This document shows, in pieces, positions 1 through 64,000 of a stretch of DNA of 64,000 nt; position 1 is the first letter of the stretch; each line of letters opens with the position of its first letter. The DNA is taken from assembly GCA_021818955.1 (NCBI GenBank), contig JAKASR010000009.1, positions 1-64,000 on the forward strand, given 5' to 3'. Origin of the DNA: Acidobacteriota bacterium. Its GTDB lineage: Bacteria; Acidobacteriota; Terriglobia; Terriglobales; SCQP01. The position numbers were made by a program, and so were the translations under genes. The notes under the pieces are model-generated. The model did no database searches, had not been told where the DNA came from, and worked only from the letters and a program-made list of their open reading frames with translations.

Positions 1-1
1 G

Positions 2-97
2 ATACTGGAACGGCTGCCGGACCATCCCATCAATCGTATCGCCGAACTGCTGCCCTGGAATCTGGCGGCTTCGGATGCTAGCAATTCTGTCGCCTAA
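2..97 (+). pseudogene. 3' end of an IS66-type transposase CDS (truncated by window edge)
   Basis: Frame 2 reads ILERLPDHPINRIAELLPWNLAASDASNSVA*, resembling the IS66 TnpC C-terminus (HPxxRIxELLPWN). Only the tail is visible, so intact gene or remnant cannot be told. Confidence 0.5.
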
Positions 98-144
98 ATC
101 CCAACGGCCTTCAGCGGGCGCTTACGCCCAAGGGGCATAATTTT

Positions 145-513
145 TTAAAGTGATCGTGCAGTAACGACAACATAGACGGCCAGAATCAACCCGAAAATAG
201 CAGTCAGCGCGCCTAAAAAAGCGACAATGCCCCGAGCCGGCTTAAACTCACCACTCTCCAGCCGGCGCAGCGTATGGTAGTAGCGCAGCAGGGCAATCAT
301 CGCCATAAAAATACCCATGCTCATGAAGCCGACGCCGATGCCCAGCGTCAGGCCGCTGGAAGCGGCTTTTTCGCCTTGAAAACGCAGCAGTTGCCGCAGG
401 GTGATGCCGAATTTGGCGACCACGAAGCCGAAGACGACGATGCTGATGCTGGTCCGCACCCAAGCCAGGAAGGTGCGCTCATTCGCCAGGTAATCGCCGG
501 CATTAGCCGCCAT
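145..513 (-). CDS. DUF202 (YidH-like) small membrane protein
   Basis: MAANAGDYLANERTFLAWVRTSISIVVFGFVVAKFG matches the DUF202 signature (NERTFLAWxRT), with three predicted TM stretches. Confidence 0.85.
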   Translation of the reverse strand: MAANAGDYLANERTFLAWVRTSISIVVFGFVVAKFGITLRQLLRFQGEKAASSGLTLGIGVGFMSMGIFMAMIALLRYYHTLRRLESGEFKPARGIVAFLGALTAIFGLILAVYVVVTARSL

Positions 514-592
514 ATGCCGGCATTGTAGCAGGCCGGCAGTTTCTCATCACCTTTCTTCTGATTTCGGCCTTCCGCCTTCTGCGTTTGGTAGC

Positions 593-2095
593 ATGAAATG
601 CATGGCTATCCCGACCCCGAAGCCGGTTCGCGCTGATGCCGGGCAGGAATACGAACCGGTAATCGGACTCGAAGTGCATGTGCAATTGAACACCCGGTCG
701 AAGGCATTTTGCGCCTGCTCTACGCGTTTTGGCGCGCCGCCCAACAGCCAAACCTGCCCTGTCTGCCTGGGACTGCCCGGCGCCATGCCGGTGCTGAACC
801 GGGAAGCCGTGGTCAAGGCGGTCGCGGCGGGACTAGCGCTCGGCTGCAATATTGCGCCCCGTTCGATATTTGCGCGAAAAAACTATTTTTATCCCGATCT
901 GCCCAAGGGTTATCAAATCAGCCAGTATGACCTGCCCTTGGCCCAGCATGGCGGCCTGGAAATTCCCGATCCCGCGGGCAAGGACGCAGGCAAAACCAAA
1001 CGCATTGGCATCACGCGCGTGCACCTGGAGGAAGACGCCGGAAAAAGCATGCATGAGGGCCATGCTGATTCCGACCGTTACTCCTATGTGGATTTAAACC
1101 GCTCCGGCGTTCCCTTGATCGAAATCGTCTCCGAGCCCGATCTGCGCTCTCCGGAAGAAGCCCACGCCTACTTGACGCGATTGAAAGAAGTGATGCTTTA
1201 CCTCGATGTTTCCGATTGCAACATGGAGGAAGGCAGCCTGCGCTGCGACGCCAATGTCAGCATCCGGCCGCGCGGGTCGCGGGAATTCGGCGAAAAAATC
1301 GAAATCAAGAACCTGAACTCGTTCCGTTTTCTGCAGCAGGCGCTGGAACATGAAATCGAGCGGCAGGCGGAAGTCGTCACCGGCGGCGGCAAACTCAACC
1401 AGGAAACCCGGCTCTACGATCCCTCAACCGGCAAAACTTCGGTCATGCGCTCGAAAGAGCATGCGCATGATTACCGCTATTTCCCCGAGCCCGACCTGCC
1501 GCCGCTGGAAATTGCCGATGCCTGGCGCGACGAGATTGCCGCCAGCTTGCCGGAACTGCCGCAAGCCAAACGCCGGCGCTGGCAGCGCGATTGGAAACTG
1601 CCGGCCTACGATACCGAAGTGCTGACCTCCAGCCCGGCGCTGGCCGCCTACACCGAATCCGCCGCCGGGAAATCGAAAAACCCCCAAGGCGTCGCTCATT
1701 GGATCATGGGCGAGCTTTCCGCCGTGATGAAAGCCAGCGGCGGCGACTGGAGCCAGCCGCCGGCGCCGCCGGCGCATATCGCGGAGCTGGTGGAGTTGGT
1801 GGACGCAGGCACAATCTCCGGCAAGATGGCCAAGCAGATCTTTGAAACCATGGTGGCCCAGGGGCAATCTCCCCGCCAAATTGTGGAACAAAGCGGGGTT
1901 CGCCAGATCACCGATCCCGCCGCAGTGGATGCGATTATTGCCGAAGTCCTGGCGGCCAACCCGCGGCAAGTCGAGCAATATCGCAGCGGGAAAGTTGCCG
2001 TGCTGGGGTTTCTTGTCGGCCAAGTCATGAAAGCCTCGCGTGGACAGGCCAATCCCGGACTGGCGCAGGAGAGGCTAAAAGCGAAACTCGGCTGA
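593..2095 (+). CDS. gatB: Asp-tRNA(Asn)/Glu-tRNA(Gln) amidotransferase subunit B
   Basis: EPVIGLEVHVQLNTRSKAFCACSTRFGAPPNSQTCPVCLGLPGAMPVLN and a YFPEPDLPP region, full length 500 aa. Confidence 0.97.
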   Translation: MKCMAIPTPKPVRADAGQEYEPVIGLEVHVQLNTRSKAFCACSTRFGAPPNSQTCPVCLGLPGAMPVLNREAVVKAVAAGLALGCNIAPRSIFARKNYFYPDLPKGYQISQYDLPLAQHGGLEIPDPAGKDAGKTKRIGITRVHLEEDAGKSMHEGHADSDRYSYVDLNRSGVPLIEIVSEPDLRSPEEAHAYLTRLKEVMLYLDVSDCNMEEGSLRCDANVSIRPRGSREFGEKIEIKNLNSFRFLQQALEHEIERQAEVVTGGGKLNQETRLYDPSTGKTSVMRSKEHAHDYRYFPEPDLPPLEIADAWRDEIAASLPELPQAKRRRWQRDWKLPAYDTEVLTSSPALAAYTESAAGKSKNPQGVAHWIMGELSAVMKASGGDWSQPPAPPAHIAELVELVDAGTISGKMAKQIFETMVAQGQSPRQIVEQSGVRQITDPAAVDAIIAEVLAANPRQVEQYRSGKVAVLGFLVGQVMKASRGQANPGLAQERLKAKLG

Positions 2096-2110
2096 TCGCC
2101 TGCGAAGGCG

Positions 2111-2125
2111 CGGGCCTCCGGCCCG
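2111..2125 (+). terminator. Possible intrinsic terminator after gatB
   Basis: CGGGCC-TCC-GGCCCG stem followed by TTCTTGT. Confidence 0.4.
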
Positions 2126-2167
2126 TTCTTGTGATTGCACTAAGCCGCCAGCTCATACTTTTTCAAC

Positions 2168-2470
2168 ATGTTTGCGCAGCATTTAAGAATTCAACTCGCC
2201 GGCGAAACGTCTTCCCGTTCCTGCCCGCTGCGCTACCTCGACAGCTTCGCAATGCGCAGTTTTACCGGGGAAACGCGATTTGACGAAATCCTGCCGGTTG
2301 CTGACGGGCAGCTGGAAGCCGGGTTTCGCGTGCCGCTGGACGAATTGGGCGCCGCGCTGGAGGATTGGTTCAGGCGCAAAGGGTATTTAAACGCCGGAGA
2401 AAAAGTCGTTATCTCCCGCCTGGAAAACAGATGGGCGGCAAAAGACGCGGCGGAATCGAGCGCGCGATAA
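2168..2470 (+). CDS. Hypothetical protein
   Basis: 100 aa ORF after gatB; no family recognised. Confidence 0.45.
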   Translation: MFAQHLRIQLAGETSSRSCPLRYLDSFAMRSFTGETRFDEILPVADGQLEAGFRVPLDELGAALEDWFRRKGYLNAGEKVVISRLENRWAAKDAAESSAR

Positions 2471-2474
2471 GCCG

Positions 2475-3170
2475 ATGGAAGCACAAGAGCATCGCCGAGG
2501 TGCGGCACGGCCGCTTTTACTTTTAGGCGCTGACGCTTTCGCCAAGGTCCGGCCGAAACCGGACGCAGGGCGAATACTCATGGCGGCCGAAAGTTTATTG
2601 TCGTTCATCGGCGCGGGACCTAATAGGAACCCCGCGCTTCGGCCTGCGATTTCGGACGAAGACTGCTGTCCGACTCGGCCGTTAACGCTTCTCGAGCGTA
2701 AAACCGGTTTGATTTCTTGGGAGCGGCTGGGGCCGAAGCTTTTCCACCTCGCCTCCGACGTGTTTACCGCGATTTATGGCCGATTTCCGGTTTTTGGAGA
2801 ACTGCGCTCCGCGGCAGGCATTATTTTTTCAGGAGACGCGGTGTGGATGGTCGTGCGCAGCGATGGCCGCGGGCGGTGTTTTCCCGGCGGCATATCCTCA
2901 TTTCGCGAAAACGAAGGAGTAACGCTGCGGCGGGAAGTGCAGGAAGAGACGGGATTGGAAATCGTCTCCAGCCGCTTGCTTTGGACCTACCACAGCCATG
3001 TTTATCTACCTAGCCAAGTTGCAGTATTTCTAGCCGAAGCCCAAGGCACGCCGCGCGATTCCTGGGAAGGCCGGGTGGAACTGGTACCCAGGTCCGAACT
3101 CCGCAAGAACCTGTTCGCTATCCATCAACCTATTGCGGACTATTTAGAAACCGGGGAAATGCACGCCTAA
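2475..3170 (+). CDS. NUDIX hydrolase (true start probably downstream of the repeat, e.g. TTG at 2709)
   Basis: NUDIX box-like GGISSFRENEGVTLRREVQEETGLEI. The first ~72 codons of the ORF are repeat sequence. Confidence 0.8.
   Translation: MEAQEHRRGAARPLLLLGADAFAKVRPKPDAGRILMAAESLLSFIGAGPNRNPALRPAISDEDCCPTRPLTLLERKTGLISWERLGPKLFHLASDVFTAIYGRFPVFGELRSAAGIIFSGDAVWMVVRSDGRGRCFPGGISSFRENEGVTLRREVQEETGLEIVSSRLLWTYHSHVYLPSQVAVFLAEAQGTPRDSWEGRVELVPRSELRKNLFAIHQPIADYLETGEMHA
2502..2690 (+). repeat. Dispersed hairpin repeat, copy 1 (full length, short-core form)
   Basis: GCGGCACGGCCGCTTTTACTTTTAGGCGCTGACGC...GTCCGACTCGGCCGTTAACGCTT; near-identical to the other copies listed. Confidence 0.95.
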
Positions 3171-3185
3171 TCGAGCTTCCAGGAG

Positions 3186-3372
3186 GCGGCACGGCCGCTT
3201 TTACTTTTAGGCGCTGACGCTTTCGCCAAGGTCCGGCCGAAACCGGACGCAGGGCGAATACTCAAGGATACCGAAAATTATTGTCGTTCATAGGCGCGGG
3301 ACCTAATAGGAACCCCGCGCTTCGGCCTGCGATTTTGGACGAAACTACTGCCCGACTCGGCCGTTAACGCTT
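3186..3372 (+). repeat. Dispersed hairpin repeat, copy 2 (full length)
   Basis: Same head and tail as copy 1, about 500 bp downstream in direct orientation. Confidence 0.95.
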
Positions 3373-3542
3373 CCGGTATAGAATGAATTGATTGCCGGCG
3401 ACCGGGGCTGCTTTTTCGCCGCAATCCTTGAAAAATGTGTATCTTTAGGGAAGCGGGAAATCCCCCGGAACGGATTGCAATCCCGCCAAAAATGCCAAAA
3501 AATTAGGGGGAGCATACCCCCGCCGGAAATGTAGGAGGCATC

Positions 3543-3827
3543 ATGGCTCTGTGTCCGAAATGTGAGGCCGATCTCGACCTGGACGAAGAGGAAGCGAGCG
3601 AGGGTGCAATGATTACCTGTCCCGATTGCGGCGCCGATTACGAGGTGGTGAACGCACAACCACTTGAACTGGAAGCGCAGGACGATGAGGAACTGGAGGA
3701 CGACGCAGAAGATTTGGACGAATACGACGACGATGATGATGATGATGACGACGATGATGAGGAAGATCTAGACGAGGACGAAGACGATTACGACGAAGAC
3801 GAGGACGAGGACGAAGATTACGGATGA
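3543..3827 (+). CDS. LysW-like zinc-ribbon protein with long Asp/Glu C-terminal tail
   Basis: CPKCEADLDLDEEEASEGAMITCPDCGADYEVVNAQPLELEAQ resembles the LysW/ArgW carrier fold, followed by ~50 nearly all-acidic residues ending EDYG. Confidence 0.65.
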   Translation: MALCPKCEADLDLDEEEASEGAMITCPDCGADYEVVNAQPLELEAQDDEELEDDAEDLDEYDDDDDDDDDDDEEDLDEDEDDYDEDEDEDEDYG

Positions 3828-4222
3828 TTCGTCCACCGCGTAATCGTATACGGATTCGCCTGTCATTTGCGGCGGCCATTTTCATGCCCGTGCTGCTAGG
3901 ACTGCGCGGGGAGGCTCATCCCAAACCGAGAACCAGGCCGATCGCGGCCATCCATGGCGTCGTGTTCATGCCGAATGGGATGCTCGCCCCGGGAGCGCGC
4001 GTGAGCATTCATACCTTGCCGCGGGGCAAGCATTGGACCGCTTATACGGATGAGGCAGGAGATTTTCTGCAATCGGTGCCCGTCAAGCCGGCACGCTATC
4101 GCCTGCGCGCGACGGAACATGGGTTTGCGCCCGGCGAGGCGGAAGTCAGCGTTCCCGGCCCAATCATCGTTGATATTTTCATTCATCTGCACAAAAAGCC
4201 TGGAACTAAGGCGCACCACTGA
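3824..4222 (+). CDS. Carboxypeptidase regulatory-like domain protein
   Basis: Secretion signal-like N-terminus then AAIHGVVFMPNGMLAPGARVSIHTLPRGKHWTAYTDEAGDFLQSVPVKPARYRLRATEHGF; ATGA overlap with upstream gene. Confidence 0.65.
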   Translation: MIRPPRNRIRIRLSFAAAIFMPVLLGLRGEAHPKPRTRPIAAIHGVVFMPNGMLAPGARVSIHTLPRGKHWTAYTDEAGDFLQSVPVKPARYRLRATEHGFAPGEAEVSVPGPIIVDIFIHLHKKPGTKAHH

Positions 4223-4235
4223 ACGTCGAAATTTC

Positions 4236-4586
4236 ATGAAGTCTTACCGTATTCGTAGCGTAGCCGGGGTCTGGCTGGTGATAACCTTAACCGCCTTAAC
4301 CGCCTTAACCGCCGCGGCTCAACACACCCGGACCGTGAGCGGTACGGTGCTGGATGCCCGGAACAATCCGGTCCCGGGCGCAATCGTTTATCTGAAAAAT
4401 GTCCGCACGCGCGCCATGCGCACCTATATTGCCGACGATCATGGCCGGTTTGTCTTTCATGCGCTGGCGGCCAACACCGACTACAACCTGCACGCCGCCT
4501 TTCACGGCAAAGCCGGCTCAGAGCGCATGATTTCCTCTTTCGATTCCCGGCGCCGGATTCACATGGACCTGAAAATACCGCGATAG
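4236..4586 (+). CDS. Secreted carboxypeptidase regulatory-like domain protein
   Basis: MKSYRIRSVAGVWLVITLTALTALTAAAQ signal, then VSGTVLDARNNPVPGAIVYLKN...TYIADDHGRFVFHAL. Confidence 0.7.
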   Translation: MKSYRIRSVAGVWLVITLTALTALTAAAQHTRTVSGTVLDARNNPVPGAIVYLKNVRTRAMRTYIADDHGRFVFHALAANTDYNLHAAFHGKAGSERMISSFDSRRRIHMDLKIPR

Positions 4587-4662
4587 CCTTTCCGGGGTGG
4601 TCCAAAACACAAACTGATAAGCTGCTATACTGAAATATCGGTTTATTAATAGAGGTGGATAG

Positions 4663-5076
4663 ATGACCCGCGCGCATTGGAAAATTGCCCTGGCAGTTGT
4701 CATCGTGCTGGCGACACTCGGCTGGCTTTCCTATACCGGCATCCGCGACAGCGCCAGTTATTACCTCACCATCAGCCAGCTCAAGCAGGTAAAAGCCGGC
4801 AGCCAACGCCGATATCGGGTCGCCGGCATCGTGGTGCCGGGCAGCATCCAGCGCCACGCCGGCAGCATGGATTTTGTGCTGCAACAAGGCAAATTAACTT
4901 TGCCGGTAAGCTATATCGGCACATCGCCCGTCCCCGATACTTTTGTCGCCAATGCGCAGGCTTTGGCAGAAGGACGCCTGTTGCCCGATGGTCAATTTCA
5001 AGCCACCGGGATTCAAGCCAAGTGCCCGTCCAAATATAAGGCAAAATCTTACGGCAAGCCGGCCTCGAGCATGTAA
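4663..5076 (+). CDS. ccmE: Cytochrome c maturation protein CcmE (CXXXY type)
   Basis: N-terminal TM, YYLTISQL, RYRVAGIVVPGSI...MDFVLQQGKLTLPVSYIGTSPVPDTF...QATGIQAKCPSKY; followed by ccmA-B-C. Confidence 0.88.
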   Translation: MTRAHWKIALAVVIVLATLGWLSYTGIRDSASYYLTISQLKQVKAGSQRRYRVAGIVVPGSIQRHAGSMDFVLQQGKLTLPVSYIGTSPVPDTFVANAQALAEGRLLPDGQFQATGIQAKCPSKYKAKSYGKPASSM

Positions 5077-5089
5077 ACGGCCGGCGCGC

Positions 5090-5764
5090 GTGGCAGATTC
5101 TCCCCACCAATTCGTGCTGGATTGCCGAGCCGTGACGCGCTATTTCGGCGACTGGCCAGCGTTGCGGCAGGTCAGTTTTCGCCTGCCGGCGGGCGCGCTG
5201 GTGTTGCTGCTCGGGCCCAATGGCGCCGGAAAAAGCACGCTCTTGCATATTCTGGCGGGAGCTTTACGCGCCTCCGAAGGCGAGGTCAAAATCGAAGGCC
5301 TGCCTATTGGCGATGGCCGCGCGCGGCAACGCGTCGGTTTGCTGGCGCACCGCAGCCTGTTGCATCCCGACCTTACCGTTCGCGAAAACCTGGCGCATTA
5401 CGCCGCACTCTATGGCCTGCAGGGCTCGGAAGTCACCTCCGGCCTGGACCGCGTGCACGCCGCCGCATTTGCCGATATGGCCGTGGCGGAGCTTTCACAA
5501 GGCATGCGCCAGAAAGCGGCGCTGGCGCGCGCGCTGCTGCATTCGCCTCGCGTGCTGCTGTTGGATGAGGCTTTTTCCAGCCTCGATCATCGCACCGTGG
5601 AAGAGCTGCGGGAGGTGCTGCAGGCGTTCCGCGCCGAAGGGCGCACCATCCTGGCCAGCACTCATACCGAGAGCCAGCTCAGCGATCTCGCCGATGGCGC
5701 ACTGGAATTGGATCGCGGCCGCTTACAACAGCGGCGCGGTTGCGTGGAGGCAGTACTCGCATGA
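5090..5764 (+). CDS. ccmA: Heme/cytochrome c maturation ABC transporter ATP-binding subunit CcmA
   Basis: Walker A LLGPNGAGKSTLL, LSQGMRQKAALARALL, LLLDEAFSSLD; position between ccmE and ccmB. Start placed at GTG 5090; the ORF track extends upstream. Confidence 0.88.
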   Translation: MADSPHQFVLDCRAVTRYFGDWPALRQVSFRLPAGALVLLLGPNGAGKSTLLHILAGALRASEGEVKIEGLPIGDGRARQRVGLLAHRSLLHPDLTVRENLAHYAALYGLQGSEVTSGLDRVHAAAFADMAVAELSQGMRQKAALARALLHSPRVLLLDEAFSSLDHRTVEELREVLQAFRAEGRTILASTHTESQLSDLADGALELDRGRLQQRRGCVEAVLA

Positions 5765-6495
5765 GCGCGCCGATCTCCACCGCGTCTCGCCCTGGCACCG
5801 CGGCCGAGCGGCCGCCGGCGCCAAAATTCTGGCGGGTCTGGGCGCGAATCGTGCTGCGCGATATCAAGCTGGAATTGCGCAGCCGTGAAGCGCTACAGGC
5901 GATGCTGTTTTACGCGTTATTGATCATCATCATTTTCAGCTTCGCTTTCGAGGCCGGCGCGGAATTAACCTCGCGCGTCGGCGGCGCCTTGCTGTGGGTG
6001 GCCTTCCTCTTTGCCGGGCTGGTGGCGTTGGATCGCGTCTTCCTGCGCGAATTGCCGGAAGCCAGCCTGCTCGGATTTCAAATTTCACCGGCCAGCCGCA
6101 CCGCCCTGCTGGCGGGCAAATTCACCGCCAGCTTCCTGCTGATGATCGCGGTGGAACTGCTGTTATTGCCCCTGTTTGCCATCTTTTTCAATCCCCCGCC
6201 GGAAGCGCGCTGGGGGATGATTATTTTAGTTTTACTGGCCGGCACCTGGGCGTTAGCCGCCAGCGGCACGTATTTTTCCGCCCTCAGCCTGCATACCCGA
6301 TATCGCGCGCTGCTCTTGCCTTTGTTGTTGTTGCCTTTGGCGATTCCCGCCATCGTGGCCATGGTGCAGGCCACCCAGCACCTGCTCGATGGCCAGGGCG
6401 AGGTCGCCTATTGGCTCCGCCTCCTGGTTGGATTCGATATTCTATATACAACCCTCGGCTTAGCGCTGGCCGATGTGGTGATACAAACGGAGTAG
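5761..6495 (+). CDS. ccmB: Heme exporter permease CcmB
   Basis: Multi-TM protein with RDIKLELRSREALQAMLFYALLIIIIFSFAF and LLGFQISPASRTALLAGKF; synteny. Confidence 0.88.
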   Translation: MSAPISTASRPGTAAERPPAPKFWRVWARIVLRDIKLELRSREALQAMLFYALLIIIIFSFAFEAGAELTSRVGGALLWVAFLFAGLVALDRVFLRELPEASLLGFQISPASRTALLAGKFTASFLLMIAVELLLLPLFAIFFNPPPEARWGMIILVLLAGTWALAASGTYFSALSLHTRYRALLLPLLLLPLAIPAIVAMVQATQHLLDGQGEVAYWLRLLVGFDILYTTLGLALADVVIQTE

Positions 6496-6496
6496 C

Positions 6497-7261
6497 ATGG
6501 CATCGACCACTTCACAACCATCCCATGCGCAAGCACAGGTTGATTCGAAAGCACGCCAGACTGGGTGGACGGCGCTGATCATTCTTGCGCTGCTCTTGAT
6601 GGAGTGGGCACTGGTCGAAGCCCTGAAAATCGCCCCGCCGATTTCTATTGTGGCAAAACATCCCCACAAAATGGCGATTTATATGCGTATCTTTTACGTC
6701 CATGTGCCCGCCTTCATGGCGGGGTTTACCGCGTTTTTTGTGAATTTTCTCGCCAGCGCCGCCTATTTGTGGAAGCGCAGCCTGAAGTCGGACGCGCTGG
6801 CGATCGCGGGGGCCGAAGTGGGCGTGGTGTTTACCAGCATCGGGCTGATCACCGGTCCGATCTGGGCGAAACCGATCTGGGGGATTTGGTGGACATGGGA
6901 TCCGCGCCTGACGCTGACGCTGGTGCTTTGGGTCATGTATGTCAGCTATTTAATGCTGCGCCAGCTAACGCCGACCAATGAACAGCAGCCCCGCCTGGCG
7001 GCGGCGCTGGCCATTTTCTTCTTCTTCGACGTGCCGATTGATTACATGGCCATCCGCTGGTGGCGCACACAGCATCCCCAGCCCGTGCTTTTCGGCGGCG
7101 CCAATTCCGGACTCGACCCGAGAATGGCCACGGCCTTATGGTGCGGAGTCGCCGCCTTTTTATTGCTGGCCGGCCTATTGTTCCGCTTGCGGTATCGCCT
7201 GGAATGCGATCGCCAACGGATAGCGGTGTTGCGCCGTGAAGCCGCCCTGCGGGAAACCTGA
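6497..7261 (+). CDS. ccmC: Cytochrome c biogenesis protein CcmC
   Basis: Tryptophan-rich WGIWWTWDPRLTLTLVLWVMY; conserved His in TM context; synteny. Confidence 0.93.
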   Translation: MASTTSQPSHAQAQVDSKARQTGWTALIILALLLMEWALVEALKIAPPISIVAKHPHKMAIYMRIFYVHVPAFMAGFTAFFVNFLASAAYLWKRSLKSDALAIAGAEVGVVFTSIGLITGPIWAKPIWGIWWTWDPRLTLTLVLWVMYVSYLMLRQLTPTNEQQPRLAAALAIFFFFDVPIDYMAIRWWRTQHPQPVLFGGANSGLDPRMATALWCGVAAFLLLAGLLFRLRYRLECDRQRIAVLRREAALRET

Positions 7262-7276
7262 AGGAGCCTTGAATTT

Positions 7277-7396
7277 ATGACCAACGTGGTTGTGGCCTTC
7301 GCCGTAGCCTGGATCGTCCCCATGGCGTATTTATTGTCGTTGTCGTCGCGCCAGCGCCGGCTGCAGCGCGACCTGGAACGACTGCAGCAGAAGTAG
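7277..7396 (+). CDS. ccmD: CcmD-like small membrane protein (39 aa, not in ORF track)
   Basis: ATG at 7277 after AAGGAG: MTNVVVAFAVAWIVPMAYLLSLSSRQRRLQRDLERLQQK*; one TM plus a charged tail directly after ccmC. Confidence 0.65.
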   Translation: MTNVVVAFAVAWIVPMAYLLSLSSRQRRLQRDLERLQQK

Positions 7397-7467
7397 ATTC
7401 GCAGTTTAATAAAAGCGGTTATACGTTTAGAAACGGAAAGAATCAAGCCGCCCACGCCGGTTTTTAT

Positions 7468-7689
7468 GCGGCACGGCCGCTTTTACTTTTAGGCGCTGAC
7501 GCTTTCGCCAAGGTCCGGCCGAAACCAGACGCATTGCAAATACTCATGGCTGCCGAAAGTTTAATGTCATTCATAGGCGCTGGACCTAATAGCAACCCCG
7601 CGCGAAAGCGGCCTGCGGGCATGGTTAGAGGCAATTTCTTTGAAATTGCCAAGGACGAAAACTGCTGTCCGACTCGGCCGTTAACGCTT
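7468..7689 (+). repeat. Dispersed hairpin repeat, copy 3 (with one GGCAATTTC..GAAATTGCC arm)
   Basis: Head, core, AGGCAATTTCTTTGAAATTGCC arm and tail. Confidence 0.95.
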
Positions 7690-7722
7690 TAAGCTATAGA
7701 TTCAGACAGGCCGGCTCGGCAA

Positions 7723-7800
7723 GCGGCACGGCCGCTTTTACTTTTAGGCGCTGACGCTTTCGCAAAGGTCCGGCCGAAACCGGACGCAGGGCGAATACTC
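7723..7800 (+). repeat. Dispersed hairpin repeat, copy 4 (5' module only)
   Basis: GCGGCACGGCCGC...GGGCGAATACTC, then unique sequence. Confidence 0.93.
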
Positions 7801-7815
7801 GCTGTTTTTCGCTAT

Positions 7816-9063
7816 ATGAATCATCTTCCTCCGGCGGTTTTGCCCGAGATTCAGAGTTTTGCCGCCTATGCAATATTCCTCGGCAGCTATCTGGTTTTTG
7901 CGCTCGGCAAATTTCCAGGCATGAAGATTGACCGGCCCGGAGCCGCCATTATCGGCGCAGTCCTGATGGTGGCATTTCGGATAATCCTGCCGGAGAATCT
8001 GCTTCGATGGATTGATTTCCGCACAATCGTGTTGCTGTTCTCGATGATGCTGATCGTGGGTTACCTGCGGCTGGCAGGTTTTTTTGAGTGGATTACCCGG
8101 CTGATACTGACCCGATTGAAGCCGCACCATCTGCTGCCCATGGTCATTTTTACCTGCGGGCTGCTCTCCGCCTTTTTTGTGAATGACATTATTTGCCTGG
8201 TCATGGTTCCGTTTGTGCTGTCCGCCACGCGAAAACTCGGGATGAAGCCGCTGCCCTACCTGCTCGCCGTAGCCACCGCTGCCAACATCGGCAGCGTTGC
8301 CACCATTACCGGCAATCCGCAAAACATGTTGATCGGCACGCTTTCAGGCATCCAGTACAGCTCCTTCCTGGCCTATCTTGCTCCGGTGGCCGTAGCGGGA
8401 TTGCTGCTGGACTGGCTAGTGTTGCATCTGGCATTTGCAAAGGCAGGCTTAAGGGACACCGTCGCGGAAATAACGGCGGCAGCGCCGGAAGCCAATCGCA
8501 CCTCATTCATCAAGCCGGGGATTGTCGTTTTGCTGGTGCTGGCAGGCTTTATTGCCGGCGTCGCTCCGGCTTTGATGGCGGCGCTGGGAGCGGCCATGAT
8601 GTTGATCACCCGCACGCGCGATCCCCGCGAGGCGTATGACCAGGTGGATTGGGGAGTGCTGGTGTTCTTTGTGGGATTGTTTGTCATCGTCGGGGGAGCG
8701 GAAAAGGCCGGGTTCCTAGAACACCTTGGGCATTTCGCACGAATTTGGGACTTTAAAAATCCGTGGATTTTTACCGTGCTCGTCGCGTCCCTCTCCAATC
8801 TGGTCAGCAACGTCCCGGCGGTCATGCTCTTGAAGACAGTCGTTCCCGGCTATACGAATCCACCTTTGGGATGGCTGATCCTGGCCATGGCCAGTACGCT
8901 GGCGGGCAATTTGACGATAACAGGCTCGGTGGCCAATATTATTGTGGTTGAACGCGCCAAGCCGGAAGTGGAGATCCGTTTCCGGGATTATTTTCGGGTT
9001 GGGTTGCCGGTGACGGTGCTGACGCTAGGCTTTGGCCTGGGGTGGCTCTTGCTGGTCAGATAG
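7816..9063 (+). CDS. ArsB/NhaD/CitM-type anion transporter family protein
   Basis: Multi-TM with VNDIICLVMVPFVL, NIGSVATITGNPQNMLIG and SNLVSNVPAVMLL, typical of the ion transporter superfamily. Confidence 0.85.
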   Translation: MNHLPPAVLPEIQSFAAYAIFLGSYLVFALGKFPGMKIDRPGAAIIGAVLMVAFRIILPENLLRWIDFRTIVLLFSMMLIVGYLRLAGFFEWITRLILTRLKPHHLLPMVIFTCGLLSAFFVNDIICLVMVPFVLSATRKLGMKPLPYLLAVATAANIGSVATITGNPQNMLIGTLSGIQYSSFLAYLAPVAVAGLLLDWLVLHLAFAKAGLRDTVAEITAAAPEANRTSFIKPGIVVLLVLAGFIAGVAPALMAALGAAMMLITRTRDPREAYDQVDWGVLVFFVGLFVIVGGAEKAGFLEHLGHFARIWDFKNPWIFTVLVASLSNLVSNVPAVMLLKTVVPGYTNPPLGWLILAMASTLAGNLTITGSVANIIVVERAKPEVEIRFRDYFRVGLPVTVLTLGFGLGWLLLVR

Positions 9064-9098
9064 AGGCTTGTCGGCGGGATGAAAACCTGCGCGAAAAT

Positions 9099-9320
9099 GC
9101 GGCACGGCCGCTTTTACTTTTAGGCGCTGACGCTTTCGCCAAGGTCCGGCCGAAACCGGACGCAGGGCGAATACTCATGGCTGCCGACAGTTTATCGTCG
9201 TTAATAAGCGCGGGACCTAATAGGAACCCCGCACGAAAGCGGCCTGCGGGCATTGCTTGAAGCAATTTCTTCGAAATTGCCAATGACGAATACTGCTGTC
9301 CGACTCGGCCGTTAACGCTT
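9099..9320 (+). repeat. Dispersed hairpin repeat, copy 5
   Basis: Full head, core, AGCAATTTCTTCGAAATTGCC arm, tail. Confidence 0.95.
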
Positions 9321-9411
9321 TCGGGAAACGGTTCTACCCCGCTATAGTTTATAGTTTCTGGTTCTTAGCTTTTCCAAGCCTAACTTTGGCGGACCGCGGA
9401 AAGGCGCATTT

Positions 9412-12400
9412 ATGCCGCTGTCAAAAGTCAGCTTCCCCCCCCAGATCCAGTTCATGGCCGGCATGCTGATTTTCGCCGGCCTGGGCATTCAACCCCGATT
9501 AGCCGCGGGTAAAACGGCAACGCCGCCCCAGGGGCGGATTGTCGTTTTTCAGCAAGCCGGATTTCCCACGCTGGAAAGCCGGCCAGTGACGCGCGCCGAC
9601 CTGGCCACGGCCTTGAAGGGCGAAGTGGTGGCATACGCGGATCTGCGCCAATTGCGCCAGCCGGCGACGTTAACCGGCGCGAGGCTGCTGATTTTGCCCT
9701 ATGGATCCGCGGCGCCGGCTTCCGCCTGGGCGGCGATACTTGCCTACCTGCGCCAAGGCGGAAATCTGCTGACGCTTGGTGGACGCGCGCTGATGATGCC
9801 TGTCTATCAGCGCGAGGGTAAGTTTGTGCCGGGGCGGGTGGCAGCGGCTTATGCCCGGGCGCTGGGATTTGAGTATAGCTATGCCGCGCCGCGCAGCGCC
9901 GGCTTGCATTTTGCCTGGAGCCGCCATGCGCCGTCTTTTCATCCACTCGCGCTCGATCCGCGGCGCGTCTTCGTGCTGGCATCCGAGGGCGGGGGCGCGT
10001 ATCACGGGCTGGGCTTTTTAGAGGATGCCGGCGGCAAGCGGCTGGCCGCGCCGGTTACACGGGTGGATTTCGACGGCCTGGGCCGCCGGGCGGCGCTGCG
10101 GGGCGACCGCTGCGTCTTCCTGAACTTTACTCCGGCCTACGGCTTCTGGCACAGCGCCGCCGGCCGGCAATTGATTCGGGACGCGGCCGACTATGCCCGG
10201 CGCGGCGCAACCGTGTTTATGGCGCGCATGCGCCTGGCAACGATCACGCCCAAGGAAAGGCCCGAACTGAGCCTGCGCCTGCGCTATGTGCTGGCGCAGC
10301 GCCAGGGCGGGCGGATGTCCCCAGCATTCCGGAATGCGGGGCTGCATGCGTCCACCGTGCGCATCACGACCTTTACAGGTCACCGGCAACTCGCCAGCTT
10401 GACACGCCATTGCCTGACAGCCAGTTGCGCCATCACGGCGCCGCTGCCGGCAACACCGCGGCCGGGTTTTTATCGCGTGTACGCACAGTTGCGCCAGGAC
10501 GGGCGCGTTTGGGAAACCGAACGCCTGGGTTACTGGCAGCGGGACCGGGCTTTGCTGGCATCCGGCGAGGCGCTCACCGCCGGGCGGCATTATCTGCACG
10601 CCGGCGGGAAGCCTTTTTTTCCGGTGGGCGCGAACTATTTTTCGACCGCCTGGTACGGCGGCGGATTTGACCAAGGCAATGCTCTAGCCTGGGAACGCGA
10701 TATGGCCGAGATGGAGCAGCGCGGGGTAAATTTCATCCGCACCGGGGTTTGGTTCGGACAAAGCCAGTTCCTGAACCCGCTGGGCGGAGCGAATCTGCAA
10801 TTCCGGCGCGGGCTGGAAGCCTTTCTGCTCTCCGCCGCCCGACACCGGTTGCAGGTCAATTTTACGTTTACCGCCTTCAATCCACGCATTGCTTCACGGC
10901 CGCCGCATGCGGCCGGACGCAATCCATATCTCAACCCGGCCGGCCTACAGGCCGAGCTGAACTATTACCGCTCGCTTGTCCGGCCGTTTCGGCGCGTGCC
11001 CTTTCTGAGCTGGGATCTGATCAACGAGCCCAGCTTTTCCAATCCGCTGGCGCCCTGGCAAGGCAATATTCCCAATAATGATCCGGTCGAGCGGCACGCC
11101 TGGGAGCAGTGGCTGCACGCCCGCTATCGCCGGCTGTCCCGCCTGGCGCGCGCCTGGAACACCACGCCCCAGGCGCTGGGCAGTTGGCGCGCGATTCCGC
11201 TTCCCTCCCCCGCCGACTTGAAGCCGGCACGGTATGGCAATTTTCACGAGGACCGGGCTTTCGATTACAACCTGTTCGCGCAAGCGCAGTTTTCTCGCTG
11301 GGTGGCGACCATGGTAGCCGCGATCCGCGCCACCGGATCGCGGCAACTGATCGACGTAGGGCAGGACGAAGGCGGCGTCACCAATCGCGTGCTGGATGCA
11401 TTTTTTGGCCAAGCCGGCGTCAGTTTCACCGTCAACCACACCTATTGGCAGGACAACGCGCTGCTGTGGGATGCGCTCGTCTCGCATGCGGCCGGACGTC
11501 CGGATTTTGTCGGCGAGACCGGCGTGCAGCCGGCCTGGAGGGCGGATAACGCCTGGCGCTGGAATGAATTCAGCGCGGCCGGCTTGATGGAACGCAAGCT
11601 GGCTTTGGGGCTGGCGGCGGGCAGTTCGGGGGCGCTGCTCTGGGACTGGGGCAATGGCGACGAATTTGGGATCAAGCGGCGGGACGGCTCGGAGAAGATC
11701 TGGGCGGCGATGCTGGGCGGAGTAGCCGATTTTGGCCGCCGCCTGGCGCCCTATGCCACCGGGGCGCGGCGGCCGGAAACAGCGATTGTGCTGCCGCAAT
11801 CATTGCAACTTTCCGTCTTCAACGATTACGCCATTCGCGCCCAGCAGCATGCCGTTCGCAGCTTGTACGATTACGCCCGCGGCACGGCCTATGCCATCGG
11901 CGAATACCAACTCGACGGCTTGGGCAACCCGCGGCTGATCATTGTGCCCTCGCCCTGGGTCTTCAGCCGCGCGGCCTGGGGCACGTTGCTGGGGAAAGTC
12001 AAAGCCGGAGCGACGCTGCTGATCTCGGGCCGCTTCGACCTTGACGCGCATTTTCACGCCACCCGGCGGCCGCACCTCATCGGCCTGGACTACACGCCGC
12101 AACCGCTGGCGCAGCGCATGATGCCGCTGCGCTGGCCCGGGGGCGCGGCATGGCTCAGCTACCCCGGCGAGGACACGAATTACCTGGAATATGGCGCGCT
12201 TCCGGGCGGAAAAACCTTCCAACGGCTGGCGGTGGGAAAAGGCCAGGTGCTGTACTTCGCGCCGCCCTTGGAGATGAACGCCAACTATCGCGCCCTGGGG
12301 CAGGTGTACGAATACGCGCTACGCCAAGCGGGAGTGAAACCGCTCTATCGCACGCATTGCGATGACCCCGGCATCACGATTGCGCCCACGCCATTCGCTC

Positions 12401-12570
12401 AGGCGACGCTGTATGTGGTGACCTCGGAAAGCGCGGCGGCGCGGCAGGTTTCATGGGTGGATAGGGCCAGCGGCAAGCGGCTGGAAACCAGGCTGGCCCC
12501 AGGGCGGGCGGCGCTGGCACTGGTCAGCCGGACGGGACAACTGCTAGCCAGCTACAATTGGCGTCCCTAG
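9412..12570 (+). CDS. Secreted clan GH-A-like glycoside hydrolase (beta-galactosidase/cellulase-like)
   Basis: KPFFPVGANYF..., SWDLINEPSF (acid/base NEP), RPDFVGETGVQP (nucleophile-like GETG), GALLWDWGNGDEFG; 1052 aa. Confidence 0.78.
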   Translation: MPLSKVSFPPQIQFMAGMLIFAGLGIQPRLAAGKTATPPQGRIVVFQQAGFPTLESRPVTRADLATALKGEVVAYADLRQLRQPATLTGARLLILPYGSAAPASAWAAILAYLRQGGNLLTLGGRALMMPVYQREGKFVPGRVAAAYARALGFEYSYAAPRSAGLHFAWSRHAPSFHPLALDPRRVFVLASEGGGAYHGLGFLEDAGGKRLAAPVTRVDFDGLGRRAALRGDRCVFLNFTPAYGFWHSAAGRQLIRDAADYARRGATVFMARMRLATITPKERPELSLRLRYVLAQRQGGRMSPAFRNAGLHASTVRITTFTGHRQLASLTRHCLTASCAITAPLPATPRPGFYRVYAQLRQDGRVWETERLGYWQRDRALLASGEALTAGRHYLHAGGKPFFPVGANYFSTAWYGGGFDQGNALAWERDMAEMEQRGVNFIRTGVWFGQSQFLNPLGGANLQFRRGLEAFLLSAARHRLQVNFTFTAFNPRIASRPPHAAGRNPYLNPAGLQAELNYYRSLVRPFRRVPFLSWDLINEPSFSNPLAPWQGNIPNNDPVERHAWEQWLHARYRRLSRLARAWNTTPQALGSWRAIPLPSPADLKPARYGNFHEDRAFDYNLFAQAQFSRWVATMVAAIRATGSRQLIDVGQDEGGVTNRVLDAFFGQAGVSFTVNHTYWQDNALLWDALVSHAAGRPDFVGETGVQPAWRADNAWRWNEFSAAGLMERKLALGLAAGSSGALLWDWGNGDEFGIKRRDGSEKIWAAMLGGVADFGRRLAPYATGARRPETAIVLPQSLQLSVFNDYAIRAQQHAVRSLYDYARGTAYAIGEYQLDGLGNPRLIIVPSPWVFSRAAWGTLLGKVKAGATLLISGRFDLDAHFHATRRPHLIGLDYTPQPLAQRMMPLRWPGGAAWLSYPGEDTNYLEYGALPGGKTFQRLAVGKGQVLYFAPPLEMNANYRALGQVYEYALRQAGVKPLYRTHCDDPGITIAPTPFAQATLYVVTSESAAARQVSWVDRASGKRLETRLAPGRAALALVSRTGQLLASYNWRP

Positions 12571-12777
12571 GAAGCGAGCTTGAACTGTCACCAACTGTCA
12601 TCCAGATGAGACACGATGACGTTGACGCTCAAAGATAAATTCGCGCTATGTGACTGAAACCAAATAGTTTACCCATTGACTTGCCAGCGCACGGAAAGAA
12701 CAAGAGTGTCTCGGTGCAGTGACTGTCGTCCCTTAATGGAATATATATACACTACGCACTTCCTTAGCTATTCCGGA

Positions 12778-13011
12778 TTAATTGATCACAGGCCGGCGGC
12801 GGCGGGGGCGTTCGGATTTGCGCAGCGCGGCCAGTTTGCGCATGAGGGTATTGCGATGAATGCCGAGCGAGCGGGCGGCGTGGGTGAGATTACCGCGGTG
12901 ATTTTCCAGAACGCGCTTCAGGAAACGGCGTTCGAATTCCTGGCAGGCTTCCTCAAAAAAGATGCCCTTGTCGACCATTTGAGCAATGAGTGTATCCAAA
13001 GCTTCGCGCAC
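12778..13011 (-). CDS. Fis-family HTH DNA-binding protein
   Basis: FERRFLKRVLENHRGNLTHAARSLGIHRNTLMRKLAAL, HTH_8/Fis signature. Confidence 0.88.
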   Translation of the reverse strand: MREALDTLIAQMVDKGIFFEEACQEFERRFLKRVLENHRGNLTHAARSLGIHRNTLMRKLAALRKSERPRRRRPVIN

Positions 13012-13032
13012 GGGGGGTCTCTCAAAAGGGGA

Positions 13033-13578
13033 TTACAGTTGCAACGTTGCCGTCTTCCCGGGGAGCGGGCCAACGGGGCCGAAGCGCTGCCAACCCTGAT
13101 GAAAACGGCGGCGAATCGGAGGCGGCAGCACACGCACCATCCAGGCGCCGGCCTGCAAGAAGTCCGGCGCGAGGCGGGAATTGAACACCGCGTTTCCGGC
13201 AAGCGGAAAGGCTGTCAGTATAACCACCACGACCACGCAAATCAAGACACCGCGGACGAAACCCAGCGCCAGGCCCAGCAAGCGGTCGAACCAGCGCAGG
13301 CCGACGGCGGAGAGCAGCTTGCGCAACAGCGCGGTGACGATCCAGGCGATGAGAATGACAGCGAAGAAAACCAGCAAAAAGCCCAAACCATCACGGATTT
13401 CCGGATGGGCCACCCAGGAGCGAAACAGCCGGCCAGCGGCCTGATATTTCCAGGCGCCGAGGGCCAAGCCGGCGAAGGTGGCAACGAGCATGACAACTTC
13501 GGTCACGAAGCCGCGCAGCAGCGCCAGAAACGCGGAAATCGCGATGATGAAAAGCAAAAGCCAATCGAGCCAATTCAT
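13033..13578 (-). CDS. CvpA family protein
   Basis: MNWLDWLLLFIIAISAFLALLRGFVTEVVMLVATFAGLALGAW...DRLLGLALGFVRGVLI. Confidence 0.85.
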   Translation of the reverse strand: MNWLDWLLLFIIAISAFLALLRGFVTEVVMLVATFAGLALGAWKYQAAGRLFRSWVAHPEIRDGLGFLLVFFAVILIAWIVTALLRKLLSAVGLRWFDRLLGLALGFVRGVLICVVVVVILTAFPLAGNAVFNSRLAPDFLQAGAWMVRVLPPPIRRRFHQGWQRFGPVGPLPGKTATLQL

Positions 13579-13739
13579 AAAAACAGGGAACAGAATACAG
13601 GAAACAGGATACAGAAGACAGAAGTCAGAAGACAGGAGAAAGGAGGGGGCCGTATCGGGCACAACACCCTCAGAAAGCTCATCAGCGCGAATTTAAAAAC
13701 GGCCGGACCAAAAGAGAAAAAGGGGGCAGGCAGAATACA

Positions 13740-13817
13740 GCGGCACGGCCGCTTTTACTTTTAGGCGCTAACGCTTTCGCAAAGGTCCGGCCGAAACCGG
13801 ACGCAGGGCGAATACTC
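13740..13817 (+). repeat. Dispersed hairpin repeat, copy 6 (5' module only)
   Basis: GCGGCACGGCCGC...GGGCGAATACTC, same 3' boundary as copies 4 and 11. Confidence 0.93.
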
Positions 13818-13910
13818 AAAGAAAAAAGCCCCGGCTGCCGGTGGCGAACGCCAGAAACGCGGGCGAGACAGCCGCGCTCCCAGAGCCACGGCCAACTCAG
13901 GCTAAAGTTC

Positions 13911-14807
13911 TCAAGCTTCCGGCGGCAGGTCGCGGCCGGCGAGGCGGCGGTAAGCCTCGCGATATTTGGCGCTGGTGCGCTCGACCACCTCGCCGGGCAG
14001 ATTAGGCGCAGGAGGCTGTTTATTCCAGTCGAGAGTCAGCAGGTAGTCGCGCACGTATTGTTTATCGAAGGATGGCGGGGACTGACCCGAGCGGTATTCG
14101 GATATGGGCCAGAAGCGGGAAGAGTCGGGGGTCAGGACTTCGTCGCCGAGCACCAGGCGACCGCCGGCATAGCCGAATTCAAATTTGGTGTCGGCCAGGA
14201 TAAGGCCGCATTTTTGCGCATGCGCGGCGGCGCGGGAATAAAGTTGCAGACTCAGCCGTTCCAGTTCGCGAGCGACATCCGCGCCGACCAGTTGGGCGGC
14301 GCGGGCAGGGGAGATATTCTCATCATGGCCGGTGGCGGCCTTGGTGCTAGGGGTAAATAAAGGCTGCGGGAGCGGATCGGCTTCGCGCAGGCCGGGGGGC
14401 AAGGGGATGCCGCAAACCGTGCCCTGTTTGCGATATTCCAGCCAGCCCGAGCCGGCCAAGTAGCCGCGCACGACGCACTCGATCGGCACCATATCCAGGC
14501 GGCGCACGAGCATGGAGCGGCCGCGCAATTGCCCGGCGCAGGCGCGGGCGGCGGGCGGGAATTGGCCGACCTCCGCCGTAATTAAATGGTGGGGGCAGAC
14601 ATCAGCCAGATACTCGAACCAGAACAGGGAAATTTGAGTCAGCACCCGGCCTTTGTCGGGAATCGGGGTAGGCAGCACGACATCGAAGGCGGAGATGCGG
14701 TCGCTGGCGACCAGCAAAAGCGCGTCGCCGAGATCGTAGATATCGCGCACTTTGCCGCGCGAGAGCAGTTTCAGTCCAGGACAATCGCTAGAGACGAGCA
14801 CAGGCAT
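13911..14807 (-). CDS. purC: Phosphoribosylaminoimidazole-succinocarboxamide synthase
   Basis: LLSRGKVRDIYDLGDALLLVASDRISAFDVVLPTPIPDKGRVLTQIS..., ADTKFEFG. Confidence 0.96.
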   Translation of the reverse strand: MPVLVSSDCPGLKLLSRGKVRDIYDLGDALLLVASDRISAFDVVLPTPIPDKGRVLTQISLFWFEYLADVCPHHLITAEVGQFPPAARACAGQLRGRSMLVRRLDMVPIECVVRGYLAGSGWLEYRKQGTVCGIPLPPGLREADPLPQPLFTPSTKAATGHDENISPARAAQLVGADVARELERLSLQLYSRAAAHAQKCGLILADTKFEFGYAGGRLVLGDEVLTPDSSRFWPISEYRSGQSPPSFDKQYVRDYLLTLDWNKQPPAPNLPGEVVERTSAKYREAYRRLAGRDLPPEA

Positions 14808-14901
14808 AGAAATTTTCCAGGGAAGAAATGACCAGTATACAAGTTGACCGCCGTCAACCGCCAGTCACCGACAAAAAAAGAGCGCGGAAAGCAGCAGACC
14901 C

Positions 14902-15246
14902 GCGGCTCGGCCGCTTTTACTTTTAGGCGCTGACGCTTTCGCCAAGGTCCGGCCGAAACCGGACGTAGGGCGAATACTCATGGCTGCCGGGCATTGCCGG
15001 GCGCAATTCCTGCGGAATTGCCGGCTTGCCGGGCGCAATTCCTGCGGAATTGCCGGCTTGCCTGGCGCAATTCCTGCGGAATTGCTTGGTATTGTCGTTA
15101 ATAGGCGCGGGGCCTAATAGGAACCCCGCGCGAAAGCGGCCTGCGGGCATGGCTTGAGGCAATTTCTTCGAAATTGAAAATGTTTAGGCAATTTCTTCGA
15201 AATTGCCCATGACGAAAACTGCTGTCCGACTCGGACGTTAACGCTT
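14902..15246 (+). repeat. Dispersed hairpin repeat, copy 7 (longest, expanded arms)
   Basis: Three tandem GCAATTCCTGCGGAATTGC hairpins (15003-15085) and two GGCAATTTCTTCGAAATTG arms (15156-15210) between head and tail. Confidence 0.95.
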
Positions 15247-15278
15247 TACGGCGTTAATTGGCCGCATCTTTTTAGCGT

Positions 15279-17735
15279 ATGGGCGCGTATATAGGTAACA
15301 TGCGGCTGCAGAATGGGGTGAAACCGGCCTGGAGAGCGTTACGCGCCAATCCCGCCGTCAGCCTGATCGCCATGGCCACGCTGGCCTTGGGCATTGGCGC
15401 CAATACGGCGATATTCAGCGTGGTGGATGCGGTGCTGCTGCGTCCGCTGCCATACCCGCATCCCGGCCAGCTCGTTGAAGTGCGGGAACGGACGCCGCGC
15501 TTTTCCGCCATGTCGGATTCACTGCCCGACTATTACGATTGGCGAAAGCAGAACCAGGTCTTCAGCCATCTCGCCGCCTGGCAATGGGCGGGCTACAACC
15601 TGACCGGCCCGCGGCGGGAGCCCAAGGTCATTCAAGCGCTGAATGTCACCGCCAATCTTTTCCCGACGCTGGGGGTGCGACCCTACCTCGGGCGCAATTT
15701 CAAACCGGCCGACGACCAGCCGGGCGCGCCGCGGGTGGCGATGCTCGGCTACCGGCTCTGGTCGCGGGAGTTCGGCGCCAACCCGCGGCTGCCGGGCAAG
15801 ACCATCGTTCTCGATGGCCAGGCCTATAGCGTAATCGGGGTGATGCCGCCGGGCTTCGATTTTCCCGGCAAGACGCGGCTCTGGGTATCGCTAGGCGCGT
15901 TGCGGGCCAGCAACCCATGTTTGCACAGCCGGGGCTGTCATCCCGGCATCAGCGCCCTGGGACGGCTGAGGCCGGGGGTAAGCCTGGCGAGGGCGCAGAG
16001 CGAGATGTCGGCGATTGCGGCGCGGCTGGCGGCCGCTTATCCCAAATCCAACACCTCGGTCGGCGTAGAGCTGATGCGATACCAGCAATGGATGGTGCGG
16101 GGCTCGGCCAAGGGTTTATGGATGCTGCTGGGCGCGGTGGGGCTGATGCTGCTGATCGCCTGCGCCAACATCGCCAATTTATTGCTGGCGCGGGCGGAGG
16201 GACGGCGGAAGGAATTCGCCATTCGGGCGGCGTTGGGGGCAACGCGCTGGCAAATCGTTCGGCAACTGTTAGGCGAGAGCCTGGGGCTGGCGCTGGCCGG
16301 CGGCGGGCTGGGGTTAGTGCTGGCGTTGCTGGGGATGCATTTCGCCCAACCGCTTTTACCCAAAGATTTGCCGCGCGCCACCAGCCTGGGCGTGGATTGG
16401 CGGGTGTTGTTGTTCAGCCTGAGCGCGGCCCTGCTGTGCGGAATCTTATTCGGGCTGGCGCCAGCCTGGCTGCAAGATAGCCGGGGCTTAAGCGAGAGCC
16501 TCAATGAAGGCGGCCGGGAAAGCCATGGCGGCGGACACCGGCTCCGCGGAGCGCTGGTAGCGGGCGAGATGGCGCTGGCGCTGCTGCTGCTGGCCGGCGC
16601 CGGCCTGCTACTACGCAGCTTTTACCTGCTCATCGCCTCCGGCCCGGGCTTTGACCCGGCGCAGAAGTTGACCTTCACCGTGGGGCTGCCCGACCGGCAA
16701 TATCACCAAGACGCGCAGCAGATCGAATTCTATCGCGCAGCGTTGGCCAAACTCGCCGCCATTCCCGGCGTGACCCGAGCGGCGTTGATCATGCCACTGC
16801 CTTTCAGCGGCAGCGACTGGGAAAACACTTTTCAATTGCCGGACCGCGCGCCATTTCCGCCGGGCAAGGAACCGCTTACGGATTTTGCCATGGCCAGCCC
16901 GGGCTATTTTCGGGCAATGAAAATTCCCCTGCTGCGGGGACGGAATTTCCGCCCGACCGACACCGAGAAGGCGCCGCCGGTGGCCATCGTAGATACGGTT
17001 TTTGCCCGGCGTTATTGGCCGGGGCAAAGCCCGCTGGGCAAGCAGGTGGAATTCGGCCGCGGAACCAAAGATCAAAAGATCATGACCATTGTGGGGATGG
17101 TGCGGCACATCAAGCTCGAAGGCCTGGCGGGCAGCTCGATTGTCGACCGCCTGCCGGAGTTGTATGTCCCCTATCGGCAACAAGCCAACACCGCCATGAC
17201 CTTCGTGCTGCGCGCCGGAGGCGCGGTATCGCCGCTATCTTTACTGCGGCCGGCGGAGGAGCAAATCCACACGCTCGACCCCAATCTGGCGGTGGCCGAA
17301 ATGCATACGATGGGCGCGCTGCTTTCCACCGCCATGGCGCCACGGAGGCTGGCGTTGATCTTGACTTCCAGCTTCGCCGGCTTATCGCTACTGCTGGCAG
17401 CGGTGGGCATTTACGGAGTAATTTCCTACAGCGTGGCGCAGCGGCAGCACGAGTTGGGGGTGCGCATGGCGCTAGGCGCGCAGCGCGGCTCGATTCTGCG
17501 GCTGGTGCTGGGCGAAGCCTTGCGGCTGACTTGCATCGGCGCCGGCGCGGGCCTGGCGGCGGCGCTGGCGCTGGGAAAAACCCTGAGCAGCTTTTTATTT
17601 AGCGTCCACGCCTACGATCCGCTAACGCTCAGCGCGGGGCTGGGGTTTCTCTTCGCGGTGGCGGTGTTGGCCAGCTATCTGCCGGCCCGCCGCGGCGCCG
17701 AGAGCGACCCGGCGCGGTTGCTGAAAAGCCTGTAA
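15279..17735 (+). CDS. MacB-like ABC transporter permease (duplicated-permease, ADOP-type)
   Basis: [35 protein letters not shown], MacB periplasmic core, two FtsX domains; start may be ATG 15300. Confidence 0.92.
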
Positions 17736-17793
17736 CAGAAAGGCCAGAGGCCGGTCCAGGCTCATAGGCTGAGGCCGTTCGGGTCGTATTCAC

Positions 17794-20700
17794 TCAACTG
17801 GCAGCCAGGCGGCGAGCTTCTTCCATGCGGACCGAGACGATCCGGGAGACGCCGGACTGGGGCATGGTGACGCCGTAGAGCAGGGGGATAATTTCCATGG
17901 TGCGGCGGCTGTGGGTAATGATGACGAACTGAGTCGTAGCGCTCATTTCGCGCACCATGCGGGTGAAGCGGCCGATATTGGCCTCATCGAGCGGGGCATC
18001 GACTTCATCAAGGACACAGAAAGGGCTGGGCTGGAAGCGGAAGACGGCGATGAGCAGGGCGAGGGCGGTCATGGCCTTTTCGCCGCCGGAAAGCAAGAGC
18101 GCGTTCTGCAGTTTTTTGCCGGGGGGCTGAGCGACGATATCCACGCCGCCGTCGGGGTTGTTTTCCGCATCGGTAAGACGCAAAAAGCCCTGGCCGCCGC
18201 CAAACAAGGTCTGGAAAGTTTCCTGGAAGGAGGCGTTGATTTTTTCAAACGCCTCGGCAAACTGCTGCCGGGTGACCTGATCCAGTTCCTGGATGGTCTT
18301 TTGAGTATCGGCGATGGAATCCATTAAATCCTGGCGCTGAGTAGCCAGAAACTGATGGCGCTGTTCGGTTTCCTGGAATTCTTCGAGCGCCATCATGTTG
18401 ACCGGGCCGAGGGCTTCGATGCGGGCATGCAGGCCGGCGACGGTTTCCGACTCGGCCTGGAGCCAATCGGCGGCGGGCAGCTCGGCGGGGAGCAGTTCGG
18501 GCGCCAGCTCGAGTCCCAGTTCGTGCAGACCGGTTTCGCGGAGGTGCTGGAAATCGGAGGCGAGGCGGGCAAGGCGGACTTCACAGGCGTTGAGGCGCTG
18601 GCGGGCCTGATCGGCCTGCAGCCGGGCTTGCTGGATGCGGGGCTCCAGCTCGGCGGCGCGGGCGCGCCAGAGGGCCAATTGTTCGGTAGCGCGGGCGCGC
18701 AATTCGGCCTGCTGACGGCCGGCCTCGGCGGCGGCCGCGAGGGCGAGCTGGGCGGTTTCGCGGGCAGCGGCCCACTGGATCATTTCGGCGGCGGCGGCTT
18801 CGTCTTCGGCGGCGCGCGCGGCCTGCTGGGCGGCGAGTTCCTGCGCGTGGGCGCGCAGGCGTTCGAGCCGGCCGGTGGCGGCCTGGGCGCGTTCTTCCAT
18901 GCGGGCGGTAGCGGCGGCGGCTTCGGCTTGCCGCTGGGCCGCGGCTTCGCGCTGCTCGCGGGCATGGAGCAGGCGCTCGGCGGCGGCGTTTTGCTCGGCC
19001 AGCGCGGCCTGCTGGGCGGCTTCGGCGGGTTCCAGCTCGAGGCGCAATTCCGCCAAGCGGGTTTCGCGCTGGCGTAATTCGGCGCGGGCGCGCTCGTGTT
19101 CCAAGGCGCGGGCGGCACGCTGCGATTCCAGCCTTGCCGCTTCCCGGGCGAGATGTTCCAACGCCTGCCGCTCGCCGGCCAAGTCGCGATCCAGCGCGTG
19201 CACGCGCGCATCCAGTTCCCCTTCGGCGGCTTCCAAATTCTGGATTTCGAGCTCCAAGCCGGAGAGCCGGGTTTCGAGCGAGCGCAGGGATTGCTGGCCA
19301 AGGGTTTCCCGGCTGACGGTTTCGCGCAATTCGCGCTTGAGGGTAAGCGGGCCGACGGTCGAGCGGGCGCCGCCGCTGACGGTGAGGTTGTGGAACCATT
19401 CGCCGCCGGCCGTGAGGAAATAGGCTTGCGGGTTGTGGCGCGCCAAGCCGCACGCCTGCTCGGGGCCGGCGGCGATGTAGCCGCTGCCGAGCTTGGGCAA
19501 AATATGCTCCAGCGAACGGCCAAAGCCATTGAGCACGCGCACAAACTGGCGCAGCGGGCGGGGCTGGCCGCTTTCGGCCAGGTTGGGGGAGAAAGGGGCG
19601 CCGGCGGCCGGCTCGGCGGAAAACATCTTCAACTGGGAGTCATCGGGATGCACGAGGAAGGTGACGCGACCTTGCGCATCCTGGCGCACGACGCCCAAGC
19701 CGGCATCGGCGGCCGCCCAGTCTTCGACCACGACGTAGTTCAATTCCTCGCGCAGGAATTCCTCGACCACGGTTTCGTATTCAGGCTCGACTTCGAGGAA
19801 ATCGGCAAGCACGCCCTGGGGGCGAAAGCGGGTTTCGCCGCCGGCAAAAAGGCTGCGCACGGCCTCGCTGCTATAGCCGTGATGAGCAATCATTTCCTCA
19901 AGCGAGCGGCGGCGAGCGCTGGCTTCGGCGAGGCGCGCCTGCAACTCTTCGCGCTCGCACCGGCGTTCCTGGCGTTCGGCGCGCAAGGCGCGCAGCCGCG
20001 CGGCAATTTGACCGGTCTGGGCGCGGACCGCGTCGCAATCGCGCTGCTTGGCCTCAAAACTGAGGCCGAGCTGGCCACGGTGCAGCCCCAAAGCTTCCAA
20101 TTCGCCCTCCAAGCCTTGCAACTCCGACGCCTGGCGCAGAAGCTGGGCCTGGCCGGCAACCGTCACCGCTTCATGCTCGGCAATCTGCTGGCGCAGGATG
20201 GTGGCCTGATTCATGGCTTGCAGCATGCGGGCGCGGGCGGCTTCAATTTCGGTTTCCAGGGCCAGCACGGCGCGGATGACCTGTTCGCCGGCGGCGCGGG
20301 CGGCCAGCTCGTGGGCGCGGGCGGCGGCCAAATCGCGGCTGGCGGCTTCGTCATCGGCCTGAGCGGCGAGGCAGGCATCGGCGGCGCGGGCTTGTTGTCC
20401 GGCCAATTCAGCCAGGATGGATTGCAGCGCGGCGGCACGCCGGGCCAAATCCTGCTGCTGGCGCTCGGCCAGGACCAACTGCCCCTGCAAGCGCTCGGCT
20501 TCCAATTCGAGGCGGTGCAACTCGCTTTCCGCCTGACGCAGGCCGGCCTCGCCCGCCAGCGCCTGGCGCTGGCTGGCGGCGCGCTCGTTTTCCAACTGTT
20601 CGATTTCGCGCTGTCCGGCCTCGTTGGCCCGTTGCGCATCCTGGCGTTCCACTTCCATTTGCCGCCGATCGGCCTCCAGCAGGGCGGCGCGCGCCAGCAG

Positions 20701-21591
20701 CAGAGCGCGCTGGCGGGCATCGTATTCATCCTTCAATTCGCGATAGCGGCGGGCCTTGGCGGCCTGGCGCTTGAGCGAGTTCATCTGGCGCGTGACTTCT
20801 TCGAAGATGTCGTGAATGCGGGCCAAATTCTGGCGCGCCGACTCCAGCCGGGCTTCAGCCAGTTTTTTCTTCGCCTTGTACTTGGTCACGCCGGCGGCTT
20901 CCTCGATGATGGCGCGGCGCTCGTAAGGCTTCGAGCCCAGGATTTGACCAATGCGGCCCTGTTCGATGATGGCGTAGGTTTCCGGTCCCAGACCGGTGCC
21001 CATGAACAGGTCCTGGATATCGCGCAGGCGGCAAGGGCGTCCGTTTAAGCGGTATTCGCTATTGCCATCCCGATAGAGGCGGCGGGTGACAACGATCTCA
21101 CCGGCGCGATAGATGGGCGCCACGCGGCGGCGGCGGTGAATGGTGAGCACCACCCCGTGCTCCGGCGACTCGGAAGCGCCGGCGGGAGGGACGGCGGCCT
21201 CCGGCGGGTTTTCGGCAGACGCGGCAGTTTCGGGCTCGGCGGCAGGAGAAGCGGCGGCATCTTCCCAGGAATCCCCTGTCTCAATCGGCGGATCTTCGAC
21301 GTCTTCCGGACTGTTATAGACCTCAGGATCGACTAAAGTCAGCGAGACCTCGGCCATGCCGGTGGCGGGGCGGTCGCGGCTGCCGGCGAAGATGACATCT
21401 TCCATCCGCTGTCCGCGCAGGGATTTGACCGACTGCTCGCCCAACACCCAGCAGATGGCGTCGGAGACATTGGATTTGCCACAGCCGTTCGGGCCGACAA
21501 TACCTACCACGCCGGTACCGGGAAAGATCAACTCGGTACGGTCGCAAAACGACTTAAAGCCCTGAATTTGCAGTTTTTTAATTTTGAGCAC
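17794..21591 (-). CDS. smc: Chromosome segregation protein SMC
   Basis: [13 protein letters not shown]...[31 protein letters not shown]; hinge; [40 protein letters not shown]. Confidence 0.97.
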   Translation of the reverse strand: [1265 protein letters not shown]

Positions 21592-21922
21592 CGAATCACT
21601 CCTGATTCAGCCGACCGGGGCCACTCCGCCGCATCGGGCGCAGTACAGAATCATATCCCCCGTCAGGCATCGTAGCCGCAGCCAGCCTGGCAATCAAGCA
21701 AAAACATACAGTCTATAGAGTCAAAATAAAATTGACCCACAAGATGTCGTATCTGATTGCGCATCAACAAGAAAGCAGGGATAGAGCCAATGAAGGTTTA
21801 AGGAATTCGCGCCGGCATGACCGGAAATTTAGAGAAACCGCCAGGTTGTGAATGAGTTTAGCGAGTATCCCAAGAATAGTAAACCAAGATGAATCAATAC
21901 AGTAAACGAGCAAAGCGGCGAG

Positions 21923-21990
21923 GCGGCGAGGGCGCTTTTATTTTTGGACGCTGGCGCTTTCGCAAAGGTCCGGCCGAAGCCGACCGCGAT
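21923..21990 (+). repeat. Dispersed hairpin repeat, copy 14 (degenerate 5' module)
   Basis: GCGGCGAGGGCGCTTTTATTTTTGGACGCTGGCGCTTTCGCAAAGGTCCGGCCGAAGCCGACCGC. Confidence 0.8.
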
Positions 21991-22006
21991 CGCAACCAAA
22001 AAGAAA

Positions 22007-22031
22007 GCCCGGCCAGGGAGCCTGGCCGGGC
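22007..22031 (-). terminator. Intrinsic terminator for the TonB-dependent receptor
   Basis: Perfect GCCCGGCCAGG-GAG-CCTGGCCGGGC hairpin followed on the minus strand by TTTCTTTTT. Confidence 0.9.
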
Positions 22032-22075
22032 GAGAAACACGACACGGCAAAAATGGAACTACCGCCGAACTCGAG

Positions 22076-25000
22076 CTAGAAGGTGAAGCCGATATCGAAC
22101 TGGAAGGCACGGGCGATGCCAGCGGCAAACGGGCCGGTATTCAAGCCATATTTGCGCGAGCGGTTGCCCATGGTGGTATCGGTCAGCGAATTCGAGAGAC
22201 CGTAGTCGGTGGCCGCGCCGGGGACGTAGTTGGTGAGCAGCGTGCCGCTCATCACGTTGCCGGGCGGATCGTAGTTGGCGAAGTTGAAGACATTGAAGAC
22301 GTCAATGCGGGGGGTGATGCGGAAGCGCTCGCCCAGTTTAATGGGACGGGCGATGCTCAAGTCGGCATCCATGAAGTTACTGGGCAGCAACTCTCCAGGG
22401 GCGACGTGAGCGGAGATGTAGGGCATGGCCAAGCCGATGGTTTTGAGGTCGGCGGAGTTGGCCAGGCCGGCGGTCACCAGCGATTTGCCCGCCGGCGTGA
22501 GCGAGGTCGCGTAGTTCGCATTGTAGGAGTTAATCATGGACTGCAGTTGCTGCGGGCTGGAGATGGAACGGCCATAGGAGCCGACGTTGGTGTTAGGGAC
22601 GATATCGCCGGTCGAGCCGTCGCCGGTCCAGTCGGTTTGGAAAATCTCGGCCGCGCAGCCGCAAAGCTGCGACAGGCGGGGAGTCACCGGCAAGCCGCTA
22701 TCGAAATGGCCGACGGAAGAGATGCGGAAGCCGCCGGGCACGTAAAAGATGCTGCCGAAGCTCAACTGATTCAAGCGGTCATAGCCGTTGGGGCCATAAA
22801 ACATGCCGGGATTCACATTATCGGTAGCGCCGGGGCCGAAGGCCTGATCGAACTGAGTCGAGTTGTTGCGGCTCAAGGAATAGGACACGATCAGGTCGTT
22901 GGAGTGCAGCAAGCGAAGCAGGCGGCCTTTTTGGATGGTGAACCGGATCTGCAGCGCCTTATAGTCGGCTGAACCCAGGTTGCGATAGGTGGACATGTTG
23001 TTGTAGTTGGGGTTCACGCCACCGAAGGCATAATTCGGCGCGCCGAGGACGTAATTCGCGCCGGAGCCCAGCGAATCGCCGGAGGAATTAGAAGCCAGCG
23101 CACCCACCGCCGCGGCCTGCGTAATGCCGCCATTTTGCACCGCGGCGGCGATATTGTGCATCGTGCCGGCCGGAGTATTGCCTTGCGAGACCCCCAGGTC
23201 AGTGGCGGCGCCATTGATCGCGGCCGCAGCCACGGTCTTATTCAGGAAGCGAGAATCGCCGACGAAGTTGGTGTTTTGAATCATCAACAGGTGCAGGCTG
23301 CGATTCTTAATAAAGTTCACGGAGAGCACGACGCCGGGCGAGAACTGGTGCTGAACGCCAATATTGAACTGCTCGGAGTAGGGGGTGGTATAGGTGTTAT
23401 CGAACAGCGGGTTACCCCAGCCGGTGCCGGGAGTCAAAACGCCGGGGGCCGGGCTTTCGAAATCCAGCGGGGGCGCGAAAGCGCTCTGCGGCTGCGAGGC
23501 GTAACTGGCCTGCAATTGGGCCTGGGCAGCCACAATCTGCGGCGCCAGTTGCTGCAGGGATTCGGTATCGACGGCATCGCCGGTGCACATGAAGATGCAA
23601 TTGCCTTTGGCATCGAACAAAGGCGAGCCGGCATAAACAAAGGGGAAACCGGGGGCGATGCTGCTGCTGATGTAATCGGAGCGCTCGAACATGACATTAT
23701 TCCAGATATCGTTCTGGTAATAGATGCCATAGCCGGCGCGGATGGAGGTGGTGCCATGACCGAAGGGATCCCAAGCAAAGCCGATGGTCGGCGACCAGTT
23801 ATTGGGAATCGGCGCGAAGGTGGAATAATGCGGGCCGAAGGCGATGAGTGACGGCGGCTTTTTCAGGTCGGTATTGACTTCGCCCGGATCGCGCTCGAAG
23901 TGGACGCCGATATTCATAGCCAGCCGGGGGGTAATGCGCCAGTTGTCGGTGAGGTAAAAGGACTTGCGCGGATTATAGACGCCGCCAAACGGGTTGCCGT
24001 GCACCGGCAAGTTAGAGAAGTATCCCAAGCCATTGCCGAAGATCAAGAAGTTCCCCGGGCACTGCATGGGGTTGGTGGGCGCGGCACCTAAAAACTGCTT
24101 GCAAAAGTTGTAACTAGGATAGGCATTGACCCCGGACGAGAAGAACGAGGCATAGACCACGTTGGCGATATGGTTGTACTCGAAGCCATAGCGCAAGGTG
24201 TGATTACCCCAGAAGTAGCTGCCGTCGTAACGGAACTCGTCGTTGATCTGGAAGGTGTGCTGCGGGGAAAGCAGATTGGGGCCGAAGCTTTCGCCGGTAT
24301 CGAAGTTGACCGCGACGGGGAAGCTGGGCAAACCGGCCACGGGCTTGGTGAAGATGTGATTGAAGAAGCCCAGATGATCGTAATGGAACTGATGGGTGAA
24401 GTTGCCCTGCTGCCAGGTCAAGCCCACGATATTCAGATTGGTGATGTTCTCGTTGGTGAAGGGCTGCATGGTGGTGCCGCCGATGGTGGATGGCGGGACC
24501 AGGGCGAGACTGTCGTTGCGGATCTCATAAAACGCGCGCAGGCTGGAGCTGATATTCCAATCCAGGCGCGCCACACCGGTTTTGTCTTCGCCCGGAGCGG
24601 GGAAAAAGCCGTTATAAGAAGGGAAATCGGGCATGGAGACGGCCGATTCCTGATCGCGGGAATAACGCTCGCCGCTGAGGAACCAAAACAATTTGTTATG
24701 CAGAAACGGACCGCCGAAATCGAGGCCGTCCTGGTTCTGCTTGAAAGGCGGCTTCTGGCCGGAATTGCTGGGATTGGCGGCGAAACGATCGCTGCGATAG
24801 TTGGCGAAGCCGGAGCCGTGAATCTGGTTGGTGCCGCTCTTGGTGCTAACAAAAACCTCGCCGGTGTTACCGATATCGGAGGAGGTATCGAGGCTGGAGG
24901 TGGAAACCTGGAACTCGCGGATGGAGTTGTCGTTCAGGTTCATGGTGGTGGTGCCGACGGTCTGATCGGTGATATCGGCGCCATCGACGTTGATATCGGT

Positions 25001-25624
25001 GGTGCGGCCTTCAGCGGCGTCAATGGAAAGTCCGGCAAAGCCATTTTTGGTGGGATCGAAGTTGCCGCCGTCAATGATCTGCGCGCCCGGCTGAAGCTGT
25101 GCCAGATCGAGGAAGTTACGGCCGATCTGGGGAAGGTCTTTAATCTGGCGGGCATTGATCACGCCGCCGACGGTGGCGGTTTGGGTGTTGACTTGCACGG
25201 TGGCGGCGGAACCGGTGACTTTCACCGTCGTGGTGCTGCTGCCCAATTTCAATTGCGCGGGAGCATTGGTTACCTGACCGACACGCACGACGACCGGCTG
25301 GGTCAAGGTAGTGAACCCCTTGGCCTGCACCGTCAAAATATAATTTCCCGGCGTTAAGCCGGGAAAGGAATAGGCGCCGGTTGCACCGGTAACGACATTG
25401 AGATGCAAGTTGGTGGATTTGCGGTCCAGGTTCACCTTGGCGCCGACGACGACCGAGCCGCTGGGATCGGTCACGCGCCCATTCACCACGCCGGTGTAGG
25501 AAGTCTGGGCCCAGGCGCCAAGCGACAAGGCCAACAGCAAACCACCCAAACCCAATAAACCAAGGAAAGAAAAACGCACTGTTTTCGCAATCTCCAGAGC
25601 CTTATTCATATGCATTCTCCCCAT
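22076..25624 (-). CDS. TonB-dependent receptor, Oar-like (N-terminal carboxypeptidase regulatory domain)
   Basis: YTGVVNGRVTDPSGSVVVGAKVNLDRKSTN..., plug domain, C-terminal GIARAFQFDIGFTF. Confidence 0.93.
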   Translation of the reverse strand: MGRMHMNKALEIAKTVRFSFLGLLGLGGLLLALSLGAWAQTSYTGVVNGRVTDPSGSVVVGAKVNLDRKSTNLHLNVVTGATGAYSFPGLTPGNYILTVQAKGFTTLTQPVVVRVGQVTNAPAQLKLGSSTTTVKVTGSAATVQVNTQTATVGGVINARQIKDLPQIGRNFLDLAQLQPGAQIIDGGNFDPTKNGFAGLSIDAAEGRTTDINVDGADITDQTVGTTTMNLNDNSIREFQVSTSSLDTSSDIGNTGEVFVSTKSGTNQIHGSGFANYRSDRFAANPSNSGQKPPFKQNQDGLDFGGPFLHNKLFWFLSGERYSRDQESAVSMPDFPSYNGFFPAPGEDKTGVARLDWNISSSLRAFYEIRNDSLALVPPSTIGGTTMQPFTNENITNLNIVGLTWQQGNFTHQFHYDHLGFFNHIFTKPVAGLPSFPVAVNFDTGESFGPNLLSPQHTFQINDEFRYDGSYFWGNHTLRYGFEYNHIANVVYASFFSSGVNAYPSYNFCKQFLGAAPTNPMQCPGNFLIFGNGLGYFSNLPVHGNPFGGVYNPRKSFYLTDNWRITPRLAMNIGVHFERDPGEVNTDLKKPPSLIAFGPHYSTFAPIPNNWSPTIGFAWDPFGHGTTSIRAGYGIYYQNDIWNNVMFERSDYISSSIAPGFPFVYAGSPLFDAKGNCIFMCTGDAVDTESLQQLAPQIVAAQAQLQASYASQPQSAFAPPLDFESPAPGVLTPGTGWGNPLFDNTYTTPYSEQFNIGVQHQFSPGVVLSVNFIKNRSLHLLMIQNTNFVGDSRFLNKTVAAAAINGAATDLGVSQGNTPAGTMHNIAAAVQNGGITQAAAVGALASNSSGDSLGSGANYVLGAPNYAFGGVNPNYNNMSTYRNLGSADYKALQIRFTIQKGRLLRLLHSNDLIVSYSLSRNNSTQFDQAFGPGATDNVNPGMFYGPNGYDRLNQLSFGSIFYVPGGFRISSVGHFDSGLPVTPRLSQLCGCAAEIFQTDWTGDGSTGDIVPNTNVGSYGRSISSPQQLQSMINSYNANYATSLTPAGKSLVTAGLANSADLKTIGLAMPYISAHVAPGELLPSNFMDADLSIARPIKLGERFRITPRIDVFNVFNFANYDPPGNVMSGTLLTNYVPGAATDYGLSNSLTDTTMGNRSRKYGLNTGPFAAGIARAFQFDIGFTF

Positions 25625-25738
25625 TGCCGCTCAAATTCTCCGCAATTCCGAGTCATTTTCGATCGGTGAAGCTCACCATGAAAATAGCGAGTTCATAGAT
25701 AAAATTACAATCCGCTCAAAACCCGGGCCAGAATGGAC

Positions 25739-25764
25739 AAGCCAGGGGCTTTCGCCCCTGGCTT
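25739..25764 (-). terminator. Strong hairpin downstream of TonB-dependent receptor
   Basis: AAGCCAGGGGC-TTTC-GCCCCTGGCTT; no clear T-tract on the minus strand. Confidence 0.55.
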
Positions 25765-25787
25765 GAAGCCATCCTTTTATTTACCGA

Positions 25788-28700
25788 TTACCAGTACAGC
25801 CGCAGGCCCAACTCGATATTGCGCGGGCTGTTGGCCTGGCCGTATTGCACGCCCCAATCCCATGGATCCTGAGCATCGAGGAAGGGATCGGACCACTGCA
25901 TGCTATTGAAGATGTTGAAGAACTGGGCAGTGAACTGGAGCCTGGTGCCTTCGCTCAGGTTGGTGGTCTTGGCGAGGGTCATGTTCACGTTCCAGTGCGG
26001 CAAACCGCGGAGGAAGCTGCCGCCGCCGCCGCTATTGGTATCGAGGCCGACCAGCGGCAAGCGCCAGGCGGCAAACGAAGTAATCGGGTTTTTGAAGTAG
26101 TTATGGCCGGAACCGGTATTGGTGCCATAGCCGCCGCAGGCAATGCACTGCGAGTTGGACGCTGCCGGCGCGCCGGTGGTAACGACATTGCTGCCAGCGG
26201 AATATACCTTGGTGGAAGACAACGGGATGGGTGTAAAACCATTCTCGCAGCAGGACGAGGAGCCGGTTTCACCCCAGGAGCCGCCGTACATTTCGATCGG
26301 CGTGCCGCTGGCCCATTGCCAGATGGGCGCCACCGACCAGCCGCCGATCACATGGTTCAGGAAGCCATTCTGGCCATGGCCGAAGGGCAGATTATAGAGG
26401 CTGAGCAAATTGAAGGTGAACTTGCGATCCCAATATGTCGGACCATAATCGGTGCCGATATTCCAGGGATTTTCCACCGTATCGAGCACGTATTCCTGGT
26501 TGATCCCGATGGTGTTGAAGTTATGCGCGTAGGTGAAGTTGGTATCGAGCGTCAGGCCGTGGCTGGCGCGGATGTTGTAGTTGATGAAGCCGGCGTTGTA
26601 GTTGGACCAGCCAAACGGGCCTTCGCCGTAGAGCGAGGCCGGGAATTGGGTGGTGTTGGGCAGCGCGGGGCCGAAGACCCAGTTACTATCCAACTCCGAC
26701 CAGACCTGCTCCACATTATCAGTGGTAAAGGGACTGGTGCCTTCATTCGCCAACACAGCCTGGGTACAACTGGTGAAACCGCTGCAGTAGGCGCTATTGG
26801 CGCCTCCCAGCGCGGTCTCGAAGAAGGGCTGGTTAGGAATGGCGGCCGGCTTAACGCCGCGCTTCAACTGCTGATAGATGTTAATGAAGGCCTGATTGAA
26901 GGCTTGGCCTCCCTGGCGCATCATCCACGGCACGGCCGAAAGGTCGATGCCCTGATACAGGTTGCGGGAACGATTGCCGACATAACCCAACTCCAGCAAA
27001 CCATGACCAGGCACGGTGCGCTGATAAGAGACGTCCCATTCATCGGTGTAGCCCGGCTTGTAGCTGGGATCGAGAAAGAAACCAAACGTGCTGGCCGGGG
27101 TGGTGCCGATGCCAGGCTCGACCGGCAAGGTCAAGGTTTGTGAAATCGCCGGCATCGGCGCGGTTTGACCATCGAAGCCGGCGCCGGTGGGACCAATGCG
27201 GAAGGCATCGGTTGGATTCACGGTCGAGTTATCGGTACACTGCCCGGAGGTGTTGGGGCCGACGCAGGAAATGGTCTGGCCGAAAGAGGGGCCGAGCAGC
27301 GGGGTCATGACCAGGGAGACGCCGGAGAGGCGATTGTAGATGCGGCTGTAGCCGCCGCGCAGCACGCCTTCATGATTGCCGAAGAGCGAGCTCAGCGGAC
27401 CGCTACTCACATTCGGATTCCAGCTCAGGGCGAAGCGAGGCCCGAACTGGTGATAATCGGTCTTGTAGGGCGAGGTCAGCCCCAACGCGCCCACCGGCTC
27501 AAAGCCGACGGTAGGATTGTAATTCTTGCCCGCCAGCGCCGCCTGCAGCTTGTTCTGCAGATATTGCTGCATGTAAATCTGATGGCCGCTGGAATCGACC
27601 AGGGTGGTCTGATTGCCGTTGGCTTCGGTAGGCGCCACTTCCACGGCCCAGGTCAGGCCGTAGTTCACGGTTAGCGACGGGGTCATGTGCCACACGTCGT
27701 TGAAATAGGTGTTGAAGTAGGGGTAGGTGTCGGTATCCTGCACCGGAGTACCGAACGGCTGCAGGCTCAGATTGCTACCCTTGCGGGTCACCAGGATATT
27801 GGTTTGAGAAACTATACCTAAAATATCGGCATAGTCACCATTCCAACTGCCCAACTGATTGGTCGGAATGCAATTGGGCTGATTACTGGCGGTACACTGC
27901 ACCGGCTGATAGGTGCCATTCATGACCAGCGCGCCGCTGGTAATCTGAGAAACCAGAGAGGGCACGCCACCGACGACCTCGTCGGTGCGGACGTGGTGAA
28001 TCCAGTAATGGGTCAGCGAGCCGCCGAACTGAAAGAGATGGTTGCCGGTCATCCAACCCACATCGTCGCGGTAACCCCAGTCGTGACCGTTCCAGATTCT
28101 CCAACGGGTATCCTGGGTATCGAGGTTAACCGGAATCAAAGCGCCGGTTTTGTTTTCGCCGCCGATTTCCAGGGCGTCCGGCGTGCCAGCCACCTGCGGC
28201 TTCCAGCCGCCGCGCTGGTAAGACCACCAATGGCGCAGATAGCTGAAGTGGAAGTCATTGGTGATCATGGGGGTGATCTGGCCGGTGAGGCCGACGACGA
28301 AGTCGCGCGGCTGGAAAGGATTGGACGAGAGCGAAGTGGGCACGCCCAGCTTATCGCCGGGATAGAGGCCGCCGATATCCACCTGGGAATCGGTCGGGGC
28401 CGCTTCCGAAAAGTAGCGATAGACGGCGTTCATGCGCCAGTTAGAGCCAAAGTCGTGATCGACGCGCATGACGGCGAAATTATCCACGATTGGCAGCGAT
28501 AAATTGGCGGAGTAAGTGCCGATATTGAGGCCATTGCCGACCGCATGCATCGGCTGATTGGGCAGCGGCATGTACTTATCCCAGATCGAGGCCACTTCCG
28601 GATTCAAACCCAGGCCGCGGGGATCGCAGGCCTGGCCCCCGGCGCCATTCGGGCCGGCGCACTGGGTAGAATTGTTCAGGTTGTAGGACACGACATTGCC

Positions 28701-29786
28701 GGCAGCGTCGGCAAACTTCACAGTGCCCAGGCGCATGCTGGCCGACGGCACCGAGTGGCTGTAGATTTCCTGGCGCGGGAAGCGGCGGCCTTCATAGTTG
28801 AAGTAGAAATAAGTTTTGCCGCCCAAAAATTTGGGGAGCATCGGGCCACCCAACGAGGCGCCAAAGCGGTTGCGGTGCATTTCCTGTTTCTGCACGCAAC
28901 CGGGGGTGCTCGGCGTATAGACATTATTGACATAACAGGTGTAATAATGCGTCTGGTTGAAGCCCCAGCCCTGGGCATTCAACTCGTCGGCCTGATAGAA
29001 ATCATAGACTGAGCCGTGCCATTTATTGGTGCCGCGCTTGGTGACCAGCGCCATCTCGCCGCCGGCGGAGGTGCTGAAGTTAGCGCCCATATTGTTGGTG
29101 GAGACGCGGAATTCCTGAATGCTCTCGACCGGGGTGGGAATGGCCGCCTCGCCGCCGGAGCCAAAGCTTACATAAGAGTTATTGCCTTCGGTGTCGGAGG
29201 AAGCATCGGCGCCGTCGAGGGTATAAGCGTTCTGATCCGACATCTGCCCGGCGACCTGGCCCGCCATCAAGTTATTTCCATTCGCCTGAGCCAGCGGCGG
29301 GGTGGTCATGGGCTGAGTCAGCAGAAGGCTGGTGACGTCGCGATTCTGGTTGGGGAGCAATTGCGCCAACTGACCGCTGAAGGCGGTGCCCACGGTGGCA
29401 TTGGTCATGCGCAGGTTGGTGCCGGCGGTGCTTTGCACCGTGACCGTCTGGGTGCTGGCGCCGACCTGCAGCGACACATTTTCGACCGCGGTATGGTTCA
29501 CGGTAACCGGGATACTGGTCACGGTCGTCGTTTGGAAGCCATTCGCGGTAATGGTCAACTGGTAAGTTCCCAGCGCCAAGCCGGGAAAGAGAAACCGGCC
29601 GCTGGAGTTGGTGGTCGCGGTTTTAACCGCGCCCGTCGCCGTATCCAGCAGTGAAACCTTGGCACCCACCACGACTGCGCCGGAGGGGTCGGCTACGCGC
29701 CCGGAAACCCCGCCGGTAGAGGCCTGACTCCAGGCGATGAGCGACATCAAGCCACACGCTACCAAAGCAACCCAAATTCGCCGCAT
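25788..29786 (-). CDS. TonB-dependent receptor, Oar-like
   Basis: ASTGGVSGRVADPSGAVVVGAKVSLLDTATGAV..., plug and barrel, 1332 aa. Confidence 0.93.
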   Translation of the reverse strand: MRRIWVALVACGLMSLIAWSQASTGGVSGRVADPSGAVVVGAKVSLLDTATGAVKTATTNSSGRFLFPGLALGTYQLTITANGFQTTTVTSIPVTVNHTAVENVSLQVGASTQTVTVQSTAGTNLRMTNATVGTAFSGQLAQLLPNQNRDVTSLLLTQPMTTPPLAQANGNNLMAGQVAGQMSDQNAYTLDGADASSDTEGNNSYVSFGSGGEAAIPTPVESIQEFRVSTNNMGANFSTSAGGEMALVTKRGTNKWHGSVYDFYQADELNAQGWGFNQTHYYTCYVNNVYTPSTPGCVQKQEMHRNRFGASLGGPMLPKFLGGKTYFYFNYEGRRFPRQEIYSHSVPSASMRLGTVKFADAAGNVVSYNLNNSTQCAGPNGAGGQACDPRGLGLNPEVASIWDKYMPLPNQPMHAVGNGLNIGTYSANLSLPIVDNFAVMRVDHDFGSNWRMNAVYRYFSEAAPTDSQVDIGGLYPGDKLGVPTSLSSNPFQPRDFVVGLTGQITPMITNDFHFSYLRHWWSYQRGGWKPQVAGTPDALEIGGENKTGALIPVNLDTQDTRWRIWNGHDWGYRDDVGWMTGNHLFQFGGSLTHYWIHHVRTDEVVGGVPSLVSQITSGALVMNGTYQPVQCTASNQPNCIPTNQLGSWNGDYADILGIVSQTNILVTRKGSNLSLQPFGTPVQDTDTYPYFNTYFNDVWHMTPSLTVNYGLTWAVEVAPTEANGNQTTLVDSSGHQIYMQQYLQNKLQAALAGKNYNPTVGFEPVGALGLTSPYKTDYHQFGPRFALSWNPNVSSGPLSSLFGNHEGVLRGGYSRIYNRLSGVSLVMTPLLGPSFGQTISCVGPNTSGQCTDNSTVNPTDAFRIGPTGAGFDGQTAPMPAISQTLTLPVEPGIGTTPASTFGFFLDPSYKPGYTDEWDVSYQRTVPGHGLLELGYVGNRSRNLYQGIDLSAVPWMMRQGGQAFNQAFINIYQQLKRGVKPAAIPNQPFFETALGGANSAYCSGFTSCTQAVLANEGTSPFTTDNVEQVWSELDSNWVFGPALPNTTQFPASLYGEGPFGWSNYNAGFINYNIRASHGLTLDTNFTYAHNFNTIGINQEYVLDTVENPWNIGTDYGPTYWDRKFTFNLLSLYNLPFGHGQNGFLNHVIGGWSVAPIWQWASGTPIEMYGGSWGETGSSSCCENGFTPIPLSSTKVYSAGSNVVTTGAPAASNSQCIACGGYGTNTGSGHNYFKNPITSFAAWRLPLVGLDTNSGGGGSFLRGLPHWNVNMTLAKTTNLSEGTRLQFTAQFFNIFNSMQWSDPFLDAQDPWDWGVQYGQANSPRNIELGLRLYW

Positions 29787-30267
29787 GCTGTTCTCCTCTC
29801 CCTATCCTCTTAAACCGCGATTCGAAGAGCCGATCTGTTGCTACCGCTATTGCCTGATCCCTGCGCGTTCCGCCGCCATGCCGCGGCCCAACACGCCGCG
29901 CGGGTTACAAACCCGCGGTTAGTGGAGCATGCTACTGAAAAACCCAGCATGCTGTCAATCACAAATCATGCAACGACTGTCACTGACTGGCGTGATCCGC
30001 GTCATTCATTCGGCAAACCACACTTCCGGGCATTAACTAGAATGCAACCCGGCAAGGATATTTGAGCATGCAGGCAACCAAAGCAGGAAATTGTAAGTAG
30101 CTGAAAACCAAGGACGATAATCTGCCAACACCGGATAATCTTCCATATTTCATACAATTCGACGGCAGGCGTCCCAAAAATGGGAAACCCGACAGTTGAA
30201 AGGTTGCTTTCGCAGAGGTACACGATTAGTTACCCAGCCGCAGGCCGGAGCGGGATACAAAACCGCG

Positions 30268-30486
30268 GCGGCACGGCCGCTTTTACTTTTAGGCGCTGAC
30301 GCTTTCGCAAAGGTCCGGCCGAAACCGGACGCATGGCGAATACGCATGGCTGCCGGGCTTGCCAGGCGCAATTCCCGCGGAATTGCCAATGCTGCAGGCA
30401 ATTGCTTCGAAATTGAGCATGCTGCAGGCAATTTCTCCGAAATTGCCATTGACAAAAACTGCGGTCCGACTCGGCCGTTAAGGCTT
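30268..30486 (+). repeat. Dispersed hairpin repeat, copy 8 (core hairpin replaced by arms)
   Basis: Head and tail present, but the GGCGCGGGACCTAATAGG core is absent; one GCAATTCCCGCGGAATTGC arm and two GGCAATTnC-type arms instead. Confidence 0.93.
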
Positions 30487-30497
30487 CCGGAAGGTCT

Positions 30498-32744
30498 TTA
30501 ACCACGCACCGGCGGGTTAATCGAGCGATTGGGGCGGAAGTCGAGGGTCACGTTGAGCGGGTCGCCCTGGACATCGAGCAGATTGCAAAAGGTGCGATGG
30601 CCGCGGCGGCTAAATTCGAGCGAGACGCGGGAATTACCGACCTGGAGATGATTCAGCCGCAGCCAGTCGAGCGGGGCCGGCAGACGGGGATTGACGATGT
30701 GCAACTCATGGCGCACGGCCTGGGGGCGCAAGCCGAGCAGGCTGGTTAAGAGCAGGAACCAGGCGCCGGAGGCCCAGGCCTGCGGCGAGCAGGAGACGGG
30801 ATAAGGCACCGGCTCATCCCACTCGCGGCGTTCCACGCCGACGAACAGCTCCGGCAAGCGGTAATCGCGGAAAAAACGCGCGGCTTGAAACAAGCCGGTG
30901 AAGACGCGTTCCAGCGGCGCGGGAAACCCGCAGAGGGCGAGGCCATGCGCCAGCAGCGAATTATCATGCGGCCAGACGGAGCCGCGGTGATAGCTAAGCG
31001 GGTTGAAGACGGGCTCGTCGGCGGCGAGGGTGCGCACGCCCCAGCCGGAGAACATGCCTTCGCGCAGCAGGCGGGCGGCGACGGCGCGGGCGTGCTCGGC
31101 GGGCGCGATGCGGCTCCAGAGCAGGTGGCCGGCATTGGAGGCCACGCCCCGCACCGGCCGCCAGCCGGGGGGATGGCCGGAGGGGGAAGCATCGAGCGCC
31201 AGGGCGTAGTAGCGTTCCTCGGGCAGCCAGAATTCGCGATCGAAGCGGCGGGCGAACTCGGCAGCCTGGCGGCGCTGGCGGTCGGCTTCGGCCGGCTCGC
31301 CGAGCTGGCGCAACAGGCGCGACCAGCGATAGCGGGCGTCATAAGCATAGCCCTGCACTTCGCAGAGGGCGATGGGGGGGGAAGCGGGCTCGCCGTTGCG
31401 ATGCAGGATGGCGTCCCAGGAATCTTTCCAGCCCTGATTGACCAGGCCGCGCTCGGCCTGGCGCTGGTAGGCGAGCCAGCCATCCTGCGCGGCGCAGGCG
31501 CGATCGATCCAAGCCACGGCCCGCCGGGCGGCGGGCGCGAGTTCTTCCAGCAATTGCACATTGCCGGTCCATTGAAACCACTCGCTGAGAAGAATGAGAA
31601 ACAACGGGGTGGAATCAATCGAGCCGTAATAAGGGTCGAAGGGCATTTCGCCGGTACGGGTCATCTCGCCCTGGCGCAGCTCGTGCATAATCTTGCCCGG
31701 CTGCTCGTCATTGCGTTCGCAATCCCGGCGGCCCTGATAGCGGGCGAGGAAGCGGAGGATATCGGCGGCCAACTGCGGCTGCAACATCAGCGCCTGATAG
31801 CCGGCAAGGAGGGAATCGCGGCCGAAGGGGGTGGCGAACCAGGGAATACCGGCGGCCAGCGCGGGCCCGGCCTGGGTATCGGCGGCGGGAATGCGGAGCG
31901 CGAAAAAGTCGCTGACCGCGGTTTCCCAGCAGGCATTCCAGACATCGTCGGAGGATTCCAGCGAAGTGGAAGCCGCCAGCCAGCGGTGGTATTCGTTACG
32001 GCGGCGCTGGCGAGCGGCATCGAGACTGGAGTCCACCTGGGCGGGAGGGCGGCCTTCGGCGCGCGGTTCGATTTCCAACTCGATGGTCAACGACTCGCGC
32101 GGGGCGAGGCGCAAGCTATAGCCGGCGGCGGCGGCGCTCAAGCACCGCGGCGCCGGATGGAAGCGCAAGCGGGTTTCGCGGGTAACGCCGTCGAGCCCGC
32201 GATAGGCGAAACGGACCGAGTCGGCTTCGACCTGGGAGGGCAGATATTCGCCGCCGCGAGGGCGGCGCATACCCCGCACCTGGAAGACGTCGAAAAAATC
32301 GGCGGCAAAGCGGTATTCCAGCTCCAGCGACGCCGGCTGCAACTGGTAGTTTTCGACGGTGAGGCGGTCGAAGAGGCGCCCGCCCAACACCTGTTCGCGG
32401 CGGATGTGGACGGTATTGTCGGGCAAATCGAGCGATTCGCGGGCGGCATCGCCGCGCGTGGTCAAATCGATTTGGGAAGCCTGATTGGCGCGCGCCGAGG
32501 CGGAGAGCACGACGGTGCGGTGCCCGTTCACACACAGCTCGAGGTGGCTGAGAAAGCGCGTGTCCTGATAGAAGAAGCCGACATCGGGCGAGCCGGCGGG
32601 CTGGATGTCGCCGGCCAGCGTGGTGGCCAGGAAGATTTTACCTTCCAGCAGCGTGAGGTTGTTGACCCGGCGCGGCCCAGCCGGCATGGTATCGGCGGCG
32701 CCAACTGGAGGAAGCGAAGAAGTAGTGGAAGCAGAGAGAGCCAT
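30498..32744 (-). CDS. Glycogen debranching / amylo-alpha-1,6-glucosidase family protein
   Basis: NNLTLLEGKIFLATTLAGDIQPAGSPDVGFFYQDTRFLSHLELCVNG (GDE N-terminal domain), GIPWFATPFGRDSLLAGYQAL. Confidence 0.9.
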   Translation of the reverse strand: MALSASTTSSLPPVGAADTMPAGPRRVNNLTLLEGKIFLATTLAGDIQPAGSPDVGFFYQDTRFLSHLELCVNGHRTVVLSASARANQASQIDLTTRGDAARESLDLPDNTVHIRREQVLGGRLFDRLTVENYQLQPASLELEYRFAADFFDVFQVRGMRRPRGGEYLPSQVEADSVRFAYRGLDGVTRETRLRFHPAPRCLSAAAAGYSLRLAPRESLTIELEIEPRAEGRPPAQVDSSLDAARQRRRNEYHRWLAASTSLESSDDVWNACWETAVSDFFALRIPAADTQAGPALAAGIPWFATPFGRDSLLAGYQALMLQPQLAADILRFLARYQGRRDCERNDEQPGKIMHELRQGEMTRTGEMPFDPYYGSIDSTPLFLILLSEWFQWTGNVQLLEELAPAARRAVAWIDRACAAQDGWLAYQRQAERGLVNQGWKDSWDAILHRNGEPASPPIALCEVQGYAYDARYRWSRLLRQLGEPAEADRQRRQAAEFARRFDREFWLPEERYYALALDASPSGHPPGWRPVRGVASNAGHLLWSRIAPAEHARAVAARLLREGMFSGWGVRTLAADEPVFNPLSYHRGSVWPHDNSLLAHGLALCGFPAPLERVFTGLFQAARFFRDYRLPELFVGVERREWDEPVPYPVSCSPQAWASGAWFLLLTSLLGLRPQAVRHELHIVNPRLPAPLDWLRLNHLQVGNSRVSLEFSRRGHRTFCNLLDVQGDPLNVTLDFRPNRSINPPVRG

Positions 32745-32850
32745 GCCGGAGATAGCCAGTTAGATGCCCGCCCGCCAGCCCCCGCTTCCAGGAAAATAAA
32801 AGCCACTAGCGGCGCGCTCAAGGAAAGCCATTTCAATTACGCCAAGCCGC

Positions 32851-33711
32851 TTAGGTCAGGCGGCGCAGATAGGGCAAGCTGGCTTCCATCATGGGCAGGC
32901 TCATTTCCAAAAAATAATTGCGCACGCCGGCGCGGCGGGCGGCATGGAAAATGCGCGGCCAGTCGAGCGAATCTTTGGGCGGATGGGACTGGCCGAGGGG
33001 CACAATCCGGCGGGTTTTCGCCGACCAGCCCTGCAGATGCAAGGAAATGAAGCGACCGGGATAGCGGGTCAGATAGGTGAGCGGCCGCATGCCGAACTGG
33101 AGGGCGCTGATCTGGTACTGGAATTTGACCAATTTCGGATCGAGATATTGGAACAGCAGGTCGTAAACCCGCCGCTGGCCGACGAAGGCGTCTTCAAAAT
33201 TTTCATTATGCAAACCCTGCTGGATGCCGGCACGGGCGGCGCGCTCGGCGATCTGGTTGTATTCGCCGGCGGCCCGCTTGACGTCCTCGAGGGTGGGATG
33301 CCGGGGACCATCGAGCGAGGGCACCAGCATCTGGGTCAGGCCCAACTCGCGCGCCCAATCGAGGCGCGCGGGCTGCTGGGCGCGCAGTTCCTGAATGGTG
33401 AAATGCGAGCTGAAGCAGCGCAAGCCGGCCTCGGCGATAATGCGCCGCAACTGGGCGGGCTTATAGCGCGCCAGCCCGCCAAAGCCGTTATCGGCGTAAC
33501 CGACGGGGGAGCACAACTCGATATCCTGAAAGCCGGCTTGGGCCAGGAGGCGCAGCGTGCCGGGAAAATCGGCGGCAATGCGCCGGCGCACCGGCCAGGT
33601 CTGGCAACCGATGGGCAAGCCCAGGGGATTGGCCTCGAGCGGCAGCGCGGCGGCGGCGCAGCCGGTGGCGAAGAGGGCGGAGCGGAAGAGGAATTCGCGG
33701 CGAGTCGTCAT
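32851..33711 (-). CDS. Sugar phosphate isomerase/epimerase (Tat signal)
   Basis: MTTRREFLFRSALFATGCAAAALPLEA..., TIM-barrel QDIELCSPVGY. Confidence 0.85.
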   Translation of the reverse strand: MTTRREFLFRSALFATGCAAAALPLEANPLGLPIGCQTWPVRRRIAADFPGTLRLLAQAGFQDIELCSPVGYADNGFGGLARYKPAQLRRIIAEAGLRCFSSHFTIQELRAQQPARLDWARELGLTQMLVPSLDGPRHPTLEDVKRAAGEYNQIAERAARAGIQQGLHNENFEDAFVGQRRVYDLLFQYLDPKLVKFQYQISALQFGMRPLTYLTRYPGRFISLHLQGWSAKTRRIVPLGQSHPPKDSLDWPRIFHAARRAGVRNYFLEMSLPMMEASLPYLRRLT

Positions 33712-33824
33712 AGGAAGTTTCCCATCATCAGTTATCCGCCGGCGTTTGCCCATTGTCAATTTTCCACAGATGCCTCGCAAGGAGAGCGGGCGCCATGGCG
33801 GTGCGCGGGCAGGCCGGCGCGGCG

Positions 33825-35384
33825 TCAAGATTGCAGGGCATCCAGGGTCCAGGGGGCGCGGCGGGGCGGATTCAATTGGGCATTGGCGGCGGCCAGCGCG
33901 ACGGCGCGCGCGCGCGGGTGGGGCCGTCCGGCGGCGTCCAGGCCGGTAATGCGCTTGTTTTCCGCATCCCAGGTTAATTTGGTGGAAGCGCGCACGGCGA
34001 TGCAGCCGAGCAATAGCGCCTCGACCACGGCCTGCTCGAATTCATAATTGGCCCGCGGCGGCGGGCCGCCGCGGATGGCATCGAGCCATTCGCGATAAGC
34101 GCCGGGAGAAGGCGGCAGATTATCGGGGGGCGGAGTGAAGGCGCGCATGCGGCGGGAAGGAATCAGGCGCGGGTTTTGGCCTTCGAAGCCGCAGAGAATT
34201 TTGCCCTGGTCGCCGACAAACAGCAGGCCCTCGCCATCCTCGGGGCTATTCATCAACTCGCCGGCCGCCAGTTCCCGGGGCCGGGGCGGGCGCAGGTGCG
34301 CATCGTACCAGTAGAGATCGACGGGGGCGCGACCGGCGCGGGCGGGAAACTCCCAATGCACCAGTTCCGCCACCGGCCAGGACTCGGGAAAGCGGGGGGT
34401 AGAGCTGGCCTCGACCGCAGCGGGCGCGGTCAGCGCCAACACGCGAAAGATGGTATCGAAGCTATAGTTGGCCATATCGCCGATGGCGCCCTCGCCGAAG
34501 TCGTACCAGCCGCGCCAGACGAAGGGCAGATAGATATGGTTAAACGGGCGCGCCGGCGCGGGGCCCAGCCACAGATCCCAATCCAGGCCGTCGGGCACCG
34601 GCTCAGCTTGCGCCGGGCGCGCCAGGCCTTGCGGCCAATAGGGGCGCTGCGACCAGTTGTGCACCTGGCGCACCTGGCCAATTACGCCGGCGGCAATCCA
34701 TTCGGCGAGGTGGCGAGTGGCGACGGAAGCCTCATTCATGACCGCGACTTGAGTCGCCAGCCCGGTTTCGCGCGCCGCTTTGGCCATCAAGCCGCATTCG
34801 TAGATGGTATGCGCCATCGGTTTCTGGCTGAACACATGCTTGCCCTGGCGCAGCGCGTATAAAGCAATGTGGGCGTGCCAGTGGTCGGGCGTGCAGACGA
34901 CGACCGCATCCAGATCGCGCTCCTGGGCGAAGAGCTGGCGAAAATCGTTATAGGCATTGCACGCGCGCTCGCCGGACAGAGGGCGCACCTGCCGGTAATA
35001 GGCATCCACCAGGCGGCGCGCGGGCTCGCGGCCGCAGGTGGGGCCTTGCCAGCCGGCGCCCCAGGCGGGATCGTTCAACAACTTGCGTTCCTTGCCCAGC
35101 AACTCGCCCGGGCTCCATTCGGAATAATCGGCGCTTTCGCGATTCACATCGCAGACGGCCACGACGCGCACGTCAGATAACTTCAGGAAATCCATCATCA
35201 CGCGCGTGCCCTGCGCGCCGACACCGATGCAAGCGAGGTGGATGGGCTGATTGGGCGCCAGCCGCCGCGGGGCGGGAGAGGGCGCTTTCAGCAGCAGCGA
35301 ATAAGCGGCGGCGGATGCGCCGGCGCCGAGGAAGTCGCGCCGCGAAATGCCCGGCGTGGCGGCAGACTCATCGGAGAGGGACAT
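33825..35384 (-). CDS. Gfo/Idh/MocA family oxidoreductase (Tat signal)
   Basis: ISRRDFLGAGASAAAYSLLLKA, IHLACIGVGAQGTRVMMDFLKLSDVRVVAVCDVN, VVVCTPDHWHAHIALYALRQGKHVFSQKPMAHT. Confidence 0.93.
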   Translation of the reverse strand: MSLSDESAATPGISRRDFLGAGASAAAYSLLLKAPSPAPRRLAPNQPIHLACIGVGAQGTRVMMDFLKLSDVRVVAVCDVNRESADYSEWSPGELLGKERKLLNDPAWGAGWQGPTCGREPARRLVDAYYRQVRPLSGERACNAYNDFRQLFAQERDLDAVVVCTPDHWHAHIALYALRQGKHVFSQKPMAHTIYECGLMAKAARETGLATQVAVMNEASVATRHLAEWIAAGVIGQVRQVHNWSQRPYWPQGLARPAQAEPVPDGLDWDLWLGPAPARPFNHIYLPFVWRGWYDFGEGAIGDMANYSFDTIFRVLALTAPAAVEASSTPRFPESWPVAELVHWEFPARAGRAPVDLYWYDAHLRPPRPRELAAGELMNSPEDGEGLLFVGDQGKILCGFEGQNPRLIPSRRMRAFTPPPDNLPPSPGAYREWLDAIRGGPPPRANYEFEQAVVEALLLGCIAVRASTKLTWDAENKRITGLDAAGRPHPRARAVALAAANAQLNPPRRAPWTLDALQS

Positions 35385-35597
35385 GCTCGATTCCTTTCGC
35401 GGAGAGCGCAGATGCGACCTATTCTGAACGCAATCGGAAGCCACAGGCAAGCCGGGATGCGCCGCCGGCCGCGCATTCATCCTCGGCACGAATATTCCGC
35501 CGGGCAGTTTACAGCCCGCCCACGCCGGCCGGCGGGTTCACTTACCCAAGCGCGAACCGCAATTATGCCGCCGTGGCGGTGGGTTTGACGGCGGCGG

Positions 35598-35786
35598 GCG
35601 GCACGGCCGCTTTTACTTTTAGGCGCTGACGCTTTCGTAAAGGTCCGGCCGAAACCGGACGCATTGCGAATACTCATGGCTGCCGAAAGTTTATTGTCGT
35701 TAATAGGCGCGGGACCTAATAGGAACCCCGCGCTTCGGCCTGCGATTTCGGACGAAAACTGCTGTCCGACTCGGCCGTTAACGCTT
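35598..35786 (+). repeat. Dispersed hairpin repeat, copy 9 (full length, short-core form)
   Basis: Near-identical to copy 1. Confidence 0.95.
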
Positions 35787-36804
35787 GGGAAGTGGCGGCG
35801 AGCATGTGGCAATAGATGCGCTCGTAATCGGCCACCATGCGTTCCAGGCTGAAACGGGCGGCGACCCAGGCGCGGCAGGATTCGGCGGCGATTCCGGGCA
35901 CGGCGGCGCGGCGGGCCATTTCCGCCACATCACGACAGAGCCAGCCGGAAACTCCGGGAGCGATCACCTCGGGAGCGGCGCCGCGGGGAAAAGCCAGCAC
36001 CGGCGCGCCACAGGCCATCGCTTCCAGCATGACCAAGCCAAAGGGCTCTTCCCATTCGATCGGAAACAACATGGCGAGGGCCCCGCCCAGCAAGGCATTT
36101 TTCTCTTCCAGCCCGACCTCGCCCACATATTGGATGCGGCCATCCAGTTGCGGACGAATTTGCCGTTCCCAATACTCGCGAAAGATGGGCTGAATTTCGC
36201 CGGCAATTTTCAGCGGCAACCCGGCGCGCCGGGCAACTTCGATGGCAAGATGCACGCCCTTGATGGGGGCGATGCGGCCGAGAAAAACCAGCCATTCGCG
36301 CCGGCCACCGCCGAGGCGATAGGAGTTCAGGTCGATGCCGTGCGGCACCACATGCAGATGGGCAAAGCCGCGATAGGCGGCGCTTTGCGCCTGGCTGATG
36401 GCGATGAAGTGGACATCGGGGAAGTGCCGGTAGAACTCCGCCAGCGCCGGCTCCCAGGGGTGATGCAGAGTGTAGGCGACCGGGCCGGTGAAGAAGCGGG
36501 TGAAGGCCAGACCGGGGGCATTGTGCAAGTGGATTAAATCGCAATCGGCGGCCTCGCGGCAGGCCCAACTGGAATGATTCAAATCTTTTAAACTGCTGTG
36601 CAGATTATCGTGAATGGGCCATTCCGAGCGCGGATACAGGTAGCGCAATTCCACCTTCAAGCGGGACTCGCCGTTGGTATAGACGACGGGGTGGTGTCCA
36701 CGCCGGCGCAGCCCGAGCGCCAGATGCGCCAAATGCAGTTCCGTGCCGCCATAGCGAGGCGGGGGAACGGAAATGAACGGCGGAGCGATCAGGGCAATTT
36801 TCAT
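35716..36804 (-). CDS. Family 4 glycosyltransferase
   Basis: MKIALIAPPFISVPPPRYGGTELHLAHLALGL..., EEPFGLVMLEAMACGAPVLAFPRGAAPEVI; last ~24 codons lie in repeat copy 9. Confidence 0.9.
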   Translation of the reverse strand: MKIALIAPPFISVPPPRYGGTELHLAHLALGLRRRGHHPVVYTNGESRLKVELRYLYPRSEWPIHDNLHSSLKDLNHSSWACREAADCDLIHLHNAPGLAFTRFFTGPVAYTLHHPWEPALAEFYRHFPDVHFIAISQAQSAAYRGFAHLHVVPHGIDLNSYRLGGGRREWLVFLGRIAPIKGVHLAIEVARRAGLPLKIAGEIQPIFREYWERQIRPQLDGRIQYVGEVGLEEKNALLGGALAMLFPIEWEEPFGLVMLEAMACGAPVLAFPRGAAPEVIAPGVSGWLCRDVAEMARRAAVPGIAAESCRAWVAARFSLERMVADYERIYCHMLAATSQALTAESDSSFRPKSQAEARGSY

Positions 36805-36971
36805 GGCCACCTTCCCGGGCGAGAATCGAGGCGGCGCTCTCAGGCCAAGGCGCAAACTCTTTCGCATCGGGTATAGATGGACTGATGCCCCCGCGCTAGG
36901 GGCAGGCTGCATCGGCTTGACCGGCGAAGCGGCGCGGCCGGAGCCCGCCGGGGGGCGGGGCGGGCGCAGCA

Positions 36972-37394
36972 CTACCAGGTGTTATAGGCCGTGCCTTCGA
37001 GCGAGATCTGGCGGCTGCCGCTATGCACGTCCACGATTCCGGGCTGTTGCTGATCGACGCTCATGAGCGTATCGTCGGTGACCGGCACCCAGGTTTTATC
37101 GGAACGAGTAAACGGATCCACCGGCAACTGGCGCAGGTAGCCGGCGGTGACCAGGTCATCGAGCGATTGCGGCGCCTGCTGCTTATCGAGCGTGTACTGG
37201 TTAATGAGGCTGCGCATTTGATAAAGATCATCGCGCAAAACCGCCTCTTGCGAGCGCACCACGCTGGTGCGGTAGATGGGAATGCCGATGGACAGCAGCA
37301 CGAGCATGATGGCGATGACCACCATCAGCTCGACCAGGGTAAAACCGCGGCGGGAGCGGGAAGCGGAGCATGCGAAAGGAGACAACATTACCAA
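36972..37394 (-). CDS. GspG-like type II secretion / type IV pseudopilin
   Basis: RRGFTLVELMVVIAIMLVLLSIGIPIYRTSVVRSQEAVLRDDLYQMRSLINQYTLDKQQAPQSLDDLV. Confidence 0.88.
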   Translation of the reverse strand: MVMLSPFACSASRSRRGFTLVELMVVIAIMLVLLSIGIPIYRTSVVRSQEAVLRDDLYQMRSLINQYTLDKQQAPQSLDDLVTAGYLRQLPVDPFTRSDKTWVPVTDDTLMSVDQQQPGIVDVHSGSRQISLEGTAYNTW

Positions 37395-37918
37395 TCCTTG
37401 TAGGGGGTGCCGTCGAGCGCGGTGCCCTGACTGCGCGTATAAACGTCAAACACGTTCTGGCCGCCCCAGGAATCGGCATGGGGCGAATCCTGGTCGGAGC
37501 GCAGGCCCCAATCGAAGGAATTCGTCATGGGGTCTTTGGGGATACGGCGGAGGAAGCGGTAGCGCTTGCCGCCGGCATCCACGCCGCGCACCAGCGTTTG
37601 CAGATTGGGCGGATAGCCATCGGAATCCACCGCGACGCGAAACGCGCCCTGGTCGGCGGCGTCCTTATAACGATCGATGGCGCTGCGAATCTGATGCAGA
37701 GCATGCCGCAGCCGCTGTTCTTTTTCCCGCTGCACAACCACGCGCGCCATGGGCAGCGCCATCGAGGTCAGCACCAGCAGGATGGCGGTGGCCACGATCA
37801 ATTCAACCAGGGTCATGCCGTTCCGCCCGCGCCCGGCCGAACGCGGGCGCGAACACAGGCGAGCGCCCGACAAAGATGAAATCCGCAAGCCGCGGGATGG
37901 AGTGGATATGGGCTTCAT
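37388..37918 (-). CDS. Type II secretion-like pseudopilin
   Basis: NGMTLVELIVATAILLVLTSMALPMARVVVQREKEQRLRHALHQIRSAIDRYKDAADQG. Confidence 0.85.
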   Translation of the reverse strand: MKPISTPSRGLRISSLSGARLCSRPRSAGRGRNGMTLVELIVATAILLVLTSMALPMARVVVQREKEQRLRHALHQIRSAIDRYKDAADQGAFRVAVDSDGYPPNLQTLVRGVDAGGKRYRFLRRIPKDPMTNSFDWGLRSDQDSPHADSWGGQNVFDVYTRSQGTALDGTPYKDW

Positions 37919-38010
37919 GGAAAACTGCGCCCCGCCGGGCGGGGCCGCCCGGAATTGAAAAGCTGGGTTTCATTTTAAACGATTCCGCCGGAAAAATCCG
38001 GCTTCCGGCA

Positions 38011-38169
38011 GCGGCGGCGCGGACGCTTTGCTTTTTCGGCGCTGACGCTCGCCCCATCCAGCCCCTTCCAAGCGCAGCCGGGTGAGGACTCCGACTTTGC
38101 CTTTCCGGGCGCACGGCTCGCGAAATTGCCTGGGACAAGAACCACGGCCCGACCCGGCCGTGAACGCTT
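38011..38169 (+). repeat. Dispersed hairpin repeat, copy 10 (divergent subfamily)
   Basis: GCGGCGGCGCGGACGCTTTGCTTTTTCGGCGCTGACGCT...CGCGAAATTGCCTGGGACAAGAACCACGGCCCGACCCGGCCGTGAACGCTT. Confidence 0.75.
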
Positions 38170-38249
38170 CAGGTTTCTATAATGTAAAGGTAAGGGATCG
38201 AAACGCGGCGGGAGAGGGTCGCGCGCCATGAGGAGCCGAAAGGAAACGC

Positions 38250-41090
38250 ATGCAACCTGCCGCATTCCGCCGAGCCGATGAGCCGCTGCGGCGTGAAATT
38301 CACGCATTAGGCGCCCTGCTGGGGCGCATTCTGGCGGAGCAGGAAGGGCCGGCGACGCTGGCGCTGGAGGAGGAGATCCGCGGGTTGTGCAAGCAGGTGC
38401 GCGCCGGCGGCGAGCAGGCCGAGGGCCTGGAACGCGAGCTGGCGGCGCGCCTGGAAGCGCTCAATGGCGCGGAATGCATCCATATCGCCCGCGCCTTCAT
38501 GATCTATTTCCAACTGGTGAATCTGGCGGAACAGCGCCATCGCATCCGCCGGCGGCGGGAGAGCGAGCGTCAGGGACGGCAGCAACGCGGATCGCTGGCC
38601 GAAACGCTGCTGGAATTGCGCCGGCAGGGCTGGCCCGCGGAGGCGGCGCGCGAATTATTCGAGCGCCTGCGGCTGGAGCTGGTACTGACCGCACATCCGA
38701 CCCAGGCGCTGCGGCGCACCGTCTTGCATCGGCTGGACGAGATCGGGCGGCTGCTGGAGGCCGCCGAACACCGCTCGGCGCACTGGAGCCGGCGCGAACG
38801 CGAGGCTCAGGAGGCGGGCCTGCTGGAACAGATCGAAAACCTCTGGCTCACCGATCCCCACCGGGCCGAGCGGATGGCGGTGGAAGAAGAAGTGCGCGGC
38901 ACGCTCTATTATTTCGAAGACGTGTTCTTTCCGGTGATCGCGGAGTTTTATACGGAACTGGAGGCGGCCTGGCAACTCGCCTGGCCGGGAGCCCCGCCCC
39001 CGGCCGGCGCTCAACTCTTGCGATTCGGGTCCTGGGTGGGAGGCGACGCCGATGGCAACCCGCACGTCGGCGCCGCCAGCGTGCGCGCCACCGCGGCGCT
39101 GCACCGCCAAATCGCGCGCCAGCTGTATATGCGCCGGCTGGATAGCTTATTTTTCGAACTGGGCCAGGCGGCGGCGTTATTTCAGGACCCGCGCGTGCCC
39201 GCCAACCGCGAACTGCAGGCCCGGCTGGAGGATTACCGCCGGGAGTTAGGCCCGGCAAGGGCACGCTGGCAGGCGGAACCGGCGCGGGAATGGATTGTCT
39301 ATATGCACCGCCGGCTGCGGGCGGAGGACGCGCCGGCTTACGCCAGCGCCGCAGCCTGGGGAGAGGATCTGGATCTGCTCTACCGCGCGCTGGCGCGCGC
39401 GGACGCGCCGCCCGGGGTCGGGCCGGGCGCACGCCGCTCGGCCACGCGCCTGCGACACCTGCACTGGCAATTGACCACGTTCGGCTTTCATCTGGCCACG
39501 CTGGATGTGCGCAATAATGCCCAGGCCCACGCGCGCGCCTGGTCGGAGCTGGCGGGCGAGGCCGCGCCCGAAGCGAGCGCCGCCGGGCAATACTATCGCG
39601 CGGCCGCCGGCCGCGCCCAGGACCGGGGCGAGGCGCATCCGCAACTGGATTTTTTCCGCGCCATCGCGGAAGCACAGCGGGCCGGCGGGCGGCAAGCGAT
39701 CGCCAACTACGTGATCAGCCTAACGCGCAACGCGGGCGACGTCTGGGCGGTGATTGCGCTGGCGGCGCGCGCCGGGCTGGCGCGATGCACCGGCTCGGGG
39801 CTGGAACTGCCGCTGCACCCGGTGCCGTTGTTTGAGACGCTGGAAGACCTGGAGGCGGCGCCGAGGGTGCTGGACGAACTGCTGGCGGACCCGCTCTATC
39901 GCGGCTACCTGCGCCACCACGGCGAAATGCAGCAAATCATGGTGGGGTATTCCGACAGCAACAAAGATGGCGGCTACCTGCCCTCGCACTGGCGCTTGTA
40001 TCAGGCGCAGATCGCCATGACCGAGAGGGGGCGGCGGCATGGCGTGCGCCTGGAATTTTTTCACGGCCGCGGCGGCACCGTGGCCCGCGGCGGCGGCCGG
40101 GCCTATGAAGCGATCCTGGCCCTGCCGCCCGGCACGGTGCAGGGACACCTGCGCATTACCGAACAGGGCGAGGTGATCCACAGCAAGTACGGCGATGCCG
40201 GCCTGGCGCTGCGCAATCTCGAGCTGGCCATCTCGGGGCTGGCGCGGTTCAGCGCCGCGGAGGAAACCGCCGCGGCGCCGGCCGATGCAGTCACGGCGAC
40301 TCCGGCAGCGGCGGCGCCGGCGAGCGCAGCGCGCCATCCGGCAACGAAACCGGCGGCGGCAGTCGTCCCGACCGCCCGCAGGCCCGCCGTCATGCCGCCC
40401 GCCTGGCAGGAGATGCTCGAGCAACTCAGCCAACGCGCGCTCGAGGCGTATCAGCAACTGGTGCACGGCGACGCCGACCTGTTACGTTTTTTCTGGCAGG
40501 CGACGCCGATTGGCGAGTTGGGCGAGCTCAACCTGGGCTCGCGCCCCAGCTTTCGCAAGGCGGAAGCCGATTTTCAGCAGTTGCGAGCGATTCCCTGGGT
40601 TTTTGCCTGGACCCAAACCCGGGCGCTCATGCCCGCCTGGTATGGATTAGGAACGGCGCTCGAGCCGGAACTGCAGCATCGCGACCGCCGGATGCGGCTG
40701 CGCAGCATGTACCGCCGCTGGCCTTTCTTTCGCGACCTGTTGGACAATGCCGAAATGTCGCTGGCCAAAGCCGATATGCGCATTTTCGGCCGCTACGCCC
40801 GGCTGGCGCCCGACCCGGAATCGGCGCTGCGAGTCGCCAGCCGGCTGCAGGAGGAGTACGCGCGCACCCGCCACGCCCTGCTCAGCCTCAGCCAGCAACC
40901 GCACTTGCTGGCGAAGAATGCCATGCTGCGCCGCTCGATCCGGCTCCGCAATCCCTATGTGGACCCGCTCAGTTATTTGCAGGCGAGCTTATTGGGCGAG
41001 AAGCACCGCCAGCGGCTGACGCCGGAAAAAGAAACCGCGCTGCGCCTGACGATACAAGGCATAGCCGCCGGGATGCGGAATACCGGCTAA
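38250..41090 (+). CDS. ppc: Phosphoenolpyruvate carboxylase
   Basis: LVLTAHPTQALRRT, GYSDSNKDGGYLPSHW, FFHGRGGTVARGGG. Confidence 0.96.
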   Translation: MQPAAFRRADEPLRREIHALGALLGRILAEQEGPATLALEEEIRGLCKQVRAGGEQAEGLERELAARLEALNGAECIHIARAFMIYFQLVNLAEQRHRIRRRRESERQGRQQRGSLAETLLELRRQGWPAEAARELFERLRLELVLTAHPTQALRRTVLHRLDEIGRLLEAAEHRSAHWSRREREAQEAGLLEQIENLWLTDPHRAERMAVEEEVRGTLYYFEDVFFPVIAEFYTELEAAWQLAWPGAPPPAGAQLLRFGSWVGGDADGNPHVGAASVRATAALHRQIARQLYMRRLDSLFFELGQAAALFQDPRVPANRELQARLEDYRRELGPARARWQAEPAREWIVYMHRRLRAEDAPAYASAAAWGEDLDLLYRALARADAPPGVGPGARRSATRLRHLHWQLTTFGFHLATLDVRNNAQAHARAWSELAGEAAPEASAAGQYYRAAAGRAQDRGEAHPQLDFFRAIAEAQRAGGRQAIANYVISLTRNAGDVWAVIALAARAGLARCTGSGLELPLHPVPLFETLEDLEAAPRVLDELLADPLYRGYLRHHGEMQQIMVGYSDSNKDGGYLPSHWRLYQAQIAMTERGRRHGVRLEFFHGRGGTVARGGGRAYEAILALPPGTVQGHLRITEQGEVIHSKYGDAGLALRNLELAISGLARFSAAEETAAAPADAVTATPAAAAPASAARHPATKPAAAVVPTARRPAVMPPAWQEMLEQLSQRALEAYQQLVHGDADLLRFFWQATPIGELGELNLGSRPSFRKAEADFQQLRAIPWVFAWTQTRALMPAWYGLGTALEPELQHRDRRMRLRSMYRRWPFFRDLLDNAEMSLAKADMRIFGRYARLAPDPESALRVASRLQEEYARTRHALLSLSQQPHLLAKNAMLRRSIRLRNPYVDPLSYLQASLLGEKHRQRLTPEKETALRLTIQGIAAGMRNTG

Positions 41091-41489
41091 TGCGGCGCGG
41101 CCGCGGCGGCGGGCCGCTCGTGCCCGCGCCTTATTCACGTTATTCACGTTCATTCAGGAAAACGAGTCAACCCCGCCGGATCGCATTACCGATTCAGGTC
41201 CGCGCTCACGACCAGCCGCCATTCCGGCGTATCCGGCTGGCGAAAGGCATTGAGACGATCCAACTCGCGGTCCGCTTCTTCTTTACGCTCGTAAGCGCCA
41301 CAGCACTCCGGCTGCTGTGAAGCAGATGGGTAACGCACTAACCAATATTTTTCTGGCATAACCGCCTCATTTCACGCTCACCCCTATTGCACCTCCGCGG
41401 AGGCGGCATAGCCAATGCAAAATTTCGATGCTAAGTATTTGGAAAAGCGCGCGGTCCCGGGAGCCACTTTCTTCCGAAAAATTTTGATC

Positions 41490-41568
41490 GCGGCTCGGCC
41501 GCTTTTACTTTTAGGCGCTGACGCTTTCGCAAAGGTCCGGCCGAAGCCGGACGCATGGCGAATACTCA
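41490..41568 (+). repeat. Dispersed hairpin repeat, copy 11 (5' module only)
   Basis: GCGGCTCGGCCGC...GGTCCGGCCGAAGCCGGACGCATGGCGAATACTCA. Confidence 0.93.
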
Positions 41569-41596
41569 ACGCTGGGGGGAATTTTCCGGAGAAGCT

Positions 41597-42592
41597 TTAA
41601 CGGACGCCCACCGCGCGGCGAACCTCGTCGAGCAGCCCGGCGGCCAAGGCGCGGGCGCGCTCGCCGCCATCAGCCAGCAGGCGATCGAGCTCGGGCTCAT
41701 CGGCCAGCAGTTGCTGATAGCGCCGGCGGGGCTCGGCGAGCTGGCGTTCGAGAGCATCGGCCAGCGCCTGTTTCACCACGGCCCAGCCTAATCCGCCAGC
41801 GCGCAGCCGGGCGGCCAGCTGGGCGCTTTCGTCAGGCGCGGCAAAGCAACGGTAGATCTGGAAGACCACGGCCTGATCGGGATCCTTGGGCGCCTCGACC
41901 GGGCTGGAGTCGGTTTGAATCTGGAAGACGCGTTTGCGCAGCGCCTGCGGGGGGGCGAACAAGGGCAGCGTGTTGCCGTAACTTTTGCTCATCTTGCGGC
42001 CATCAATGCCGGGGATGGTCTGCACCGCGGCCTGGATCAGCGGCTCGGGCGGAGTGAGGATATCGCCATAGACATGGTTGAAGGCCAGGGCGATATCGCG
42101 GCAAATTTCAACGTGCTGTTTCTGATCGCGGCCGACGGGGACGGCGTGGGCGCGAAAGGCAAGAATATCGGCGGACATCAGCACCGGGTAGAAATGCAAG
42201 CCGGCGCTGACTTCCTGATTTTTCGCGCGCGCGTCTTTGAAGGCATGAGCGCGGTCGAGCAGCCCCTTGGGAGTAAAGCAGCTCAGAATCCAAGCCAGTT
42301 CGGGAATTTGCGGCACATCCGACTGGCGATAAAGCAGCGTACGCTCCGGATCGAGGCCCAACGCCAGCCAGGTGGCGGCGATGACGCGCGTCAGGCGACG
42401 CAGCTCGGCGCCATCGTGAAGCGTGGTCAGGGCGTGATAGTCGGCAATGAAGTAGAACGTGCGGTAATTGCCGGCCAGCGCCAGGGCGGGGCGAATCATG
42501 CCCAGGTAGTTGCCGAGATGCGGCTCGCCGCTCGGCTTGATGCCGGTCAAGGCGATGAGATCAGGATTAAGAGTGGGTCGCCCGGCGGCCAT
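41597..42592 (-). CDS. trpS: Tryptophan-tRNA ligase
   Basis: GIKPSGEPHLGNYLGMIRPAL (HIGH region), GIDGRKMSKSYGNTLPLF (KMSKS). Confidence 0.96.
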   Translation of the reverse strand: MAAGRPTLNPDLIALTGIKPSGEPHLGNYLGMIRPALALAGNYRTFYFIADYHALTTLHDGAELRRLTRVIAATWLALGLDPERTLLYRQSDVPQIPELAWILSCFTPKGLLDRAHAFKDARAKNQEVSAGLHFYPVLMSADILAFRAHAVPVGRDQKQHVEICRDIALAFNHVYGDILTPPEPLIQAAVQTIPGIDGRKMSKSYGNTLPLFAPPQALRKRVFQIQTDSSPVEAPKDPDQAVVFQIYRCFAAPDESAQLAARLRAGGLGWAVVKQALADALERQLAEPRRRYQQLLADEPELDRLLADGGERARALAAGLLDEVRRAVGVR

Positions 42593-42625
42593 GGTGGCAG
42601 TATCTGATTCGTAGTGGAGTATGGT

Positions 42626-42699
42626 ACGCCTGGCAGGATTCGAACCTGCGACCTTTCGCTCCGGAGGCGAACGCTCTATCCAGACTGAGCTACAGGCGC
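42626..42699 (-). tRNA. tRNA-Arg (anticodon CCG)
   Basis: Reverse complement GCGCCTGTAGCTCAGTCTGGATAGAGCGTTCGCCTCCGGAGCGAAAGGTCGCAGGTTCGAATCCTGCCAGGCGT folds as a cloverleaf; anticodon loop CTCCGGA. Confidence 0.95.
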
Positions 42700-42882
42700 G
42701 CAGAAATATAAGGCCACGCGCGCAGGCGCAATTTCTATACTACTCCACCGCCAAGGCCACGCGCGCGGGGGGAACGGGGCGAAACCGCGGGAGGGGAAGA
42801 GGGGGTACGTTTTTGTCCCTTTTTGTAACATTCAAGCCATGTTCCTGTTCAGTAATCTTTTTAGGGTTCCAAATCGGAAAAA

Positions 42883-44238
42883 GTGCATACAGTTTTAAGC
42901 GTTCTGAGTACAATCGCATCATATATGAGTACAGAGCAGCAATCGCGGACCCCAATGAGCCCACGAGACAGAGCAAGCGACGGCCGCGCCGAAAATCATT
43001 TTCGAGGCTTACAGCCGGCGTTGGTGCTAATGCTGCTTGCGATGGTGGCGCTGCCGGCATGGCCGACCAAACGCGGCACCGCGGCCAAGCCGCAGCATGC
43101 GGTATGGCGTGCCTGGATCCGGCGGCGGGCGCATCAGCGCTATTTGGCGCACCTGCGATATTTACGCCGCCTGCGCGAACGCCGCGCGCGTCACCACGCC
43201 TGGTTACAGCGGGTGCGGCTGGAGCGCGAAGGCTACCTGTACGGCGGCCAATACTGGACCACCAGCCCGATAGCCCATGATCTGAACCTGCACGACATTA
43301 CCGGCGGCGAAGATCCGATGGTACGGGCGGCGGCCGTGCGGGCGCTGGGCGACCGCAACGGCACGGCGGTGGTGGTGAACCCCAATAATGGCCGCATTCT
43401 GGCGATGGTGAACCAATCGCTGGCGTTATCTTCCAGTTACCAGCCCTGCTCGACGACCAAGCTGGCCATTGCCGTGGCCGCGCTCAACACCGGGCTGATC
43501 AATGAAAACACGCTGGTGAAAATTCCCGGGGGACGCCGCTATAACCTGACCACCGCGCTCGCCTATTCCATCAACGCCTATTTTGAAACGCTCGGCCGCC
43601 GCCTGGGTTTCCGCACCGTCAGCAGCTATGAACGCCTGCTGGGGCTGGGGCGCCGGGTCGGCTACGATATCCGGGGCGAGTCGCCCGGCATTTATCCGAT
43701 GGCGCCGGGCCGCGGCGGCGTCGCCAAATTGTGCAGTTTCGGCCAGGGGATCCATATCACGCCGCTGCAACTGGCCTCGCTGGTTTCCACGATCGCCAAT
43801 GGCGGCACGATCTATTACCTGCAGCATCCCACCACGGCCTGGCAGGCGGCGCATTTCAGGCCGCGCGTCCGCCTGAAACTGCGGTTGAGCGGCATCACGC
43901 CGGAAATAGAAGATGGCATGATGGCGGCCGTGCGTTATGGCACCGCGCGCAGCGCCTGGACACCGGGCTTCAATGTGCTGGGGAAAACCGGCACCTGCAG
44001 CCGTGGCACCACCCGCTATGGCTTGTTTGCTTCATTTATGGGCGTCCGCAAGCCGCGCCTGGTGGTGGTGGTCGTACTACGCGGCAATCATCTGGTGTAT
44101 GGGCCACTGGCGGCGAAAATCGCGGGCAATATTTACCGTTCGCTGTACCATACCGGCTATTTTGACGATCACGGCTGGCTGGTTCGCAATCGGAAACATT
44201 CCGGCTGGGAAGATTCTCATGCCGGGCGAAGCCGTTGA
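42883..44238 (+). CDS. Penicillin-binding transpeptidase domain protein with Arg-rich N-terminus
   Basis: STTK (SxxK), SIN (SxN), GKTGT motifs; one TM; no PBP dimerisation domain recognised. Confidence 0.8.
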   Translation: MHTVLSVLSTIASYMSTEQQSRTPMSPRDRASDGRAENHFRGLQPALVLMLLAMVALPAWPTKRGTAAKPQHAVWRAWIRRRAHQRYLAHLRYLRRLRERRARHHAWLQRVRLEREGYLYGGQYWTTSPIAHDLNLHDITGGEDPMVRAAAVRALGDRNGTAVVVNPNNGRILAMVNQSLALSSSYQPCSTTKLAIAVAALNTGLINENTLVKIPGGRRYNLTTALAYSINAYFETLGRRLGFRTVSSYERLLGLGRRVGYDIRGESPGIYPMAPGRGGVAKLCSFGQGIHITPLQLASLVSTIANGGTIYYLQHPTTAWQAAHFRPRVRLKLRLSGITPEIEDGMMAAVRYGTARSAWTPGFNVLGKTGTCSRGTTRYGLFASFMGVRKPRLVVVVVLRGNHLVYGPLAAKIAGNIYRSLYHTGYFDDHGWLVRNRKHSGWEDSHAGRSR

Positions 44239-44479
44239 TGGAATATTTTTTAAGCCTGCCGCAACCCGGGCGCTAAAGCTGTCGCCGGCGCCGCCCGCCG
44301 AGCGCGGATAGTTCAGCGGCGGCGCGTTTCTACCTTTATAATAGTGAATTACCGCTTGGCCGCGCGTCATGGCCGGTCTTCATGGCGCCGCGCATGCCCT
44401 GCCCGGAGCGGCCGACCGGAATGACCCCGCAGCGAGAACACCCACACCGCCGGGCTCGGGGGAGCGGAGAACGTGAATC

Positions 44480-44635
44480 ATGCCCAAAAGAACATTTCAA
44501 CCCAACCGCCGGCACCGCGTCAAAACCCACGGGTTCCGGCGCCGGATGCGGACCCAATCGGGGCAAGCCGTGCTGGCGCGCCGCCGCAGCAAGGGCCGCA
44601 AACGTCTAACCGTCAAGCCCGGTTATCGCGATTGA
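44480..44635 (+). CDS. rpmH: Ribosomal protein bL34 (not in ORF track)
   Basis: [51 protein letters not shown]. Confidence 0.97.
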
Positions 44636-45015
44636 ACCTTTCATGCCTGCCGCCGGCCATGCGATTGCGGCGGCGGGCGGAATTCTCGGCGGTCTATCGC
44701 CGGGGAAAGCGCTTCGCTTTGCCTGATTTTCAGCTTATCGCCCTGCCGCCCGCCGCCGCCGCGGCACCGCGGCCGCCCCGGTTTGGCATCACCGTACCGC
44801 GGCAGGCGGGCAACGCGGTGCGGCGCAACCGTTTGCGCCGCCGCACGCGCGCCCTGCTGGCCCAATCCGCCGCCACCGTGCCCGCCGGATGGCAAATCGT
44901 AGTTCATCCTCGCGCCGGCGTGGCGAAACAGAATTTTCAGGAATTGCGCGGCGAACTGGAAAGCGGGCTGCGGCGCCTGACCCAACCGCGGCAAGAGCCG
45001 GCACAATGCTGCTGA
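44632..45015 (+). CDS. rnpA: Ribonuclease P protein component (ORF open from GTG 44473)
   Basis: [28 protein letters not shown]...[29 protein letters not shown] 44632 overlaps the rpmH stop. Confidence 0.92.
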
Positions 45016-45025
45016 CCCCGCGCTC

Positions 45026-45277
45026 ATGATGAAATTGCGGCAAATTACCCAGGGATTGGCGGCCGCCGGCCAAAGTTTGCTGCTCAGCCTGTTGCGCGGC
45101 TATCAGGTTGCGATTTCTCCGCTGCTGCCCCCCGCGTGCCGGTACGTTCCGACTTGCAGCGAGTTTGCCCACCAGGCCATTGAACAATATGGCTGCTTAC
45201 GCGGCGGCTGGATGGCGCTCCGCCGGCTGGCGCGCTGCCATCCCTTTCATCGCGGAGGATTCGATCCTGTCCGCTGA
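45026..45277 (+). CDS. yidD: Membrane protein insertion efficiency factor YidD
   Basis: [35 protein letters not shown]. Confidence 0.95.
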
Positions 45278-45301
45278 CGGCCAAGCGCCTGTGTCAACGC
45301 C

Positions 45302-47050
45302 ATGAATGATGATTTCAATATGGAACGCCGGCTGATGCTGGCGTTTCTGTTATCCGCCGTGCTGATGATTTTACTGCTGCGGCCCTGGTCCAATCCGAAG
45401 ACCGCCCCGCAAGCGAAGCCAGCCGCCAAGCCGGCCGTGGCGGCTTCCGCCGGCCCGCTTGCCAGCGCGCCGGCGAAAGCCAAAGCAGCGGTGAAACCGG
45501 CCCAAGCGGCTGCGGCGCCGATAGCCGCCTCCCACGCCGAGCGGGTGACGGTCAACACGCCGGTTTATCGGCTGGAATTCAGCAACCGCGGCGCCAGCGC
45601 CCGCAGCTGGATCCTGAGCCGGTATACCGACCAGTATTGGCACCCGTTGGATCTGGTGGACGCGAAATTTTCGCAGCGTCATGGGTATCCCTTCGAATTT
45701 TGGAGCGCCGATGCCGGCCTGCGCAAGCAATTGGCGCAGGCGCTGTACCAAGTCAAGCTCAGCCAACTTTCCGGCGGGCGGCAACAGTTGACCTTCCGCT
45801 GGGCGGGCAATGGCTGGAGCGCGGTCAAGCGGTTTGAATTCGGCCGCGGCTACGAATTTCAAGTCAGCACCGAGTTGACCCACAATGGCCAGGCCCAGCC
45901 GCATGGCTTGGCGTGGCCCGGAGCCTTTGCCAGCTCGAGCGCGGAAAACGATTTTGTGACGGAGCGAATTTTCGCGCGCCAGCCGGGCAAGTTATTGAAA
46001 TGGGAGCCGAAAAACATCGCCGGAATCAGCAGCCCGCTGCGCGAAGGCTACGAATACGCCGGGCTGGAGAACAAATATTTTGCGCTGGCGTTTCTGCCCA
46101 ACAACACCCCCGAAATTGAGCTGACGCGCATGAAAACCAGCTATCACCCGCTGGTGATGAGCCATGGGCGCGAAATCGCCGGAAAACCCGCAGAAACGCT
46201 GGGGGTGGCGATTGGCGGCAGCCCGCAATGGCGCGTCTTTATCGGCCCCAAGCGGCTGGCGCTGTTGGGCCGGGTAGCGCCGCATCTTTCCGAACTGGTG
46301 CACTTTGGCTGGTTCGGCTTCGCCGCCAAGCCGCTATTTTTGTGGATGCGCTGGACCTACGAGCACATCGTCCACAACTACGGCTGGGTAATTCTCATCG
46401 TCACCTTCGTGATCACCATGATCATGTATCCCTTCCGGCTGAAAGCCCAGAAGACGCAGGTGAAGATGATCGCGCTGCAGCCGCGCATCAAATCGATCAA
46501 CGACCGCATGAAAAAACTGCCGCTGAAAGACCCGCGGCGCATGCAGTTGCAGCAGGAAATGATGAAGCTGTATCAGGAAGAAGGCATCAACCCGCTGGGC
46601 GGCTGCCTGCCGATGTTGATTCCGCTGCCGCTGATCTACGCTTTTTATGAAGTGCTGGAAACCTCAATCGAGCTGCGGCACGCGCCCTGGCTGTTCTATT
46701 ACCACGATCTTTCCGCGCGCGATCCCTACCTGATCATGCCCATCCTGCTGGTGGCGACCCAGTTCTGGTTTATGGCGCTGGTGCCGATGGCGGCCGGCCA
46801 GGATCAGATGCAGGCCCGGCTGATGAAATGGATCATGCCGCTCGGCATGGGCTATATTTTCTTTTTTCTGCCCACGGGCGTGAATCTATATTACCTGGGC
46901 AGCACCTTAATCATGGTCAGCCAGCAATACGTCATTAATCGCCACTACGCCCCGCTTAAAGGCGCCGCGCCGGCGGCGGCGGCAGCGGCGGGCAAGCCGC
47001 GCGCCGGAACCCCGGCGCCGGCGGCACGCAAGCCGCGAGGCAAGCGTTAA
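45302..47050 (+). CDS. yidC: Membrane protein insertase YidC
   Basis: MERRLMLAFLLSAVLMILLLRPW, periplasmic domain, KMIALQPRIKSINDRMKKLPLKDPRRMQLQQEMMKLYQEEGINPLGGCLPMLIPLPLIYAFYEVL. Confidence 0.97.
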   Translation: MNDDFNMERRLMLAFLLSAVLMILLLRPWSNPKTAPQAKPAAKPAVAASAGPLASAPAKAKAAVKPAQAAAAPIAASHAERVTVNTPVYRLEFSNRGASARSWILSRYTDQYWHPLDLVDAKFSQRHGYPFEFWSADAGLRKQLAQALYQVKLSQLSGGRQQLTFRWAGNGWSAVKRFEFGRGYEFQVSTELTHNGQAQPHGLAWPGAFASSSAENDFVTERIFARQPGKLLKWEPKNIAGISSPLREGYEYAGLENKYFALAFLPNNTPEIELTRMKTSYHPLVMSHGREIAGKPAETLGVAIGGSPQWRVFIGPKRLALLGRVAPHLSELVHFGWFGFAAKPLFLWMRWTYEHIVHNYGWVILIVTFVITMIMYPFRLKAQKTQVKMIALQPRIKSINDRMKKLPLKDPRRMQLQQEMMKLYQEEGINPLGGCLPMLIPLPLIYAFYEVLETSIELRHAPWLFYYHDLSARDPYLIMPILLVATQFWFMALVPMAAGQDQMQARLMKWIMPLGMGYIFFFLPTGVNLYYLGSTLIMVSQQYVINRHYAPLKGAAPAAAAAAGKPRAGTPAPAARKPRGKR

Positions 47051-47062
47051 CAAGGAGAAGGA

Positions 47063-47593
47063 ATGCCGAGGGATGCGATGTGGGCAGAGGTGGAGCCGCA
47101 GTTACGCGAACTGCTGGAACTGATTTTCACGCGCGCCCGCCTGCGGCTGAGTTACACCCTGCTGCCTCCGCCCGAGACCGATCCGGAAGCCGGACGCATT
47201 CTCAATTTTGAAGGGGAAGACGCGCTGCTGCTGCTGGAACGCCATGAGGATCTGCTGCACGCAATCGAGTACCTGGTGCGCGAATGCCTGCGGCTTACGG
47301 GCGAGCGCGCACGCCTGATCAGTTTCGATTGTCTCGGCCGCCGGCGCCTGCGCGCCGACGAACTGGCGACCTCGGCGCGGCTGGCGGCAGACAAAGTGCT
47401 CCGCACCGGCCAGTGGTACGCCTTCGGCCCGATGTCCGCCCACGATCGCCGCATCATTCACCTGGCGTTGCGCGATTTTGCCGGCGTTCGCACTGAAAGC
47501 GAAGGCGAAGCCCGCGAGCGCCATATCGTCCTTCACCCCGCGAACGCCCAACGCCAGCCCGCGCCCAAGCGGCGCGAAAGCCGGCGGCTATAA
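47063..47593 (+). CDS. Jag/KhpB-like R3H-domain RNA-binding protein
   Basis: Synteny after yidC; DALLLLERHEDLLHAIEYLVRECL; R3H-like MSAHDRRIIHLALRDFAGVRTESEGE. Confidence 0.85.
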   Translation: MPRDAMWAEVEPQLRELLELIFTRARLRLSYTLLPPPETDPEAGRILNFEGEDALLLLERHEDLLHAIEYLVRECLRLTGERARLISFDCLGRRRLRADELATSARLAADKVLRTGQWYAFGPMSAHDRRIIHLALRDFAGVRTESEGEARERHIVLHPANAQRQPAPKRRESRRL

Positions 47594-47620
47594 GCTGCGC
47601 CGCCGGGCAATTTTTACCCT

Positions 47621-48529
47621 ATGCGCATCGGACGCTATAGCGAGCACGGCAAGACCTCCCTATTCTGGCAATTCACTACCGCCGCAGGCGATGCCTGGAT
47701 CGATGGCCAGGCATTGCTACCACTGGTTTCAGCCAGCCTGCGCGCGCGGTTTGAAACGGCGCTGGCCGGCGGCGATGCCGAGCTTTGCCGGGTCTTACCG
47801 GAACTGGAAACCGCGCTGGCGGGGATTGAAAAAAAGCCGGAAATCTCGACTCGCCTCGCGCCCGGGCTGCCGCAAAAGCTGCAGCCGCCCGCGCATCCGC
47901 GCAGCCTGATCTGCGTGGGCTTGAATTACCTCGACCACGCGCGCGAATCCGGAACCGAGCCGCCCAAGCAGCCGCTGCTTTTCGCCAAAACCGGCAATGC
48001 CCTGGCCGCGCATGGCCAGCCGGTTCGCCTGCCGCCCGACAGCACGCAAGTGGATTACGAAGCCGAACTGGCGGTGATCATCGGCAAGGAATGCCGGCAG
48101 ATTCACGCCGCGCAGGCGGGGGAAGCGGTCGCCGGATTTTGCTGCGCCAACGATGTCAGCGCGCGCGATTTCCAATTCGGAGATAACCAATGGTATCGCG
48201 GCAAAAGCGCCGACGGCTTCGGCCCGCTCGGGCCGGTAATGGTTACCCCGGCGGAAGTTGGCGATCCACACCGCTTACGCATCAGACTGCGGCTGAATGG
48301 CCGCACGCTGCAGGATTCGAATACTTCCAATTTGATCTTTTCCGTTCCGGAATTGATAACCTACATATCCCGATCCATCACTTTATTACCGGGGGATGTG
48401 ATCCTGACCGGAACGCCTCCAGGCGTGGGGTTTGCCCGTAAACCTCCCATCTATCTACAGCCCGGGGACGAAATGGAGGTGGAAATTGAGAAACTGGGAA
48501 TACTGTATAACCCTGTAGTGGCTGGATAA
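47621..48529 (+). CDS. Fumarylacetoacetate hydrolase family protein
   Basis: ICVGLNYLDHARESG, DYEAELAVIIGKECRQI, NDVSARDFQFGDNQWYRGKSADGFGPLGP, GDVILTGTPPGVGFA. Confidence 0.95.
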   Translation: MRIGRYSEHGKTSLFWQFTTAAGDAWIDGQALLPLVSASLRARFETALAGGDAELCRVLPELETALAGIEKKPEISTRLAPGLPQKLQPPAHPRSLICVGLNYLDHARESGTEPPKQPLLFAKTGNALAAHGQPVRLPPDSTQVDYEAELAVIIGKECRQIHAAQAGEAVAGFCCANDVSARDFQFGDNQWYRGKSADGFGPLGPVMVTPAEVGDPHRLRIRLRLNGRTLQDSNTSNLIFSVPELITYISRSITLLPGDVILTGTPPGVGFARKPPIYLQPGDEMEVEIEKLGILYNPVVAG

Positions 48530-48590
48530 GACCCGCTCAAAATGGCCTCTGGCGTGCTTGCTTATTGGGCACGTTAGGGGGTTTTGCTAT

Positions 48591-48758
48591 ATGATGAGCA
48601 ATCTGATGGATTTGGGAATCGGCGTTCTAGCCGCCGGCGTTACCTGCACTTTTGGCTTTTTAACCACGAAATTCGTGATGTTTGGACTGGGGCGAAGCCT
48701 ACGCGCGGCCGGCTGGGAACGGGAAATTTCGAATCAGAAGCACCCGGCAGCAGATTGA
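48591..48758 (+). CDS. Small membrane protein (55 aa)
   Basis: MMSNLMDLGIGVLAAGVTCTFGFLTTKFVMFGLGRSLRAAGWEREISNQKHPAAD; its TGA overlaps TTG of the next gene. Confidence 0.4.
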   Translation: MMSNLMDLGIGVLAAGVTCTFGFLTTKFVMFGLGRSLRAAGWEREISNQKHPAAD

Positions 48759-50080
48759 AACAACTATTAGCCAAACCGACACTATTTTACTTGTTGATCG
48801 GAATTGTAATAATTCTTTTGTCAACAGAATGGTTTTGGCTGGGGCATCGGGTCAAACAAGCCCGCCAAGTTTATCATCAGCAAACCTTAAAGGCCCTGCC
48901 GCCGCGAAAGCCGGCCCTGCGCCGGTTAGGCGGTAGAATCCCGCCGCGGAGCAACTTCACTCAATACCTTGAAAAGTTGGGTATTTCCGCCGGCAGCGCC
49001 GGACAACTGCTGGCGGACGCAAAGCCAATCTACAATCTGGCGCGCATTCGCGCCGGCAACCAGTTGTATGTATATGAAACGCCCCAAGCCGTTATACAAC
49101 AGCTTCGGTATCAAATTAATTTGGATCATCAGCTATGGCTTACCCGATCCGGCAATGACTATCGAGCCCAGTTGCATGCCTTGCGCTATCGCTATCAGTG
49201 GGTGGGAGTCAGCGGAACGGTAAGCGATTCCCTGTTCAATGCCGTACAAGCGGCCGGCGAACACGATCAACTCGCGCTGATGCTGGCCGGCATCTTCGGC
49301 TGGGACATCGATTTCAACACCGATACCCGGCCTGGCGACAGCTTTCGCGTGCTGGTGCAGAAGCGCTTCCGGCATGGGCAGTTTGCCGGATACGGGCAGA
49401 TCATGGCGGCTGAATATGTCAACCGCGGGCACGCATACCAGGCGCTGCATTATAGCTACCATCGCGACGGTCATTTGCAAACAGCTTATTTTCAACCGGA
49501 TGGGCGGCCGCTCAAGCGGGAATTTTTAAGCTCACCGCTGCGTTTCGCCGCCCCCATAACGTCTCCCTTCAGTTATCACCGTTTTCATCCCATTTTGAAA
49601 ATTTACCGTCCGCATTTGGGCATAGATTTTGGCGCACCCTATGGCAGCCCGGTACAGAGCATTGGCAACGGGACGGTGGTATTTGCCGGCTGGGACGGAG
49701 AAGCCGGACGACTGATCAAGATTCATCATGCCAATGGATACCTGACGTTATACATGCATCTGTCGCGCATCCTGGTCCACCGCGGCGAGCATGTGCAGCA
49801 AGGGGAATTGATCGGCCGGGTGGGGTCCACCGGATTATCGACCGGGCCGCATCTGGATTTCCGCATCGAGCACGACGGCACTTTCGAGAACTTCGAAGTG
49901 GTGCGCCGCCACTTGCCGCCGGCGGCTCCATTACCCCACCGCGATCTGCGCGGCTTGCAGCAGGAGTGGCGGGCCACCGTACCGCTTATGGCATCGCTGA
50001 ATAATCGGGGGGAAAAAATCCTCAGTGTTGCCAGTTTGCAGTCCGCAACCTTGCCGCCGGAAATCAGCCGGGGCCATTAA
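48755..50080 (+). CDS. M23 family metallopeptidase (membrane anchored)
   Basis: N-terminal TM, IYRPHLGIDFGAPYGSPVQSIGNGTVVFAGWDGEAGRLIKIHHANGYLTLYMHLSRI...GRVGSTGLSTGPHLDFRI. Confidence 0.9.
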   Translation: MKQLLAKPTLFYLLIGIVIILLSTEWFWLGHRVKQARQVYHQQTLKALPPRKPALRRLGGRIPPRSNFTQYLEKLGISAGSAGQLLADAKPIYNLARIRAGNQLYVYETPQAVIQQLRYQINLDHQLWLTRSGNDYRAQLHALRYRYQWVGVSGTVSDSLFNAVQAAGEHDQLALMLAGIFGWDIDFNTDTRPGDSFRVLVQKRFRHGQFAGYGQIMAAEYVNRGHAYQALHYSYHRDGHLQTAYFQPDGRPLKREFLSSPLRFAAPITSPFSYHRFHPILKIYRPHLGIDFGAPYGSPVQSIGNGTVVFAGWDGEAGRLIKIHHANGYLTLYMHLSRILVHRGEHVQQGELIGRVGSTGLSTGPHLDFRIEHDGTFENFEVVRRHLPPAAPLPHRDLRGLQQEWRATVPLMASLNNRGEKILSVASLQSATLPPEISRGH

Positions 50081-50160
50081 TAAAAGACAGCATACCGCAG
50101 GCAGAAATCTCCACACTCCATCCAGCCACCGCCAAGGGGCGGGAAATGAAAGCCTGGCTT

Positions 50161-50370
50161 TCAGAGAACAATGCGCCGCAGGATGCGCCCGGCCAGAACG
50201 CTAAGCGCGAAAGCCGCGCCCAGGCTCAATTTCCAATGGCGCGCCAGCAAGTCACGCATCTCCATGCGCTGGCGCAGGCGCAGACGTAAAGCGGTCGCCG
50301 TAGTTTCGATTCGCTGGCGCTGCACATCGATGCGCTGATTCATTTCAGTTGTGCTGGGTTGAGTAGCCAT
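50161..50370 (-). CDS. Hypothetical small protein with C-terminal TM
   Basis: 69 aa, amphipathic N-terminus, C-terminal TM. Confidence 0.4.
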   Translation of the reverse strand: MATQPSTTEMNQRIDVQRQRIETTATALRLRLRQRMEMRDLLARHWKLSLGAAFALSVLAGRILRRIVL

Positions 50371-50427
50371 GTTCCATCCTCGCGCTCGCAGCCTGGAAAA
50401 AGCAGGAGTCTGAATCCCGCGCCAGGA

Positions 50428-50688
50428 TCAGCCGCGGCGGCCCAGGGTCAGGCCCAACACCAAACCCGCCGCCACCACGCCGCCCAGCAGCCAGCCGATA
50501 TTGCGCTTGCGGCCTTGGGGGGATTGTAAATGGCGCCAAAATTTTTCGGCGCTCCGCCAGACATATTGAGCTTGCCGGGTTTGAAGGCGCAGGCGCGCCG
50601 CCCAGCAGCCGAGAGCGTGGCCCCAGTGTTCGGCTTGCGGCTGCCAGCGGGAGGCGGGCAAAGAGATGGGTGGAGGTAGAGTGCTCAT
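50428..50688 (-). CDS. Hypothetical small protein with C-terminal TM
   Basis: 86 aa, RNIGWLLGGVVAAGLVLGLTLGRRG at C-terminus. Confidence 0.4.
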   Translation of the reverse strand: MSTLPPPISLPASRWQPQAEHWGHALGCWAARLRLQTRQAQYVWRSAEKFWRHLQSPQGRKRNIGWLLGGVVAAGLVLGLTLGRRG

Positions 50689-50729
50689 GATCGCAAATTC
50701 CCGTTGCCTCTATGGATGCAGCCGGAGGG

Positions 50730-51416
50730 TCAAGCGATGATGCCGGTGTTTTCGATTCGCCAGGCGCGGTATCTATGCCCGCAGAGCAGCGCGTAATGGC
50801 TACCGGAGGCAAAAATCAGGATCCAAGCGACGATCCAAAGCACCTGCACGAAGATGAAAAGCCACGCCACAGGCCAGAGCAGATAAAACAGAGTGGCCGA
50901 TGCGGTCACCATTTCCATGAAGGTATTCAGCTTGCCCAGGCGGCTGGGGCGAAAATCGGAGAAGCCGGTGACGAAATACAACACCAACGCGACGGTCACG
51001 ATGCTGAAATCGCGAACCAAGCCCAAAAGGGTCAGGCGCAAGGGAAATGCACGCAGCAGGGTGAGGCTGATAAACAATGTCGACATCAGCAGTTTATCGG
51101 CGAGAGGATCCAGCACCAAGCCAAGCCGGGAAACTTCGCCCCGACGCCGCGCCAGCCAGCCATCGGCGCCATCGCTGAGCGCAGCCACGGCAAAACAGGA
51201 GGCCGCCCATCCGGGACGATGCAGCCAGAAAAAAGTCGCCATCAAGGGAGTTAACGCCAAGCGCAGTTCGGTGACCAGATTCGAGGGCAGCAGCCAGACA
51301 CGCTGCGGAGTAGAAAGCAGGCGGGCGGAGGAGGCATGGCGCTCAGGCGAGGCGGGCAGCGAATTGGGAGGCTGGCTTTCGAGCATCTTTTTTCGGCAGC
51401 AGGAGCCGACGACCAC
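50730..51416 (-). CDS. CDP-alcohol phosphatidyltransferase family (PgsA-like)
   Basis: SDGADGWLARRRGEVSRLGLVLDPLADKL motif; NLVTELRLALTP. Confidence 0.9.
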   Translation of the reverse strand: MVVGSCCRKKMLESQPPNSLPASPERHASSARLLSTPQRVWLLPSNLVTELRLALTPLMATFFWLHRPGWAASCFAVAALSDGADGWLARRRGEVSRLGLVLDPLADKLLMSTLFISLTLLRAFPLRLTLLGLVRDFSIVTVALVLYFVTGFSDFRPSRLGKLNTFMEMVTASATLFYLLWPVAWLFIFVQVLWIVAWILIFASGSHYALLCGHRYRAWRIENTGIIA

Positions 51417-51500
51417 CGGCCGGCGGGTTCAATCCCAGGAATGATCCTGGCCAAGCACGCGCGGCGGCGATAATTAATTTTAGAGGCAGCGAGAACTTTC

Positions 51501-52031
51501 ATGGCGGAAACACAATCCGATTGCCCGGCGATAAGCGGAGCGCCGTGGCGGCTGCGCCCGGCGGTGGCAAGCGATTTTGACTCGCTTTGGGCACTGGATC
51601 AGGTCTGCTTCGCGCCCGAACTGGCATATTCCCGGCGGGAGATGCGCGAGCTTATGTCCATGCGCAATGCCGCCACGTGGCTGGCTGAAAGCCAGCCGGA
51701 GACAGCCACGGGAGAGCCGGCAGCCAAGCCGGCGCCGCTAGGCTTTATCGTTTTGCACGCCGCAGGCACGACCGGACATGTCATCACGCTCGATGTCGCA
51801 CCCCAAAGCCGCCGCCAGGGGCTGGGAGCCGCCCTGCTCGCAATAGGCGAACTCTACAGCCGACGGCGGGGCGCCCGCCGCATGCGGCTGGAGACAGCGG
51901 TCAACAATGACACCGCTTTACGCTTTTATAAGCGGCAGGGGTATCAGATCACGAACCGGCTCAACGGCTACTACACGCGCGAACTCGACGCCTGGCAGCT
52001 CGAAAAACCGCTTGAAATAGGCGCAAAGTAG
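51501..52031 (+). CDS. GNAT N-acetyltransferase, RimI-like
   Basis: ITLDVAPQSRRQGLGAALLAIGEL...LETAVNNDTALRFYKRQGYQI. Confidence 0.88.
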   Translation: MAETQSDCPAISGAPWRLRPAVASDFDSLWALDQVCFAPELAYSRREMRELMSMRNAATWLAESQPETATGEPAAKPAPLGFIVLHAAGTTGHVITLDVAPQSRRQGLGAALLAIGELYSRRRGARRMRLETAVNNDTALRFYKRQGYQITNRLNGYYTRELDAWQLEKPLEIGAK

Positions 52032-52215
52032 GCAAAATTCCCATTGCGCCAGCGTTGTTCCAACGTGCCGCAGGCGCTGGGATGATTATGCCAATTCCAA
52101 CTGCCACACCCTCCTATTTAATTCATAAACATGGCTATAATCCATTGAAAACCGGCGCGCATAGCAGAAAGGATCGCGATAACGGATACTAAGCCATTAT
52201 TTTTTAGTATCCAAT

Positions 52216-52578
52216 TCAAAGAAGCATCCTGGCATTGATCCGCTGAGGCGCCACCAGCAAGGTTGAGCTCCGCGAGCCATAGATGGCGAAACAATGCCAA
52301 AAGCGCGGAGCCAGCACACCCAAACTCCGGGCTTCGTAATAAGAAAACCGGGATTTCAACCGAGGGCTGATCACCGCCACATCGGCAATCCCCCGGGGCG
52401 GTTTGCGCGGTCCCCATTGCCCAGCCGATTTACAACCGACGAAAGGCACCCGTACCTTCGCCAGAGAAACAGGGGCGGAGCGTTGCGCGCTCAAGGCCGC
52501 CGGCCAGCACAACGCCGCCATGACCGCGAATCCGCCCGCCGTATTTCTCCAACATCGCGCCGTAGTCGATCGCCGCAT
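52216..52578 (-). pseudogene. Truncated secreted protein remnant
   Basis: Signal-like N-terminus then VPFVGCKSAGQWGPRKPPRG...YYEARSLGVLAPRFWHCFAIYGS; looks like only the N-terminal part of a larger secreted family. Confidence 0.45.
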
Positions 52579-52694
52579 GGCTGCCCTTGCCTTTACACAA
52601 TGCCCGCGTGCTTGCGATAATAAATTTTCGCGTATTTACAGCGCAAGCGGCGCGCTTTCGAGGCGCGGCCCATTCCAAAAGAAAAGCAGGCGAC

Positions 52695-53258
52695 ATGGCG
52701 ATCTCCGCCACGCAAATCCGTCCCGGCATGGTGATCATGCATGAGCGGGAACTCTACTCGGTATTCAGCATTACCCATCGCACGCCCGGCAATCTGCGCG
52801 CGTTCGTGCAGGCCAAGCTGCGCAATCTGCGCACGGGCGCGATGATGGAGCACCGATTCCGCTCGGAAGACCGCATCGAGCGCGCCGTACTGGATGAAAC
52901 CGAGATGGAGTATCTTTACCGCGATGGCAGCGACTACCATTTCATGAACACCGAGACCTACGAACAGGTGCATCTTTCGGCCGAGGTCCTGGGGGAAGCG
53001 GTTGAATACCTGATATCCAATCTGCGCATTCAGGTCGCTTTTTATGAAGGCAAGCCGGTTTCGATCGAGCTGCCGCCAACGGTGGATATGGAAGTCATCG
53101 AAACGGAACCGGGGCTGAAGGGGGCAACGGTATCGAACGTCACCAAGCCGGCCAAAATGGAGACCGGGGTGGTGGTGCAGGTGCCGAGCTTCATTAATGC
53201 CGGCGAAAAGATTCGGGTGGATACGGCGGAAGGCAAATACCTGGAACGAGTCAAATAG
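52695..53258 (+). CDS. efp: Elongation factor P
   Basis: [48 protein letters not shown]..., [12 protein letters not shown]-type motif, three-domain length. Confidence 0.95.
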
Positions 53259-53341
53259 CCTGCCCCGCGGCAGGGCTTGATAGCCGGCGGCATCGAATTT
53301 AGACCGCATCATTGATTGAGGATGCATCAGGGGCAGCGGTC

Positions 53342-53827
53342 ATGCTGGTGGGCGACATTCTAAGCGGGCGGCTGCTGACGGTGACTCCGCAAATGACGGT
53401 GCGGGAGGCGGCGCAGCGGATGCGCGGCGCCGACGTGGGCGCCGTTCCGGTGCTGGCCGGCTCACGCCTGCTGGGCGTGCTGACGGATCGCGACATTGTT
53501 TTGCGTTGCGTGGCCGCCGGCCGCTCGCCCGAACAGTGCCGCGTGGTCGATATTCTTACTCCCGGCGTGGTGACGGTGGCCGCCGACACGCCGCTGGATG
53601 AAGCCGCGCGGCTAATGGCGCAGCATCGCATTCGCCGGCTGCCGGTGACGCGCTCGGGGCGGCTGGTGGGGATGATCTCGCTAGGCGACTTGGCGCTGCG
53701 GCATCCGCTCAAGCAGGGGGTAGCGGCGGCGCTGGAAGGCGTCAGCCAGACAAGGCGCAAAGCACAAGGCGCAAAGCCGAAAGAGCACACTTCCAAGCTC
53801 AAGACGAAACAAGCCAACCCCGGCTAA
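53342..53827 (+). CDS. CBS-pair domain protein
   Basis: Two CBS motifs: VREAAQRMRGADVGAVPVLAGSRLLGVLTDRDIVLR and LDEAARLMAQHRIRRLPVTRSGRLVGMISLGDLAL. Confidence 0.93.
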   Translation: MLVGDILSGRLLTVTPQMTVREAAQRMRGADVGAVPVLAGSRLLGVLTDRDIVLRCVAAGRSPEQCRVVDILTPGVVTVAADTPLDEAARLMAQHRIRRLPVTRSGRLVGMISLGDLALRHPLKQGVAAALEGVSQTRRKAQGAKPKEHTSKLKTKQANPG

Positions 53828-53918
53828 AACCAGCAAGAATTTATCTTGGCTCCCCGCCCCAACGGATAAGCGAAAGGCGGATGCAAAGCTGAAATCTCAA
53901 AGCGGATAGGGACGGCTT

Positions 53919-55247
53919 TCAGGTCAGGCCGCCGGGTTTGGCAGCGAACGTTTCGGGACGGGAGGCCGTTTCGATCGCCGCTACTTTGGGTAGCATGATC
54001 CGCACGTCGGTGCCCTCGCCCACACGGCTTTCGATATCCAGCCTGGCGGCGGCGCCATACAAGACGCGCAGGCGCTCGCGAACGTTGGCCAAGCCGATGC
54101 CGCTGAGCGGCGCGCCCGCGCCGGGGGCATAGCCCACGCCATCATCCTTGATCTCAATCCGCACCTGGCCATCCGTCTGCCAGGCGCGCACGGCGATGGC
54201 TCCGCCCTGCAGCTTGGGCGAGAGGCCGTGGCGAATGGAGTTTTCGACAATGGGCTGGAGCAGCATGCTGGGCACCAGGCAATCGAGCGCTTGCGGATCG
54301 ATGTCGTAGGTCACGCGCAGCTTTTCCGGGCCGAAGCGCTCCAGCTCGATCGCCAGATAATCCTGGATGAAAGCCACCTCATGGCGCAGCGGCACATGGT
54401 TGTCGTGGGTTTCGAGCAGGCGGCGCAGGATGTTGGATAGCTGCACAATCAGGCGCCGCGCCCGGTCCGGGTTGAGGCGGATGAGCGAGGCAATCGAGTT
54501 CAAGGTATTGAACAGGAAGTGAGGATTGATCTGGCTGGTGAGCGCGTCCAGGCGCGCCTGCACCAGCAGGCGTTTTTGCTCATCGAGCTGGCGCTCGATG
54601 CGGCTGTTATTCCAGATCTTGATGGGAATGGCCACGGTCAGCACGGTGGTGAAGACCACGACCGCGACACCCCAGGCGTTCACCGGACGGATGGCATAGA
54701 GCAGGCGGGGAAAGGCGTGGGCCAACTCCAGCTCGGCGAGGGTGAGCAGGATCAGCACGGCAAAGAGCAGCGCCTGCCAATCGCGGAAGGGGCGGTCGAG
54801 GCGATTGCGCAGCCAGCGCCACAGTTCCAGATCGATAAAGGGCGAAAAGGCCCAAATCTCGTCGTAATCGGGGGCGACACGGCGGCACAAACCACCGCAC
54901 CAGCCGGCCAGCAGCGCCATGGGCAAGCTCAGCCATTCATGCACCCAAAGCGCCGGCAGCGCAATCACCGCGCCGCCGGCCAAGCCGGCAATCTGCCCCG
55001 CCAGCAAGCCAATCAGCATAGCGCCCGGGACGGTCAAGTCGGCCATGCTGAAACTTTTCACCAGCAGGCGAATGCCGACGCCGCCAGCCAGCGGAATGGT
55101 CAAATATAAGACGAAAATCAGCTTTTCGCGCAGGCTCCGCTCTTCTTTATAGAGGTAGCGCTTGAACAGCACCGAGCGCACCAGCACGCTGGCGATAGCC
55201 GCGATCAAGGCCAGTTTGAGCAGCAAAGCTACCAGCAGGAGGCGCAT
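53919..55247 (-). CDS. LytS-family sensor histidine kinase
   Basis: 5TM LYT-type sensor, SQINPHFLFNTLNSIASLIR, HATPase IVENSIRHGLSPKLQGG...GIGLANVRERL. Confidence 0.93.
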   Translation of the reverse strand: MRLLLVALLLKLALIAAIASVLVRSVLFKRYLYKEERSLREKLIFVLYLTIPLAGGVGIRLLVKSFSMADLTVPGAMLIGLLAGQIAGLAGGAVIALPALWVHEWLSLPMALLAGWCGGLCRRVAPDYDEIWAFSPFIDLELWRWLRNRLDRPFRDWQALLFAVLILLTLAELELAHAFPRLLYAIRPVNAWGVAVVVFTTVLTVAIPIKIWNNSRIERQLDEQKRLLVQARLDALTSQINPHFLFNTLNSIASLIRLNPDRARRLIVQLSNILRRLLETHDNHVPLRHEVAFIQDYLAIELERFGPEKLRVTYDIDPQALDCLVPSMLLQPIVENSIRHGLSPKLQGGAIAVRAWQTDGQVRIEIKDDGVGYAPGAGAPLSGIGLANVRERLRVLYGAAARLDIESRVGEGTDVRIMLPKVAAIETASRPETFAAKPGGLT

Positions 55248-55442
55248 GAAAGATCCTTGACAGTACCATCATGTCCGAATCGCATGGAACGCGCCAGCCC
55301 GCGGGTGTATGGCCGGCGGTGAATAAACCGCGCCCTGGACATTGAGCGCACTATAGAATTGATTCAACGACACAACGGCACTTCATCTTAACCATTTCAC
55401 CTCGACGCCGCCGCAGCGGAGGGGCCGGTATAATAAGGAGAG

Positions 55443-56078
55443 ATGGCCGCCCCCGAAACCGCAATCACCGGCATACAGCCGGCCGCCGAGGCCGATTTCC
55501 CCACCCGCTGGGGGCATTTCCGGCTCTACGGTTTCGAGGCCGATCTGGGCTCCGGAGTCGAGACCGCGCTAGCGCTGCGCATCGGCCCGCTCGATACGCC
55601 GCTGGTTCGCATCCATTCGCAATGCCTGACCGGCGATGTCTTTCATTCGCTGCGCTGCGACTGCCGCGACCAACTCGAACTGGCATTGGAGGCGATCGCC
55701 GCTTCCGGCAACGGCTTGCTGATCTATGAAGACAAGGAAGGCCGCGGCATTGGGTTGATCAACAAACTGCGCGCGTATCAACTGCAGGACCGCGGCGCCG
55801 ATACCGTCGAGGCCAATGAGCGGCTCGGCCTGCCCAAGGATGCGCGCGATTACCGCCTGCCAGTGGAGATTCTGCACTGGTTTGGGATTGGACGGCTAAA
55901 GCTATTGTCAAACAACCCGGAGAAAATCCAGGCACTGGCCGCCGCGGGCATCGAGGTAGCCGAGCGGATTGCCTGCCAACCGCCGGCGGCTTCCTCCCAT
56001 GCCGAACGCTATCTGCGCACCAAGCGGGAAAAGATGGGACATCTACTGGAAGAAAACAGCGATAAAGCAAGGCGATAA
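55443..56078 (+). CDS. ribA: GTP cyclohydrolase II
   Basis: HSQCLTGDVFHSLRCDC zinc motif, EGRGIGLINKLRAYQLQDRGADTVEAN, KLLSNNPEKIQAL. Confidence 0.95.
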   Translation: MAAPETAITGIQPAAEADFPTRWGHFRLYGFEADLGSGVETALALRIGPLDTPLVRIHSQCLTGDVFHSLRCDCRDQLELALEAIAASGNGLLIYEDKEGRGIGLINKLRAYQLQDRGADTVEANERLGLPKDARDYRLPVEILHWFGIGRLKLLSNNPEKIQALAAAGIEVAERIACQPPAASSHAERYLRTKREKMGHLLEENSDKARR

Positions 56079-56151
56079 GCATCTTACCGCGGCATTTTCC
56101 ACCAAAGAAAAATACTCAAGCCCCCTCCGCCCGACAAGCCCTGCAAAGCAA

Positions 56152-56370
56152 GCGGCTCGGCCGCTTTTACTTTTAGGCGCTGACGCTTTCGCAATGGTCC
56201 GGCCGAAACCGGACGCTTTGCGAATACTAATGGAGACCGAAAATTTATTGTCGTTAATAGGCGCGGGACCTAAAAGAAACCCCGCGCTTCAGCTTGCGGG
56301 CATGGCTAGAGGCAATTTCTCCGAAATGGCCAATGACGAATACTGCTGTCCGACTCGGCCGTTAACGCTT
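56152..56370 (+). repeat. Dispersed hairpin repeat, copy 12
   Basis: Head GCGGCTCGGCCGC..., core, GGCAATTTCTCCGAAATGGCC arm, tail. Confidence 0.95.
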
Positions 56371-56398
56371 GACGGATCCTTCCAACGTCAGCTCAGGC

Positions 56399-57769
56399 TT
56401 ACACCAGATTCAGTCCGACGCGCGCCATGGCGCGGCGGGGGGCGGGATGGTGCATGAACCATTGCCAGGGGCGGCCGGAGCGGAAGTTTTCCGCGCTGAG
56501 GAGGGTGATGCCCTGATTAATGCCCAGCACATAGGGGCTGGCCCAACCGGTGAGCGGGTTGAAGGCGTCACAGAAGCCGTAACGTCCCCAGATTAGCGGC
56601 AGGCGCGGGCCCCAGGCATGGAGCATGTGGCTCATATCGCGCAGGCAAAGCCGCGGGGTAAACATGAGCGAACCGGCGGCGGCGCAGGGGACGATGGTGC
56701 CATCAATCGCCGCCTCGCTTACCGGCCCCGCCGGCGGGCCGCCCCAGGCGACATAGCCGTCGCGGCTCTCGGAGGCGGTAATGCCCCAGGTCTGACTGCC
56801 ATAATCGCGAAAGCGGCGGCCGAGCGTGGCGCACCAGGCGCGTTGCGCGCGCGTGGCGGCGATGGAATTTGCGAAATAATTCAGCCGTTCGCCCCGCGTG
56901 TCGCGCCGATGGCGGTAATCCACCCAGGCGTGCGAGTACTGATGGATGAACAGCGGCGCAGCGCCGGCGACATAACGAAAGCCGGCAAATTCGACCCAGG
57001 GGCGGTCAATCGCCTGCCAGGCTTCGGCCGGTATGGGATGCGACTCGGAGCCGATCGCCAGCAGATAGAGCAAAGTCTCTTCACAATAACTATCCCAGCG
57101 AGCGGCGAGAAAGCCGGAACCGGAAAGCCAGCCCATGGAAAGGCGATGGGGATCACCGGCCAGCATCCAGCGAAAATCGACGCGGCGGTAAACCGCCTCG
57201 GCCAATTGAGCCAGGCGCGGCTGGGCGGGAAAGGCGGCGCCAGCGGAAAGCATGCCGGCCAGCAGCAACGCCGTATCCATGGAGGAGACTTCACTGCCGG
57301 GCGCCGGCCGGCCGCCGGCCATGTCGTAATAGTGGTAAAACCAGCCGCGTTGATGGCGGGCATCGGCGGCAAAGAATTCGAGCGTGGCCAGCGCGCGTTG
57401 CTCGGCCAGCGGGCGCGGCACCCAGCCGCGGGCAGCGGCAATGGCCAGCGCGGTCAAGCCGAAGCCAGTGGCGGCAATGCTGGCCAAGTCCAGCCCGGCA
57501 CTCGCGCCACGGGCCAAAGCGCGATCGCGCACCAAGCCGGTGCGCGCATCGGCGTTTTCCCAGAAATAGCGAAACGCGCGGCGCGAAAGTTCTTCCAGAA
57601 AAGCGTCATTGGCCGGCAGCAACGGCGCCGGCTTGGCGGCCAGGTGTAAGGGAATGGTGGAATTCGAGTTCGGCAGGAGGCGGTCTTTCAAGGCCGGCGA
57701 GATTTGGCCTTTCAGTCCGAGGGCGGCCAGGCCCAGCCCGGCGCCGCGCAGAAACGAGCGCCGCGGCAT
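56399..57769 (-). CDS. Tat-exported glucoamylase-like protein (COG5368-type)
   Basis: MPRRSFLRGAGLGLAALGLKG; RRAFRYFWENADARTGLVRDRA, YYDMAGGRPAPGSEVSSMDTALLLAGML, WGITASESRDGYVAWGGPP; ORF extension to 58114 is repeat-derived. Confidence 0.85.
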   Translation of the reverse strand: MPRRSFLRGAGLGLAALGLKGQISPALKDRLLPNSNSTIPLHLAAKPAPLLPANDAFLEELSRRAFRYFWENADARTGLVRDRALARGASAGLDLASIAATGFGLTALAIAAARGWVPRPLAEQRALATLEFFAADARHQRGWFYHYYDMAGGRPAPGSEVSSMDTALLLAGMLSAGAAFPAQPRLAQLAEAVYRRVDFRWMLAGDPHRLSMGWLSGSGFLAARWDSYCEETLLYLLAIGSESHPIPAEAWQAIDRPWVEFAGFRYVAGAAPLFIHQYSHAWVDYRHRRDTRGERLNYFANSIAATRAQRAWCATLGRRFRDYGSQTWGITASESRDGYVAWGGPPAGPVSEAAIDGTIVPCAAAGSLMFTPRLCLRDMSHMLHAWGPRLPLIWGRYGFCDAFNPLTGWASPYVLGINQGITLLSAENFRSGRPWQWFMHHPAPRRAMARVGLNLV

Positions 57770-57822
57770 CGGACGACCACCGTTGGCCTGAGCCGGAGAG
57801 TCCGGTTCGGCGGGGCAAGACG

Positions 57823-58040
57823 CGGCACGGCCGCTTTTACTTTTAGACGCTGACGCTTTCGCCAAGGTCCGGCCGAAACCGGACGCATTGCGAATACTCA
57901 TGGCTGCCGGGCATTGCCGGGCGCAATTCCTGCGGAATTGCTTGGTATTGTCGTTCATAGGCGCGGGACCTAATAGAAACCCCGCGCTTCGGCCTGCGAT
58001 TTCGGACGAAAACTGCTGTCCGACTCGGCCGTTAACGCTT
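57823..58040 (+). repeat. Dispersed hairpin repeat, copy 13 (one GCAATTCC..GGAATTGC arm)
   Basis: Head, GCAATTCCTGCGGAATTGC arm, core, tail. Confidence 0.95.
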
Positions 58041-58323
58041 AATGATGTAAGAGAATCCGGGCAACTGCCGCTGGCGCGCAGGCGCTTGCCGCAGGCCTGT
58101 TTCGCATCGGCCATGGCGCTTACCGGACCTCAGCTTAGCCGCACGACATGCGCCCACTCGCTCAGGGAAAAGCATTAGATTGAGCGAGTTTTTTCGTTTA
58201 AAGAAAAAGCTACCAGCTACCAGCGCCAGCTCAAGGAAGAATTGCTTGCATGAAGGCAAGGCTGAACTTGCCACGATTGCGAGGCTCTCCAGCGCATAGG
58301 AGAGGATCAGTTAAAAACCCGGC

Positions 58324-58743
58324 CTATTTCCTGCTTTGAAGAATATTCCTGAGCACGGACGCCAATTGCTCAGCGAGATGGCCTGTTTTAGCGATCGATT
58401 CGAGCTGCCTATATATATCCTCGGCATCGCCCTGTTTCCGTGCGCCGACACTACATACGACGACGACGTGATGCTGCGCATAAATGCGGTAAACGGCGCG
58501 ATGGTTTCCGAACTGGTGCTTCCAATAGCCAGCTAACGAGCCGCGCAACGGCAGGCTGTACCCTTCAGGGTCAATGGCGAGCTTTTTCTCCAACACTTTG
58601 CGAAATTGATTACGCACGCTGCCGTCGAGAGCCTTAATGTCCGCCGCAGCGTCTGGCGTATATCTAAGCTCGAAGAGAGGCCTTAGAGGCGGCTCTTCTC
58701 GCAATGGCGCAGTCGGGTGCGGCTGTTTTCGCCCTTTGGTCAT
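58324..58743 (-). CDS. RelE/ParE-family toxin
   Basis: FELRYTPDAAADIKALDGSVRNQFRKVLEKKLAIDP...LRGSLAGYWKHQFGNHRAVYRIYAQHHVVVVCSVGARKQGDAEDIY. Confidence 0.85.
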   Translation of the reverse strand: MTKGRKQPHPTAPLREEPPLRPLFELRYTPDAAADIKALDGSVRNQFRKVLEKKLAIDPEGYSLPLRGSLAGYWKHQFGNHRAVYRIYAQHHVVVVCSVGARKQGDAEDIYRQLESIAKTGHLAEQLASVLRNILQSRK

Positions 58744-59090
58744 GCGTCAAAAACGTCGGTTGTTCTAAGCAGGCGACCAGCCACAACGTCGTCGTCAATG
58801 GTTTTCGACAAAGTCAGCAAGCGATCAGTAAGTTCGCGGTCGGCGAGAATCTCCAAAGTAGCAAGCATGGATTCACGCTCATGCATGAGGGAATCCAGAA
58901 ATTCCTTGTCCACCAAATACTTCGATGGCTGCCGGCGGTTCTCGACCAAAATGACCCGGTTTGCAGTCGCTTCTTTCAAATATGTTTTGAGCCTGTCTCG
59001 AAGATTGGTCGCTGTGACCCTCTTAACGGCGATGGACGCCTTTGGCATCGGAATCTCCATTACGTACGTTACACGCATGCAACTGTACAT
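58740..59090 (-). CDS. Phd/YefM-like antitoxin (start uncertain)
   Basis: RVTATNLRDRLKTYLKEATANRVILVENRRQPSKYLVDKEFLDSL; 4-nt ATGA overlap with downstream toxin. Confidence 0.78.
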   Translation of the reverse strand: MYSCMRVTYVMEIPMPKASIAVKRVTATNLRDRLKTYLKEATANRVILVENRRQPSKYLVDKEFLDSLMHERESMLATLEILADRELTDRLLTLSKTIDDDVVAGRLLRTTDVFDA

Positions 59091-59129
59091 TAAACGGAAA
59101 AGGCTGTCAAACGAGAACGCCGGTTATTT

Positions 59130-59235
59130 GAGGCAATTCAATTTTTCGAAATCAAGCATGCTGAAGGCAAATATAATTCTGCGAGATTGAGCCTGCCCAG
59201 CCGAAAACTACTGTCCGAGGCGGCCGTGAACGCTA
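59130..59235 (+). repeat. Dispersed hairpin repeat, copy 15 (5'-truncated, degenerate)
   Basis: AGGCAATTCAATTTTTCGAAATCAAGCATGCTGAAGGCAA...CCGAAAACTACTGTCCGAGGCGGCCGTGAACGCT. Confidence 0.7.
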
Positions 59236-59241
59236 AGCGAG

Positions 59242-62200
59242 CTAGGACCACTCGGCGGCAATGGCTCCAAGCAGGGCGCCGCACCAGCGCGGCGTCCAGC
59301 GCAGCAGGGCGGGCGGTTCGGCGGCTTCGCCCAGGGGTTTTTCCATTGGCGGCTCAACTTCCGGCAGCCGCTCGTGCAGCAGGATTTCGGCGGCTTCGAC
59401 CTGCGGCTCGGCATGGAAATAGCCCTGAAAGAGCTGGCCGCAGAGGAAATTGGCCAGCGCCAGCAGGCTCATGCCCTGATGGTGCGCCATCCAGCTACGG
59501 ACGATGATGGGACGGCCGCTGCGCCAGTCGGCGCTTTCGAAAAAGCCGTATTCACCGAACCAACCCAGGCGCCGCATATGCAGCAGGTTTTCCAGCGCGC
59601 GGGGCGGGTCGAACCCCAACGCCAGAAAACTGGAGTAGGGGGAGACGACAGCCTCGGGTTTCATGCGCTTCATAGCCAGTTGCGGCAAGCCGAAGGGGCC
59701 ATAGCCGCAGCCGTTGGGGTGCACGCAAGCCGATTCGGAAAATCCCCAGGGAATAGCGTGACGGCGGGCGTACTCGGCCTGCGCTTCGATCGCGGCACGG
59801 GCACTCTCGGCCGCGAGGGTGCGCGACGGATGCCGCATCCAGATGCCGGGCAAGAGATATTCGAACAGGGTGCCTGTCCAAGAGAGCAGAGCGCGACGGG
59901 GGCGAGCGCGGGCCCGGCCCAGATAGATCCAGGCCTCGGCCGGAATATCGCCTTTGGCGATGGCAATGAAGGTGGCCAGGCGCGATTCGGAAGTGAATAA
60001 ATCGTAACAGGCGGCATAGCGCTCGCCGCGGGCGGCGTCATAGCCCACCGAAAGCGCGCGCCGGTGGCGGGAATACAGGAAACGGAAATCCATCGCCGCG
60101 ACCAGGCGCTCGCAATCGGCGGCGATTGCGCGGCAGGCGGAGCCACAGGCGGCATCCTGCGCCCGCGCCTGGCAGGCTTGTTTCAAAGTCCACAGGGCGG
60201 CGACGAGATTGCCGCTATCGGCCGTGGAAACGAAGCGCGGCTGCAGCGGCGCCAGGGTGTCGAGATCGTACCAGTTATAGAGATGGCCGCGGAATTTTTC
60301 CAGCGCCAGAACGGTATTGAGCGAAGCGCGAGTCGCGGCGACGAATTCCCACAAGCTGAGCTGGCGCAGGTGCAGGGCGGCGATCCGGGCATTGAGCAAG
60401 ACGGCCAGATTGGTGGGAGAAAGGCGGCGATCGCTGCCGCCATCTTCGCGCACGCTATCGGGAATCAAGAAGTGGATTTCGGCGGTGCTCCATTCCCGGA
60501 AAAAGCGGCAAAGCCGATGGGCACTGGACATGAGCATTGCCCGCTGCGCGGGAGCGGGAGCGAAGCAGACCGACTGCGGCGCGGGGCGATCGAGCCAAGC
60601 CGTACAGACGGGGGCCAAGGCCCACAGCAACGTCAAGGGGGCGGCCACGACCAGCGCCGCCGGCCGGGCAAGGGCCACCAGCGCCAGCAACGCCAGCGCC
60701 GCCAAGGGCGACCAGCGCAGGCAGGTATCGACGACGGCGCGGCGGCCGCGGGCTTCGGCTTCGGCGGCGGTTTCCCACTCCAGCAGCCGGCGATGGGAAA
60801 AGAAGACGCGATAGAGCGAACGCGCCGCGGCATCAAGCGCCAGCATGGCTTCGGGCAACAGCAGCGCCAGGCTAAGGCCGCTCAGCCTGGCGGCGCGGCC
60901 GAGATGCAGACCCGCCTTTTTAACACCGGCGAGCCACTCGCCGCGCCCGCGGGGGCGCCGCCACAGCCCCAACCCCGACGCCAACAACGCCGGCGCCAGC
61001 AACAGGCCCAGCGCCGCCGCCAGCCAGCGCGCCGGATGCTCGAGCCAGAGCCAGCTTCCCACGAGCAGGGCGAGCAGCGCCGGCTCGAAGAAGCTGCGGC
61101 GCAGGTTATCCAAAATCTTCCAGCGCGCAATGGGCAACAAGGGATTAGGAATGACGCGACCGCAGCCATCCGGCACCCGGCTTCCGAGCCAGCCGATCAG
61201 TTGCCAATCCCCGCGCATCCAGCGGTGTTTGCGCCGGCCCAAGGCACTGTAGTGCGAGGGGAAACCATCTTCCAACTCGATATCGCTGGCGAGCGCGGCG
61301 CGGGCGTATAGGCCCTCGATCAAATCGTGGCTGAGCAGCGCGTTTTCAGGAAAACGGCGTTCCAAGGTGGCGCGGAAGGCATCGACGTCATAGATGCCTT
61401 TGCCGGTGAAGTTGCCCTCGCCAAACAGATCCTGGTAAACGTCGGAAACCGCGCGGGTGTAAATATCAAAACCGGCGGCCCCGGAAAACAACTCCGCCAG
61501 GCGACTGCGCCGGGCGGAGTGGAATTGCACGCCGATACGAGGCTGGATAATGCCATAGCCTTGCGTAACGGTTAGGGTTTCGGGATCGAGCACGGCGCGA
61601 TTCAAAGGATGGGCCATGGCGCCCACCAGCCGGGCGGCGGTTTCCGGCGGCAAGCTGGTATCCGCATCCAAGGTAAGGACGTAGCGGATCTGGCGCAGGC
61701 CGCCTTCATCGCCGGCGAGCAATTCAAAGCTATGGCTCTCGCCGCGCAGCAGGCGATTGAGCTCGATCAGCTTGCCGCGCTTCCGCTCCCATCCCATCCA
61801 GCGGCCTTCAGATGGATTGAAGCGCCGCCGCCGGTGCAGCAGCAAAAACGGGGCGACGCCCCGGCGCGCATGACGCCGGTTCAATTCCGTAATCAGGCGG
61901 GCGCAGAGGCGACTCAGGCGGTCGCGCTCATCCGTTTCGCAATCGGCGTCAGCCGGATCGGTGAGCAGCGCAAAGCGCAAATTCGGGTCGCGATTGGCGA
62001 AATAACGGACCTCCAGGTCGCGCACCAGGGCGCGGGTTTGCCGTGCATCGAGCAACAGCGCAGGCACCGCGACCAGGGTGGCGCAGCCGGCGGGAATACC
62101 CTCGGAGAAATCGAGTTTGGGCAGGGTGCGCGGCGGCAACAGAGAGTTCACCAGCCGGTGGATGCATTCCACCGCGGCGGCCGCCGCCGGGAGCAGCAGC

Positions 62201-63342
62201 AAGATGCCCGCCAGCACCGCCTGCCCCACGGGCAAGGGCCGGACAAGCAGGAAGACGAAGGCCACCGTCAGCACCGCGATGCCGCCCAAATAACCGGCGG
62301 TGGGGAAAGCCAGGAGCTGCTGCCGCAGCCGCTCGCCCAGTCCCGGGCGGTAGCCGATGGCGGCACGCAGTGCGGCCAGGCCGGCATCCACCAGGTAATA
62401 GCCGACATGAGCGCGCCGCGCCGACGCCGATTCCGCCGCAGTCAGAGGATAGCCCGCTGCCCGGCCCGCCAGGCGCGGGCCGGGCAGGGCATGCGAATTA
62501 GCCTGGCTCGCTTCCGGGGCATCTTCCCCCGGGCATGCGGCCAGGCGCAACGCTTCTTCGGCGATGGCCACTTCGCTCAAGCGCGAGCGCTTGGCCAAGG
62601 CCGCCACCGTCTGGCGATAGAGGTCACGGCTGTCGGCGGTCATCGCCGCATAGGCGCCCGCCGGGTCGCGCTCGAGCACACGGTCCACGTGACTGAGCCA
62701 TTCAAACAACGATTTCCAGTCGGCTTCCAGAACGCCGCGAATGCTGGTGAACAATCCCGGCCAAGCCACGGCGGCGCCGGCCAGAATCCGATCCACCAAC
62801 TCCAGTTGCAGGGCCGAGCGCAGCGACCAGATTTCGCTCACTTTCAGGGCGCGCACCGCTTGAAAGCCTTCCACGAACTCGGCAAAGGCGGCATCGCAAA
62901 ACTGATCACGGGCGCGATCGAGGTAGGCGGCGACGAGCAGCGCAATCCGCGGCTGATGGACGCCAGCCACGACGACCCAGGGCAAATGCCAGCGATGCGC
63001 CAGCACCGGCCGGCTCTCCCGCTCCGCAGCCTGCAACAAGCGCACATTATCGAGCAGCCATTCGGCGTCACCGCCGTGCTCACCGGCGCGCACCTGCGCA
63101 ATCAAATTCTCCAGGCGCGCGCGCCGGCGCTGGAAATGCGGCCGGCGAGGGACATGCGGCATATAGGTCTGCGCCACCGTGCCCGCCAGGCGAGTCCCCG
63201 CCTGACGCCACAAATCGCGCTCGCGCTCGCTTAAACGGATGGCATCTTCGCCGCCGTCCCAGACAGGGGCGCCGCGTTCATCGCGGCGCAATTCCGCCGG
63301 CGATGCAGCCCATTCCAAAACCGATTGAGTCCTACTCGACAT
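59242..63342 (-). CDS. Cyclic beta-glucan synthase (NdvB)-like protein, GT84 + glucoamylase-like, no GH94 domain
   Basis: LTLDADTSLPPETAARLVGAMAHPLNRA, GKGIYDVDAFRATLERRFPENALLSHDLIEGLYAR, C-terminal SWMAHHQGMSLLALANFLC; 1366 aa. Confidence 0.88.
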   Translation of the reverse strand: MSSRTQSVLEWAASPAELRRDERGAPVWDGGEDAIRLSERERDLWRQAGTRLAGTVAQTYMPHVPRRPHFQRRRARLENLIAQVRAGEHGGDAEWLLDNVRLLQAAERESRPVLAHRWHLPWVVVAGVHQPRIALLVAAYLDRARDQFCDAAFAEFVEGFQAVRALKVSEIWSLRSALQLELVDRILAGAAVAWPGLFTSIRGVLEADWKSLFEWLSHVDRVLERDPAGAYAAMTADSRDLYRQTVAALAKRSRLSEVAIAEEALRLAACPGEDAPEASQANSHALPGPRLAGRAAGYPLTAAESASARRAHVGYYLVDAGLAALRAAIGYRPGLGERLRQQLLAFPTAGYLGGIAVLTVAFVFLLVRPLPVGQAVLAGILLLLPAAAAAVECIHRLVNSLLPPRTLPKLDFSEGIPAGCATLVAVPALLLDARQTRALVRDLEVRYFANRDPNLRFALLTDPADADCETDERDRLSRLCARLITELNRRHARRGVAPFLLLHRRRRFNPSEGRWMGWERKRGKLIELNRLLRGESHSFELLAGDEGGLRQIRYVLTLDADTSLPPETAARLVGAMAHPLNRAVLDPETLTVTQGYGIIQPRIGVQFHSARRSRLAELFSGAAGFDIYTRAVSDVYQDLFGEGNFTGKGIYDVDAFRATLERRFPENALLSHDLIEGLYARAALASDIELEDGFPSHYSALGRRKHRWMRGDWQLIGWLGSRVPDGCGRVIPNPLLPIARWKILDNLRRSFFEPALLALLVGSWLWLEHPARWLAAALGLLLAPALLASGLGLWRRPRGRGEWLAGVKKAGLHLGRAARLSGLSLALLLPEAMLALDAAARSLYRVFFSHRRLLEWETAAEAEARGRRAVVDTCLRWSPLAALALLALVALARPAALVVAAPLTLLWALAPVCTAWLDRPAPQSVCFAPAPAQRAMLMSSAHRLCRFFREWSTAEIHFLIPDSVREDGGSDRRLSPTNLAVLLNARIAALHLRQLSLWEFVAATRASLNTVLALEKFRGHLYNWYDLDTLAPLQPRFVSTADSGNLVAALWTLKQACQARAQDAACGSACRAIAADCERLVAAMDFRFLYSRHRRALSVGYDAARGERYAACYDLFTSESRLATFIAIAKGDIPAEAWIYLGRARARPRRALLSWTGTLFEYLLPGIWMRHPSRTLAAESARAAIEAQAEYARRHAIPWGFSESACVHPNGCGYGPFGLPQLAMKRMKPEAVVSPYSSFLALGFDPPRALENLLHMRRLGWFGEYGFFESADWRSGRPIIVRSWMAHHQGMSLLALANFLCGQLFQGYFHAEPQVEAAEILLHERLPEVEPPMEKPLGEAAEPPALLRWTPRWCGALLGAIAAEWS

Positions 63343-63389
63343 AATTCAAGCCCAACTCGCGACCCAACATGCGCGCCCGGCCGCCTCGC

Positions 63390-64000
63390 TCAGCGGTAGC
63401 CCGCAGCCTGCATTTCGAACATTTCCGAATACAAGCCGCCGCGGGCGACCAATTGCTTGTGATTCCCTTCTTCGGCCACCTGGCCAGACGCCAAAACCAG
63501 AATTCGATCGGCCATGCGCACGGTGGAAAAGCGATGGCTGATCAACAGCGCCATGCGGCCAGCGCACAAATCGGCAAAATGCCGGAAGAGCTCGTATTCC
63601 GAGGGGGCATCGAGCGCCGCCGTGGGCTCATCAAGCACCAGCAGTTGCGCGTCGCGCAAATAGGCGCGCGCCAGCGCCAGCTTTTGCCATTCGCCGCCGG
63701 ACAGATCGACGCCGCCGACAAAGCGGCGGCCCAGCAACTGCTCATAACCGCCGGGCAGGCGCTCGATAACGGCATGGGCGCGGCTGGCGCGCGCGGCTTG
63801 TTCCACCCGCGCGGGGGTACAGAGATCGAGGCAGCCGACGGCAATGTTTTGCCGCGCCGTCATTTCGAAACGGAAGAAATCCTGAAAGATGACACCGATC
63901 TGGCGATGGAGGCTGTCCAGGTCGTACTCGCGGAGATCGACCCCATCCAGCAAAATCCGGCCTTCGGTGGGATCGTAGAGCCGGGTCAACAGCTTCACCA
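63390..64000 (-). CDS. ABC exporter ATP-binding domain (truncated by window edge)
   Basis: DGVDLREYDLDSLHRQIGVIFQDFFRFEMTARQNIAVG, DLSGGEWQKLALARAYLRDAQLLVLDEPTAALD, SHRFSTVRMADRI. Confidence 0.9.
   Translation of the reverse strand, partial: VKLLTRLYDPTEGRILLDGVDLREYDLDSLHRQIGVIFQDFFRFEMTARQNIAVGCLDLCTPARVEQAARASRAHAVIERLPGGYEQLLGRRFVGGVDLSGGEWQKLALARAYLRDAQLLVLDEPTAALDAPSEYELFRHFADLCAGRMALLISHRFSTVRMADRILVLASGQVAEEGNHKQLVARGGLYSEMFEMQAAGYR

Follow-up and report, generated by a model that had tools for sequence, protein, structure and literature searches.

A dispersed, non-coding, intergenic repeat with an arm-free consensus of 189 bp occurs in hundreds of copies in the genome of this acidobacterium. 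On balance, it is probably a non-autonomous mobile repeat, recognised as a fold of single-stranded DNA and inserting in that form, without target duplication and with an orientation following the replication strand, in the manner of IS200 and REP elements. A search of the 3.80-Mb genome for a 30-base core of the repeat, allowing up to 3 mismatches, gave 305 occurrences, against 0 for the reversed core used as a control. Sampled stretches of 1.97 Mb held 308 elements or fragments; these stretches were partly picked where copies were known, so that the figure of about 600 obtained by scaling should be read as an upper estimate, and the genome total is put at roughly 300 to 600 copies.

In the 64-kb window (the whole stretch of DNA analysed), 15 copies or fragments were located using blastn, all on the plus strand, with genes running both ways (Table 1). 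The element is modular: the smallest unit (left unit, consensus 1-78) comprises 78 bp, with hairpin P1 followed by P2 enclosing P3, and was also found solo and in head-to-tail tandem elsewhere in the genome; in the long form, this short unit continues on the right into a second structured domain, containing P0, P4, P5 and P6. Hairpins are located at both ends, P1 at one and, at the other, P2/P3 in the short unit or P0/P5/P6 in the long unit. Arms are inserted at consensus 88-95 and 147-153, two variable stretches between the domains. One full copy (57822-58040) sits within a predicted 571-aa ORF (56399-58114, minus strand), of which the start may be overcalled or in which the copy may be read through. 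A GACGAY-type tandem repeat at 3717-3822 would, if translated, likely give an acidic Asp/Glu-rich stretch.

Table 1. Copies of the repeat in the 64-kb window and parts of copy 7.
Feature	Position	Strand	Remarks
Full copy, no arms	2502-2690	+	
Full copy, no arms	3186-3372	+	
Full copy, one right arm	7468-7689	+	
78-bp short unit, solo	7723-7800	+	
Full copy, one right arm	9099-9320	+	
78-bp short unit, solo	13740-13817	+	
Copy 7	14902-15246	+	full-length element, 3 left and 2 right arms
Left unit of copy 7 (consensus 1-78)	14902-14979	+	
Hairpin P1	14902-14914	+	GCGGC-NNN-GCCGC at 5' end of copy 7
Hairpin P2 enclosing P3	14939-14973	+	P3 = GTCCGG-CCGAAA-CCGGAC
Left arm 1	15003-15021	+	GCAATTCC-TGC-GGAATTGC
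Left arm 2	15035-15053	+	GCAATTCC-TGC-GGAATTGC; unit identical to that of arm 1 over the full 32 bp
Left arm 3	15067-15085	+	GCAATTCC-TGC-GGAATTGC; unit 88% identical
Central hairpin P4	15105-15131	+	T-A replaces C-G (compensatory) in another genus
Right arm 1	15159-15177	+	last stem pair broken
Right arm 2	15188-15206	+	period 29 from right arm 1
Right tail (consensus 154-189)	15211-15246	+	most of helix P6, 3' sides of P5 and P0
3' junction of copy 7	15247-15250	+	NNNG, here TACG
Decayed left fragment	21923-21982	+	
Three-arm copy without central hairpin P4	30268-30486	+	
Full copy	35598-35786	+	99% identity to 189-nt consensus
Decayed copy	38014-38169	+	left 38014-38049, right 38121-38169
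78-bp short unit, solo	41490-41567	+	
Full copy, one right arm	56152-56370	+	
Full copy, one left arm	57822-58040	+	
Right-tail fragment	59202-59234	+	

In a sequence-only reading, copy 7 had been described as having three arms on the left, spaced at a period of 32 bp, and two on the right; both arrays were confirmed on the sequence. Its near-identical 32-bp left units are as recent tandem duplication would give. Counted by strand, the window holds 25 matches to the pattern GCAATTNCNNCGNAATTGC with up to 2 mismatches, where 0.6 would be expected; none of the shuffles attained this count, and the DNA fold of copy 7 scored z = -7.1. The accompanying statement that the other copies hold no more than one arm per position is incorrect even within the window, where the copy lacking P4 has three arms; copy 7 is not exceptional and represents one point in a distribution of arm counts.

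Counting of arms per copy, which the same reading had proposed as a check, was performed on the 127 full copies in the 1.97 Mb of sampled stretches, 106 of which were scorable. Numbers were widely spread: 32 of the 106 had no arms, and the range per full copy in this sampled half of the genome was 0-5 on the left and 0-10 on the right. For the 223 arms inside full copies, divergence from the consensus per site was 0.027 in stems and 0.250 in loops, a variation about 9-fold lower in stems; the stems are largely constant and the loops variable, as had been suggested from the window, and the outcome named there as a refutation, stem mutations accumulating as fast as those in loops, is not what was observed. 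The contrast is not produced by the cut-off, since the distribution of arm match scores was bimodal. Of the arms in this set, 115 had T-A at stem pair 7, 100 had C-G and about 9 a mismatch. The near-identical 32-bp units, the spread of arm counts and the conservation of stems support the proposed preservation and duplication of hairpins as modules. Candidate stand-alone arms away from elements were mostly weak background matches.

The 3' end of the element (CTT; CTC in short units) is followed by three free bases and then G, a junction common to short and long units. G was found at position +4 in 163 of 175 long or right-end copies and in 37 of 41 short units (about 90-93%), and the same NNNG junction was read from the sequences of copies in the sister species and in another genus. 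The junction has one strong position, the G at +4, with weaker neighbouring positions; the target of IS200/IS605 usually comprises 4-5 bases. Comparison of the flanks of copies revealed no target-site duplication. At one orthologous site, a single example that is alignable only imperfectly, the element is present in the sister species and absent here, and the unoccupied sequence already has the corresponding C. A right-end fragment in another stretch (L014:19180-19283) almost forms a palindrome (AAGCGTAAACGGCCGAG ... CTCGGCCGTTAACGCTT), resembling a head-to-head join of two right ends.

Neighbouring elements within 30 kb had the same orientation in 254 of 279 pairs and the opposite orientation in 25 (1.97 Mb). 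This polarity extends over blocks longer than 100 kb and is independent of the direction of flanking genes, which point every way. Orientation agreed with the AT skew at fourfold sites in 87% of elements, and in 92% where the skew was strong; between genes running with and against the elements, skew differed by 0.137 (GC) and 0.319 (AT), and neither interval included zero. The elements therefore follow an asymmetry between strands, for which replication is the simplest source. More than one orientation switch occurs in several contigs, so that one origin and one terminus are insufficient without rearrangement or misassembly.

In IS200/IS605, the transferred strand lies in the lagging-strand template. 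Indications of fork direction, taken from the usual strand compositions and from marker genes, disagree for the present genome. The written strand would be lagging by the position of dnaA (C36), the S10 ribosomal cluster (C25, which has no elements and was placed by skew), atp, L20 and the rRNA operon; the sign of the GC skew indicates the opposite fork direction, and tRNAs are split 11 to 7. In the sampled stretches, the AT skew at fourfold sites was very strong (up to +0.7 per 10 kb) and the raw GC skew weak, and GC and AT hints on the leading strand conflict. A possible origin is marked by three DnaA-type boxes within 40 bp (C36:40824-40861), next to a gene that reads like dnaB and at a distance of about 6 kb from dnaA; this cluster is the only one in the 1.97 Mb, but no flip of the skew occurs at it. 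The search for a dif site yielded nothing convincing.

Conservation of the fold was assessed by aligning 21 sequences, which represent four species of three genera (G000, the host, and G001 of the same genus, G003 and G004). In the right-domain helices, 90.7% of cells pair, versus 31-38% with partners slid, and 36 two-sided changes were counted versus 11.3 after shuffling; the shuffle control exaggerates significance, the sequences being related and hence not independent events, a fault of which the slid control is free. These helices are kept across three genera by compensatory changes. Variation in columns of low polymorphism was 0.031 for paired versus 0.047 for unpaired positions. The covariation is equally compatible with RNA and DNA. 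An excess of A-C over G-T mismatches was rejected as proof of a folded strand, as unpaired positions show the same bias, which is mutational.

Carriers of the repeat belong to the genus of the host and to two further genera of its family; they are G000, G001, G003, G004 and G008, the latter a second species of the genus of G004; those with names are uncultured Acidobacteria MAGs. No relative of the repeat was found in 395 other genomes drawn across the phylum or in the phages and plasmids searched. Searches of the host genome, of which the assembly is 96% complete so that absence is not proof, gave no match to the Y1 transposase (PF01797) and no Y2 transposase of the kind that IS91 requires. 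Y1 genes of relatives showed no correlation with carriage of the element, and none adjoins it. A cognate RAYT gene flanked by repeats was not found. Two-sided elements with a cargo gene were considered and dismissed, the enclosed genes being ordinary housekeeping genes and their position being read as coincidence.

Several known systems resemble the element in part. IS200/IS605 combines hairpin recognition, a short 5' target, lack of duplication and an orientation following replication (PMC7290912; PMC5371812), with which the end hairpins, absent duplication, junction and polarity of the element are in keeping. In Solibacter usitatus, class 3 genes accompany atypical hairpins, which have a 5' CnGA foot and number about 600 copies (PMC6006769). 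As the latter case and REP families show, high-copy hairpin repeats can accompany Y1 enzymes. With REP/BIME and their RAYT, the element shares hundreds of intergenic hairpin units, modular composites and presumed single-stranded mobilisation (PMC3733652, PMC6006769); unlike them, it forms multi-hairpin units of 78-189 nt instead of 20-65 nt, head-to-tail and strand-polarised instead of alternating, its consensus shows no GTAG (or CGTC) foot by eye, and the host has no RAYT hit. Ends-only derivatives of IS200/IS605 (PATE) resemble the element in having hairpins at their ends and in leaving no target duplication, and its junction and strand polarity may correspond to their short target at one end and replication-linked orientation (PMC7290912, PMC5371812), whereas for the present element no autonomous parent and no 4-5-base target were found, and an extra internal domain and expandable arms are present. 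The structures of class 3 TnpA-Y1 in Solibacter usitatus are similarly acidobacterial, numerous and atypical in secondary structure (PMC6006769), but no class 3 gene was found here and the 395-genome sample, which may not include Solibacter, held no homologue of the element. MITEs of DDE transposons are also short, non-coding, high in copy and lineage-specific; in contrast to these, the element lacks terminal inverted repeats and target duplication and shows strong strand polarity. The element would appear to work like IS200/IS605 and REP but cannot be filed as a member, because the defining enzyme was searched for in the host and not found, and carriage is not matched by the Y1 genes of relatives.

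If the element is described in the manner of IS200/IS605, the strand transferred would be complementary to the written one, starting with GAGTATTCGC (78-bp unit) or AAGCGTTAACGG (189-bp unit), lying 3' of a short target that has C at -4 and ending with hairpin P1. The number of perfect GCAATT arms would rise and fall in units of 29-32 bp, for which replication slippage or unequal exchange is the most likely cause. It is conceivable, though rather unlikely, that the element represents a distinct class of single-strand-targeted mobile element that uses neither Y1 nor Y2 and depends on another protein or the replication machinery, with the arms as expandable cassettes tuning recognition of the folded strand.

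Strong polarity over such long blocks, together with the conserved structure, would also be expected of strand-oriented sites that the host maintains to organise or replicate its chromosome, as signals for protein binding, priming or segregation, in which polarity is selected and not a by-product of insertion. This we regard as unlikely, as two unit lengths have clean, independent boundaries at a target-like junction, and decayed fragments, tandem copies, the empty orthologous site and a related genus with only about 9 close-matching copies fit mobile repeats. The compensatory changes across three genera could instead reflect function as RNA, the element then being a small RNA with structure, a terminator or a processing site that has spread by copying; P4 and P5 have conserved loop letters, and P1 followed by T-rich sequence is terminator-like. 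The orientation of the element, however, ignores the direction of flanking genes and follows strand blocks, its flanks contain no conserved promoter, and no covariance model in Rfam matched the repeat, which makes an RNA element quite unlikely.

Insertion of single-stranded DNA, the reading preferred here, includes as a sub-case a REP family moved by a diverged class 3 Y1 enzyme encoded in an assembly gap or scoring below the cut-off. The precedent in Solibacter usitatus (PMC6006769) speaks for it, and repeats often break assemblies; with zero Y1 candidates in the host in a first-look search, and neither a class 3 gene nor a CnGA foot demonstrated, it is nevertheless considered improbable. Some group II introns show replication polarity, and the many left-only copies with one fixed end might accordingly be short, truncated products of a retroelement copied via RNA and reverse transcribed at replication forks. 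This is very improbable: left-only copies share their end position and junction, as units and not random truncations would, and a reverse transcriptase was rejected as mover, none being common to the carriers, of which two have no RVT_1 match and one a different enzyme, while the only RVT_1 match of the host reads as an RT-Cas1 fusion. The latter (G000 C28:104801-105406) lies in a 698-aa ORF beside a Cas6-like ORF and suggests a CRISPR system able to acquire spacers from RNA.

Hundreds of strand-polarised, structured repeats without a visible mobilising gene constitute a natural test of the share of replication in the spread and orientation of such elements. Where raw GC skew is weak, they could act as a strand marker.
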